From: Deltaproteobacteria bacterium
GTDB lineage: Bacteria; Desulfobacterota; Desulfomonilia; UBA1062
Assembly: GCA_017992605.1 (NCBI GenBank)
Contig: JAGOOG010000014.1
Coordinates: 1 to 46,802, forward strand
Direction: 5' to 3'
Length of the DNA stretch: 46,802 bases
This document shows positions 1 through 46,802 of this stretch, in pieces (position 1 is the first letter of the stretch; each line of letters opens with the position of its first letter). A model generated the notes under the pieces. It was not told the DNA's origin, ran no database searches, and saw nothing but the letters and a program-made list of their open reading frames with translations. A program made the position numbers and the translations under genes.

Positions 1-22
1 CCCCGCACCCCGTGCGCGGGGG
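1..22 (-). terminator. possible terminator stem downstream of asd (cut by window edge)
   Basis: CCCCGC and GCGGGG form a 6-base-pair stem immediately downstream of the asd stop codon on the minus strand. Any T-run would lie outside the window, so this cannot be confirmed. Confidence 0.25.
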
Positions 23-25
23 TTC

Positions 26-1141
26 CTAGCCGATATGCCCCAGCGCGATCTTGAGCATCCTGCGAATGGGCTCGGCCGCCCCCCAGAGAAGCTGGTCGCC
101 CACGGTGAAGCAGGTCAGATATTTTTCGCCGAGGTTCATCTTGCGAATGCGCCCCACCGGCACCTTCAGCGTGCCGGTGACGGCTGCGGGAGAAAGGCCC
201 TCGAGCGTTTCTTCCTTGGTGTTGGGGATCACGGTGACCCATTCGTTGGCATCGGCAATGATCTTGGTGAGTTCCCTGATGCTCACGTCCTTCTTGAGCT
301 TGACGGTCAGGCCCTGGGAGTGGCAGCGCATGGAGCTCACCCGCACGCAGATGCCGTCGACCGGGATGGTCTTCTTCGTGCCGAGGATCTTGTTGGTTTC
401 CACGATGCCCTTCCATTCCTCCCGGCTCTGGCCGTTCTTCATCTCGGAGTCGATCCAGGGCAGGAGGTTGGCCGCAAGCGGGTGGCCGAAGACCTTTCTC
501 GGGAAGGCCTTGTCGCGGAGTGCCGACAGCACGCATCTGTCGAGTTCCAGGGCCGCTGTCGCGGGTTTGGCAAGGAGCTTCTTCGATGCGGCGCCCACGA
601 AGGCCATCTGCTCCACGAGCTCGCGCATGTTGTTGGCGCCGGCACCGGAGGCGGCCTGGTAGGTCATGGAGGTGACCCACTCCACGAGGTTGCTGCGGAA
701 GAGCCCGCCGATGGCCATGAGCATGAGGCTCACCGTGCAGTTGCCGCCGATGTAATCCTTCACCCCTTTTCTCAGGCCCCTGTCGATGACGTCCCGGTTC
801 ACCGGGTCCAGGATGATGATGCTGCCGCCGTCCATGCGCAGCGCCGAGGAGGCGTCAATCCAGTAGCCCGTCCACCCGGCCTTCCTCAGCTTCGGGTGGA
901 CAGCCTTGGTGTGGTCGCTGCCCTGGCAGGTGACGATGATGTCGGCCTTCTTCAGGTCCCTGACGTCGTAGGCGTCCTTCAGCAGGGGGATGTCCATACC
1001 GATCCGGGGGCCTTTCTGCCCCACCTGGGAGGTGGTGTAGAAGACCGCCTCGAAACCGCGGAAGTCTCCCTCCGCCATCATCCTGTCCATGAGGACCGAA
1101 CCGACCATCCCGCGCCACCCAATGAATGCTACTCGTGCCAT
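26..1141 (-). CDS. asd: aspartate-semialdehyde dehydrogenase
   Basis: This enzyme reduces L-aspartyl-4-phosphate to aspartate semialdehyde with NADPH in the cytoplasm. The step leads to lysine/diaminopimelate, threonine and methionine. The start is taken at 1141 because an AAAGGA ribosome site lies just upstream and the protein then has 371 residues, close to the roughly 367 of the proteobacterial enzyme; an in-frame extension to 1198 lacks such support. The NADP-binding motif GWRGMVGS is at residues 8-15 and the catalytic cysteine is C135 in GGNCTVSLM, matching the position in the E. coli type. The next minus-strand gene upstream (the MFS carrier) ends about 115 bases away, so the two may be co-transcribed. 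Identification is secure. Confidence 0.96.
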   Translation of the reverse strand: MARVAFIGWRGMVGSVLMDRMMAEGDFRGFEAVFYTTSQVGQKGPRIGMDIPLLKDAYDVRDLKKADIIVTCQGSDHTKAVHPKLRKAGWTGYWIDASSALRMDGGSIIILDPVNRDVIDRGLRKGVKDYIGGNCTVSLMLMAIGGLFRSNLVEWVTSMTYQAASGAGANNMRELVEQMAFVGAASKKLLAKPATAALELDRCVLSALRDKAFPRKVFGHPLAANLLPWIDSEMKNGQSREEWKGIVETNKILGTKKTIPVDGICVRVSSMRCHSQGLTVKLKKDVSIRELTKIIADANEWVTVIPNTKEETLEGLSPAAVTGTLKVPVGRIRKMNLGEKYLTCFTVGDQLLWGAAEPIRRMLKIALGHIG

Positions 1142-1255
1142 GTGAACATCCTTTCCCCGACGATGATATTCCGGGCAGAAGCCCGTCTCAAAGGACATCT
1201 TCTTACCTTTTTTCCCGAGGCGCAGTCAATCGTGACATTGGCTCCAGCGGCATTT

Positions 1256-2548
1256 TCACCCGCTGTGTCGTGATGTCTGCGCCGATTGCCTCCCCCCCGT
1301 CTTCCTCAGAATGGTTACGAGCGCCAGGCCCAGCGCGGCCAGGCACGACTCAGCGTAGAGCGCCCAGGTGAAGCCGTCGGTCAGCTCCTTGACGGAGGCG
1401 AAGAGGTAGGGTCCGCACATGCTCGCAAGCCCGCAGGCCGTGAAGACCGCGCCGTAGATCTTGCCGATGTGCTCATGGCCGAACTCATCGGCCACCAGCG
1501 CGGGCATGGAGGCCATGGTGCCCCCGTAGCAGGCGAGGATGTAGAAGGTGAGGCATGCGAAGACGAGGACGGAGCTCACATGGGCCAGCGCGACGAACCC
1601 CAGCACGAAGGAGACGTAGATGATCGAGAAGACGGTCTTCCTGCCGAGCGTATCCGATCCCCAGGCCCATGCAAGCCTCCCGACGCCGTTGAACAGGCCA
1701 GCCAGGGCGACGAGGGTGCCCGACGTCAGGATGATGGCCGTCATCCGCTCATCGCTTACCGGTCCTTCCGATGCCCTTATCATGACGTCCTGGGCCATGG
1801 GGGAAAGCTGTGAGATGAGGCCGAGTCCCGCGGTGATGCTCACGAAGAGCATCATCCAGAGTATCCAGAACCTGCCGGAATGCATCGCCTCCGGGAAGCT
1901 CGAGGATCGCCCGGAACCCTGACCGGAACCGGTTCGAGACAGGGGGACACCGAGGTGCCACTGATCCGGCGGGTTTCTCAGGATGAAGGCAGACGCGGTG
2001 ATGACGACCAGGCTCGCCCCGCCCCAGATGTAGAACGTCGTCGGGATGCCAAGGTTCATGATGAGAGAAGGCCCGGCGTTTCCCATGAAGAAGGCGCCGA
2101 GCCCGTAGCCCATGACGGCAAGACCGGTGACCAGACCCCGCTTGTCCGGGAACCAGCGTATGAGGGTGGCGATCGGCGTCACGTAACCGAACCCTCCGCC
2201 GAGCCCTCCCACGAGACCATAGGCCACCACGAGCAGTTCGATGCGCTGCAGCTGGTTTGCGAGGCCTCCCAGAAAAACGCCGGCGCTGAACAGGGCGCCG
2301 CCGGTCAGTGCGACGATCCGTGGACCTAGGCGGTCCACCAGATTTCCACCGAAGGCCACGGCCAGGGCGAACACGGCGCCGTAGATCATGAAGGCGAACT
2401 GGGTCTGGGTCTCACCCCAGCTGTTGGCTTCCATCATGGGCTTCTTGAAGATGGACCATGCGTAGACCGTTCCCAGACAGAGCTGCATGAGCACGGCCGC
2501 CAGGGCTACCCACCACCGCTTCTTCATGAGTCCCTGATGATCTGACAT
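1256..2548 (-). CDS. OFA-family MFS transporter (oxalate/formate antiporter-like)
   Basis: This is a 12-helix major facilitator superfamily carrier of about 430 residues in the inner membrane. The N-terminal stretch QLCLGTVYAWSIFKKP is the hallmark of the OFA group (oxalate:formate antiporter and relatives). The family exchanges small carboxylates, but most members have unknown substrates. No oxalate- or formate-metabolising gene lies beside it, so oxalate should not be assumed. The start is uncertain: ATG at 2548 follows a GGGGTG sequence, ATG at 2527 follows CAGGGA, and ATG at 2566 is also in frame. The first helix begins at the MKKRWW of the 2527 start. It is transcribed away from ompA, and asd lies downstream on the same strand. 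Confidence 0.88.
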   Translation of the reverse strand: MSDHQGLMKKRWWVALAAVLMQLCLGTVYAWSIFKKPMMEANSWGETQTQFAFMIYGAVFALAVAFGGNLVDRLGPRIVALTGGALFSAGVFLGGLANQLQRIELLVVAYGLVGGLGGGFGYVTPIATLIRWFPDKRGLVTGLAVMGYGLGAFFMGNAGPSLIMNLGIPTTFYIWGGASLVVITASAFILRNPPDQWHLGVPLSRTGSGQGSGRSSSFPEAMHSGRFWILWMMLFVSITAGLGLISQLSPMAQDVMIRASEGPVSDERMTAIILTSGTLVALAGLFNGVGRLAWAWGSDTLGRKTVFSIIYVSFVLGFVALAHVSSVLVFACLTFYILACYGGTMASMPALVADEFGHEHIGKIYGAVFTACGLASMCGPYLFASVKELTDGFTWALYAESCLAALGLALVTILRKTGGRQSAQTSRHSG

Positions 2549-2766
2549 CACCCCAGTATTTCCCATGCCGTCCCGTCACCATAGTGATGGGGACAGGTTC
2601 TGTAAAGGTGATTCTTTCCTGTCTGGCTGCGCCTGCATGGGGGAATGCGAAACCATTCATGAAGGACGCCCGCCTGGCATGAACTGGCACATGAATCTTT
2701 TTTCTTGTAACCGCGAGGAATTCATTTATGTTTTCAATAATTATTCCCGGCGGTGGTAATAAGGGA

Positions 2767-2795
2767 TTGACACGGCAGGGGAAAGAAATTATTAC
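2767..2795 (+). promoter_or_regulatory. sigma70-type promoter of ompA
   Basis: TTGACA at 2767-2772, a 17-base spacer and TATTAC at 2790-2795. It sits in the AT-rich half of the 313-base gap between the divergent MFS carrier and ompA. The rest of that gap (2549-2766) holds nothing else I can name, apart from the presumed minus-strand promoter of the carrier. Confidence 0.7.
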
Positions 2796-2861
2796 ATATA
2801 GTTAAGTACATAATTCCCTCTCAGAGGATATCTGGAGAAGAAGAACGAGGAGGAGGCATTT

Positions 2862-3971
2862 ATGAAAAACCGTGGTACGTTCATAGCAGCAGCGGTAACG
2901 ACATTTCTCATCTTAAGCGTATGCGCAACCGGCGCTTTCGCGGAGAACCGTGCCGGGGCGTTCAATGTGACCCCCTGGGTCGGCGGATATAATCTCGATG
3001 GTGACCTGCCCTATGACAACGGCTGGACCGCAGGCCTGAGCCTCGGCTACAACTTCACCGAACGGTGGGGAGCCGAATTGTCCTTCAACTATGTCGAGAC
3101 CGAATATGACGGTCCACCTATCCTCCAGCCGAGTATCGACTTCAACGATGCCGATGCCGACATATATCTCTACCGGCTCGATCTGCTCTATCACATCACG
3201 AACATCCTCCCGGACATGGTGGTCCCGTACCTGGCGGGTGGCGCCGGCATGCAGACGATCAATCCTGATGTAAAGGGCGTCGATTCGGACAACGACTTCA
3301 TTCTCAACTATGGTGCAGGCCTGAAGCTCTTCTTGACAAGGAGTTTTGCACTGCGTGCGGATGTCCGCCACGTCCTCGACTTCGATGGCGGTGACACCTA
3401 CAACAACCTGCTCTACACCGCCGGTCTGAACTTCGAGTTCGGCGGAAAGGGCAAGGAGGCCGAGGTGGCCGGCCCCATCGACAGCGACGGCGACGGCGTG
3501 ACCGACGACATCGACCGCTGCCCCAACACTCCGGCCGGAACAGTCGTGGACGAGTGGGGCTGCCCGAAGGCTGCTGAAGTCGTACCCGCCCCGGTAGTGA
3601 CTCCTCCTCCGGCACCGCCTGTGGCTGAGCAGGGCGCCATCATCTTCCGCAACATCCAGTTCGACCTGAACAAGGCCGTCCTCCGGGAAGAGAGCTATCC
3701 GATCCTGGACGAGGTGACCGACTACATGAAGGCGAATCCCAATGTGAAGATGGAGGTGCAGGGCCACACCTGCAATCTCGGTACGCCCGCATACAACTTG
3801 GGCCTTTCGGACCGCAGGGCGAACGCCGTCAGGGACTACCTGGTGAAGAACGGCGTAACAGCAGGCAGCCTCACGGCCAAGGGCTATGGTCTTACCCAGC
3901 CCATTGCCCCGAACGACAAGGAAGAGAACCGGGCACTCAACAGAAGGGTGGAGTTCAAGCCCATTCAGTAG
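2862..3971 (+). CDS. ompA: OmpA-family outer membrane protein
   Basis: This protein of 369 residues likely anchors the outer membrane to peptidoglycan. It has a Sec signal peptide ending near AFA-EN (residue 27). An eight-strand-type beta-barrel covers residues 30-195, with alternating aromatic strands and a terminal LNFEF. A thrombospondin type 3 calcium-binding repeat follows (about 206-235, DSDGDGVTDDIDRCP), then a Pro/Val hinge, then an OmpA C-terminal peptidoglycan-binding domain (about 258-369). The usual GHTD of the C-terminal domain is GHTC here, while the partner arginine in LSDRRA is kept. The ribosome site is strong (GAGGAGGAGG). It is monocistronic, with a clear promoter before it and a terminator after it. 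Confidence 0.94.
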   Translation: MKNRGTFIAAAVTTFLILSVCATGAFAENRAGAFNVTPWVGGYNLDGDLPYDNGWTAGLSLGYNFTERWGAELSFNYVETEYDGPPILQPSIDFNDADADIYLYRLDLLYHITNILPDMVVPYLAGGAGMQTINPDVKGVDSDNDFILNYGAGLKLFLTRSFALRADVRHVLDFDGGDTYNNLLYTAGLNFEFGGKGKEAEVAGPIDSDGDGVTDDIDRCPNTPAGTVVDEWGCPKAAEVVPAPVVTPPPAPPVAEQGAIIFRNIQFDLNKAVLREESYPILDEVTDYMKANPNVKMEVQGHTCNLGTPAYNLGLSDRRANAVRDYLVKNGVTAGSLTAKGYGLTQPIAPNDKEENRALNRRVEFKPIQ

Positions 3972-3992
3972 CACGAGACTTGTGACTTATCC

Positions 3993-4030
3993 GGCCGGGC
4001 CTCCCCCATGGGGAGGTCCGGCCTTTTTTA
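3993..4030 (+). terminator. rho-independent terminator of ompA
   Basis: A GC-rich inverted repeat with a stem of about 13-14 base pairs (one G-T pair) has its centre at CCATGG (4006-4011). It is followed directly by TTTTTTA. It starts about 20 bases after the ompA stop codon. Confidence 0.9.
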
Positions 4031-4040
4031 TCAGCACTGT

Positions 4041-4068
4041 TTGACTGTGTGATAGAGACCTTTATATT
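4041..4068 (+). promoter_or_regulatory. promoter of the ferritin-like gene
   Basis: TTGACT at 4041-4046, a 16-base spacer and TATATT at 4063-4068. It begins 11 bases after the ompA terminator. Confidence 0.7.
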
Positions 4069-4137
4069 GACTCGCAGAGCAGGCAAGTACGTGCGTACAT
4101 ACCTGGCCGTACGGACACGACCATACAAGGAGGCTGC

Positions 4138-4662
4138 ATGGACGAGAAACAGAGGATGAGTGCCCTGGAAGTGGCGCTCGAGAACGAGACGAATGAACGG
4201 GAATTCTATCTCAGGCAAGCCGGGCGTACGCGTAACGCCCTGGGAAAGGCCATGTTCCTGCACATGGCGGACGACGAACTGGAGCACTACACCAGGCTGA
4301 AGGAACTCCATGGGAAATGGTCGGAACAGGGCAGGTGGCCCGATGCCGTGGCGCTGGGGGTGAGGGGAACGGCCATCAGAGAGAAGATGCTCGAACTCAT
4401 TGACAAGGCTGCTGGAGCACCCGAGACAGACGACGACGACATGCAGGCACTGCGGACCGCCGCAGCGTTCGAAGCCAAGGGCGTCGAAGCGTACACGGCC
4501 CTCGCCCGGGGAACGTCCGATGCGAAGGAAAAGGCCTTTTTCGAACTTCTCGCAGGGATGGAACGGGAACACTACCTCGCCGTGAAGGATGCCCAGGAGT
4601 ATCTGGAGGATCCGTCGGCATGGTTCACGAAGAAGGAACGGCACGGCCTCGACGGGGGTTGA
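4138..4662 (+). CDS. rubrerythrin/ferritin-like diiron protein
   Basis: This is a 174-residue cytoplasmic four-helix protein of the ferritin-like superfamily. Two diiron half-sites are visible: acidic residues near E15/E17 with DELEH (46-50) in the first half, and FEAKGVEAY with EREH in the second. There is no C-terminal rubredoxin domain with CxxC pairs, so it is not a full rubrerythrin. Relatives reduce peroxide or store iron in anaerobes, and the exact reaction here is not shown by the sequence. The ribosome site AAGGAGG lies 4 bases before the ATG. It has its own promoter and no close downstream partner; parA starts almost 290 bases later behind a separate promoter. Confidence 0.85.
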   Translation: MDEKQRMSALEVALENETNEREFYLRQAGRTRNALGKAMFLHMADDELEHYTRLKELHGKWSEQGRWPDAVALGVRGTAIREKMLELIDKAAGAPETDDDDMQALRTAAAFEAKGVEAYTALARGTSDAKEKAFFELLAGMEREHYLAVKDAQEYLEDPSAWFTKKERHGLDGG

Positions 4663-4732
4663 TGCCCCCAGCCGCATCCCTGTCAGCTTCGGCCCGGCCT
4701 TCTCTCAGGGAAGAAAAATGCCAATCATTCTG

Positions 4733-4761
4733 TTGACATGGATAGTATGCGGTGCTATGTC
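4733..4761 (+). promoter_or_regulatory. promoter of the parA-CBM operon
   Basis: TTGACA at 4733-4738, a 17-base spacer and TATGTC at 4756-4761. It leaves a leader of about 180 bases before the parA-like ATG. I found no clear hairpin or riboswitch in that leader. Confidence 0.6.
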
Positions 4762-4950
4762 CAGAACCGAGACATGCAGATGAAATCCGGGCCGATACTT
4801 CATGGAATGCACTTCAGGTGGATGGCCCCCATGTGAAGAACATCACGACGAACCTAGAGGTCATGGGGCTTCCCGGCCGGCGTTGGGCAGCGCCGGAGAA
4901 ACGGGGACAGGGAACTGGCTGGTGTATCCACTGGAAAGGGGAGGTTTGAG

Positions 4951-6027
4951 ATGAGGATCGTTGCCATCATCAATCAAAAGGGCGGATGCGGTAAGACCAC
5001 CTCCGCGATAAATCTCGGCGCCTGCCTGGCGCATGCCGGGAAGAGGGTCCTGGTCGTGGATCTCGACCCGCAGGCACATGCCACGCTGGGTTTCGGCATG
5101 AACCCGGGTAGCTGCCACAAGAGCGTCTATGATCTGCTCGTGGCGAAGGGGAGCGGTTCCGTCGATCCCCGTGATGCCGTCATCAGCCTGAACGAACACC
5201 TGGACCTGATCCCGTCGGACGTCATGCTCAGCACCGCGGAACCCCTGCTCATCCGGGAGGACCGCAGGGAGTATTACCTTGCCGACATCCTTGCCCCTCT
5301 GCGGGACGAGTACGATTTCACCATCATTGACTGCCCCCCGAACATAGGGGTTCTCACCTTCAATGCGCTGCACGCCTGCTCGGAGGCCATCATTCCCATG
5401 GAGAGCGGCCTGTTCGCGCTGCACGGTCTGGCCAAGCTGCTCGAGACCGTGGAAGTGGTCAACCTGAAGAGGTCCACGCCCATCGTGGTCCACGCCCTGG
5501 CCACCATGTACGACAGGAGGACGAGGATAGCCCGGGAGTCCCTCGAGGAGCTGCGACGGCATATGCACGGTCATGTCTTCAAGGCCGTGATCAATCTCAA
5601 CGTGAAGCTCAAGGAGGCAGCCGGCTACGGGCAGACCATCCTGGACTATGACCGCAGTTCATCGGGGTGCAAAGATTACCTCGCCCTGGCCAGAGAGATC
5701 ATGGCCACCAGGAAGGTGAAGAAGTCAGGGCCCAGGGATGAAAGACCAATCTTCAAGCCGGTCATCACCAGGGAAGGGGTCCTGTTCACCTACTATTCAC
5801 CGAGGGCGACCCGGGTACATGTGGTCGCAGACTTCAACGACTGGAAAGTGGACGAGCTTCCCATGGAAAACGTCGAGGGGACAGGCATGTGGCAGAGGCT
5901 TGTGCCCTTGAACAAGGGAAGGTACGAGTACAAGTTCTATGTGGACGGTCAATGGGTGAATGATCCCGACAACCCGAACAGGACCCTCAACGAATTCGGC
6001 GAGAACTCCTCCATAGAGATCGAGTGA
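4951..6027 (+). CDS. ParA-type ATPase fused to a C-terminal glycogen-binding (AMPK/CBM48-like) domain
   Basis: Residues 1 to about 255 form a ParA/Soj ATPase: the deviant Walker A NQKGGCGKTT keeps both lysines, Walker A' is VVDLDPQAHAT, and Walker B is FTIIDCPPNIG. There is no N-terminal helix-turn-helix, as in small chromosomal or cargo-positioning ParAs. After a basic linker, residues about 265-358 match the AMPK-beta/isoamylase early-set carbohydrate-binding module. The sugar-stacking positions are visible in DFNDW and GQWVNDPDNPNR, with YEYKFYVDG between them and a terminal NSSIEIE. ParA ATPases bind DNA non-specifically and position plasmids, chromosomes or organelles. The added module suggests an alpha-glucan cargo, which is inference. 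The ribosome site is GGGGAGG. It is the first gene of a three-gene operon and its stop lies next to the start of the next gene. Confidence 0.9.
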   Translation: MRIVAIINQKGGCGKTTSAINLGACLAHAGKRVLVVDLDPQAHATLGFGMNPGSCHKSVYDLLVAKGSGSVDPRDAVISLNEHLDLIPSDVMLSTAEPLLIREDRREYYLADILAPLRDEYDFTIIDCPPNIGVLTFNALHACSEAIIPMESGLFALHGLAKLLETVEVVNLKRSTPIVVHALATMYDRRTRIARESLEELRRHMHGHVFKAVINLNVKLKEAAGYGQTILDYDRSSSGCKDYLALAREIMATRKVKKSGPRDERPIFKPVITREGVLFTYYSPRATRVHVVADFNDWKVDELPMENVEGTGMWQRLVPLNKGRYEYKFYVDGQWVNDPDNPNRTLNEFGENSSIEIE

Positions 6028-6029
6028 TC

Positions 6030-6875
6030 ATGAAGGACAGACCGAAGCTGGGGAGAGGGCTCAGCGATGTATCCCGCTTCTTTCTCTCCGGTTCGCCGCA
6101 GTACGGGCAGCATCACGATGGGAACACTTCCCCGGCCTTCACGGCGGGGACCGTCGGTATCCTCTCTCCCGCTTCGCCCTCGATGCAGGCCTTCTTCACT
6201 GCCAACCTCGTCCTGGAGATGGCGAGACGCCGCCTTGCAGCCCGGATCTGGGACTACGCGACGTCCGCTGATGCCAAGGTGACGCCGCTCATGCGCTCGC
6301 TCCTGGAGGGGCATGGCACGGAGCAGGAAGGACCGGTCGGAATAGTCCTTTACGGCCTGCCCCGGGTCGAGATCCTGGACCGTGCACCCGAGGAGTTCTA
6401 TGCGGGAACAAAGGCCCGGGAGGCAGCCCCTGATGCCGCGGAATCTGAAGGGTACGCCGTCACCCTGGTCAATGCCCGCCCGGACATCGAGTTCATCATG
6501 AAGAGCGAGCCTGTCGACGACTTCATCATCATCACCCGTACGGACGAGATGTCCCTGCTCCAGACCTATGCATTCATCAAGGTCATGGACGTGAGATCTC
6601 GCAGCAGCACCGTGTGGGTGGTTTTCGACGAGGGGGAGGGCAGGGACCTTCAGCGGATCTTCGACGTTCTGGCCGGGTTCGTCACCCGTACACTGGAAAA
6701 GTCCATCGGCTTCCTCGGGGCACTGGTGCACGACGAGTCCCTGGAGCACTCCATACGTGACGAGAAACCTCTCGTCCTTCTGTCGCGCCCGTCCGCTGCC
6801 AGTGAGGCCCTCACGGGCATCTGCTCGCGCTTCATGGACGGACGACAGCAGAAGGCAGGGGAGACGCCTTCATGA
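6030..6875 (+). CDS. MinD/FlhG-like pseudo-ATPase with N-terminal LGRGL peptide
   Basis: This is a 281-residue cytoplasmic protein of unknown function. Residues 6-11 read KLGRGL, like the N-terminal peptide that ParB proteins use to stimulate ParA. Residues about 40-75 resemble the first strand and helix of MinD/ParA (TVGILSPASP, then TANLVLEMARRRLAARIWD), but the GK[T/S] nucleotide loop is absent. The C-terminal half resembles MinD/FlhG (LLQTYAFIKVM; IGFLGALVHDESLEHSIRD; KPLVLLSRPSAASEAL). I read it as an ATPase fold that has lost ATP binding. The start is ATG 6030, two bases after the upstream stop; a GTG at 6024 is also in frame and would overlap that stop. It overlaps the next gene by 4 bases. 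A role as adaptor for the upstream ParA is inference. Confidence 0.82.
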   Translation: MKDRPKLGRGLSDVSRFFLSGSPQYGQHHDGNTSPAFTAGTVGILSPASPSMQAFFTANLVLEMARRRLAARIWDYATSADAKVTPLMRSLLEGHGTEQEGPVGIVLYGLPRVEILDRAPEEFYAGTKAREAAPDAAESEGYAVTLVNARPDIEFIMKSEPVDDFIIITRTDEMSLLQTYAFIKVMDVRSRSSTVWVVFDEGEGRDLQRIFDVLAGFVTRTLEKSIGFLGALVHDESLEHSIRDEKPLVLLSRPSAASEALTGICSRFMDGRQQKAGETPS

Positions 6876-7444
6876 TGCGCGTGCTCACGTCCATCCGGCT
6901 GACCGATACCGCCCAGGCCATAAGGATCTGTGCCAGGTGGCTCAGCGAAGGCCTGGGTCTGAAGGTCCTGGAGTACCGCATCGGCAACGTGTTCACCGGC
7001 AGCATCGACATCCTGGCCACCGGTGCAGGCAGGGTCCACCTCGTGACGGTCAATACCGGGCGCCTCGGCGACGCGCTGCTCGAGGCACTCACGGCATACC
7101 GGTGGTACCTGGAGAACAGGGAGTTCCTGGACAGGGTCTACGGCACCGAAGGGATCAGCCTCACGGGAGAGCCGGTGCTCGTGCTCCTCTCGAACGAGTA
7201 TCCGCCGGAGATCCGGTCTATCTTCCTCCAGGGGCTCAAGGTGGAATTCCGGCTGTTCAAGTACCTTGTCATGGGTTCCGAAGAGGCCCCCGAACTCTAT
7301 GTGGAGGAACTCATCCCTCCAGGTGGGTCCGAAGAAACCCGGGTGCCGGATCTGGACGAGATCAGGAGGGAACTCGGTATCGAGCAGGCGGGACTGAGCG
7401 ACGAAGAGATCGGCGACTTCCTGGCGGCACTGAGGGCCGGATGA
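6872..7444 (+). CDS. hypothetical protein, faintly NucS/PD-(D/E)XK-like
   Basis: This 190-residue soluble protein is not one I recognise with confidence. Residues about 40-85 (FTGSIDILAT, VHLVTVNTGR, ALLEALTAYRWYLEN) have the order seen in NucS/DUF91-type PD-(D/E)XK proteins: an aspartate strand, a second strand that normally carries ExK, then a helix with alanine and tyrosine. Here the ExK position reads VTVN, so a nuclease active site seems lost. Residues 105-135 (EPVLVLLSNEYPPEIRS, then LKVEFRLFKYL) look like the strand-helix-strand that follows. The C-terminal tail is acidic and helical. Translation is coupled to the gene before it (ATGA overlap). It converges with the binding-protein gene 22 bases downstream. 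Confidence 0.75.
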   Translation: MMRVLTSIRLTDTAQAIRICARWLSEGLGLKVLEYRIGNVFTGSIDILATGAGRVHLVTVNTGRLGDALLEALTAYRWYLENREFLDRVYGTEGISLTGEPVLVLLSNEYPPEIRSIFLQGLKVEFRLFKYLVMGSEEAPELYVEELIPPGGSEETRVPDLDEIRRELGIEQAGLSDEEIGDFLAALRAG

Positions 7445-7466
7445 GCATCGAACGCGCCGTGGGAGG

Positions 7467-8234
7467 CTACTGCTTGATCCACTTCTCCCGCAGCTTGCTT
7501 TCGATCCCCTTCTCCCTGACCGCCTGGAGCCCCTGGTTGATCAGGCCGAGAAGCTCCATGTTCCCTTTTTTCACGACGATGCCGTAATCCTCCCGGGGGA
7601 CCGGACATCCGTCGGGAATGACGGCGGTCCTCACGGCTAAGCTGCCCTTGTACTGCTCGTTGAACACCGCATAGTTCAGCGCCAGCGGAGAGTCGCACAG
7701 GATGCCGTCCACGTACCCCTTGGAAAGGTCCTTGAAGGCCCGTTCGGTCTCTTCCACGGTATAGAAGGTGATGTTGCATTTCTGGTAGAGCCGGATCGTC
7801 TCCGCACCTGTGGTCAGCTTGAACGCAGCGATGGTCTTGCCGTTCAAGGGCTCGTCGGCCCTGGCCTTGGGAACCACCAGGAGCTGCTCAGCCGTGAAGT
7901 AGGGCTCGGAGAAGTCGTATTTCACCTTTCTGCCGTCCGTTATGCTCACCGATGCGATGACGGCGTCGTATGTGCCGTTGTCGAGTTCGTTGAAGATTTT
8001 TCTCCAAGGAACATCCACGTATTTGACCTTAAGACCCAGCTCCGATGCTATGGCATCGATCAGGTCGATCTCGTAGCCGGTGATCTTCCCTTTCTGGTCC
8101 TTCATCTCCATGGGAGGCCACGTGCTGCTGACCGCGATGGCGATCTCTTTCCCGTCATAGGCATGTGCCGTCACCGCCATGCAGAGCAGTACGCCGATCA
8201 GGGTCAACAGAATCCGGAATCCTTCCGCCCTCAT
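7467..8234 (-). CDS. periplasmic amino-acid-type ABC substrate-binding protein
   Basis: This 255-residue member of solute-binding family 3 captures polar amino acids or related small molecules in the periplasm and hands them to an ABC permease. A Sec signal peptide ends near AHA-YDG (about residue 25). The family pattern is clear: PPMEMKDQKGKITGYEIDL, VPWRKIFNELDNGTYDAV, YDFSEPYF, and a C-terminal IVVKKGN with GLQAVREKG. The ribosome site GGGAGG lies 6 bases before the ATG. It stands alone on the minus strand. The nearest related permeases are 30 kb away, so it may be an orphan receptor or serve a distant transporter. The ligand cannot be read from the sequence. Confidence 0.9.
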   Translation of the reverse strand: MRAEGFRILLTLIGVLLCMAVTAHAYDGKEIAIAVSSTWPPMEMKDQKGKITGYEIDLIDAIASELGLKVKYVDVPWRKIFNELDNGTYDAVIASVSITDGRKVKYDFSEPYFTAEQLLVVPKARADEPLNGKTIAAFKLTTGAETIRLYQKCNITFYTVEETERAFKDLSKGYVDGILCDSPLALNYAVFNEQYKGSLAVRTAVIPDGCPVPREDYGIVVKKGNMELLGLINQGLQAVREKGIESKLREKWIKQ

Positions 8235-8255
8235 GAAACCTCCCTATCGTGGAGC

Positions 8256-8274
8256 CCGGCCGGGTAGCGGCCGG
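8256..8274 (-). promoter_or_regulatory. leader hairpin upstream of the binding-protein gene
   Basis: CCGGCCG and CGGCCGG form a 7-base-pair stem with a 5-base loop. It lies between the predicted promoter (8288-8316) and the ribosome site. It has no T-run, so it is more likely an mRNA-stabilising or regulatory leader structure than a terminator. Confidence 0.4.
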
Positions 8275-8287
8275 TCATTCTGCAGAG

Positions 8288-8316
8288 ATAGTAGCAATTC
8301 GGGGGCCGTGTTGCAA
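8288..8316 (-). promoter_or_regulatory. promoter of the binding-protein gene
   Basis: Reading the minus strand: TTGCAA (8316-8311), a 17-base spacer, then TACTAT (8293-8288). A TGC directly before the -10 box makes it an extended -10 promoter. Confidence 0.6.
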
Positions 8317-8361
8317 TACCCATGTGTCATGAGACGGCAGGAAAGCTTCTCGGGCGGATAC

Positions 8362-8390
8362 TTCCTTTTCCTCGCCCGTGCATCTATATA
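8362..8390 (+). promoter_or_regulatory. weak promoter candidate for the DUF362/polyferredoxin genes
   Basis: TATATA at 8385-8390 is a good -10 box. The -35 position 17 bases upstream (TTCCTT) is a poor match. Confidence 0.4.
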
Positions 8391-8421
8391 ACTGATAGAT
8401 ACCTCTGTGGGGGAGCATCGC

Positions 8422-9396
8422 ATGTCAGACCATCTCATCGATATGTTCCTGTCCGGGCTTCAAACACATCTGAGGGCGGCCTTGAGCCGGCGTGATTTCA
8501 TGAAGACGCATGCCCGGGGGGCGCTCATGCTCGCAGCAGCATCTTCCGGTCTTGTCGCCCCCAAGACGCTCTGTGCCGCCGCGGCCCCGCACATCGCGGT
8601 GGCAGTGGGGGATGCAGCGGCGGCGACGAGACGTGCCGTCGAGATCATGGGCGGGATGAAGGCCTTCGTGAATAAGGGCGACCGTGTGGTGGTCAAGCCC
8701 AATATGAGCTTCACCGGAGGTGTCATGGACGCCGTGAACACCCACCCCGAGGTGGTCCGCGAGATCGTCGCCATGTGCAGGGAGGCCGGGGCCTCGCGGG
8801 TGCGCGTGCTCGACCACCCGCTTCGGCCTTCCGAGCAGTGCATCGAGGGGGCACGGGACGCCTGTCGCATCTTCGGGGATGACGTGGTCCATGCACTCAA
8901 CAACAAGGAATTCTACCGGGAGGTCGCCGTCAGGGAGGGAAAGAGCCTCAGGGAGACCGATGTGATGAAGGACGTCCTGGACTCCCAGGTGCTCATCGCG
9001 GCCCCGGTGGCGAAATCCCATGGCAGCACCGGGGTGAGCCTTTCAATGAAGGGCATGATGGGGCTCGTCTGGAACCGTTCCATCATGCACTGGAGGCACA
9101 ATCTGCACGATGCGATCGTGGATCTCTGCACCGTCCTGAAGCCCTCCCTCGTCGTGGTGGATGCCACCAGGGTGCTCACTAGTGACGGCCCCGGCGGACC
9201 CGGCACGGTCATAACCCCCAGGACCGTCGTCGCTTCCCGCGACATGGTGGCGGCGGATGCCTACACGGTACAGGCCTTCGAATGGTACGGGCAGAAGCTC
9301 GGGCCCGACAAGGTGAGGCACATCAGGCTCGCCCATGAACGAGGGCTCGGCCGCATGGATGTACAGAGCCTGATCGTGAAGAAAGTCGTGATCTGA
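8422..9396 (+). CDS. Tat-exported DUF362-family iron-sulfur-associated protein
   Basis: This is a 324-residue protein of the DUF362 family, whose members usually accompany ferredoxins or are fused to them. The N terminus has a twin-arginine motif (SRRDFMK, about residues 23-29) followed by a hydrophobic alanine-rich segment, indicating folded export to the periplasm. The DUF362 core is recognisable: GDRVVVKPNMSF, NTHPEVVREIV, VLIAAPVAKSHGS, SLSMKGMMG and AADAYTVQAF. The biochemical role of the family is not established. The start at 8422 has a GGGGGAG ribosome site; a GTG at 8407 has none. Its stop overlaps the start of the polyferredoxin gene by one base, so the two probably act together in electron transfer at the membrane. 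Confidence 0.85.
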   Translation: MSDHLIDMFLSGLQTHLRAALSRRDFMKTHARGALMLAAASSGLVAPKTLCAAAAPHIAVAVGDAAAATRRAVEIMGGMKAFVNKGDRVVVKPNMSFTGGVMDAVNTHPEVVREIVAMCREAGASRVRVLDHPLRPSEQCIEGARDACRIFGDDVVHALNNKEFYREVAVREGKSLRETDVMKDVLDSQVLIAAPVAKSHGSTGVSLSMKGMMGLVWNRSIMHWRHNLHDAIVDLCTVLKPSLVVVDATRVLTSDGPGGPGTVITPRTVVASRDMVAADAYTVQAFEWYGQKLGPDKVRHIRLAHERGLGRMDVQSLIVKKVVI

Positions 9397-11030
9397 TGCG
9401 TCTGACCAGGGGCATCCAGGCCATAAGTTTCACCGCCTTCATGCTGTTTCTGTGGTACGCGGCCTTCCCCCTCGTGCCGTCCATGCCCGTCGACCTCTTC
9501 CTGAGGATGGACCCGCTCGCCCTCGTGCTGGCAGGTACGGCCGGGAGGGCCTTCCTGGTGAAGATGATCCCTGCCGTGCTCGTTTTGATCCTGAGCATCT
9601 TCCTGGGGAGGTTCTTCTGTTCCATGGTCTGTCCCCTGGGGACATCCATCGATGTCTCGGACAGGCTCCTCCAGGGGAAAGATCCGCGACGCAGTCCCGG
9701 GAAATCGATGCCAAGGGAGATGAGGCTGGTCAAGTACTGTGTCCTCGCCTTCATGTTCTCCGGTGCAGTGTTCGGCTTCTCCCTGGCCGCGTACGGGTCA
9801 CCCGTGGCTATTGCTACCCGGTTCTACGGCCTGCTGGTCTACCCGGTCGTCTCTCTGGCCGCCGATGCCGGGTTGTCCGTTCTGAGGCCCCTTGCGGACC
9901 GGACCGGTTTCACCGCACTCGCCTATGCCCATGTCCCTCCCAGGGGCTTCGCCCTCCAGTGGCTCTCCCTGGCCTTCATGGGTGGCATTGCCGCCTGCGC
10001 CCTCCTGATGCCCCGGTTCTGGTGCAGGTACCTGTGTCCGGCCGGGGCGATGTTCGCCCTGGTGTCCTCGAAACCCTTTGCCGTCAGGAGACGGGTGAGC
10101 GAGCAGTGCACCTCCTGCGGCCTGTGCAGGAAGGCGTGCCCCATGGGGGCCATCGGAGAAGACCCTCATGAGACGGACTTTTCCGAGTGCATCGTCTGTA
10201 TGAAGTGTTCCTCAGTCTGCCCGGAGCGTGCGATCCGATTTTCCCCGGGTCCGGAGGCCACCGCCACGAGTGCGTCAGTGTTCTCAGGGCACCGCCGTGC
10301 CCTGATCCTGGCGGCCCTGGCAGGTGTCGGCGCGGCCCTGACGGCCGTCACGGGATTCAGCGCAGCCGGCCGCAATGGCGGTCAGGACAGGGCCATGGAT
10401 CCACCGCTCATAAGACCACCCGGGTCTCTTCCCGAGCACGGGTTTCTCCGGACATGCGTGGGGTGCGGCGAGTGCATGAAGGCATGCCCCACCAACACGC
10501 TCCAGCCTGCAGGCCTTGCTGCAGGCTTCAGTGCCATGTTCAGCCCCGCGATGGTTCCCCGCAGGGGGCCCTGCGACACGACCTGCAATGCCTGCGGGCA
10601 GGTGTGTCCAACCGGGGCCATACGGGGGCTTCACCTCGACGAGAAGAGGCATGCCAAGGTGGGCACGGCGCAAGTCCTCAGGCACAGGTGCATTGCCTGG
10701 GAGTCCGGCAAGGCGTGCCTGGTGTGCGACGAGGTGTGCCCCTACGGGGCCGTGATCCTGCAGCGGGTGGCGGACGTACCGGTGGCCGTACCTGTGGTCG
10801 ACGAGCGAAGATGTAACGGTTGCGGATTCTGCGAACATTACTGCCCGGTGGCCCCCGGCGCGGCCATCGTGGTGGACCCCATGGACGCACTGAGGCTGGA
10901 AGAGGGATCCTACCGCGACAGGAGCAGGGAGCTCGGCTTCACCTTCGAACAGCAAGGGCAGGGGGATACCGGCGGTCCGGTCGCCCCAGGCATTCCCGAT
11001 CGAGGCCTCCCTCCCGGATTTTCCGATTGA
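9396..11030 (+). CDS. membrane-bound polyferredoxin (NapH-like 4Fe-4S protein)
   Basis: This is a 544-residue inner-membrane iron-sulfur protein. The first 220 residues contain several hydrophobic segments and two CxxxCP motifs (FFCSMVCPLG and FWCRYLCPAG) as in NapH/CcoG-type proteins. Ferredoxin-type motifs follow: CTSCGLCRKACP, CIVCMKCSSVCP, a further hydrophobic segment (about residues 300-325), CVGCGECMKACP, CDTTCNACGQVCP, CLVCDEVCP and CNGCGFCEHYCP. This implies four or more 4Fe-4S clusters on either side of the last helix. It likely passes electrons between the quinone pool or cytoplasm and the periplasmic DUF362 partner, which is inference from the one-base overlap of the two genes. 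The family includes the nitrate-reductase and methylamine-utilisation ferredoxins, but no cognate enzyme is encoded here. Confidence 0.88.
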   Translation: MRLTRGIQAISFTAFMLFLWYAAFPLVPSMPVDLFLRMDPLALVLAGTAGRAFLVKMIPAVLVLILSIFLGRFFCSMVCPLGTSIDVSDRLLQGKDPRRSPGKSMPREMRLVKYCVLAFMFSGAVFGFSLAAYGSPVAIATRFYGLLVYPVVSLAADAGLSVLRPLADRTGFTALAYAHVPPRGFALQWLSLAFMGGIAACALLMPRFWCRYLCPAGAMFALVSSKPFAVRRRVSEQCTSCGLCRKACPMGAIGEDPHETDFSECIVCMKCSSVCPERAIRFSPGPEATATSASVFSGHRRALILAALAGVGAALTAVTGFSAAGRNGGQDRAMDPPLIRPPGSLPEHGFLRTCVGCGECMKACPTNTLQPAGLAAGFSAMFSPAMVPRRGPCDTTCNACGQVCPTGAIRGLHLDEKRHAKVGTAQVLRHRCIAWESGKACLVCDEVCPYGAVILQRVADVPVAVPVVDERRCNGCGFCEHYCPVAPGAAIVVDPMDALRLEEGSYRDRSRELGFTFEQQGQGDTGGPVAPGIPDRGLPPGFSD

Positions 11031-11080
11031 ACTGGGCAGGGCATGAGGGCTATATCCTGTATGTGAGAGATCACGGGACA

Positions 11081-12472
11081 ATGCGCATGACGGATTCACG
11101 ATGGCTGCCCTTCTTCTGGTGCATGCTCATGGCACTGCTCGTGTCCGGTTGCCCCCAGAAGGTTGTCGTCGATTACCACGGTTCGCCTGCCCTTGCCCCG
11201 GGGACCAGGCCCGAGATGAACACGGCGGGATTCTGGATCGGAAGACACGCCGAAGCGGACCGCCTTGTCATGACCCTCGACGAGATAGGTGCATTCAATG
11301 CGTACATCAAGGACAAGACCAGGGCCGTCTACGACGTGCCCCGGTTCTCTTCTACCCGCAACGGCACGACCCTGCAGGGCTCGATGAGAAGGATGCTGGC
11401 GTATGTGGCATCGAAGAACTACGTGGACGCCAGGGGCAGGCCGGCGGGAGAGAGCCTGGGGAGCCTGGAGGCCGTCATGGCCATCGATGCCATCCCCGCC
11501 ACGGTGAGGGTGCACTGGGCCTACGTGGTACGCCCGTGCGACCAGCGGATCCTCCCGACAGAGGCCCCACTCTACAAGAGCGTCACGGACACGGCCATCG
11601 ACAGGCTCCAGAACAATGCCCTCGACCTGGCCACCCCGGTGGTCGTGCTCCATGAAAGTGCAGATCAAGCCTGGTTCTACATCATCGCACCCTACAGCGA
11701 GGGCTGGGTGAGGGCCGACTGTGTCGCCCTGTGCCCCCTGGAACAGATGGAGCGCTACGAGGCCTGCAATTCCATCGTGGTCGCCATCTCCGCCAGGGCA
11801 GACCTCTTCGGCGATCCACTGCTCAGGGATCACGTCACCTCGATGCAGATGGGCACGAGACTTCCCCTGCTCCAGGAGATGGGGGAAGACCGTGTACAGG
11901 TTCTCGTACCGACAAGGAGCGAAGGCGGGTGGTGCGTCTTCGACGCGGCTTACATTTCCGTTTCCCAGGTGCACCACGGGTACCTCCCGTACACGCCGCG
12001 CAATGCCATCACGCAGGCCTTCAGGCTCCTGAACACCCCATACGGATGGGGAGGCATGTACGGCGAGCAGGACTGTTCCAGGTTCATCCAGGAGATCTTT
12101 GCCTGCTTCGGCATCCTCATGCCCAGGAACTCCTCGCAGCAGGGCAAGGTGGGCTCGCCCGTCGCATCCTTCGGCAGCACCCTCGACGAAGACCAGCGCA
12201 GGAAAGCCCTCGTATCCTCGGCACGGGGGGGAGTCACCACCCTGCAGTTCCCCGGGCACATCATGCTGTACCTTGGCAATATGGGCGGGGAGCCGTACGC
12301 CATTCATGACCTCTACGCCTATACCGAACCCATGAGCGACGACGAGCGGCTGATCTCAATCAACAGAGTGGCGGTGACGAGCCTTGCTCTCGGCGGGGGT
12401 ACGAAAAAGGGATCGCTCCTCATGCGCCTCGTGAACGTCAGGGAGCTCTCGCCCGAACCCGCGGAGAAATGA
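11081..12472 (+). CDS. SH3-domain NlpC/P60 peptidoglycan hydrolase, lipoprotein
   Basis: This 463-residue protein likely cleaves the D-glutamyl-diaminopimelate bond in peptidoglycan stems. A lipoprotein signal ends at LLVSG-C, about residue 23. The N-terminal NlpC/P60-associated region covers about 50-160 (NTAGFWIGRH, YDVPRFSSTRNG). SH3b-type domains with VVLHESADQAWFYI and GWVRADCVAL follow. The NlpC/P60 domain spans about 310-455, with PYGWGGMYGEQDCSRF holding the catalytic cysteine (DCS) and GHIMLYLG plus the HDLYAY region holding the histidine. ATG 11081 is used; ATG 11087 is also possible and neither has a strong ribosome site. It follows the polyferredoxin gene by 50 bases and may be read from the same transcript. 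Confidence 0.88.
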   Translation: MRMTDSRWLPFFWCMLMALLVSGCPQKVVVDYHGSPALAPGTRPEMNTAGFWIGRHAEADRLVMTLDEIGAFNAYIKDKTRAVYDVPRFSSTRNGTTLQGSMRRMLAYVASKNYVDARGRPAGESLGSLEAVMAIDAIPATVRVHWAYVVRPCDQRILPTEAPLYKSVTDTAIDRLQNNALDLATPVVVLHESADQAWFYIIAPYSEGWVRADCVALCPLEQMERYEACNSIVVAISARADLFGDPLLRDHVTSMQMGTRLPLLQEMGEDRVQVLVPTRSEGGWCVFDAAYISVSQVHHGYLPYTPRNAITQAFRLLNTPYGWGGMYGEQDCSRFIQEIFACFGILMPRNSSQQGKVGSPVASFGSTLDEDQRRKALVSSARGGVTTLQFPGHIMLYLGNMGGEPYAIHDLYAYTEPMSDDERLISINRVAVTSLALGGGTKKGSLLMRLVNVRELSPEPAEK

Positions 12473-12494
12473 CGTATCATTCCTGCGCCAAGCA

Positions 12495-12503
12495 TGCTAT
12501 AAT
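12495..12503 (+). promoter_or_regulatory. extended -10 promoter upstream of the RND genes
   Basis: TGCTATAAT is a perfect extended -10 element located 108 bases before the first RND gene. No -35 match is present at 17 bases upstream, as is common for extended -10 promoters. Confidence 0.55.
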
Positions 12504-12610
12504 TACATGTTGTTAGCCCGTCGCATGAGCCGGTCACGAAGCGGTTCCTCCCGGAGCGCATCAGGCCGTCGTGCCGTGGGCCATGAAATGTCGAGGGGGG
12601 ATCTGTTCCC

Positions 12611-15568
12611 ATGGAAAGGCACCTGAGAAGGTTCAGCGACTTCATCATCAACCACAAGGTCCATGTCCTGGTGCTCATGCTCGCGATCACCGTCTTCTTC
12701 ATCTACATGGGCACCAAGCTCACGGTGAACAACGACCACGACACCTGGCTTCCCCAGCACAACGAGGTGGCCAGACTCCTGCGGCAGGCGGACAGGGACT
12801 TTTCCTCGAACGTCATGCTCTTTGCCGTCATCGAGTTCAAGGATGGCGTGTTCACGCCAGAATCGCTGGCCCTCATGGACCGCATCACCAGGGAGCTCGA
12901 AGGCATCGACGAGCTCTTCAACGTGACGAGCATCACGAACATCATCGACATAAAGAAAACACAGGACGGCATAGAGGTGGGCGACCTCATCCCCGAAGCC
13001 CCTGCATCACCTGCAGATATTGATAAGCTCAGGGACTATGTCCTGTCCAAGGAGACCTACGTCGACACCATCGTCTCCTCGGACGAGAAGTACACGGCCA
13101 TCATGACCAACATCGAGAGCACCGAGGACGAGGTGCTCGTGGCGGAGAGGATCTTCAAGATCGTGGACCGGCTGGCCGAAGGCCACACGCGCTACTACGG
13201 CGGCGACCCGTCCGTGAACTACTACCTGAACTACTACATGGTGGAGGATCTCAAGACCCTCCTTCCCATGGGCGTCGTCGTGGTTATGCTTGTCATCTTC
13301 TTCGGCATGCGGCGGATTTCAGGGGTGGTCCTGCCCATGTCGATCGTTTTTTTCGCCATTCTGTGGACCTTCGGACTCATGGCCATCTTCCGCTACCCGG
13401 TCAACATACTGAGCCCCGCGGTGATCGTTCTGCTCATCGCACTGGGCACGGACTATGCGGTGCACTACTACAACCACCATCTCAAGCGCGGTGATCCGAC
13501 GACCTCCACCACGGAGATCTCGATACCCGTCACCATGAGCGCGCTGACCACCATAGTGAGCCTGCTCACCTTCGCCACTACCCGCATCGAGGTGTTCAAG
13601 AACTTCGGCATCGAACTCGCCTTCGGCCTTGCCGTGGCATGGATCCTGTCCATAGTGCTCATGGCCGTGTTCGTCTCTCTCTTCAAGGTCAAGCCCTCCC
13701 GTCACCTCGAACAGGACGATGTCCAGACCCGCTTCACCCGCCTGACCGACACCTTCGGAGCGTGGGTGCATGACCATGCCAAGGTCATGCTGGTCATGGT
13801 CGGCATCTTCACCGTCGGGATGGCCTTCGGCGTACCGGCCATAAAGACCAACGTCGATTTCATCGGCCAGCTCCCCGAGGACAGCCCGCCGCGGGAAGGC
13901 TGCAACATCCTCCAGGATCACTTCAGCGGCATGTATCCCTTCAACCTGTATGTCCGTAGCGACGTGGAGAACCCGGCAATCATGAACCGCATGCAGTATC
14001 TGGAGAACTGCATGCGCTCGGAGGAAAGCGCCTCGAGCTTCACCTCCATCAATGCGCTCATAGCCCAGGAGAACTGGCTCCTGAACGGGGTGTATGCCAT
14101 CCCCGAAACGCCAGGTGGCGTTGCGAATCTCTGGTTCATGCTGGAAGGGCACGACATCCTCAAGACCTTTGTCACGGACGACCGGAAAAAAGGCCTGGTC
14201 AACTCCATCGTGAACAAGTCCGACACCGAGGAGATGCGCTTTCTCGCCGACCGGTTTGACACGATCATGGCCGAGAGGGTCTCGGGCGATGTCCTGACCA
14301 TCGATCCCGCCGTGCTGACCGATGAGGGGCGGGGCGCCCTGGATGTGATGCGCGTGAGAGACGCCGCCATGCAGCTGGCGTGGCTTGCCGGCTACTACGA
14401 CAGGACAGGGGCCTTCAGCGAGAGAGATTTTGTGGCGCGGTTGACAGCGGGCGTCGCGGCCTTGCCGGGATCCGTGGACATGGCCCCGGTGTGGGGTGAG
14501 CTGAGAGGATACCTTGAGAAGGAGACCGTGGAGGAGCTGCCTGAGCCGCTTGTAGCGGGGATCATGGGAAAACTCCAGGAGCGATGGGACAGCAGAGGCG
14601 GACAGGAGGCATCCCGGGAGCTCATCGACATGATCGGTGCGAGCGGCGTCATGGCCGAAGAGGATGCCCGAAGCACCGTGGCGGGACTCCTGAACAGGGC
14701 CGAGTCCTCGTTCCGACTCCAGAAGGCCGCATCGCTGGCTCTCGCGCTTGGCGATCTCGTAACCCCCACACTGTCCGCCAACGAGAACTTCACCAAACGG
14801 GCCGGGGGAGTACTCTGGGAGCTCTTCTCCCCGAGGCCTGTGTTCTTCGGCAGGCAGGTACAGGGGATCCCCGGCATCGAGGGTGCTGTAATCGGCCGTT
14901 CGGAGGTCCTCATTGACCAGGCCGGGATGCCGCCGACGGTGAGGCTCGTGCACGGCCTGCTCATCAACAGCCAGATCCAGAGTCTGTTCCTGGCCATCAG
15001 CGCGGTCCTCATTATCGTTGCCCTGACCTACCGGTCTCTGCGTCGGGGCATCACCTCCATGATGACCGTGTTCGTGCCACTCGTCTGCATACTGGGGTTC
15101 ATGGGGCTCATCCATATCCCTCTGGACATCGGCACCGTGCTGTGCGGGTCGCTGATCGTGGGCCTCGGCATCGACGGGTCCGTCCACTTTCTCTACTACT
15201 ATAACCGGCTCCACCTCGGAGGCATACCCAAGAAGCGCGCCCTGCAGATGACCATGGGACACGTGGGCAGGGCTGTCTGCACCGCGAACGGCACCACCTT
15301 CTGCGGGTTCTTGGTGTGTCTTCAGTCGGACGTGACCGCGGTGAAGAACTTTGCCACGCTCAACTCCATAGCCATCCTCCTGGTCACCCTCTCTGTCATG
15401 ACCCTGCTGCCGGCCCTGGTGACCGTGCTCCACCTTGACAAGGCCGATGACCTGGAGGATGCTAAACCTCTCAGCACCTGGGCGCGGTTCACCAGGAGGA
15501 GGGCCTCGGCGGAGCCTGTGTCCACGCCTTCCGAGGAGAAGAAGAAGCGGGCCGCAGGAGGCATGTAG
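12611..15568 (+). CDS. RND/MMPL-superfamily exporter, copy 1
   Basis: This is a 985-residue inner-membrane exporter of the RND superfamily (MMPL/HpnN-like branch), predicted to have 12 helices and two large periplasmic domains. The first helix is at residues 15-33. The TM4-type motif IALGTDYAVHYYNH carries the Asp-Tyr pair expected for proton relay, and the second half has GLGIDGSVHFLYYY. Members of this branch move lipids or hydrophobic compounds and often work without a classical adaptor; none is encoded here. The substrate is unknown. The start aligns exactly with the paralogue downstream (MERHLRRF against MDRFLRAF). The two genes are a tandem duplication and follow an extended -10 promoter. 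Confidence 0.9.
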   Translation: MERHLRRFSDFIINHKVHVLVLMLAITVFFIYMGTKLTVNNDHDTWLPQHNEVARLLRQADRDFSSNVMLFAVIEFKDGVFTPESLALMDRITRELEGIDELFNVTSITNIIDIKKTQDGIEVGDLIPEAPASPADIDKLRDYVLSKETYVDTIVSSDEKYTAIMTNIESTEDEVLVAERIFKIVDRLAEGHTRYYGGDPSVNYYLNYYMVEDLKTLLPMGVVVVMLVIFFGMRRISGVVLPMSIVFFAILWTFGLMAIFRYPVNILSPAVIVLLIALGTDYAVHYYNHHLKRGDPTTSTTEISIPVTMSALTTIVSLLTFATTRIEVFKNFGIELAFGLAVAWILSIVLMAVFVSLFKVKPSRHLEQDDVQTRFTRLTDTFGAWVHDHAKVMLVMVGIFTVGMAFGVPAIKTNVDFIGQLPEDSPPREGCNILQDHFSGMYPFNLYVRSDVENPAIMNRMQYLENCMRSEESASSFTSINALIAQENWLLNGVYAIPETPGGVANLWFMLEGHDILKTFVTDDRKKGLVNSIVNKSDTEEMRFLADRFDTIMAERVSGDVLTIDPAVLTDEGRGALDVMRVRDAAMQLAWLAGYYDRTGAFSERDFVARLTAGVAALPGSVDMAPVWGELRGYLEKETVEELPEPLVAGIMGKLQERWDSRGGQEASRELIDMIGASGVMAEEDARSTVAGLLNRAESSFRLQKAASLALALGDLVTPTLSANENFTKRAGGVLWELFSPRPVFFGRQVQGIPGIEGAVIGRSEVLIDQAGMPPTVRLVHGLLINSQIQSLFLAISAVLIIVALTYRSLRRGITSMMTVFVPLVCILGFMGLIHIPLDIGTVLCGSLIVGLGIDGSVHFLYYYNRLHLGGIPKKRALQMTMGHVGRAVCTANGTTFCGFLVCLQSDVTAVKNFATLNSIAILLVTLSVMTLLPALVTVLHLDKADDLEDAKPLSTWARFTRRRASAEPVSTPSEEKKKRAAGGM

Positions 15569-15607
15569 AGAAGGATCTGCATACTCGTCGCGAGAAACCT
15601 TTCAGGA

Positions 15608-15634
15608 TGAGGAGGGGACGGTGACCCCTCCTCA
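15608..15634 (+). promoter_or_regulatory. hairpin in the spacer between the two RND genes
   Basis: A perfect 10-base-pair stem (TGAGGAGGGG with CCCCTCCTCA) has a 7-base loop, 15618-15624. The left arm contains a strong Shine-Dalgarno sequence (GAGGAGGGG) and the loop contains an in-frame GTG at 15621. The structure could hide the ribosome site or protect an mRNA end. There is no T-run, so it is not a standard terminator. Confidence 0.55.
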
Positions 15635-15674
15635 CCTGTGCCAAGCCATGCAGGCTAAGAGGCAGACGGGAACC

Positions 15675-18560
15675 ATGGACCGATTTCTGAGGGCGTTCAG
15701 CACATTCGTCATCCGCAACAGGATCGCCCTTCTTGTCGTCATCATTCTCATAACCGCGTTTTTCGGGTGGCAGTGCACCAGGCTCACCGTGAACAACGAC
15801 ATGGACACCTGGCTCCCGGAAAGGGACAGGACGGCAGAGCTGATCCGGCAGGCTGACCGGGATTTCTCCTCCAACGACATCCTCTTCTGCATCGTCGAGT
15901 TCGACGAGGGGGTTTTCACCGCCGAGTCGCTGGGGCTCATACGGGAAATCACGCGGGGAATCGAGGGGGTCGGGGGTGTCTTCAATGTCACGAGCCTCAC
16001 CAACATCATCGACATCAGGAAGACCGAAGACGGCATCGAGGTGGGCGAGCTTGTCCAGACCATCCCATCGAATCCCCGACAGATCGACGAGCTCAGGGAG
16101 TACGTCTTCTCCAAGGAGACATACCGCAACACCATCGTGTCGCCGGATTCTCGGTATACCGCTGTCCTGATCAACATAGAAAACTCGGTGGATGCGGTCA
16201 GGGTGGCCGAGAAGATCTTCCGTGTCGTGGAACAGCGTGCCCCGGATCACCCTCACTATTTCGGCGGCAACCCGGCGATCATCTTCTTCATGAACTTCTA
16301 TATGATGGATGACACCAGGAGGCTCGTCCCCGTCATCCTGGTGGTGGTATCCATCGTCATGGCACTGGGGCTGCGGAGCGTCACCGGCATCGTGCTCCCG
16401 CTGTGCATGGTGGTCTTCTCCATCACTATCACCTTCGGACTCATGCCCCTGTTCGGGTTCTCGGCGAACATCCTGAGCCCCCCCGTGGCGGTCCTTCTCA
16501 TCGCCCTGGGTACGGACTATGCCGTCCACTACTACAACCATTACCGCAAGCAGCAGGATGCCACCCGGTCCACATCGGAGATCACCGTACCGGTCACCAT
16601 GAGCGCATTGACCACCATTGCCGGCCTCCTCACCTTCTCCACCACCAAGATCGAGGTGCTCAACAATTTCGGCCTCGAGCTCGCGTGGGGTCTGGGGGTC
16701 GCATGGGTCATGTCCCTGGTGCTCATGGCCATCATCGTGTCCTTCTTCAGGGTGAAGCCCGTGGAAGAGGAAGAGAAGAAGGCACGGACGTACCTCTTCA
16801 CCAGGGCCATGGAGAAACTGGCAGCATGGATCCATGACCACGCGAAGCCGGTGCTGGCCGTCATCGGGATCGTGGTGGCATTCATGGCCTACGGCATCAC
16901 CAGGATCACCACCGAGATCGACTTCATCGGCCAGCTGCCCGGGGACAGTCCCCCCCGCGTGGGCTGCAACATCCTCGTGGACCATTTCAGCGGCATGTAC
17001 GCCTTCAATGCCTACCTGAGGGGCGACATCGCCGACCCGGCGGTCATGAACCGCATGAACTACCTGGAGAACTACCTCCGGTCGGAGAAAGATCTGGCCG
17101 GGTTCACCTCCATCAATGCGCTCGTCGCCCAGGAGAACTGGCTCCTGAACGGCGTGTATGCCATCCCCGAAACACGGCAGGGCGTGTCGAACCTCTGGTT
17201 TCTGCTGGAGGGCCAGGAGGTGCTCAAGACCTTCGTCACGCCGGAGAAGGACAAGGCCCTGGTGAACTCCCTGGCCCGGGAATCCGCCACGACCGGGTTG
17301 CGTGCCCTGGCCGGCCGGTTCGAGGAGTTCCTGGCTGCGAACGTCTCCGGTGAGATCCTCACCGTAGATCCCGCGCTGCTGGGGGACGAGGGAAAGAGGG
17401 CCCTTCAGGACATCCGCATCGGGGAAGCCGCGCGTCAGATCGCGTGGCTTGCCGGGTATTACGACCGGCAGGCTTCCATCGACGGTTCGCTCCTGGCAGG
17501 ACGCCTGGCCGAGGGGATCGCGGGCCTGGACGAGAGGGTCGACATGGAGCGTGTCTGGCAGGACCTGCGGCAATACCTCGACGAGGAGACCGTCGAGGTG
17601 TTGCCCCCGCAGGCCGTTGACCGGATGCTTGCACTAGTCAGAGGGCACTGGGCGATGAGGCCCGGGCCCGACGTGCGGCCCGCTCTGGAACGTGCGGCGA
17701 TCGAGAGCGGGGCCATGGGAGCCGAGGACGCGGCCGTAACCGCAGACGGCCTGATCGGGCGGTTCGACTCTTCATTGCGCCTGCAGCGGGCGACCGCCAT
17801 GGCACGATCCTTCGACGACCTCCTCGGTCCTGCCCTGGAGAAGGACGAGGATTTCGGGAAGCGCTTCAGGGGGCTCCTCTGGGAGCTCCTCTCGGACAGG
17901 CCCGTGCTCTTCTCGAAACAGGCGGCATCGGTGGCGGGACTGGAAAGGGCCGTGGTGGCACGGTCCAAGGTCAAGGTCGACCAGGCGGGCATGCCGGAGA
18001 CCATCCGTGTGGTTCACAGGCTTCTCATCAGGAGCCAGATCCAGAGCCTGGCCCTGGCCATCGGCATCGTGTTCCTCATGGTCTCGCTGGCCAACCGGTC
18101 ATTGCGCAGGGGCCTGGCTTCCATGTTCACGGTGCTCGCGCCACTGATCTGCATCCTCGGGTTCATGGGGATCATGCACATACCCCTCGATATGGGCACG
18201 GTCCTGTGCGGGTCGCTGATCGTGGGCCTCGGCATCGACGGTTCCATCCATTTCGTCTACTACTACCACCGCATCCATGCGGGCGGCATCCCCAAGAAGA
18301 AGGCCCTGCAGCTGACCATGGCCCATGTGGGGAGGGCGGTGGTGACGGCCAACGGGACCACCCTGGCGGGGTTCATCGTGCTCCTGTTTTCGAACACCAC
18401 GGCAGTGAAGAATTTCGCCAAGGTCAATTCCACCGCGCTCTTCCTGGTGACCCTGGCGGTACTGATCCTTCTGCCCGCCCTGGTCTCAGTGCTCCACCTG
18501 GACGGCGCCGGCGAGAGTGACCAAGGAGCGGGTGAGAGGAAAGAGGGACTCGCGGCATGA
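15675..18560 (+). CDS. RND/MMPL-superfamily exporter, copy 2
   Basis: This is the tandem paralogue of the preceding gene, about 961 residues, with the same layout. It has an N-terminal helix, a first periplasmic domain (NNDMDTWLPERDRTAELI), IALGTDYAVHYYNHYRK, a second periplasmic domain (EIDFIGQLPGDSPPR) and a final GLGIDGSIHFVYYYHR. ATG 15675 is chosen because it aligns with the start of copy 1. Two in-frame alternatives exist: ATG 15648, and GTG 15621, which lies after a strong GAGGAGGGG but inside a hairpin. The two copies stay alike over their whole length, with most differences in the second-half periplasmic region and the C-terminal tail. They may form a heterodimer or heterotrimer, or serve different substrates. 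Neither is truncated. Confidence 0.88.
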   Translation: MDRFLRAFSTFVIRNRIALLVVIILITAFFGWQCTRLTVNNDMDTWLPERDRTAELIRQADRDFSSNDILFCIVEFDEGVFTAESLGLIREITRGIEGVGGVFNVTSLTNIIDIRKTEDGIEVGELVQTIPSNPRQIDELREYVFSKETYRNTIVSPDSRYTAVLINIENSVDAVRVAEKIFRVVEQRAPDHPHYFGGNPAIIFFMNFYMMDDTRRLVPVILVVVSIVMALGLRSVTGIVLPLCMVVFSITITFGLMPLFGFSANILSPPVAVLLIALGTDYAVHYYNHYRKQQDATRSTSEITVPVTMSALTTIAGLLTFSTTKIEVLNNFGLELAWGLGVAWVMSLVLMAIIVSFFRVKPVEEEEKKARTYLFTRAMEKLAAWIHDHAKPVLAVIGIVVAFMAYGITRITTEIDFIGQLPGDSPPRVGCNILVDHFSGMYAFNAYLRGDIADPAVMNRMNYLENYLRSEKDLAGFTSINALVAQENWLLNGVYAIPETRQGVSNLWFLLEGQEVLKTFVTPEKDKALVNSLARESATTGLRALAGRFEEFLAANVSGEILTVDPALLGDEGKRALQDIRIGEAARQIAWLAGYYDRQASIDGSLLAGRLAEGIAGLDERVDMERVWQDLRQYLDEETVEVLPPQAVDRMLALVRGHWAMRPGPDVRPALERAAIESGAMGAEDAAVTADGLIGRFDSSLRLQRATAMARSFDDLLGPALEKDEDFGKRFRGLLWELLSDRPVLFSKQAASVAGLERAVVARSKVKVDQAGMPETIRVVHRLLIRSQIQSLALAIGIVFLMVSLANRSLRRGLASMFTVLAPLICILGFMGIMHIPLDMGTVLCGSLIVGLGIDGSIHFVYYYHRIHAGGIPKKKALQLTMAHVGRAVVTANGTTLAGFIVLLFSNTTAVKNFAKVNSTALFLVTLAVLILLPALVSVLHLDGAGESDQGAGERKEGLAA

Positions 18561-18582
18561 GGCTGCCGGCCGGGCCAGGGCA

Positions 18583-18611
18583 TTGATTCCCTGCCGCGTG
18601 CCTTTTATATC
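18583..18611 (+). promoter_or_regulatory. promoter of the flavodoxin-fold/photolyase pair
   Basis: TTGATT at 18583-18588, a 17-base spacer and TATATC at 18606-18611. It is placed 31 bases before the ATG of the quinone reductase-like gene. Confidence 0.65.
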
Positions 18612-18642
18612 ATGAACATGAGGTGAGCGAAGGAGGTGCGGT

Positions 18643-19227
18643 ATGAACCATCTTGTCATCTATGCACACCCCAACCCGGCAAGCTTCAATCATGCCATCT
18701 TGGAGGCCTATACGCGGGAGCTCGCCGCGGCGGGGCACGAGGTACGCATCCGTGACCTCTACGCGACGGGGTTCAATCCGGTCATCCTCCAGTCCGACTA
18801 TGACATGATCAACCGGGGCACCCCCCCCGAAGACATCAGACAGGAGCAGGACCATATCCGCTGGGCCGGGGTCATGACCTTCATCTTCCCCGTCTTCTGG
18901 GCCGGTATGCCGGCCATGCTCAAGGGTTATATCGAGAAGGTCTTCTCCCTCGGGTTCGCCTATGTCTTCGAGGGAGACAGACCCAGGGGCATCCTCAAGG
19001 GCAGGAAGGTGGTGATCATCAGCACCACGGGAGGGGCCCTGAACTACTACCGGAAATCAAACATGCTCGACAACATCAGACAGACCATCGACGGCGCGGT
19101 CTTCAGGTTCTGCGGGTTCCAGGTCGTCGAGCACAAGTTCTTCGTCGGCGTTCCCATGGCAACACCGGCCGAGCGCTCCATCATGCTCGAAGAGGCCAGG
19201 GCCATCGCCCGGTCGCTCCCGTCGTGA
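18643..19227 (+). CDS. NAD(P)H quinone reductase-like flavodoxin-fold protein
   Basis: This 194-residue cytoplasmic protein of the NQO1/KefF/MdaB family binds FMN or FAD and typically reduces quinones by two electrons. The N-terminal phosphate-binding segment YAHPNPASFNHAI, the FIFPVFWAGMPAMLKGYIEKVFSLGFAY region and ISTTGGALNYY are characteristic. The ribosome site AAGGAGGTG is near-perfect. The photolyase gene begins within 10 bases of its stop, so the two form an operon. Together they would handle oxidative and light damage, although the quinone substrate is unknown. Confidence 0.88.
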   Translation: MNHLVIYAHPNPASFNHAILEAYTRELAAAGHEVRIRDLYATGFNPVILQSDYDMINRGTPPEDIRQEQDHIRWAGVMTFIFPVFWAGMPAMLKGYIEKVFSLGFAYVFEGDRPRGILKGRKVVIISTTGGALNYYRKSNMLDNIRQTIDGAVFRFCGFQVVEHKFFVGVPMATPAERSIMLEEARAIARSLPS

Positions 19228-19235
19228 GGACCGCC

Positions 19236-20615
19236 ATGATCGACGGAGAACGCATCACCCCGCTCAATTCCCGTGCCCCCGTGAAAGGCGGCTACGTCCT
19301 GTACTGGATGCAGCAGGCCCAGCGCTTCGACTTCAACCACGCCCTGCAGTACGCAGTCCAGGAAGCCGACAGGCATGACCTGGGCGTCGTGGTCGCGTTC
19401 TGCCTCGTGGACGACTATCCGGGGGCGAATCTCCGCCATTACGCATTCATGATGGAGGGGCTCAGGGAAACCGTGCCGCGGTTCAGGGAGGCAGGCATGC
19501 AGTGTCTCATTGTCAGGGGGCGGCCCGAGGATGTCATCCCCCTGCTCTCCCGAGACGCCTGCCTGGTCGTGGTCGACCGCGGGTACCTGCGGCACCAGGT
19601 CCTCTGGAGGACCCGCGTCGCCGCCCGTATCGAGTGCCCCCTTGTCCAGGTCGAGAGCGACATCGTGGTCCCCGTGGAGACGGCCTCTCCCAAGGCCGAG
19701 TATGCCGCCAGGACCATCCGGCTGAAGATCCACCGCCACCGTGAACGTTTTCTCAGGCCGCTGGAGACACGGGTCCCCCGGAGGTCATCCCTGGGTTGCG
19801 TACCCGCTGGCATCGAAGAACTGCCGGGAGAGCGCTCCCCGGAGGCCCTGAACGTGGACAGGACGGCGGCCCCTGTCGGGGCTTTCTTCACGGGCGGGCC
19901 GACCCGGGGCCGCGTGCTCTTTCAGGCGTTCCTGCGCGACAAGCTGGGGAGCTACGTGCAGCACCACAACCAGCCCCAGACAGATGACTGCTCCTGCATG
20001 AGCATGTACCTCCACTTCGGCCAGGTCTCTCCGCTGGACCTCGCCCTCCAGGCCCTCGAGCTCGACGACGACCTGCCGGAGGACGTGGATGCCTTTCTCG
20101 AGGAGCTCATCGTGCGTAGGGAGCTGGCGATCAATTTCGTCAGGTACACCGGGGAGTACGACTCTTTCTCCTGCCTCCCGGCATGGGCCAGGAAGACCCT
20201 TGAACGCCACGGCGCCGACCGGCGGCCTCAGGTCTACTCCACCGAGGAACTCGACGGGGCGTCGACCCATGACACATATTGGAACGCGGCCATGACGGAA
20301 ATGAAGGTGACGGGCTTCATGCACAACTACATGCGCATGTACTGGGGGAAAAAGATCCTCGAGTGGAGAAGGACACCGCAGGAGGCATGGGCGACCCTGC
20401 TCGAACTCAACAACAGGTATTTCCTCGACGGCAGGGACCCGAGCTCCTACGCGGGGGCGGGCTGGGTCTTCGGGCTCCATGACAGGCCCTGGGGAGAACG
20501 TGGCATCTACGGCACGGTTCGCACCATGACCGCTTCGGGGCTTGAGCGCAAGTGCGACATCAGGGCCTATGTGGAAAAGGTGAACGGCTCTGTCGACAGG
20601 GCGGGCCTCGGATGA
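19236..20615 (+). CDS. class II CPD photolyase
   Basis: This 459-residue FAD enzyme splits UV-induced cyclobutane pyrimidine dimers with blue light. It belongs to class II, shown by YVLYWMQQAQRFDFNHAL near residue 24, KAEYAARTIRLKI in the linker and the C-terminal core WNAAMTEMKVTGFMHNYMRM with YWGKKILEWRR and NNRYFLDGRDPSSYAG. ATG 19236 follows a GAGGA ribosome site; an in-frame GTG at 19224 would overlap the upstream stop. It is co-transcribed with the quinone reductase-like gene. Its presence implies light exposure at least part of the time, which is notable for a presumed anaerobe. Confidence 0.93.
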   Translation: MIDGERITPLNSRAPVKGGYVLYWMQQAQRFDFNHALQYAVQEADRHDLGVVVAFCLVDDYPGANLRHYAFMMEGLRETVPRFREAGMQCLIVRGRPEDVIPLLSRDACLVVVDRGYLRHQVLWRTRVAARIECPLVQVESDIVVPVETASPKAEYAARTIRLKIHRHRERFLRPLETRVPRRSSLGCVPAGIEELPGERSPEALNVDRTAAPVGAFFTGGPTRGRVLFQAFLRDKLGSYVQHHNQPQTDDCSCMSMYLHFGQVSPLDLALQALELDDDLPEDVDAFLEELIVRRELAINFVRYTGEYDSFSCLPAWARKTLERHGADRRPQVYSTEELDGASTHDTYWNAAMTEMKVTGFMHNYMRMYWGKKILEWRRTPQEAWATLLELNNRYFLDGRDPSSYAGAGWVFGLHDRPWGERGIYGTVRTMTASGLERKCDIRAYVEKVNGSVDRAGLG

Positions 20616-20670
20616 CCCGATACGGTCGCATGGCCATGTTATTCCAGGAAGATTCCGTGAGACCGATCCA

Positions 20671-20698
20671 TTGACTCTGAACCGGAGTCTCTTATTAC
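20671..20698 (+). promoter_or_regulatory. promoter of the hybrid kinase gene
   Basis: TTGACT at 20671-20676, a 16-base spacer and TATTAC at 20693-20698. The layout is the same as at 4041 and 23691. Confidence 0.65.
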
Positions 20699-20760
20699 TC
20701 TCTGATAGAGATGGCAGTACGGGTGTGCCCTGACCCAGGCCCCGAGGAGGCGGGTTGTCC

Positions 20761-23631
20761 ATGAGTTCTGAAAAACGCAGAACCATCGCGAACAGACAGA
20801 TGAACGCCGCTGTACCGGCCGGAGGACCGGGGACGGCTCCGGACCCTTCCGGCAGACCGAGAAGACGCGCAAGATCGGGCGATAAGAGGGGGAAGAGCCT
20901 CGAGGAGGGTGGGGAGCTCTTCGAAGGCGTGTTCCGCACGATTCCCTTTGCCCTATCCATCTCCGAACCCGCCACCGGCATCCTTCTCCACGTGAACAGG
21001 GCATGCGAGGACCTGACGGGCTTCACGGCCAAGGAGCTCGTCGGCAGCAGGGCGGTTGACCTGAGCATCTGGGCTGATCCCGAGGACCATGACCGCTACG
21101 TGGGAGCACTGAAGTCCCGTCGGGGGATCGAGAGGTTTGAGACGAGGCTCAGGAAGAAGGACGGGACGATCCGGGACGTGGTCTTGTCGGCGAGCACGAT
21201 CGAAGTCGGGGGGGAGAGCCGTCTCCTGACCGCGGTGCACGACCTCACGAACCGGAAAAGGATGGAAGAGGCCCTCAAGGAGAGCGAGGAGCGGTATCGC
21301 CGCATCACCTCCGCCATCACGGACTACATCTACACGGTCTTTCTGGAGGGAGGCGACGTGGTCCGCACCGTGCACAGCCCTGCCTGCGAGGCGGTGACGG
21401 GCTATGCGCCAGAGGACTTCGAACGGGACCCCTTCCTCTGGTATTCCATGATAGAAGAGGAGGACCGGGAGTTCGTGCGCGAACACTTCAGCCGCGTCAC
21501 CTCCGGAGAGCGGGTACATCCCATTGAGCACCGCATCCGCCGCAAGGACGGCGCGCTGCGGTGGGTCAGCAACATGCCGGTCGTCCACCGTGATGCACAG
21601 GGGGTCATGATCTCCTATGACGGCGTGATCAGCGACATCACGGAGCGCAAACGTGCAGAAGAAGCGGTCCGCGAGAGTGAACGGAGGTATCGGGGGCTCG
21701 CCACCAACCTGCCGGGGGTGGTCTACCAGTTCTATGTCCGGAGCGACGGGTCCATGGGCATGTATTATGTCGGTGACCGCGCGGAAGAGATCCTCGGTCT
21801 GCACAGTGACCCGGAGGACTTCATCGAACGAGGACTGGCCTGCGTTCCGCCGGAATACAGGGAGTATATCCTTCGTTCCAGCCTCGAGGCAGCGCAGAAG
21901 GGCAGCAGGTGGGACATCGAGAGCCCCTTCACCAGACCTGACGGAAGGGAGCTGTACCTCAGGGGCATGTCGCAGCCCGAGCAGCGCGACGGAGAGATCG
22001 TGTTCAACGGGGTGCTCCTGGACGTCACGGACATCAGGAAAGCCGAGAAGGCGCTCAAGGAGAGTGAGGAAAGTTACCGGCTCATGGCCGAACTCACGGG
22101 CAAGATGGTCTATGACTACGATGTCGCGTCCGGGCGCATGACGTGGCACGGTGCCCTGTTCCGGCTCACCGGGTTTCTCCCCGGGGAGTTCTCTGCGGCG
22201 GACGTGAAGGTGTGGAACACCATGATTCACCCCGAAGACCGCAGCCGGACCATCATGACCCTCGAGGAGGCGCTGAAGGAGTGCGGACCCTACCAGGCCG
22301 AGTACCGCATCCGGAAGAAGGACGGTTCTTACATCTGCGTGGAGGACCACGGCGTGTTTCTCCCGGATGCCTCGGGGAACGCCTACCGCATGCTGGGCAG
22401 CATAGGCGACATCACGGAGCGCAAGAAGGCCGAGGAGGTCAGGCTCGAGATGGAGCGCCGGTTGCTCCATGCCCAGCGTCTCGAGAGCCTGGGCGTCATG
22501 GCGGGAGGCATCGCCCATGATTTCAACAACCTGCTCATGGCCATCCTGGGCAACCTCGATCTGGCGCGGATCGACCTCTCTCCGGTCTCCAGGTCGCGGC
22601 CCTTCATCGACCAGGCGCTCGTGGCGGTCCGCAGGGCGGCTGATCTCACGAACCAGATGCTGGCGTACTCCGGCAAGGGCAGGGTCGACCTGAAGATCTT
22701 CGACCTGAGCGAGCTTCTCGCCGAGATGTCCCACCTGTTCAGGGCATCGATATCCAAGACCGTAACCCTCAACCTCCAGCCGGCAAAGGGGCTCCACTCC
22801 ATCAAGGCAGACCCCGGCCAGATCCAGCAGGTCATCATGAACCTCATCGTGAACGCGTCCGAGGCCATCGGTGATACCCCGGGCGTGGTCACCATATCGA
22901 CAGGATCGACGGGGTGCACGGAAGATGACCTCATGCAGAGTCGGCTCAAGGAGAAACCCCAGCCCGGGGAGTATGTCTTCCTCGAGGTCAGCGACACGGG
23001 GTGCGGCATGGACGAGGAAACCATGGACCGCCTCTTCGACCCCTTCTTCACCACCAAGTTCACGGGGCGTGGCCTCGGCCTTGCCGCGGTGAGCGGCATC
23101 ATGAACGGTCACCGGGGTGCGATAACCGTGGATTCGAAGCCCGGCACGGGTACCACCATACGGGTACTGCTGCCTGTGTCGACGGAACAGTGTCAAGGCG
23201 CGGTGAGAACGGGGGCACGGGCAGGCAGGAAGGTGGCTGGCGAGGGAAAGGAAGAACTCCCCAAGGGAACGGTGCTGGTGGTGGACGACGAGGAGATGGT
23301 CAGGAATCTGTGCAGATCCATGGTGGAGCGACTCGGATTCAACGTTGTGACCGCTTCAGACGGGGATGAAGCGGTGAGGGTCTTCCAGGAAAGGGGTCCA
23401 GGGATCGTCTGCGTCATTCTCGACCTCACCATGCCCAATAAGGACGGCATGGAAACCTTCGACGAGCTCAAGCGCATGGACGGAAAGGTCAGGGTCATCC
23501 TGTCGAGCGGTTTCAACGAGCAGGACGTCACCCGGCGTTTCCTCGGCAAGGGTCTGGCAGGATTCATCAAGAAGCCGTACCAGATGGAGCACCTCGGCAA
23601 GGAGCTACAAAGGGTCCTGGGTGGACGATGA
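20761..23631 (+). CDS. four-PAS hybrid sensor histidine kinase with receiver domain
   Basis: This 956-residue soluble sensor has no membrane segments. Four PAS/PAC units occupy about residues 50-170, 175-300, 305-430 and 435-565; each ends in an acidic linker such as ITERKRAEEA. The HisKA domain carries the phosphorylated histidine in GGIAHDFNNLL. The ATPase domain shows the N box (QVIMNLIVNASEAI), G1 (DTGCGMDEET) and G2 (GRGLGLA). A C-terminal receiver (about 835-955) has DDEE, the phosphoacceptor in CVILDLTMPNKDG and the lysine of IKKPYQ. It senses an unknown cytoplasmic signal, possibly redox or light through a bound cofactor, and has no separate output regulator nearby. ATG 20761 follows AGGAGG by 10 bases; TTG 20755 is also in frame, only 4 bases after it. 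Confidence 0.92.
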   Translation: MSSEKRRTIANRQMNAAVPAGGPGTAPDPSGRPRRRARSGDKRGKSLEEGGELFEGVFRTIPFALSISEPATGILLHVNRACEDLTGFTAKELVGSRAVDLSIWADPEDHDRYVGALKSRRGIERFETRLRKKDGTIRDVVLSASTIEVGGESRLLTAVHDLTNRKRMEEALKESEERYRRITSAITDYIYTVFLEGGDVVRTVHSPACEAVTGYAPEDFERDPFLWYSMIEEEDREFVREHFSRVTSGERVHPIEHRIRRKDGALRWVSNMPVVHRDAQGVMISYDGVISDITERKRAEEAVRESERRYRGLATNLPGVVYQFYVRSDGSMGMYYVGDRAEEILGLHSDPEDFIERGLACVPPEYREYILRSSLEAAQKGSRWDIESPFTRPDGRELYLRGMSQPEQRDGEIVFNGVLLDVTDIRKAEKALKESEESYRLMAELTGKMVYDYDVASGRMTWHGALFRLTGFLPGEFSAADVKVWNTMIHPEDRSRTIMTLEEALKECGPYQAEYRIRKKDGSYICVEDHGVFLPDASGNAYRMLGSIGDITERKKAEEVRLEMERRLLHAQRLESLGVMAGGIAHDFNNLLMAILGNLDLARIDLSPVSRSRPFIDQALVAVRRAADLTNQMLAYSGKGRVDLKIFDLSELLAEMSHLFRASISKTVTLNLQPAKGLHSIKADPGQIQQVIMNLIVNASEAIGDTPGVVTISTGSTGCTEDDLMQSRLKEKPQPGEYVFLEVSDTGCGMDEETMDRLFDPFFTTKFTGRGLGLAAVSGIMNGHRGAITVDSKPGTGTTIRVLLPVSTEQCQGAVRTGARAGRKVAGEGKEELPKGTVLVVDDEEMVRNLCRSMVERLGFNVVTASDGDEAVRVFQERGPGIVCVILDLTMPNKDGMETFDELKRMDGKVRVILSSGFNEQDVTRRFLGKGLAGFIKKPYQMEHLGKELQRVLGGR

Positions 23632-23690
23632 ACCAAGACCGGGGACCGTTGTCGTCGTGCAGCCGGCCCTGAGGATTTCTGCCTGACGCA

Positions 23691-23718
23691 TTGACTGGGC
23701 CTGCATGGAGCTTATTAT
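23691..23718 (+). promoter_or_regulatory. promoter of the PNPOx/dikinase/STAS genes
   Basis: TTGACT at 23691-23696, a 16-base spacer and TATTAT at 23713-23718. It lies about 65 bases before the GTG start. Confidence 0.65.
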
Positions 23719-23784
23719 TGCCCCCAGGGGGAGCCGTTTCCCTTACAGCCCTTTCATCGCGTTTTTCACCAGGAAGGAGGGAGC

Positions 23785-24264
23785 GTGGATTTCGAGTTGA
23801 GAGAAGTCAAGGTCGCCGATCCCCAGCAGATCACCCTCGACCTCAAGGCCCTCTTCGCAAGCCAGGGTCTTGCCGTGCTGTCCACCCACGATCATGGCCA
23901 GCCCTACTGCAGCCTCGTCGCCTTCGCCTCGACCGAGGACCTCAAGAACCTGGTCTTTGCCACCACCAGGGCCACCAGGAAGTATGTCAACATCGACGAG
24001 GATTCCCGGGTTTCCATGCTCGTCGACAATCGCAGCAACCGTGTGGTGGACTTCCATGAGGCAGTGGCGGCCACCGCCACCGGCCATGCCCGGGAGGTCC
24101 TGGGGCCGGAAAAAGACGGCCTCCTGAAGGTCTACCTGGCAAAACATCCCCACCTCGAAGACTTCGTCATGTCGCCCACGTGCGCCCTCGTGCGGATCGA
24201 GGTGGCCAGGTACTATATCGTAAGCCGATTCCAGCACGTCATGGTGCTGGGGATGAAGGAATGA
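23785..24264 (+). CDS. pyridoxamine 5'-phosphate oxidase-fold flavoprotein
   Basis: This 159-residue protein of the split-barrel FMN-binding family is related to pyridoxamine phosphate oxidase but is not shown to make pyridoxal phosphate. Typical elements are GLAVLSTHDHGQPYCSLVAF, LVFATTRATRKYVNI and SRVSMLVDNRSN, then ATATGHAREV. Relatives bind FMN, F420 or haem and reduce small molecules. The start is GTG 23785 with a strong AAGGAGGGA ribosome site. Its stop overlaps the ATG of the dikinase gene (ATGA), which implies coupled translation and a shared role. Confidence 0.87.
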   Translation: MDFELREVKVADPQQITLDLKALFASQGLAVLSTHDHGQPYCSLVAFASTEDLKNLVFATTRATRKYVNIDEDSRVSMLVDNRSNRVVDFHEAVAATATGHAREVLGPEKDGLLKVYLAKHPHLEDFVMSPTCALVRIEVARYYIVSRFQHVMVLGMKE

Positions 24265-26429
24265 GCATCATCATCCCCCTTTCCGGCATCGTCGAGAGTG
24301 ACCCTGCCGAAGTCGGCGGGAAGGCGTACGCGCTGGGAACCCTTGCCCGGCGCGGCATACGCGTCCCGCAGGCCCTGTGCGTAACGCGGGAGGCCTACGA
24401 GTCATATGTCCGCTCCACAGGCCTCATGGAGCGCATCTCGCTGGAGCTGAGCCGCAAGGATTTCCGGGACATGCGGTGGGAGGAGCTGTGGGACAGCTCG
24501 CTGCGCATCAGGGGCATGTTCCTGAACACCGCCATGCCCTCCTCGCTCGTGAAGAAGCTGCGGGAACCCATCGAGGAACTCTTCGGCGACAGGGCGGTGG
24601 CCGTACGCTCGTCCGCACCGGGGGAGGATTCCTCAGTCGCCTCGTTCGCGGGGCTCCATGAATCGTTCCTGAATGTACGGGGTATCTACGCCATCCTCGA
24701 TCACATAAGGCTCGTGTGGGCCTCGCTGTGGTCCGATGCCGCGCTGCTCTACCGGAAGGAGCTGGGACTCGATGTTCACCACAGCACCATGGCGGTCATC
24801 ATCCAGGAACTCGTGGTCGGGGTGAAGTCGGGTGTCGTCTTCGGGCGGAGCCCCCTGGATGACGGGGCGGCGGTCATCGAGGCCATCTACGGACTCAACC
24901 AGGGATTCGTGGATGGCATGGTGGAACCGGATCGCTGGGTTGTCCGGCGAGACAGCGGCAGCATCGTCTCCCACGAAGAGGCAGTGCGCGAGAAGCACAT
25001 GACACCTTCGGGCTCAGGGGTATCCCTGGAGCCACTCGACCCGGGAATTCACACCACCCCGCCGCTGGACGATCACGAGGTCGGGGAGGTCTACCACCTG
25101 GCAATCTCCATTGAAAACCTCTTCGGCGCACCCCAGGATGTCGAATGGACCTATGCGGGCGACGGACTCTACGCCCTCCAGTCCCGGCCGATCACCGCGG
25201 GAAGGAAAAGAGAAACGAGCGACGAACGCTCATGGTACCGCAGCCTCGCCAGGAGCTTCGAACACCTCAAGATGCTCAAGATGCGCATCGAAGACGAGCT
25301 CATCCCGGCGATGGCGAAAGAGGCGGAGGCCCTGTCGTCGCTGGACCTCTCTGCCCTGGATGACCATGCGCTCGCCGGAGAGATCCATGACAGACTGACG
25401 ACATACAGGGCCTGGGAGCGGGCATACTGGAAGTACTTCATTCCCTTCGCCCATGGCATGAGGCTCTTCGGCAGGGTGTACAACGACACCCTGAGGCCCC
25501 ATGACCCCTACGAGTTCATGGACCTCCTCAAGTCATCCAACATGCTCAGCATGGAGAGGAATGCCTGGCTCGAGCGCCTCGCGGCACAGGTACGTCAATC
25601 TCCTGGTCTTGCCGCGGCGTTGCGGGAGGGGAAAGACACATCCGCCTTCACGTCCTTCGAGGGGGATCTGCAGGATTTCGTCAGGGCCTTCGGTGACCTG
25701 TCGTGTTACAGTGCCCGGTGTGCCGGCGACGACGAAGTGGTCCGGGAGATCGTGCTCAAGCTCGCGTTCAGACCGGTGAGTGACGACAGTCCGCGGGCGC
25801 AGCGCATGGAAGACCTCGAAGAGTACTACCTCTCCTTTTTCCCTGATGACCGGCAGCCCTTTGCCCGGGAGCTGCTGGACCTCGCCCGGGCGAGCTACCG
25901 CCTGAGGGATGACGACAACATCTACCTGGGCAGGATCCGCGGACACTGCGAAGTAGCACTGGATGAGGGCAGAAAGAGGCTCGGCGCTCACCCCGGAAGA
26001 TTCGCCGATGAGGACATCCCGAAGGTGCTCAGGGATCGACATTTCGTCCCGTCGCCCCTTCCCGTCGAGTCGGCCGTGTCCGGCGGGGAGAAGCCCTCGA
26101 TCCATGCCCGCCAGCTCGTGGGGCAGCCTGCGGGCAGTGGAATCGCCACCGGACCCGCACGGGTCATCGCGGGAAAGAAGGACCTGGCCGGGTTCATGCC
26201 CGGTGAGATCGTCGTGTGCGATGCACTGGACCCCAACATGACCTTCATCATCCCGCTGGCTGCAGGAATCGTGGAGCGAAGGGGCGGGATGCTGATCCAT
26301 GGCGCCATCATAGCCCGCGAGTACGGGTTGCCCTGTGTCACAGGTATCCCCGGCGCGGTGGACCTCATAAGGACCGGGGATATCCTCACCGTGGACGGTT
26401 ACCTGGGTATTGTAGTAATAAGTGATTGA
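24261..26429 (+). CDS. PEP-synthase/rifampin-phosphotransferase-like dikinase
   Basis: This 722-residue enzyme has an N-terminal ATP-grasp domain of the pyruvate phosphate dikinase type (VGGKAYALGTLARRG; AVRSSAPGEDSSVASFAG; VEWTYAGDGLYALQSRPI, residues 10-310). A variable helical middle domain covers about 320-620. The mobile phosphohistidine domain (about 635-722) has its histidine in GGMLIHGAIIAREYGLP. The C-terminal PEP/pyruvate-binding barrel of true PEP synthases is missing. The order ATP-grasp, substrate domain, phosphohistidine matches the architecture of rifampin phosphotransferase. It likely phosphorylates a small molecule using the beta-phosphate of ATP; the substrate is unknown and rifampin is only one possibility. 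It is translationally coupled to the PNPOx gene. Confidence 0.85.
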   Translation: MSIIIPLSGIVESDPAEVGGKAYALGTLARRGIRVPQALCVTREAYESYVRSTGLMERISLELSRKDFRDMRWEELWDSSLRIRGMFLNTAMPSSLVKKLREPIEELFGDRAVAVRSSAPGEDSSVASFAGLHESFLNVRGIYAILDHIRLVWASLWSDAALLYRKELGLDVHHSTMAVIIQELVVGVKSGVVFGRSPLDDGAAVIEAIYGLNQGFVDGMVEPDRWVVRRDSGSIVSHEEAVREKHMTPSGSGVSLEPLDPGIHTTPPLDDHEVGEVYHLAISIENLFGAPQDVEWTYAGDGLYALQSRPITAGRKRETSDERSWYRSLARSFEHLKMLKMRIEDELIPAMAKEAEALSSLDLSALDDHALAGEIHDRLTTYRAWERAYWKYFIPFAHGMRLFGRVYNDTLRPHDPYEFMDLLKSSNMLSMERNAWLERLAAQVRQSPGLAAALREGKDTSAFTSFEGDLQDFVRAFGDLSCYSARCAGDDEVVREIVLKLAFRPVSDDSPRAQRMEDLEEYYLSFFPDDRQPFARELLDLARASYRLRDDDNIYLGRIRGHCEVALDEGRKRLGAHPGRFADEDIPKVLRDRHFVPSPLPVESAVSGGEKPSIHARQLVGQPAGSGIATGPARVIAGKKDLAGFMPGEIVVCDALDPNMTFIIPLAAGIVERRGGMLIHGAIIAREYGLPCVTGIPGAVDLIRTGDILTVDGYLGIVVISD

Positions 26430-26461
26430 TCAGTGATGCTGCCCGTGCCAGGAGGTAGACT

Positions 26462-27475
26462 GTGGGCGAACCCCTCTTTCATGTTCATGGAGAAGACGGC
26501 CGCATTTCCCTTCGCGGCGTCATTTCGAGTCCGGTCTCCGGGGCCCTCGGAGACGCATACGCCTCTTCCGGGTCGGCCGCCGAGGTTGTCCTTGACTGTG
26601 CAGGCATCGAGCGCATGGATATCTTCGGACTCAACGAGCTCATCAAGCTCGGGTTACGGGCCAGGGTTCAGGGACGTTCCCTCCGGGCCGCCAATGTGAG
26701 TCCGGGGCTCGTGAACATCTTCAGGGCGACCCGCACCGATGAGGCCTTTGCCCCGCAACCCGGGACCGGGCCCTACTCCTATTCCAGAGCAGCGGCATCT
26801 GCATGGGCCGAGCCCATCGATTCCATCGTCCTGAGGGAGGTGCCCGACGGAGCGGTCAACCTCAACGTGGACGGCCTTGCCGTGGTTGGTCCGGTGCAGG
26901 GATTCGGCCAGCTCTGGGAAAAGACGTACCGGGTGCGTCTGAGCGGCTCGAGGGTCACCCCGAAAGAGGCTGTCGCCGCCCTGAAAACCCATTTCCCCAG
27001 CCTCCAGCCCCCCCAGAACCGCTTTTTCCCTACCAGCAGGGGTATCGCGCCGGGGGAGGTGGTGCTCATCAATGCCCATACGCCGGCAGGGCTCGTCAGT
27101 ACCGGGGTCTGGGTGGTCCATGCCGACGATGACTCGTTCACCTTCATGACCCCGCAGGGACATCCCGAGTCGGGCTGGGTGAGCTTCACCGCCTTCGAGG
27201 AGCACGGCAACACCGTGGCGCAGGTCAAGGGCTTTGCCAGGGCCAACGATCCGATCTATGAACTGGGTTTCCGGCTCATAGGGTCAAGGGAGCAGGAGCG
27301 CATCTGGGTCCATGTGCTGGAATCGCTGGCGCAGCACTTCGGCGTGCCGGGATGGGTGCGGATGCACAAGACCTGCGTGGGCCCCGATCTCCAGTGGAAC
27401 CAGGTGGCCAACGTCTGGTACAATGCCCAGATCAGGACCGTGCTGTCGTCCCTGAGAAGGGCGTTCTCCTCGTGA
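26462..27475 (+). CDS. STAS-domain protein with C-terminal SRPBCC/DUF1990-like region
   Basis: This is a 337-residue cytoplasmic protein. Residues about 8-100 form a STAS domain (VVLDCAGIERMDIFGLNEL, then LRAANVSPGLVNIFRATRT). The usual phospho-serine position of anti-sigma antagonists (DSSG) reads DIFG, so it is probably not switched by phosphorylation. The last 170 residues (NRFFPTSRGIAPGEVVLINA; VWVVHADDDSFTFMTPQGHP; ANDPIYELGFRLIG) resemble small-ligand-binding SRPBCC/DUF1990 proteins. I am less sure of that second domain. The start is GTG 26462 with AGGAGGT. It follows the dikinase by 32 bases and precedes the oxidoreductase by 7, so it belongs to the same transcription unit. Confidence 0.75.
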   Translation: MGEPLFHVHGEDGRISLRGVISSPVSGALGDAYASSGSAAEVVLDCAGIERMDIFGLNELIKLGLRARVQGRSLRAANVSPGLVNIFRATRTDEAFAPQPGTGPYSYSRAAASAWAEPIDSIVLREVPDGAVNLNVDGLAVVGPVQGFGQLWEKTYRVRLSGSRVTPKEAVAALKTHFPSLQPPQNRFFPTSRGIAPGEVVLINAHTPAGLVSTGVWVVHADDDSFTFMTPQGHPESGWVSFTAFEEHGNTVAQVKGFARANDPIYELGFRLIGSREQERIWVHVLESLAQHFGVPGWVRMHKTCVGPDLQWNQVANVWYNAQIRTVLSSLRRAFSS

Positions 27476-27482
27476 GTACGGG

Positions 27483-28907
27483 ATGACCGGGAGCGTATAT
27501 TCGGATGCGGCGGTCGTCGGCTCCGGTCCGAACGGCCTCGCTGCCGCCGTTACCCTGGCCCGGGCCGGGAGATCAGTGGTCGTCTACGAGGCCCGGGATA
27601 CAGCGGGTGGTGCCCTGTGCTCGTCGGCGTTGACACTGCCCGGTTTCGTCCACGATGTAGGTGCAGCGGTCTTTCCCATGGCTGTGGACACGCCGTTCTT
27701 CAGGGACCTCCCCCTCAGGGAGCACGGCCTGGAACTCATCTCTCCCGAGGCATCCGTAGCCCATCCCTTTGATGACGGCAGCGCCGCAGTCATCTACAGG
27801 GACCTCGGCAGGGCCATCGAGGAACTGGGGGACGACGGGCCTCGCTACCGGTGGTTTCTCGAGCCCATCCTGCACCGCTGGGACCTGCTCGTAGAAGACC
27901 TGTTGTCGCCTATGCGCGTGCCGGTACACCCGGCGGCCCTGGCGGTGTTCGGTTTGCGCGTCGGCCTCCCGGTCACCGTGCTGGGCAGGGCGCTGTTCAT
28001 GACCGAAAAGGCCAGAGGGCTGCTGGCCGGGCTCGCCTCGCACTCCATCCTGCCCCTGTGGCATCCCCTGAGCACCGCGTTCGCCGCCATCATGGCCGTC
28101 ACCTGCCACCGGCCAGGATGGCCCATTGCGCGGGGCGGTGCGGGACGGTTGGCCATGGCGCTGTCGTCGTATCTCGTCTCCCTCGGCGGCGAGGTCATCA
28201 CGTCCAGGACAGTACAGGGTCTCGGTGACATCGAGCCTGCCCAGGCTGTCTTCTTCGACGTGGCACCCAGCCACGCGGTCGCTATCGCCGGGGGGCGGCT
28301 CCGGGCTGGTTATGGTGCGAGGGTCAGGAGTTTTCGCCCGGGGCCGGGGGCGTTCAAGGTGGACTGGGCCCTCGACGGTCCCATCCCGTGGAAGGCACGG
28401 GAATGCCGGCTGGCCGCCACGGTCCACCTCGGCGGGGCCATGGACGAGATCGCCTCGGCCGAGGGCGACGTGTGGAGGGGTAGGTGCCCGGAAAAGCCCT
28501 TCGTGCTCCTGGTACAGCCGAGCCTGTTCGATCCGGCGCGCGCCCCTGAGGGGAAGCACACGGCCTGGGCCTACTGTCACGTTCCGAACGGTTCGGATAT
28601 CGACATGACCGTGCGCATCGAGGCTCAGGTGGAGCGGTTCGCCCCCGGATTCCGGGACCTCGTCATCGGCAGGAACGTCATGGGTCCGAAAACCCTGGAG
28701 GACTTCGATGCGAACTGCATCGGTGGCGACATAGCGGGAGGCGCGAACACCCTGCGGCAGGTCTTCGGCAGGCCTGTCTTCAGCCTCAATCCCTATGCCA
28801 TGGGCACGCCCGGGATGTTCCTGTGCTCGGCGTCCACCCCGCCGGGAGGGGGGGTGCACGGCCTGTGCGGGTACCATGCAGCCCGGGCGTTTCTGGAGGG
28901 CCGGTGA
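27483..28907 (+). CDS. CrtI/phytoene-desaturase-like FAD oxidoreductase
   Basis: This 474-residue protein of the COG1233 type has an N-terminal FAD-binding fold (VVGSGPNGLAAAVTLARAG, then EARDTAGGAL). The conserved C-terminal end GGGVHGLCGYHAARAFL is also typical. Members desaturate or isomerise carotenoids and other isoprenoids, but this subgroup resembles uncharacterised relatives such as PYROXD2, and no phytoene synthase lies nearby. The substrate is therefore open. The ribosome site is weak and its start sits 7 bases after the STAS gene. Its stop overlaps the GTG of the next gene (GTGA). Confidence 0.83.
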   Translation: MTGSVYSDAAVVGSGPNGLAAAVTLARAGRSVVVYEARDTAGGALCSSALTLPGFVHDVGAAVFPMAVDTPFFRDLPLREHGLELISPEASVAHPFDDGSAAVIYRDLGRAIEELGDDGPRYRWFLEPILHRWDLLVEDLLSPMRVPVHPAALAVFGLRVGLPVTVLGRALFMTEKARGLLAGLASHSILPLWHPLSTAFAAIMAVTCHRPGWPIARGGAGRLAMALSSYLVSLGGEVITSRTVQGLGDIEPAQAVFFDVAPSHAVAIAGGRLRAGYGARVRSFRPGPGAFKVDWALDGPIPWKARECRLAATVHLGGAMDEIASAEGDVWRGRCPEKPFVLLVQPSLFDPARAPEGKHTAWAYCHVPNGSDIDMTVRIEAQVERFAPGFRDLVIGRNVMGPKTLEDFDANCIGGDIAGGANTLRQVFGRPVFSLNPYAMGTPGMFLCSASTPPGGGVHGLCGYHAARAFLEGR

Positions 28908-29506
28908 TCCGTTTGTCGGAAAGGGCACGCACCGCTGCGTACGGCATCCTCGCCGCGTATCTGTTCATTTGTTCCGGGTTCGCGAGGGCAGCTGCCGGGC
29001 AGGAAACGCTCACCGTCGACACCGTGGCGTTCGTGAAGGCCATGAGGTTGATGGACACGGACTTCACCCTGGCAGGGGCGGGACTGCACCGCTACCGGAT
29101 CGTCTTCAGGGGCTACGCTGCGGCGCTGTACCTGGGAACGGGGGAGATACCGGCCAGTGTCTTCAAGGACATACCCAAGCGCCTCGAGATCGAGTACTAC
29201 CATGCCATCCCGGCGGCCGGCTTCATCGACGCCACCCGCGAGGGCATGAAGAGGAACGTCTCCAGGGGAGATCTCGGCCGGATGAGGCCCCGCATGGAAA
29301 GACTCTTTAGGGCGTACCACCCGGTGAGGCCCCAGGACCGGTATGCCTTCACCTACGTGCCGGGCAAGGGGTCCACGCTCACCCTCAACAACGTCCCGCT
29401 CGATGTCTTCGAGGGGCTCGACTTCGCCAACGCCTTCCTGTCCATCTGGATTGGCCCGGAACCCGCCGACGAAGGACTGAAGAGGGAGCTCCTCAAGGAG
29501 CCGTAG
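28904..29506 (+). CDS. chalcone-isomerase-like exported protein
   Basis: This 200-residue protein has a Sec signal peptide (residues 1 to about 31, ending in FARAAA). A chalcone-isomerase-fold domain follows (RYRIVFRGYAAALYLG; LEIEYYHAIPAAGFIDATREG; YVPGKGSTLTLNNVPL; FANAFLSIWIGPEPAD). Bacterial members of this group do not isomerise chalcone; they are associated with fatty-acid or carotenoid modification genes. The start is GTG 28904, overlapping the upstream stop, with a GGAGGG ribosome site. It is probably periplasmic and acts in the same pathway as the flanking flavoproteins, which is inference. Confidence 0.85.
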   Translation: MIRLSERARTAAYGILAAYLFICSGFARAAAGQETLTVDTVAFVKAMRLMDTDFTLAGAGLHRYRIVFRGYAAALYLGTGEIPASVFKDIPKRLEIEYYHAIPAAGFIDATREGMKRNVSRGDLGRMRPRMERLFRAYHPVRPQDRYAFTYVPGKGSTLTLNNVPLDVFEGLDFANAFLSIWIGPEPADEGLKRELLKEP

Positions 29507-29550
29507 CACTATTTTTTACGCAACATTCACAGAATTCCGCCGGCCCCCCG

Positions 29551-29579
29551 TTGCCTGACCAGTGTCTGAAAACTATTAC
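29551..29579 (+). promoter_or_regulatory. promoter of the COG2907/DUF1365-CFA genes
   Basis: TTGCCT at 29551-29556, a 17-base spacer and TATTAC at 29574-29579, 34 bases before the ATG. Confidence 0.5.
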
Positions 29580-29613
29580 ATAAATATGCTTCTCCAGCAT
29601 TGAGAGGTTTTCC

Positions 29614-30888
29614 ATGGAATCCAGACAGACCAGGAAGATAGCCGTGGTGGGCGGAGGCGTGGCGGGGATCGTGGCCTCGTACCTCCTGCAGCGGAGGTTC
29701 GAAGTGAGCCTCTTCGAGAAGAACGACTACATCGGCGGCCACACCCACACCGTTCTCATCGACGACGGCCCCGATGCAGGAACGCCGGTGGACACAGGGT
29801 TCATCGTGTTCAACGAGAAGACGTACCCGAATTTCATCCGGTTCCTCGCCCGGCTCGCAATCGAGAAGCAGAAGAGCAGCATGTCCTTCAGCTACTACGA
29901 TGCACGGACCGGCATGATGTACGCCAGCACGAACGTGGACACCTTCCTCGCCCAGCGCAGGAACATGCTCAGACCGTCCTTCTGGATGATGGCCCTGGCA
30001 GTCCTGAGGTTCAACCAGATCACCCCGAAACACCTGGAAGAGGGCAAGCTCAGGGGGCTCACCCTGGGTGAATTCCTCGCCGGGCACCGCTTCAACCGGT
30101 ACTTCGTGGAGCAGTACCTCATACCCATCTGTGCCTCGGTCTGGTCGGCGCCGGACGTGCGCATGCTGGATTTCCCCATGGAGACCTTCGCCCGCTTCTT
30201 CCTGAACCACGGGCTGCTCTCCGTGCTGAACCAGCCCCAGTGGTACGTCGTGAGGGGCGGCAGCCACGCCTACGTGAACGCCTTCCTGAAGACCTTCCGG
30301 GGCAGGGTGTTCCCCCGGACGCCCGTCACCGCCCTGACGAGAAAGAGCGGCGGGATCTCGCTGAAGACCACGGAGGGGAGCGAGGAGACCTTCGACACCG
30401 TGGTGCTGGCCTGCCATGCGGACGAGGCGCTTCGCATGCTGGCCGATCCTTCACCCGACGAGAGGAGGCTGCTTGCCGCCTGGGACTATTCCCACAACAG
30501 GACCGTTCTGCATCACGACGCATCGTTCCTCCCCCCGATGCCCAAGGTCAGGGCCTCCTGGAACTACATGCGCATGGAGGCGGTGGAGTCGGGGTCCCCG
30601 GTCATGCTCACCTACTACATGAACAGGCTCCAGAACCTGGCGACCCGGAGGCAGTACTGCGTGACCCTGAACCCGAAAAAGCCGGTACCCCATGAAGCCG
30701 TGATCCGGGAGATGGTCTACAACCACCCGATCTATACGCCGGAATCCCTGTCGACGCAGGCGGGGATCTCAGGCATGAACGGACTGAGGAACACCTATTT
30801 CTGCGGGAGCTACCTGGGCAACGGGTTCCACGAGGATGCGGTGAAGTCCGCGGTAGCGGTGGCACGTACCTTCGGGATCGAATTATGA
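29614..30888 (+). CDS. FAD-dependent amine-oxidase-like oxidoreductase (COG2907 type)
   Basis: This 424-residue flavoprotein has the dinucleotide fold VVGGGVAGIVASYLLQRRF, then EKNDYIGGHTHTV and DTGFIVFNEKTYPNF. The C-terminal FAD-contact region is FCGSYLGNGFHEDAVKSAV. This family occurs almost always next to DUF1365 and cyclopropane-fatty-acid synthase genes, as it does here. In Rhodobacter such genes belong to the singlet-oxygen response and make methylated or furan fatty acids; I recall this from the literature and the match here is by family only. It overlaps the next gene by 4 bases (ATGA). Confidence 0.88.
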   Translation: MESRQTRKIAVVGGGVAGIVASYLLQRRFEVSLFEKNDYIGGHTHTVLIDDGPDAGTPVDTGFIVFNEKTYPNFIRFLARLAIEKQKSSMSFSYYDARTGMMYASTNVDTFLAQRRNMLRPSFWMMALAVLRFNQITPKHLEEGKLRGLTLGEFLAGHRFNRYFVEQYLIPICASVWSAPDVRMLDFPMETFARFFLNHGLLSVLNQPQWYVVRGGSHAYVNAFLKTFRGRVFPRTPVTALTRKSGGISLKTTEGSEETFDTVVLACHADEALRMLADPSPDERRLLAAWDYSHNRTVLHHDASFLPPMPKVRASWNYMRMEAVESGSPVMLTYYMNRLQNLATRRQYCVTLNPKKPVPHEAVIREMVYNHPIYTPESLSTQAGISGMNGLRNTYFCGSYLGNGFHEDAVKSAVAVARTFGIEL

Positions 30889-32891
30889 GGTCGAGGATTT
30901 ACAACGGATACGTCGAGCATACCCGGTTCAGGCCGGCCTTCCACACCCTCAGGTACCCCTTCTATGTTTACTGCCTCGACCTGGACGAGCTGGCCGAGCT
31001 CGACATGGACCTGCCCTTGTTCGGGTACAACCGCGTAAAGCCGATCTCCATCCATGACAGCGACTACCTCGACAGCGGTTCCGGCTCCATCAGAGAGAAG
31101 CTCCTCCGTCATCTGGGAGAGGGCCTCGCAGCCAGGGTGGGGCGCATCTTCCTGGTGACCCAGCCGCGTTACATCTCGGCCGTGTTCAACCCGGTGAGCT
31201 TCTACTACTGCCTTGCGGAAGACGGTTCCCTGCTGTGCGCCGTGGCCGAGGTCAACAACACATACGGCGAGCGCCACGTCTATGCGCTCGAGAAGCGTCA
31301 CGGGTCACCGGAAGGCTACCCTGCCGCCTTCCTCACCAACAAGGCCTTCCACGTTTCGCCCTTCAATGCCGTTGAAGGCGCCTACGTGCTCACCTTCTCG
31401 GAGATCGGGCCCGAGATCGATATCCATGTGGACCTCGTGCGCGACGGGGACAGGTTCTTCACTGCCCAGCTGAAGGGGAGGCACATGCCGCTGTCCACCT
31501 GGAGCCAGCTCAGGCTCATGGTCAGGCACCCCTTCTTGCCGAAACTCACCATGGCGCGGATCTACTGGGAGGCGGCCAGGCTCTTTTTCCTGCGGAAGCT
31601 CGCCTTCCATCAGAAGCCGGTCCCGACGAGCCCCATGACCATGAGGAGAAACCCGCCCGCTCTCGCTGAACGTCTCTATCTGAAGATCATCGACGGCCTG
31701 CTCGGGAAGATGGTCAAAGGCCGGCTGAAGATGACGCTGCCGGGGGGGGACACGAGGAGCTATGGACACACCGGTGCCCCTGGGCCTGAGGGCGGGATAC
31801 GCATCAACGACTACTCCTTCTTCTCCCGCATCGCCCTGCACGGCGAGGTGGGCCTGGGTGAGGCCTACGTGGAGGGACTGTGGGACAGCGACGACCTTCC
31901 AGGGCTTCTCGGCCTGCTCATCGAGAACCGCAATGCTCTGCAACAAGGATATACCTGCTTCTCAGCGCTGTCCCGATGGAACAACTTCAGGCTGCACTGC
32001 AGCAGGCCCAACACCATCAGCGGCAGCAGGGCCAACATCGAGGCTCATTACGACCTGGGCGCGGACTTCTACGGGACCTTTCTGGACGAGACCATGACCT
32101 ATTCCTGCGGTATCTTCCTCGATCCCGCCGACACCCTCGAACAGGCGCAGGTGAACAAGATGCGCGCGGTCATGGACAAGGCGCACACCGGCAGGGACGA
32201 CCATGTCCTGGAGATCGGCTGCGGATGGGGAGGGCTCGCCATAGAGGCGGTCAAAGCGACCGGATGCTCCTGGACCGGCATCACCGTGTCCCGGACACAG
32301 TACGAGTATGCACGGGCACGGGTGAAACAGGAAGGTCTCGAGGATCGCATCACGATACTGCTGGAGGACTATCGGACCGTCAGGGGCTCCTTTGACAGGA
32401 TCGTGTCCGTGGAGATGCTCGAGGCAGTGGGTCACGAGTATCTCGGCGAGTTCTTCGCCCGCTGCGAGGGCCTGCTCAAGCCCGACGGCATCGTGGTCCT
32501 CCAGGTCATCACCGTCCCCGACAGGCGCTACGACGATCACCGGCGCAGACCGAACTGGATCCAGAAGCACATCTTCCCGGGCGGCGTGCTCCCCTCCCTG
32601 ACTGCCTTGTGCGCGGCCATGACCGCACACTCGCATCTTCAGGTGGAATCGATGGAGAACATAGGTATGCATTATGCACAGACCCTCAGGCTCTGGCGCG
32701 AGCGGTTCACGCGCTCGGCGGAAACGCTCGCCAAGATGGGGTTCGACCGGGCCTTCATGCGGAAGTGGTTCTATTATTTCTCTATCTGCGAGGCCCAGTT
32801 CAGGCTGCGTGTGCTGGGCGATCTCCAGCTCGTGGTGACCAGGGAGGGGAACCTGACGCTCGCCCCCTCTCTACAGGGTGGTGTCTCATGA
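30885..32891 (+). CDS. DUF1365 - cyclopropane-fatty-acyl-phospholipid synthase fusion
   Basis: This is a 668-residue two-domain protein. Residues 1 to about 245 are DUF1365 (HTRFRPAFHTLRYPFYVYCL; YISAVFNPVSFYYCL; FLTNKAFHVSPF). Residues about 270-660 are a CFA-synthase-type SAM methyltransferase: IEAHYDLGADFY, SCGIFLDPADTLEQAQ, the SAM-binding motif VLEIGCGWGG near 440, SVEMLEAVG, and IFPGGVLPS. The enzyme would methylate an unsaturated membrane acyl chain. DUF1365 has no proven activity but its gene normally stands beside the methyltransferase; here they are one polypeptide. The coding frame runs unbroken through the junction. It is coupled to the flavoprotein before it and to the lipoprotein gene after it (both ATGA). 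Confidence 0.93.
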   Translation: MRSRIYNGYVEHTRFRPAFHTLRYPFYVYCLDLDELAELDMDLPLFGYNRVKPISIHDSDYLDSGSGSIREKLLRHLGEGLAARVGRIFLVTQPRYISAVFNPVSFYYCLAEDGSLLCAVAEVNNTYGERHVYALEKRHGSPEGYPAAFLTNKAFHVSPFNAVEGAYVLTFSEIGPEIDIHVDLVRDGDRFFTAQLKGRHMPLSTWSQLRLMVRHPFLPKLTMARIYWEAARLFFLRKLAFHQKPVPTSPMTMRRNPPALAERLYLKIIDGLLGKMVKGRLKMTLPGGDTRSYGHTGAPGPEGGIRINDYSFFSRIALHGEVGLGEAYVEGLWDSDDLPGLLGLLIENRNALQQGYTCFSALSRWNNFRLHCSRPNTISGSRANIEAHYDLGADFYGTFLDETMTYSCGIFLDPADTLEQAQVNKMRAVMDKAHTGRDDHVLEIGCGWGGLAIEAVKATGCSWTGITVSRTQYEYARARVKQEGLEDRITILLEDYRTVRGSFDRIVSVEMLEAVGHEYLGEFFARCEGLLKPDGIVVLQVITVPDRRYDDHRRRPNWIQKHIFPGGVLPSLTALCAAMTAHSHLQVESMENIGMHYAQTLRLWRERFTRSAETLAKMGFDRAFMRKWFYYFSICEAQFRLRVLGDLQLVVTREGNLTLAPSLQGGVS

Positions 32892-33469
32892 AAGGGAATC
32901 ATGTCGTCCGGGTCCTCATGCTGGCCGGGATGGTCCTGGTCCTCGGCTGTGCCGGCACCAAGGGCACCCACGACGTGAGGGTCACCTCTAAAGCTCTCGA
33001 GGAGACAGACAAGGGGAGGATCAAGCACGTGGAACACGGTTCCCAGGTTGAACAGGAGGCCATCGCGAGGTTCACGGAATTCTACAGGGTATTCTCCGCA
33101 GAGAGGATCGCTGCATCCATCGACGGGGTGTACACTGAGAATGCCTACTTCGAGGACGGCATCAGGCAGGTCAAGGGCAGGGAGAACATCCGGGAGTATT
33201 TCCTGGGCACCACCGGCGCCTTTACCGAGTGCACCTTCGATATCAAGGATGTGGCATACAGCCAGGGTAACTACTACTTCAGGTGGATCATGCACCTGAG
33301 GCTCAAGCGCGATCCGGACAACCCCATGGCGCAGCCCGGCATGTCCCACGTGCGGTTCGACGAGCAGGGCTGTGTCGTGTTTCACCACGATTACTGGGAG
33401 ACCCTGGCGCTCTTCGAGCGGTTCCCGGTCATCGGGGGCGTCATCCGCTGGATCAAGGGCAGGATATGA
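32888..33469 (+). CDS. SnoaL/NTF2-like lipoprotein
   Basis: This is a 193-residue lipoprotein with a signal peptide ending at LVLG-C (about residue 21). The remainder is a nuclear-transport-factor-2/SnoaL-like domain: EAIARFTEFYRVFSAERIA, YTENAYFEDGIRQVKGREN and YYFRWIMHLRL. A conserved tail, HHDYWETLALFERFPVIGGV, is typical of lipid-modification operons of this kind. Members of the fold bind small hydrophobic ligands or act as isomerases. It starts at the ATGA overlap with the fusion gene and converges with the next, minus-strand gene 14 bases away. Confidence 0.85.
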   Translation: MKGNHVVRVLMLAGMVLVLGCAGTKGTHDVRVTSKALEETDKGRIKHVEHGSQVEQEAIARFTEFYRVFSAERIAASIDGVYTENAYFEDGIRQVKGRENIREYFLGTTGAFTECTFDIKDVAYSQGNYYFRWIMHLRLKRDPDNPMAQPGMSHVRFDEQGCVVFHHDYWETLALFERFPVIGGVIRWIKGRI

Positions 33470-33483
33470 AGGGGATGCAGGGA

Positions 33484-33867
33484 TTACCGGAACCGCGGCA
33501 CCCCGTCGACGAAGTCCATGCTTACCGGTTCGGGGAAAAAGCAGACCCCTGACGTGGAGGGATATCCCTGCAGGATCTCCCAGAGCTGAAGGCCCACCTG
33601 GTTGCCCATGACAGAGACCTCGGCATAAGGGGTGGAATCCCCCTGCCATGCTGTCGAACCTGATCTGTACGCGCCCCAGGAGTTCCCGAGTCCGTCGGAG
33701 TCTCCCCAGGCGATGCAGTCGATGTGGATGTTCATGGTAATATCCACGAAGATGCTCACCCCGGTCTGGCCTGAGATGCCGGAGAGCTCCGCATCGCTCA
33801 AGGGCGTCATGGCCTGGAGGGACAGCGGCAGCAGGAACATGGCGAGCACTGTGAACAGGATCTTCAT
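33484..33867 (-). CDS. small secreted protein with LSGISGQTGVSI motif (DUF6160-like)
   Basis: This 127-residue protein has a Sec signal peptide (residues 1-19, ending in SLQA). It is followed by LSDAELSGISGQTGVSI, a motif found at the start of DUF6160-type exported proteins that resemble filament or surface subunits. The rest is rich in Gly, Ser and Trp, with no catalytic motif and two isolated cysteines. It is shorter than the family members I recall, and its C terminus may be truncated. The start has a GAGGAGA ribosome site 9 bases upstream. The upstream neighbour on the same strand is the molybdopterin oxidoreductase, about 100 bases away. Function unknown. Confidence 0.7.
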   Translation of the reverse strand: MKILFTVLAMFLLPLSLQAMTPLSDAELSGISGQTGVSIFVDITMNIHIDCIAWGDSDGLGNSWGAYRSGSTAWQGDSTPYAEVSVMGNQVGLQLWEILQGYPSTSGVCFFPEPVSMDFVDGVPRFR

Positions 33868-33964
33868 GGACCGGGTCTCCTCAGTTCGGTATCTCCTATT
33901 ATATCCCCCTCCCGGCGCAATGCAAGGGTCACAAGACCTGCCCCGCTGAACGAATCCCGGTTCG

Positions 33965-36208
33965 TCATGCCTCCAGCGGTTCGATCCGGCAGGGCACATA
34001 GCGATGATGTGGCGTGGCCGCGAACCTGTCGCGGTTCGTGTTCTTGGTGAGCCGGTTCACGTTCGCGCCGTAGACCTTGCCCTGGTGAACCATGCCGAAC
34101 CCGTGGGGCATGATCACCTGGCCCCTGCGGGTTGCCTCCGTGATCTCCGCCTCGATGGCGACCTCGCCAGCTTCTGTGATGACGCGCACCATCTGGCCGT
34201 CGGTGATATCGAGCGAGGATGCATCGTCTGGGTGCACGGCCAGGGTGCATGCACGCCGGCCCTCGTTCCATGCAGGGTCCCGCATGAGGGTGTTGGCGTT
34301 CATGCTCATGTGGCGGCCGGCCTGGAGTACGAGGGGAAAGTCCGGGTCCGGCTTCAGGGCCGCCTCCTCGGATTCCGGTTCGATGCTCTTCACCCACCCC
34401 TCCATCTCGGGGATGTGGACGTGGATCAGGTGGTCCTCGTGGGCGATCATGGAGAAGTTGTCGTCCGGGTCGGCAAGGCCGACGATGACCCCCTCGGGAT
34501 GATCGAGGATGGACTGGAAGACCTCGTCGCCCAGGGTGATCCCGGGCTTGAACCCGGCCCTGGCCGCAGCCTTGCGGAAGCTCTTGGGGGCAGCCTGGAG
34601 CAGCCCCCACAGGGCGGCGAGGTTCGGCGATCCCATGGTTCTGCCCAGGGTCTTGGCGAGGATGAACGGCATGTCGGAGAGGGTTTTGGGGTTTGCCTGG
34701 ATGAACTGCATGAGCTCCATGCCGAAGGTCATGCGGTCCTTTGCCGCCGCGTCCACGAGAGACTGCGGTACGGCAGGGATGATGCCCAGCGCGTCCGCGA
34801 TCCGTACCAGGATCTCGCTCAGGTGGAGAGGCTCTCCCACGGGTTCCACCACGGGCCTGCGCATCTGGAAGTAGACCTCGGGGAAGGTCCAGGGGAAGAA
34901 GGTGCCGTCCCACGACTCGTAGCCGGACAGGGCGGGCAGCACGTAGTGGGACAGGGCTGCGGTCTCGGTCATGGCGAGCTCGCAGGTCACCAGCAGATCG
35001 AGCCTCCTGAAGGCCTCCTCGTAGGCCGTGGTGTCCGCAAAGGACCTCAGGGGGTTGGACTGGCAGCACATCACGATCCTGGTCCTGTCAGGGTGCTCGC
35101 TCAGGATCTCCTCGGGCAGCACGTTGGGAGGGAACACACCCATGAGAGCAGGAAAGTCCGTGGTCACGGTGCGCCAGGTCTTGGAATCCCGCTCGTCCGT
35201 GTGGGCGCCGAGCGGCATGAGGTGGCCGGGTATCACGTTGCCGCCCCGCGCGCAGAACCTTCCGCACACGGCGGCCAGGAGGAGGTGCAGGTAGGATGCA
35301 ACGGTGCTGTGGCGGTTCATGTAGATGCCCAGGTCCGTGTGCATGCACCACTTCCTGGTGGCCAGCAGCCGGCACACCTCGCGAACCTGCTCGTAGTCGA
35401 GTCCGCAGACCGCGCAGGCTGCCCTGGCATCGAAGCCCCTGAACCAGGGGGCGACCTCTTCGAACCCCGTCGTGTGCTGTTCGATGTAGTCCATGTCCTG
35501 CCATCCCTCGGCCAGGATGATGGCGATCATTGCCCTGGTGAGCAGGGCATCGGTGCCGGGGCGGACGGCCAGGTGGATGTCGGCGATCTCGGCGGTCTCT
35601 GATTTCCGCGGGTCGATGACCACCAGGAGCTTGTCCGGGTTCTTCGAGAACTCCTTGAGAACGAGCGGTGCCCGCGGCATCTGGTGGCTCTGCATCCCGT
35701 TCCATCCGATGGCCAGGATCATGTCGGCGGCGTGCTCGTCCGGGATGCCGAAGAGGTACTGCCTGCCCGTGAACCTACCCGATGCCCAGAAGATGCCGGT
35801 GAGCTCCTGGCCCAGGGGGTTGTAGTGGTAGCGCGAGCCCAGCGCCCGCATGAGCCTCACCCCGAAGGCGGCATCGAAGTGGCAGCCCTGGCCGCCGCCG
35901 CCCATGTAGACGTATGACTTCGGGCCGTGCTCGCCCGTGACCTGCCTGATCCGGGAGGCTATCTCGCCGATGGCCTGGTCCCATGATATCTTCTCAAAGG
36001 TTGATCCCACGCGTTTCAGCGGGTGGGTGAGCCGTCCTGTGTGGTGCTGGTGAAAGGCCACGTTGGCCCCCTTGCGGCACACATATCCTTGAGAACGCGG
36101 GTTGTCCTTGTCGCCCCTGGACTTTGTGATCCGGTTGTCCTCCACATACACCTCGAGCCCGCAGTTCTGTGCGCAGAGAACGCAGCCGGTCTTCCTCCAC
36201 TCACCCAT
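33965..36208 (-). CDS. cytoplasmic molybdopterin-dependent oxidoreductase
   Basis: This 747-residue member of the DMSO-reductase/formate-dehydrogenase superfamily has no signal peptide. The N-terminal 4Fe-4S site is CVLCAQNC with a final cysteine at GYVCRKG. Cofactor-binding segments follow, such as DMILAIGWNGMQSH, VVIDPRKSETAEIADIHL, TRIVMCCQSNPLRS, and the C-terminal cap (LVLQAGRHMSMNANT; HPDDASSLDITDGQMV). The place where formate dehydrogenases have Cys or SeCys reads NPLGQELTG, with no obvious metal ligand. The substrate is unknown. The start has GAGGGGG 7 bases upstream. It overlaps the upstream tetR-type gene by 8 bases and is probably controlled by it. Confidence 0.9.
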   Translation of the reverse strand: MGEWRKTGCVLCAQNCGLEVYVEDNRITKSRGDKDNPRSQGYVCRKGANVAFHQHHTGRLTHPLKRVGSTFEKISWDQAIGEIASRIRQVTGEHGPKSYVYMGGGGQGCHFDAAFGVRLMRALGSRYHYNPLGQELTGIFWASGRFTGRQYLFGIPDEHAADMILAIGWNGMQSHQMPRAPLVLKEFSKNPDKLLVVIDPRKSETAEIADIHLAVRPGTDALLTRAMIAIILAEGWQDMDYIEQHTTGFEEVAPWFRGFDARAACAVCGLDYEQVREVCRLLATRKWCMHTDLGIYMNRHSTVASYLHLLLAAVCGRFCARGGNVIPGHLMPLGAHTDERDSKTWRTVTTDFPALMGVFPPNVLPEEILSEHPDRTRIVMCCQSNPLRSFADTTAYEEAFRRLDLLVTCELAMTETAALSHYVLPALSGYESWDGTFFPWTFPEVYFQMRRPVVEPVGEPLHLSEILVRIADALGIIPAVPQSLVDAAAKDRMTFGMELMQFIQANPKTLSDMPFILAKTLGRTMGSPNLAALWGLLQAAPKSFRKAAARAGFKPGITLGDEVFQSILDHPEGVIVGLADPDDNFSMIAHEDHLIHVHIPEMEGWVKSIEPESEEAALKPDPDFPLVLQAGRHMSMNANTLMRDPAWNEGRRACTLAVHPDDASSLDITDGQMVRVITEAGEVAIEAEITEATRRGQVIMPHGFGMVHQGKVYGANVNRLTKNTNRDRFAATPHHRYVPCRIEPLEA

Positions 36209-36824
36209 GTCGTGTCCCCCTCTTTCTCGTTCCGGCAGGGCCGGTTCTCAGTATATGCTCAAAGACCATGTTCTTGAAGATCTTCAGCGGTTCACTGCTC
36301 TTCGTGAGCTTCATGTGCATGATGGCGCCCTCCCAGCTGTTGAGGATGAACCAGGCGGTCTGTGCCGGTTCCAGGCCGGCCGGGAGGTCGCCCGCATCCC
36401 CGGCCTCGGCGAGGATCCGCTCTATGCGGTCGTGCATGCGGGTGTAGACATCGCCGACCTTGGCCCTGAACGGCTCGCTCAGGTCGCTCATCTCCTGCAT
36501 GAGGTTTCCGATGGGGCACCCGCAGCGCAGACCCATATCCTCGAACATGGACTGGTATGCATCCATGAACAGAGAGAGCCTTTCGAGGGGCGGGGTGGAG
36601 CCGCCGTTGAGGTAGGTCTCTCCCATGGCATGGATGAACTCCCAGTAGTAGTCGATGAGTTCCAGCCCGAAATCGTCCTTGCTCCTGAAGTAGAAGTAGA
36701 ACGAACCCTTGGGTATGCCGGCCGCCTGCAGGATCTCGTTCAGGCCGGTGTGGTGGAAGCCTTTGGCATGGACGAGGCGCGCGCCTTCCCTGAGAATGGT
36801 CAACTTCGAAGTGTCCCGGGCCAC
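36201..36824 (-). CDS. TetR-family transcriptional regulator
   Basis: This 207-residue repressor has the N-terminal helix-turn-helix (HTGLNEILQAAGIPKGSFYFYF, residues about 25-46, followed by RSKDDFG) and a ligand-binding C-terminal domain with GCPIGNLMQEMSD and WEGAIMHMKL, as in the AcuR/NemR-like group that senses electrophiles or small organic molecules. A cysteine in LRCGCPIG could be a sensor residue. The start is GTG 36824 with no ribosome site, and a good -10 box just upstream suggests a leaderless transcript. An operator-like palindrome overlaps that promoter. The gene overlaps the molybdopterin oxidoreductase by 8 bases, so autoregulation would also control that enzyme. Confidence 0.88.
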   Translation of the reverse strand: MARDTSKLTILREGARLVHAKGFHHTGLNEILQAAGIPKGSFYFYFRSKDDFGLELIDYYWEFIHAMGETYLNGGSTPPLERLSLFMDAYQSMFEDMGLRCGCPIGNLMQEMSDLSEPFRAKVGDVYTRMHDRIERILAEAGDAGDLPAGLEPAQTAWFILNSWEGAIMHMKLTKSSEPLKIFKNMVFEHILRTGPAGTRKRGTRHG

Positions 36825-36835
36825 GGTGCATATAA

Positions 36836-36850
36836 TAGACCAGTCGTCTA
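36836..36850. promoter_or_regulatory. operator candidate for the TetR regulator
   Basis: TAGACCAGTCGTCTA is an imperfect dyad with TAGAC/GTCTA arms. It lies 12 bases upstream of the regulator's GTG and next to a minus-strand TATTAT (-10). It resembles TAGACC-type boxes of NemR-like repressors. It is also close to the pgm promoter on the other strand. Confidence 0.6.
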
Positions 36851-36880
36851 GTAAAGGAAAGAGAAAACTGTTCTGTGAGG

Positions 36881-36909
36881 TTTACCCTGTGCGCTGATTC
36901 ATGTAAGAT
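36881..36909 (+). promoter_or_regulatory. promoter candidate of pgm
   Basis: TTTACC at 36881-36886, a 17-base spacer and TAAGAT at 36904-36909; both boxes match the consensus at 4 of 6 positions. It is 70 bases upstream of the pgm ATG. Confidence 0.45.
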
Positions 36910-36979
36910 AGTCATGTTATTGTCGAATGCCATCTGTAGAGCATGTTCGTACATCACGTGAGTTGAGGGGAGAGGGGAT

Positions 36980-38632
36980 ATGGCGCTCCATGACCTTGCC
37001 GGCAAGCCAGCGCCGAGGGAAATGCTGGTCGATGTCGGGGCCCTCATCGATGCATACTTCTCGATCCGCCCCGATTCCGCTGATCCCGTGCAGAGGGTTT
37101 CGTTCGGCACCTCGGGCCACCGGGGGTCTTCACTGACCGGGAGCTTCAACGAAGATCACATCCTGGCCATTACCCAGGCCATCTGCGACTACAAAAGGGA
37201 ATACTCCATCACCGGCCCCCTGTTCCTGGGCAAGGATACCCACGGCCTGTCCGAACCCGCCTTCAGGTCTGCCCTGGAGGTGCTCTCGGCAAACGCGGTG
37301 AACGTGATGACAGACGAGACCGGGGGGTTCACCCCGACCCCGGTGATATCGCACGCCATACTCGAATACAACAGGGCGCGAAAGACCGACCTGGCGGACG
37401 GCGTCGTCATCACGCCGTCTCACAACCCCCCCACGGACGGCGGGATCAAGTACAACCCTCCCGAGGGAGGGCCGGCCGATACCGGGGTGACCGCGTGGAT
37501 CGCCGCACGGGCCAACGCGATCCTGGCCGGCCACGACGCGGAGGTGCGCAGGATCCCCTACGAGCGTGCCGTCAGGGCACCCACGACGACTCTCTATGAC
37601 TATGTCGGCCCCTATGTGGAGGAGCTCTCCGGCATCATCGACATGGAGAGGGTGGCATCCGCAGGGCTCAGTCTCGGCGCGGACGCCCTGGGCGGATCGG
37701 GGGCGGCCTTCTGGCCGCGCATAGCCGAGCGGTATGGGCTCTCCCTGGAGCTCATGCACGGAAGCCCGGACCCGACGTTCGGCTTCATGACCGTCGATCA
37801 CGACGGGAAGATCAGGATGGACTGCTCGTCTCCGTATGCCATGGCAGGCCTCATAGGTCTGAAGGAGCGGTTCGACCTCGCCTTCGGCAACGATCCCGAC
37901 TTCGACCGCCACGGCATCGTCACCAGGACGGGCGGCCTCATGAACCCGAACCACTACCTCGCCGTTGCCGTGGAATACCTCTTCTCCACCAGGACGCGAT
38001 GGCGGTCAGGGACCGGCATCGGAAAGACACTGGTGAGCAGTTCCATGATCGACCGGGTCGCCGAATCCCTCGGCAGACCACTCATGGAGGTACCGGTGGG
38101 GTTCAAGTGGTTCGTGCGCGGCCTCATCGAGGGAACCATCGGGTTCGGGGGCGAGGAGAGCGCAGGGGCTTCGTTCCTCCGCAGGGACGCAACGGTGTGG
38201 ACCACGGACAAGGACGGCATCATCATGGCGCTGCTGGCCGCCGAGATGACGGCCGTACGGGGCAGGGATCCCCATGAGCTCTACGGGGCCCTCGAGGAAC
38301 GGTTCGGCGCCTATGCCTACGAGCGGACTGATGTACCTGCAAACCCTGCACAGAAGACCGTCCTGGGGAAGCTGTCGCCGGAGCTCATCGCATCGGACGA
38401 ACTCGCGGGCGACGCCATCACCGCGGTCCTCACCGAGGCGCCGGCCAACAGGGCGCCCATAGGCGGTATCAAGGTGGTCACCGGCTCGGGGTGGTTCGCG
38501 GCGCGCCCTTCGGGAACCGAGGACGTCTACAAGATCTATGCAGAGAGCTTCAAGGGAGACGACCATCTCAGGGCCCTTCAGGAAGGAGCCCGGGGCCTCA
38601 TCTCCCAGGCCTTTTCCCGGGCGGGAGTCTGA
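36980..38632 (+). CDS. pgm: phosphoglucomutase (alpha-D-glucose specific)
   Basis: This 550-residue enzyme interconverts glucose 1-phosphate and glucose 6-phosphate, linking glycolysis to glycogen and surface-sugar synthesis. It has the phosphohexomutase layout: RVSFGTSGHRGSS near residue 39, active-site phosphoserine loop VVITPSHNPPTDGGIKYN, metal-binding GNDPDFDRHG, substrate loop GFGGEESAGASF and phosphate-binding RPSGTEDVYKIY. Length and start match the bacterial Pgm. The ribosome site is GAGGGGAGAGGGG. It is followed after 13 bases by an ABC permease gene; a shared transcript is possible, but no functional link is evident. Confidence 0.96.
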   Translation: MALHDLAGKPAPREMLVDVGALIDAYFSIRPDSADPVQRVSFGTSGHRGSSLTGSFNEDHILAITQAICDYKREYSITGPLFLGKDTHGLSEPAFRSALEVLSANAVNVMTDETGGFTPTPVISHAILEYNRARKTDLADGVVITPSHNPPTDGGIKYNPPEGGPADTGVTAWIAARANAILAGHDAEVRRIPYERAVRAPTTTLYDYVGPYVEELSGIIDMERVASAGLSLGADALGGSGAAFWPRIAERYGLSLELMHGSPDPTFGFMTVDHDGKIRMDCSSPYAMAGLIGLKERFDLAFGNDPDFDRHGIVTRTGGLMNPNHYLAVAVEYLFSTRTRWRSGTGIGKTLVSSSMIDRVAESLGRPLMEVPVGFKWFVRGLIEGTIGFGGEESAGASFLRRDATVWTTDKDGIIMALLAAEMTAVRGRDPHELYGALEERFGAYAYERTDVPANPAQKTVLGKLSPELIASDELAGDAITAVLTEAPANRAPIGGIKVVTGSGWFAARPSGTEDVYKIYAESFKGDDHLRALQEGARGLISQAFSRAGV

Positions 38633-38645
38633 AGGGAAGGGTTTG

Positions 38646-39470
38646 ATGGCACAGACACCGGCCACTTCACGGGCAGCCCTCGCGCAGCCCTCCCCGCTGA
38701 GGGTGACATGGGACGTGGTGAAGTACCTCGTCTTCATGTCCATTCTCGGGATCGTCATCGTCAAGGGGACCTCGACCCTGGGGTACAACTGGCAGTGGTA
38801 CCGGGTGGCCAGGTACATCCTCGTCGAGACGGAAAGCGGGCTCGTTGCCGGACCGTTGCTCAAGGGTCTTCTCGTCACTTTCCGGATCACCGGGATCAGC
38901 CTCGTCCTCGCCTTCGCCATCGGCCTGGTCACGGTCCTGATGAGGCTGTCGTCATCGGTCTCCGCGCGGGCTCTCGCCAGGGCCTACATGGAACTCATCA
39001 GGAACACGCCGCTGCTCATACAGCTGTTCTTCCTCTACTTCGTCATATCGCCCATCGTGGGCATGAACGCCTTCTTTTCGGCCGTGATCGCCCTGAGCCT
39101 GTTCGAGGGCGCCTACATTTCCGAGATATTCCGGTCAGGAATCGAGTCAATCCCGCCTGGGCAGTGGGAGGCAGGCCTGAGCTCGGGGTTGACCAAGTTC
39201 GAGTCCTACCGGTTTGTCATCCTGCCCCAGGCGGTTCGTGCCATTCTGCCGCCGCTGACGGGCCAGGCGATTTCGCTGATCAAGGACTCGGCCCTGGTCA
39301 GTACCATCGCCATCTACGATCTGACCATGCAGGGACAGGCCATCGTGGCTGAGACCTTCCTGGTCTTCGAGATCTGGCTCTCCGTGGCGGCCATCTACCT
39401 GGTCATCACCATGAGCCTGTCGGCCCTTGTTCACGAGATGGAAAAGAAATTCAAACGATACTCGCACTGA
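38646..39470 (+). CDS. polar amino acid ABC transporter permease
   Basis: This 274-residue inner-membrane protein of the His/Glu/Gln/Arg-type permease family has about five helices. The typical core is YMELIRNTPLLIQLFFLYF, LSLFEGAYISEIFRSGIESI with PPGQWEAGLSSGLTKFESYRF, and the EAA-loop region VILPQAVRAILPPLTGQ. An unusually long N terminus precedes the first helix. The GTTTG-ATG start is preceded by AAGGGAAGGG. It is followed at 17 bases by the binding protein and then by a second permease, so the pair would form the heterodimeric channel. Confidence 0.92.
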   Translation: MAQTPATSRAALAQPSPLRVTWDVVKYLVFMSILGIVIVKGTSTLGYNWQWYRVARYILVETESGLVAGPLLKGLLVTFRITGISLVLAFAIGLVTVLMRLSSSVSARALARAYMELIRNTPLLIQLFFLYFVISPIVGMNAFFSAVIALSLFEGAYISEIFRSGIESIPPGQWEAGLSSGLTKFESYRFVILPQAVRAILPPLTGQAISLIKDSALVSTIAIYDLTMQGQAIVAETFLVFEIWLSVAAIYLVITMSLSALVHEMEKKFKRYSH

Positions 39471-39487
39471 GATAAAGGAGGATTCCT

Positions 39488-40318
39488 ATGAGAAGGAAGA
39501 GAATCTTCACAACTTCACTGATCCTCGTCGTACTGGTCTTGGGAGGGTTCCTCATGGCCGCCAAGGGGGTGAGGGAAGACCTCGCGGCCCAGAGCACCAT
39601 CGAACAGGTGCTTCAGCGGGGTGTGCTCAGGGTGGGGATGTCCACCTTCGTTCCCTGGGCCATGAACGACAAGCAGGGCAATCTCGTGGGGTTCGAGATC
39701 GACGTGGCCAGGAGACTCGCCAGGGACATGGGGGTGAAGGTGGAGTTCGTGCCCACCAAGTGGTCGGGGATCCTGCCCGCCCTGCTCACCGGAAAATTCG
39801 ACGTCATCATCGGCGGCATGGGCATCACGCCGGAGCGCAACGTCAAGGTGAATTTCTCCATGCCCTACGACTATACGGGCATGTCCCTCGTGGCCAGCAA
39901 GAAGCTTGCCAGGGGCTACAAGTCGCTCAACGACTTCAACAAACCCGTGGTGACCATCGCCGCACGGACCGGCACCACCGCCGCAGCCGCCGCGAAGAAG
40001 CACATGCCCAGGGCCAGGCTCAGACTCTTCGACGACGAGTCCCAGGCGGTTCAGGAACTGCTCAACGACCGGGTCCACGCCCTGGTGGCCTCTGCGCCGC
40101 TGCCCGCATTCCAGGCCATCGAATATCCCGACAGACTCTTTTTGCCCCTGAAGGACGACTTCACGCAGGAACCCATCGGGTTCGCCATCGTCAAGGGCGA
40201 TGTGGACACCCTGAACTTCCTCAACAGCTGGATCGTCGTGGTCGAGTCCGAGGGCTGGCTCAAGGAGCGCAAACACTACTGGTTCGAGACCAAGGACTGG
40301 AAGAACCTCATCGAGTAG
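39488..40318 (+). CDS. amino acid ABC transporter substrate-binding protein
   Basis: This 276-residue periplasmic family 3 solute-binding protein has an N-terminal signal anchor (FTTSLILVVLVLGGFLMAA). The ligand-binding fold is MSTFVPWAMNDKQGNLVGFE, VEFVPTKWSGILPALLTGKF, MGITPERNVKVNFSMPY and GTTAAAAAKKHMPRAR. Conserved polar residues suggest an amino acid ligand. The ribosome site AAAGGAGG is strong. The gene lies between the two permease genes. Confidence 0.93.
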   Translation: MRRKRIFTTSLILVVLVLGGFLMAAKGVREDLAAQSTIEQVLQRGVLRVGMSTFVPWAMNDKQGNLVGFEIDVARRLARDMGVKVEFVPTKWSGILPALLTGKFDVIIGGMGITPERNVKVNFSMPYDYTGMSLVASKKLARGYKSLNDFNKPVVTIAARTGTTAAAAAKKHMPRARLRLFDDESQAVQELLNDRVHALVASAPLPAFQAIEYPDRLFLPLKDDFTQEPIGFAIVKGDVDTLNFLNSWIVVVESEGWLKERKHYWFETKDWKNLIE

Positions 40319-40375
40319 GGATTGCGTGAGCGGTTCCTCCCCGGACCCCGCAGGGCACCATGAAAGGCGGCTGCA

Positions 40376-41251
40376 GTGAAAAGAAGGCTGGAGTTCAGGA
40401 TACTCGATCTCATCATCCTGGGCATCCTTGCAGCCTGCGCCCTGTGGGTCATGCATCGCGTCCGGGTCGACCTGAGGTACAACTGGAACTGGGGGGTGAT
40501 CCCCCAGTATCTCTTCTATTACGATCAGGACCAGGGGGAGTGGGTCCCCAACCTCCTGATCCTGGGTTTCATGACCACCATCAAGCTCAGCATGTGGGCA
40601 ACCCTGTTCGCCACCATCATCGGGACCGTCATGGCCCTGTTCCGGAACAGCAGGAGCCTGTTCCGGAGGATGGTGGGCAGGACTTACGTGGAGCTCGTCC
40701 GGAACATGCCGCCCCTGGTGCTCGTGTTCATCGTCTACTATTTCATCAGCGACCAGGTCATCAGGGCCATCGGTCTGGAGGGACTGCTGCGTTCGCTCAG
40801 CCCGGGGGTCCAGGGCTTTCTCGCCCACTGCTGCGCGCCCGTGCCCAAGCTGCCCGTGTTCGCCGCGGCCGTCGTCATGCTGGCGCTCTACGAGGGTGCA
40901 TACATCACCGAGATCGTGCGGGCGGGCATACAGTCCATCGAGCGTGGCCAGTGGGAGGCATCCAGCGCCCTGGGTTTCACCCGGTTCCAGCAGCTCCGTC
41001 ACGTCATCTTTCCCCAGGCAGTGGTGCGCATCCTGCCCCCGCTTGCCGGTCAGGTCATCTCCACCATCAAGGACTCCGCCATCGTCTCGGTCATATCCAT
41101 CCAGGAACTCACCTTCCAGGGCATGGAGATCATGTCCTCGACATACCGGACCTTCGAGATATGGATCACCATAACGGCCATGTACTTTGCGCTCACCTTC
41201 GCATGCTCGCTGGTGGTGAGGAGTCTGGAGCTTTCACTGCAGAGGCGGTGA
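40376..41251 (+). CDS. polar amino acid ABC transporter permease, second subunit
   Basis: This 291-residue inner-membrane permease is the partner of the one at 38646. Family features are YVELVRNMPPLVLVFIVYYF, LALYEGAYITEIVRAGIQSI with ERGQWEASSALGFTRFQQLR and VIFPQAVVRILPPLAGQV. It has an extra segment of about 50 residues between helices (DQVIRAIGLEGLLRSLSPGV onward), typical of the longer permease in this transporter type. The start is GTG 40376 with AAGGCGG. No ATPase gene follows: the next gene is a convergent HAD phosphatase. Confidence 0.92.
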   Translation: MKRRLEFRILDLIILGILAACALWVMHRVRVDLRYNWNWGVIPQYLFYYDQDQGEWVPNLLILGFMTTIKLSMWATLFATIIGTVMALFRNSRSLFRRMVGRTYVELVRNMPPLVLVFIVYYFISDQVIRAIGLEGLLRSLSPGVQGFLAHCCAPVPKLPVFAAAVVMLALYEGAYITEIVRAGIQSIERGQWEASSALGFTRFQQLRHVIFPQAVVRILPPLAGQVISTIKDSAIVSVISIQELTFQGMEIMSSTYRTFEIWITITAMYFALTFACSLVVRSLELSLQRR

Positions 41252-41266
41252 GTCCCCGCGGGGTGG

Positions 41267-41932
41267 TCAGCGGAAGTTCAGGATGGGCCAGCCCCTTTCC
41301 ATGGCCACCTTCCTGAGCTCGTCCGTGGGCTCCACGGCATATGCGTTGCCCACGAGGTCCAGCAGGGGGATGTCGGCCTGGTGGTTCCCGTAGGCAGAGG
41401 ATGCAGGGAGGTCCATGCCGAGCTCGTCCGCAAGCCGCTGAGCATGATCGCGCTTGTGGCCGTCCGTGCAGATAGGGCCCCGGGTATTTCCCGTCAGGAT
41501 ACCGTCGGTACCTGTCTCGAGATCGGTGCAGATGAGATGATCGAACCCGAGGTCTTCGGCCACGGGCTTCAGGAGGTACCTGAGCCCCGCGGAGACGAGC
41601 ACCAGGACATGGCCACTGGCCTGGTGCTCCCGGACGCGGCTCACGATGTTTGGCGCGAGGTGGGGTCTGAGCACCTCACGGTAATAGTCCAGCGCTCCCG
41701 CCTCGAAAGGGGCGAAGGCCTTGCCTCGGTAGAAGCTGATGAGGATCCTGGCCATGGTCTCGTCGCTGATGAGGTGGCGCTGGTAGAACACGTTGGCCGC
41801 CATGACCTTGAGGATGTACCCCATGGTTACCAGACCCCGCTCCCACAGGTAGCGGATGCCGAGCCGCGGGCTCTCCACGTCGATGAGGGTCCTGTCGAAG
41901 TCGAAGAACGCACCGATCAGCCCTCTGCCCAT
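41267..41932 (-). CDS. HAD-IB family phosphatase (SerB-like)
   Basis: This 221-residue cytoplasmic hydrolase of the haloacid dehalogenase superfamily, subfamily IB, has motif I FFDFDRTLIDVES, motif II LVLVSAG, the lysine in GHKRDHA and motif III/IV AYGNHQADIPLLDLVG. A helical cap lies between motifs I and II. Relatives dephosphorylate phosphoserine, glycerol phosphates or lysophosphatidic acid; the substrate here is unknown. The ribosome site AGGAGG is 5 bases before the ATG. It converges with the permease gene, with 15 bases between them. Confidence 0.9.
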   Translation of the reverse strand: MGRGLIGAFFDFDRTLIDVESPRLGIRYLWERGLVTMGYILKVMAANVFYQRHLISDETMARILISFYRGKAFAPFEAGALDYYREVLRPHLAPNIVSRVREHQASGHVLVLVSAGLRYLLKPVAEDLGFDHLICTDLETGTDGILTGNTRGPICTDGHKRDHAQRLADELGMDLPASSAYGNHQADIPLLDLVGNAYAVEPTDELRKVAMERGWPILNFR

Positions 41933-42288
41933 GGAGGCCTCCTGTCATGTTCCGATGCACTTCTCGCCATGGGATACCTGGCTTTGTGACGACAGGATAC
42001 CCCGATGCCTCCTCAAAGGAAAGGAGGTATTCTGACATCCCCATGCCCGATCTCCTCGGACAGTGTGCCCGTGCGGCTTGATGGATTTTACAGTTTGACT
42101 GACATGTCTTTGTGTGCTAGGCACGTTCCCAATGAGTACCGATGACATCACAGATAAACGAGGAATATAATCCGCCCCCGGTGCAGGTCATCCTGCCTGG
42201 GGCCGGGCAAGGATGATTGCGCCGAACCGTAAGGAAACCGGCTTTCCCCTTTTCGAGTCCGCGCAGTCAAGCTTCACGAGGTGCGTGT
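41933..42288. other. 356-base divergent intergenic region before corA
   Basis: This region lies between the HAD gene (minus) and the CorA-like gene (plus) and contains the corA promoter (42142-42171). Outside it I see a TTGACT at 42095 with no good -10 partner, and a CCTCC/GGAGG pair near 42008-42028 whose significance is unclear. No coding region is supported. Confidence 0.5.
42142..42171 (+). promoter_or_regulatory. promoter of the CorA-like gene
   Basis: ATGACA at 42142-42147, an 18-base spacer and a perfect TATAAT at 42166-42171. The leader to the ATG is about 110 bases. Confidence 0.65.
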
Positions 42289-43203
42289 ATGCGGAGAGAC
42301 TACCAGCTCGCGGAAGGCAGGATCGTTGGATGTCCGGAGAATGCAGGCCAGATACAGGTCTATGTCAACCCGGACCCAGACGAGAAGCACGCCCTCATCC
42401 ATGACCTGGGGGTGGATGAGCATACCCTGAACTCGTCTTTGGACCCGGACGAGATATCGCGTCTCGAGTTCGAACCCAACCACGTGGCACTCATCTTCAA
42501 GATGCCCAAGAGCTATTCCGGCGAGGATCAGCTCCTCTTCAGGGTCTGTTCCACCGGCGCCTTCCTCTTCAAGGACAGGCTGGTGCTGGTGGTTTCCGAA
42601 GACGTGCCCGTCTTCGAGGGAAAGCAGTTCACGAGGGTCCCGTCGCTGAAGAGCCTGATGCTCAGGGTGATCAACCGGTCAGCCCATCACTTCATGGAAC
42701 ACCTGAAGGTCATAAACCTTCTCACCGAGGAACTCGAGGACAGGGTGAACACCTCCATGGAGAACAAGTACCTGATCAATCTCTTCACCCTGGGAAAGAG
42801 CCTCGTGTACTACCTCAACGCGATCAATTCCAATGCCATTGTGAATGCCAAGATGAAGAACAACAGTGCCAAGATAGGCTTCGACACGGAGGAGGCGGAG
42901 TTTCTCGACGACATCATGGTGGACAACAACCAGTGTTACCGGCAGGCAGAGATCTATTCCAACATCCTTGCGAGCCTCATGGATGCACGGGTCTCCATCG
43001 TGAACAACAACCTCAACATTCTCATGAAGACCCTGAACATCATCATCCTGTGCATCATGCTGCCGTCACTGGTGGTGAGCGCCTTTTCCATGAATGTGCA
43101 CATACCCCTGCAGCAGAATCCCTTCGCGTTCTGGATCATCATGGGCCTCTCCCTCGCATCGGCACTGGTGGTGGCGGCCTTCTGGAAGTTCAAGAGGCTT
43201 TGA
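42289..43203 (+). CDS. CorA-family divalent cation transporter with SMN motif
   Basis: This 304-residue CorA-type pentameric channel protein has a large cytoplasmic N-terminal part (residues 1 to about 245). Two C-terminal helices follow: one leading up to SAFSMNVHIP and one after QQNPFAFWII. The signature GMN at the pore mouth is SMN here, so selectivity may differ from classical magnesium uptake. The basic C-terminal end WKFKRL is typical. The start is taken at ATG 42289, with GAGGTG upstream; the frame is open back to 42217 but without support. The substrate (Mg, Co, Zn or other) cannot be read from the sequence. Confidence 0.88.
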   Translation: MRRDYQLAEGRIVGCPENAGQIQVYVNPDPDEKHALIHDLGVDEHTLNSSLDPDEISRLEFEPNHVALIFKMPKSYSGEDQLLFRVCSTGAFLFKDRLVLVVSEDVPVFEGKQFTRVPSLKSLMLRVINRSAHHFMEHLKVINLLTEELEDRVNTSMENKYLINLFTLGKSLVYYLNAINSNAIVNAKMKNNSAKIGFDTEEAEFLDDIMVDNNQCYRQAEIYSNILASLMDARVSIVNNNLNILMKTLNIIILCIMLPSLVVSAFSMNVHIPLQQNPFAFWIIMGLSLASALVVAAFWKFKRL

Positions 43204-43270
43204 CCTGAGACCTTCTCGAGGATTTCGAGGAGAGAAAATCGCTGTCCGCAGCTGAGAAGACACCGCAGGA

Positions 43271-43287
43271 AGCCTGACGGTCAGGCT
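43271..43287. terminator. hairpin between convergent genes
   Basis: AGCCTG and CAGGCT, extended to AGCCTGAC/GTCAGGCT, form a short stem between the corA-like gene and the convergent small gene. Neither strand has a T-run after it, so termination is only presumed. Confidence 0.35.
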
Positions 43288-43319
43288 CCTCGGGTCACGA
43301 AGCAGCTGCGTACCAATGA

Positions 43320-43553
43320 TCAGGACTGCCAGTAGATGCGGTCGTTCTCGTCCTGCGACCTTCTGATGTACTCCCTCCGGGCCTTGTCGGTCGAGGAATA
43401 CAGCTCTTCGGGGGAAAGCGCCACATGCCGGTTGCATGTGGGGTTCGGGCACATACCCCTGTACTGGGGATCGACCGTGGAAGAGAACTGTACAAAGAAC
43501 TTGGATCTGCACCGGTCATGACCGAAGAGAGCCACCTTTGTTATCTCCTTCAT
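43320..43553 (-). CDS. small hypothetical protein with a CPNPTC motif
   Basis: This is a 77-residue soluble protein I do not recognise. It has three cysteines: one in HDRCRSK and two in CPNPTC (C-x4-C), together with RHVALSPEELYSS. The arrangement could bind a metal or be a degenerate zinc ribbon. The C-terminal part is charged and helical. The ATG has a convincing ribosome site (AGGAGA 6 bases upstream), the main reason to accept it as a gene. It faces away from the AT-rich gap and converges with corA. Confidence 0.6.
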   Translation of the reverse strand: MKEITKVALFGHDRCRSKFFVQFSSTVDPQYRGMCPNPTCNRHVALSPEELYSSTDKARREYIRRSQDENDRIYWQS

Positions 43554-43600
43554 GCGGTTTCTCCTATCCTGTTACATTCACTTTATTTTTATACGTAGTG

Positions 43601-43651
43601 CATTTTCCTGGCTAGTCAATACAGCATTTGTGAGATTATGCAAGGAAAATG
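43601..43651. repeat. inverted repeat flanking a TTGACT box
   Basis: CATTTTCCT (43601-43609) and AGGAAAATG (43643-43651) are exact reverse complements separated by 33 bases. They bracket the minus-strand TTGACT at 43614-43619 upstream of the small Cys protein, so they could be operator half-sites. Confidence 0.45.
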
Positions 43652-44076
43652 AGAACCTGGTCGTCGGTCGGGCCTGCAGACCGTCACAGGCTGACGATTT
43701 GAGAGAACCATCCATCCTCACGGTCACACTGCGCTGTCTGCCCGGAATTCACAGAGAAAGTGCCGAGCATTCACCTGCCGTTAATAATGACAGTGTATTC
43801 TTCCGAAAAGAACTCACAGGGGGAGAAGGGTACATGAGACCGATCAGACACCATTTCAGGGTACGGCGAAACCCGGTGAGAGTTCTCCGTGTGGTCTGCC
43901 ACATTCTCCAGACCAGGAATACCCATGGATACAACTCGGTCCTGGAAAGGATCTTCCGCTCCATTGTCCTGGCGGGCCCCAGGTCATGAGTTGGATTTAC
44001 CGCCGCGCTATGCTGCAAAATATTCATGAAAAAATAAGACAGTAGGCATTATCATCAGAAAATCTGTTTACTATTG

Positions 44077-44085
44077 TGGTATTAT
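44077..44085 (+). promoter_or_regulatory. extended -10 promoter of potABC
   Basis: TGGTATTAT fits the extended -10 form. The -35 region 17 bases upstream is not conserved. The leader before the potA ATG is about 105 bases. Confidence 0.45.
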
Positions 44086-44196
44086 CAGGCCTATAAAAAT
44101 GTTGCTCGGGGCTCAAAATATCATTGCGGAAAATCCCCTTTTGGTATAGACACACATCGTCTTCACAAGAACATCATGACACGGAGGGCCGCATGG

Positions 44197-45282
44197 ATGG
44201 AGAAGCCGCCCATTGTCCGCTTACAGGGGGTGACGAAACGGTTTGACGACGTAACGGCCGTCGACTCGTTAAGTCTCGACATCTACCAGGGGGAATTCCT
44301 TACCCTCCTCGGTCCTTCCGGCTGTGGCAAGACCACGGTGCTCAGGCTCATCGCGGGATTCGAGACCTTGACCTCGGGCGAGATCTTCATGAACGGCTCG
44401 CGGCTCAACGGGACTCCGCCGAACAAACGCAACGTGAACACGGTATTCCAGAGCTATGCGCTCTTCCCTCACATGAGCGTGTTCGAGAACATAGCCTTCG
44501 GGCTGCGGATGAAGCAACACGACACCAGGAGCATCAGTGGTCAGGTCATGGACGCCCTGGACATCGTCAAGATGACCGGCCTCGAGATGCGCATGCCCCA
44601 TCAGCTCTCCGGTGGCCAGCAGCAGCGCGTCGCCATGGCCCGTGCCATCGTGAACAAGCCCCAGATACTGCTCCTGGACGAACCGCTGAGCGCGCTGGAC
44701 TACCGGTTGCGCCAGGAGATGGAGATCGAGCTCAAGAGGGTGCACCGGCAGCTCGGTATCACCTTCGTGTTCGTCACCCACGACCAGGAGGAGGCCATCA
44801 GCATGTCGGACCGCATAGCGGTCATGAACGAGGGCAGGATCGAACAGATCGGCTCGCCCATCCAGATCTACGAAGAGCCCGAGAACATGTTCGTGGCCAA
44901 GTTCGTGGGAGAGATCAACGTGTTTCACGGCCGTGTCCGGGAGATCAACAACGGCAGCGCCGTGGTGGACATCCACGGCCAGTCTTTCCCGGTGCAGAAC
45001 AGAAGGAAGTTCGGCGTCGGCAGCGATGTGCGGGTGCTCCTGAGGCCCGAGGACATCCAGGTCACGGTGGAGGAGGAGTGGACCAACGGCGAGCCGTCCC
45101 TGGTGGGGCAGGTCGAGGAGGTCATCTACAAGGGCAAGACAGTGGATCTCATCATCAAGCTCCTCGATGGTGAGACCATATTCGTGACCCAGTTCTTCAA
45201 CGAGGACCAGGAAAACGTCATCTACCGGGAAGGCCAGCGGGTTCACATAAACTGGCTCTATGGCTGGGAAGTCCTGCTCTAA
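44197..45282 (+). CDS. potA: spermidine/putrescine ABC transporter ATPase
   Basis: This 361-residue cytoplasmic ATPase drives polyamine import. Walker A is GPSGCGKTT, the Q-loop is FQSYALFPHM, the signature is LSGGQQQR and Walker B is ILLLDEPLSALD, with the switch histidine in VTHDQEEA. A C-terminal TOBE-type regulatory domain (about 250-361) includes VRVLLRPEDIQV. The start at 44197 is chosen for GGAGGG 8 bases upstream; ATG 44176 is also in frame. It is followed 2 bases later by the first permease gene. Polyamine specificity is assigned from family similarity and gene order. Confidence 0.92.
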   Translation: MEKPPIVRLQGVTKRFDDVTAVDSLSLDIYQGEFLTLLGPSGCGKTTVLRLIAGFETLTSGEIFMNGSRLNGTPPNKRNVNTVFQSYALFPHMSVFENIAFGLRMKQHDTRSISGQVMDALDIVKMTGLEMRMPHQLSGGQQQRVAMARAIVNKPQILLLDEPLSALDYRLRQEMEIELKRVHRQLGITFVFVTHDQEEAISMSDRIAVMNEGRIEQIGSPIQIYEEPENMFVAKFVGEINVFHGRVREINNGSAVVDIHGQSFPVQNRRKFGVGSDVRVLLRPEDIQVTVEEEWTNGEPSLVGQVEEVIYKGKTVDLIIKLLDGETIFVTQFFNEDQENVIYREGQRVHINWLYGWEVLL

Positions 45283-45284
45283 CC

Positions 45285-46145
45285 ATGGTCAAAAGCCGGT
45301 TCAGGAACTTCGCCGTCGGCTCTACCATGCTGTGGATCACCATATTCGTGGTGGTTCCCTTCGTCTTCGTGGTCGTGTTCAGCCTCCTCGAGCGCGATCC
45401 GGTCACTGCCGTGGCATGGAATTTTTCCCTCGAAGGGTACCGGGAGATCATTTCGCCGGTATTCCTCAAGGTGTGCTGGTACTCCATGCTCCTTGCCCTG
45501 GGAACGACAGTGATCTCTCTCTTGGTCGCATATCCCTTCGCCTTCATCCTTGTCCGCCTCCCGGTCCCGTTGCAGAGGATGCTGCTCCTGCTCATGATCA
45601 TACCCTTCTGGACTTCGTCGCTCATCCGGACCTATGCCCTGGTCATCCTGTTCAAGGCCAACGGCACCATCAACACCTTTCTCCTCTGGACCGGCATCAT
45701 CGATGAGCCGCTTGCCCTGCTCTACACCCAGACCGCCGTGTTTGTCGGCCTCGTCTACACGTTGCTGCCCTTCATGGTCCTGCCCATGTACACGTCGATC
45801 CAGAAGCTCGACTGGCGCCTCGTCGAAGCTGCCCGCGACCTGGGGGCAACCTCCCGGCAGATCTTCTTCCGCATCATCCTGCCCCTGACCATGCCCGGGA
45901 TCGTGGCCGGCAGCACCATGGTATTCCTGCCCGCGCTGGGTCTGTTCTACATCCCGGATTTCCTGGGAGGCGCCCGTTCCATGCTCATCGGCAACTTCAT
46001 CAAGAACCAGTTTCTCACCACGGGCAACTGGCCGGTCGGTTCTGCGGCCAGCGTGATCCTCACACTGGTCATGTGCCTGTTCCTGTACGTGTATTTCCTG
46101 AGCTCGAAAAAGGCGCATGCCGGCGGCATGGGGGACATGGCATGA
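45285..46145 (+). CDS. potB: spermidine/putrescine ABC transporter permease, PotB type
   Basis: This 286-residue inner-membrane permease has six predicted helices. Typical segments are the N-terminal WITIFVVVPFVFVVVFSLLE, WTSSLIRTYALVILFK, and the ATPase-contacting loop LVEAARDLGATSRQIFFRII. It starts 2 bases after potA and overlaps potC by 4 bases. Together they form the transmembrane channel; the periplasmic receptor PotD is not in the window and probably follows potC. Confidence 0.92.
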   Translation: MVKSRFRNFAVGSTMLWITIFVVVPFVFVVVFSLLERDPVTAVAWNFSLEGYREIISPVFLKVCWYSMLLALGTTVISLLVAYPFAFILVRLPVPLQRMLLLLMIIPFWTSSLIRTYALVILFKANGTINTFLLWTGIIDEPLALLYTQTAVFVGLVYTLLPFMVLPMYTSIQKLDWRLVEAARDLGATSRQIFFRIILPLTMPGIVAGSTMVFLPALGLFYIPDFLGGARSMLIGNFIKNQFLTTGNWPVGSAASVILTLVMCLFLYVYFLSSKKAHAGGMGDMA

Positions 46146-46802
46146 AACGGGCCGCACGGTTCATCTACCTGAGCTGCATCTACCTCTTCCTGTATGTCCC
46201 CATTCTCATACTCATCGTCTATTCCTTCAACGACACGAAGTATTCCACCAACTGGCAGGGTTTCACCTGGAAGTGGTACTACCAGCTCTTCACCGACTCG
46301 CCGCTGAAGGAAGCACTGGTGAACTCGCTCATCATCGCGCTGGCATCCAGCGTCCTCGCCACGATCCTGGGCACGCTGGGGGCCTTCGCCTTCTATCGCT
46401 ACCGCTTCCTGGGCAGGAAGGTCATGTACTCCTTCATCTACATCGTCATGATGAGCCCGGACATCGTCATGGGCATCTCCCTGCTCATGTTCTTCATCAC
46501 CATCGGCCTGGCTACGGGCCCCTTCACCCTGCTGCTCGCCCACATCACCTTCTGCCTGCCCTTCGTGGTGGTGACAGTCTACTCACGCATCAGCGGATTC
46601 GATCGCAACATCATCGACGTGGCCAAGGACCTCGGCGCGAGCGAGCTGCAGATGTTCAGGCACGTCATCATGCCGCTGCTCATGCCCGCCATCATCGCAG
46701 GCTGGCTGCTGAGCTTCACCCTGTCCCTGGACGACGTGGTGGTGAGCTTCTTCACCACCGGCCCGTCCTTCGAGATCCTGCCGCTGAAGATCTACTCCAT
46801 GG
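46142..46802 (+). CDS. potC: spermidine/putrescine ABC transporter permease, PotC type (cut by window end)
   Basis: About 220 residues are visible. The start ATG overlaps the potB stop (ATGA). Conserved features are LYVPILILIVYSFN, the WQGFTWKWYYQLF periplasmic segment, MMSPDIVMGISLLMFF and the coupling loop DVAKDLGASELQMFRHVIMP. LSLDDVVVSFFTTGP near the end is a strong PotC signature. The reading frame is open at 46802, so the C terminus lies outside the window. Confidence 0.92.
   Translation, partial: MKRAARFIYLSCIYLFLYVPILILIVYSFNDTKYSTNWQGFTWKWYYQLFTDSPLKEALVNSLIIALASSVLATILGTLGAFAFYRYRFLGRKVMYSFIYIVMMSPDIVMGISLLMFFITIGLATGPFTLLLAHITFCLPFVVVTVYSRISGFDRNIIDVAKDLGASELQMFRHVIMPLLMPAIIAGWLLSFTLSLDDVVVSFFTTGPSFEILPLKIYSM

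Follow-up and report, generated by a model that had tools for sequence, protein, structure and literature searches.

The window, which is the whole stretch of 46,802 nucleotides that was analysed, corresponds to contig C22 of a 2.7 Mb genome that is 98% complete, and holds three genes, all on the + strand, whose neighbours overlap or abut (Table 1). The stop codon of gene 1 occupies 6025-6027, gene 2 starts at GTG 6024 or at ATG 6030, and the ATG of gene 3 at 6872 overlaps the stop of gene 2. The initial annotation had described two tightly linked genes downstream of gene 1, and these coordinates bear it out. Since the genes overlap, co-transcription is likely. That they lie behind a single promoter, as was also claimed, is unsupported: a promoter/terminator scan gave nothing, not even a sigma-70-like site.

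Table 1. Features of the three-gene operon and its upstream neighbour, in window positions.
Feature	Position	Strand	Basis or remark
Rubrerythrin/ferritin-like gene, conserved upstream neighbour	4138..4662	+	Pfam Rubrerythrin 5.3e-10; upstream in 10/16 loci
Gene 1, ParA-CBM48 fusion, 358 aa	4951..6027	+	Pfam AAA_31, CBM_48 and AMPK1_CBM; closest solved chain 8ray
Soj-like ParA ATPase domain of gene 1	4951..5706	+	NQKGGCGKTT, DLDPQ and IIDCPP motifs
CBM48/AMPK-beta type glucan-binding module of gene 1 (binding inferred)	5773..6024	+	Matches AMPK beta CBM structures
Gene 2, partner protein	6030..6875	+	281 aa from ATG 6030, 283 aa from GTG 6024; without Pfam family; conserved beside gene 1
ParB-like N-terminal peptide MKDRPKLGRGLSDVSRFFLS of gene 2	6030..6089	+	Conserved in 16 sequences; similar to the start of the genome's own ParB
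FlhG/MinD-fold domain without P-loop (pseudo-ATPase) of gene 2	6141..6854	+	AlphaFold2 pLDDT 78
Gene 3, PD-(D/E)XK-fold protein, 190 aa, predicted inactive	6872..7444	+	AlphaFold2 model and structural matches
Conserved C-terminal helices of gene 3 (LRxELGIExAGLxDEEIxDF)	7352..7438	+	Invariant R165, L168, I170, D177, I180, F183

Had the three genes not been found together in relatives, the initial annotation would have been undermined, but they are conserved as a unit. Gene 2 was detected at E<=1e-20 in 15 of the 23 other genomes of the family, a CBM-bearing frame directly adjoins it in all 15, and gene 3 is present in every family genome with gene 2, including L060, where it was gene-called only on recheck. 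All 16 operon-bearing genomes of the family have genes 2 and 3 together with gene 1, which is intact in 15 of them. The relatives that carry names are uncultured Deltaproteobacteria/Thermodesulfobacteriota, one of them labelled Syntrophaceae. In one genome, G023 (L063, G023:C136), gene 1 has lost its ParA half and a CBM remnant with an internal stop codon is left at 10219-10410, with genes 2 and 3 intact beside it; either the ATPase was lost naturally or the assembly is at fault. The rubrerythrin/ferritin-like gene upstream is probably outside the system. An SH3/NlpC-like protein and an RND/MMPL-type exporter are encoded downstream (window 10820-15568) and recur as conserved neighbours across many loci of the family; neither these nor the rubrerythrin has an evident glucan role.

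Residues 1-252 of gene 1 match Soj/ParA (Pfam AAA_31, 4.6e-52), and the closest solved chain to this domain is the ParA 8ray (E 1.7e-54). The deviant Walker A with its signature lysine, the A' aspartate and the Walker B aspartate are invariant in 16 family sequences, and the ATPase residues are likewise invariant in 46/46 fusions from three phyla. R190 and K221, two basic residues whose counterparts in 8ray are arginines, are also kept in the 46 fusions. A further match to Pfam CBP_BcsQ (43.4 bits) reflects only the shared ATPase fold. A separate canonical ParAB is encoded in the same genome, adjoining dnaN, which argues that the ParA-CBM48 system has another cargo.

The last 80 residues of gene 1 score 46.2 bits against CBM_48 (cut-off 22.4) and 40.8 bits against AMPK1_CBM (cut-off 26.8), and when a profile of the module was compared with known structures, the AMPK beta CBM came first and GlgB branching enzymes next. 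The proposal of an intact ParA motif set followed by an AMPK/CBM48-like domain was thereby confirmed, both domains being above their Pfam cut-offs; the C-terminal region, on whose identity that proposal depended, is a CBM48/AMPK domain by these cut-offs and by the AMPK beta structure matches, and the sequences DFNDW and GQWVNDPDNP that had been pointed out are both present. In AMPK beta, the residues W100, K126, W133 and N150 are reported to be critical for glycogen binding (PMC4032982). Their equivalents in gene 1, W298, K328, W335 and N352, are all invariant in the family alignment, which was not selected on W298, F295 or N296. Outside the family of the window, the K126 equivalent is replaced by R in the other phyla and the N150 equivalent by D in 13/23 Omnitrophota, and the equivalents of W133, K126 (as K or R) and N150 (as N or D) persist in the 46 fusions. 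As W298, F295 and N296 were used to select this set of 46, the remaining CBM residues alone count as independent evidence in it. From the retention of these sugar-contact residues it is inferred, without binding data, that the CBM48 of gene 1 may grip glucan. The genome also encodes further small CBM48/AMPK1_CBM proteins (L084, G000:C7, 6725-7297, and G000:C61:1539-1802), one of them with an anti-sigma-like N-terminus (MRDELISLFIDDELGLDEKTDF); relatives of such small proteins occur in the genus.

Gene 2 has no match in Pfam or NCBIfam, ParB and DNA-binding families included. It begins with a ParB-like peptide, RPKLGRGLSDVSRFFLS, predicted to bind ParA, in which LGRGL/I is found in most rows and RG in 16/16. 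The canonical ParB of the same genome (N-terminus MKARPRLGKGIDALIP, comparison peptide KARPRLGKGIDALIP) carries LGKGI. The initial annotation had guessed that the partner would bear a short, basic peptide at its N-terminus, and gene 2 has one that is comparable to that of canonical ParB. The model of the remainder superimposes on FlhG 4rz3 with Z 21.3 and an rmsd of 2.7 over 216 aligned residues; where related FlhG-like proteins have the P-loop KGGVGK, unrelated residues stand in 16/16 gene 2 sequences. Because a ParB-like N-terminus, a MinD/FlhG fold and the loss of the P-loop are combined in one protein, gene 2 reads as a putative ParA-activating peptide on a dead ATPase, the activation being inferred from sequence only. 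It does not have the CTPase/HTH domains of a ParB, its fold being that of MinD/FlhG. A viral origin was considered and rejected, gene 2 having no relative among viral contigs.

Gene 3 is also without a family match in Pfam or NCBIfam. Its AlphaFold2 model (pLDDT 83) best matches XisH (2inb, Z 9.7), EndoMS (2vld, Z 9.6) and FokI (2fok, Z 9.2), and although these Z scores are moderate, the top rows agree on a PD-(D/E)XK fold. The aspartate of the GxxTGxID motif, D46, is invariant, and the [DE]xK expected on the strand that follows is absent in 15/15 gene 3 rows, where this strand reads LVTVNTG, LVTIGTG or similar. The best reading of gene 3 is that of a predicted nuclease-fold protein in which catalysis has been lost.

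The fusion is not confined to the family of the window. A scan with the CBM part through genomes of 84,980 species recovered ParA-CBM48 fusions also in Omnitrophota and Phycisphaerae. In Omnitrophota, represented by 193 sampled genomes, 107 of the 150 matches listed lie in fusion-sized frames of 340-470 residues, and the best 30 loci, when fetched, were all ParA-CBM48 fusions, as were 12 Planctomycetota loci. Within the phylum of the window (395 genomes) the strong fusion-sized matches fell in two families, that of the window and a second one (G042, G511), leaving aside a few weaker, unconfirmed matches in frames of comparable size. In a ParA tree that included canonical ParAs of the same genomes, 42/42 fusions fall in one clade (support 0.96), which contains only two CBM-less ParAs. 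These two, L312 and L313, come from G511 and G042, and represent either loss of the module or CBM-free ancestors. As a single clade of the ParA tree unites fusions of several phyla, the fusion is old and not a local accident.

Candidate partners accompany the fusion outside the family as well. In Omnitrophota the fusion is preceded by a gene for a protein of about 190 residues with the N-terminus MDKKDIYEHLAKIYLDASSKKKK, a conserved helix whose position 1 is Y, followed by an apparent single membrane segment; it is found in 23/23 loci, mostly directly adjacent. The conserved gene order there (L104 3324-9149 and matching loci) is porin-like, GH57, single-membrane-segment protein, ParA-CBM48, DUF4870-like and a basic lysine-rich protein. 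For Planctomycetota and G042/G511 the candidate is the next gene downstream, which begins with helices such as KKLGRGIEDFIGAFVS, EGRGISSIAHHFLS, FEQLAALYLTG and KQLEEIAHLYFS. A position matrix built solely from the peptides of the window's family was used to rank the 496 proteins of those loci, and in the 16-mer model adjacent partners were placed 1st (L264), 2nd (L259), 4th (L073) and 6th (L263). The rank test gives p 1.6e-8, which is not independent evidence given that the sequences are related. The partner at L259 also matches the gene 2 profile (6.6e-10). The Omnitrophota helix scores modestly in the matrix test, and with this weaker match its kinship to the other partner peptides is a suggestion only.

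The genetic link of the fusion to alpha-glucan is well supported, and is read from relatives, since no glucan gene lies beside the operon in the window itself. In 19/23 Omnitrophota loci a GH57 gene stands about two positions upstream of the fusion, identified by Pfam (2.4e-60) and by closely related GH57 structures. In G009, a member of the window's family, a run of glycogen genes lies directly upstream of the operon and on the same strand (L070 11063-19807, minus strand). It comprises genes for a fusion of glycogen synthase and phosphorylase, 1441 residues long (Glycogen_syn 1.4e-107, DUF3417, Phosphorylase), for a candidate glucan synthase of GT5/GT4-like type and for a debranching enzyme (GDE_C 3.6e-119). 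Two separate lineages therefore place the fusion among alpha-glucan genes. GT5 is encoded elsewhere in the genome of the window, and GT5-family genes occur in all operon-bearing genomes of the family, but this co-occurrence was set aside as carrying little weight because 22/24 family genomes have GT5 anyway.

The best explanation, which we judge somewhat more likely than not, is that the operon encodes a ParA-type system which tethers, positions or partitions bodies of glycogen or another alpha-glucan. It is built on observed domains, motifs, conservation, pseudo-enzyme states and linkage to alpha-glucan enzymes, while glucan binding, stimulation of the ATPase and movement are inferred. In known ParA systems ATP-bound dimers associate with the nucleoid, a cargo-bound partner stimulates hydrolysis, and the cargo is moved or spread by the gradient that arises (PMC10241942, PMC9178275). 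Judging from its kept motifs and basic positions, gene 1 would dimerise on ATP and bind the nucleoid non-specifically, and through the sugar-contact residues of its CBM48 it would hold alpha-glucan. By analogy with ParB, the peptide of gene 2 would contact the ParA dimer and trigger ATP hydrolysis and release, and the MinD-like remainder of gene 2, dead as an ATPase, may form a pair with the ParA domain or provide further contacts. The dead PD-(D/E)XK fold of gene 3 is probably a scaffold or a DNA- or protein-binding adaptor of the same complex. Repeated binding and release could then leave the glucan body tethered to the nucleoid, spread, or shared between daughters. The simplest model is that gene 1 would bridge glucan body and nucleoid and gene 2 would release it; within the same reading, the glucan surface itself may be the track. 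The order of contacts is uncertain because the CBM, unlike in known ParA systems, sits on the ATPase and not on a cargo adaptor.

One point that counts against positioning of glucan is that CBM48 domains can also act in protein interaction or sensing. The main rival is sensing of the kind seen in AMPK, though on balance we find it unlikely: the CBM48 would report the state of the store and gate the ParA switch, and some other target, such as division, the envelope or a regulator, would be positioned or regulated through genes 2 and 3. The module of gene 1 has AMPK1_CBM among its nearest domain types, AMPK uses the CBM of its beta subunit for sensing (PMC2642990), linkage to glucan genes fits a sensor equally well, and the putative Omnitrophota partner is seemingly membrane-anchored. 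However, no other target is genetically linked to the fusion in a conserved manner, and ParA motifs together with a ParB-like peptide suit a dynamic positioning cycle.

CBM48/E-set domains are structural modules in many enzymes, and enzyme genes adjoin the fusion, so that the module could be a mere E-set protein-interaction domain which brings ParA to gene 3 or a glycogen enzyme but does not itself bind glucan. Protein binding alone would not demand the equivalents of W133, K126 and N150 that are kept in the 46 fusions, and this makes such a role rather improbable. An ordinary DNA partition system, or the ParA system of a mobile element, that has captured a stray CBM would agree with the Soj-like ParA domain, the ParB-like peptide of gene 2 and the nuclease-like fold of gene 3, but is very hard to reconcile with a gene 2 that matches no ParB or DNA-binding family, with the canonical ParAB that the genome already has, with the wide retention of the fusion across Omnitrophota, and with the lack of any viral contig matching gene 2.

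Tethering, positioning or partitioning of an alpha-glucan body remains our preferred reading for the operon. Extended to polysaccharide as a ParA cargo or track in general, it would state that bacteria of at least three phyla position and share glycogen or alpha-glucan bodies by means of a directly glucan-binding ATPase, with the cycle driven by a pseudo-ATPase partner or, in Omnitrophota, by a membrane-anchored one. This broader proposal is tentative, and we would put its chances at slightly under even.

Among described systems, chromosomal ParABS (Soj/Spo0J) has in common with the operon the motifs of the ParA ATPase and a partner whose N-terminal peptide reads LG(R/K)G(L/I). The operon differs by the extra CBM48 on its ATPase, by its third gene, by the linkage to glucan enzymes, and by a partner whose body is a dead MinD/FlhG fold and not a CTPase/HTH ParB. 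In the initiation of plant starch granules by PTST2/MFP1, a CBM48 protein is tied to where and how alpha-glucan granules form, but this system has no ATPase and works in plastids. BcsQ, to our knowledge, has no known carbohydrate-binding module, and its glucan is an extracellular beta-glucan. It is like gene 1 in being a ParA-family ATPase linked to a polysaccharide, through cellulose secretion (PMC9178275). McdAB, which positions carboxysomes (PMC6328274, PMC10241942), is similar in that a ParA-type ATPase with its own partner serves a non-DNA body, whereas in the operon the ATPase itself carries the presumed contact with the cargo, this cargo would be a polysaccharide, and the partner is folded and MinD-like. 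The glycogen-binding domain of AMPK beta (PMC2642990, PMC4032982) is the same module with equivalents of W100, K126, W133 and N150, carried there by a kinase complex and here by a ParA ATPase. A search of the open-licence literature for a system of this make-up (ParA with CBM48, glycogen granules, LGRGL peptides) found none, in agreement with the initial annotation, which knew of none either.

ParA/MinD ATPases place DNA, carboxysomes, flagella and chemoreceptors. The operon is probably of this positioning kind and new in the class of its probable cargo, glucan; the new feature is that the predicted glucan-binding module sits on the ATPase itself, its binding being inferred. In one study of E. 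coli, glycogen gathered with a preference for the old pole and skewed division (PMC12706056). The predictions for peptide and CBM are clear enough to be testable with purified proteins and laboratory strains, and the wide presence of the fusion in Omnitrophota is relevant as well, this phylum being largely uncultured and little understood. If the ParA does bind glucan, some bacteria would actively manage both the location and the inheritance of their carbon store.
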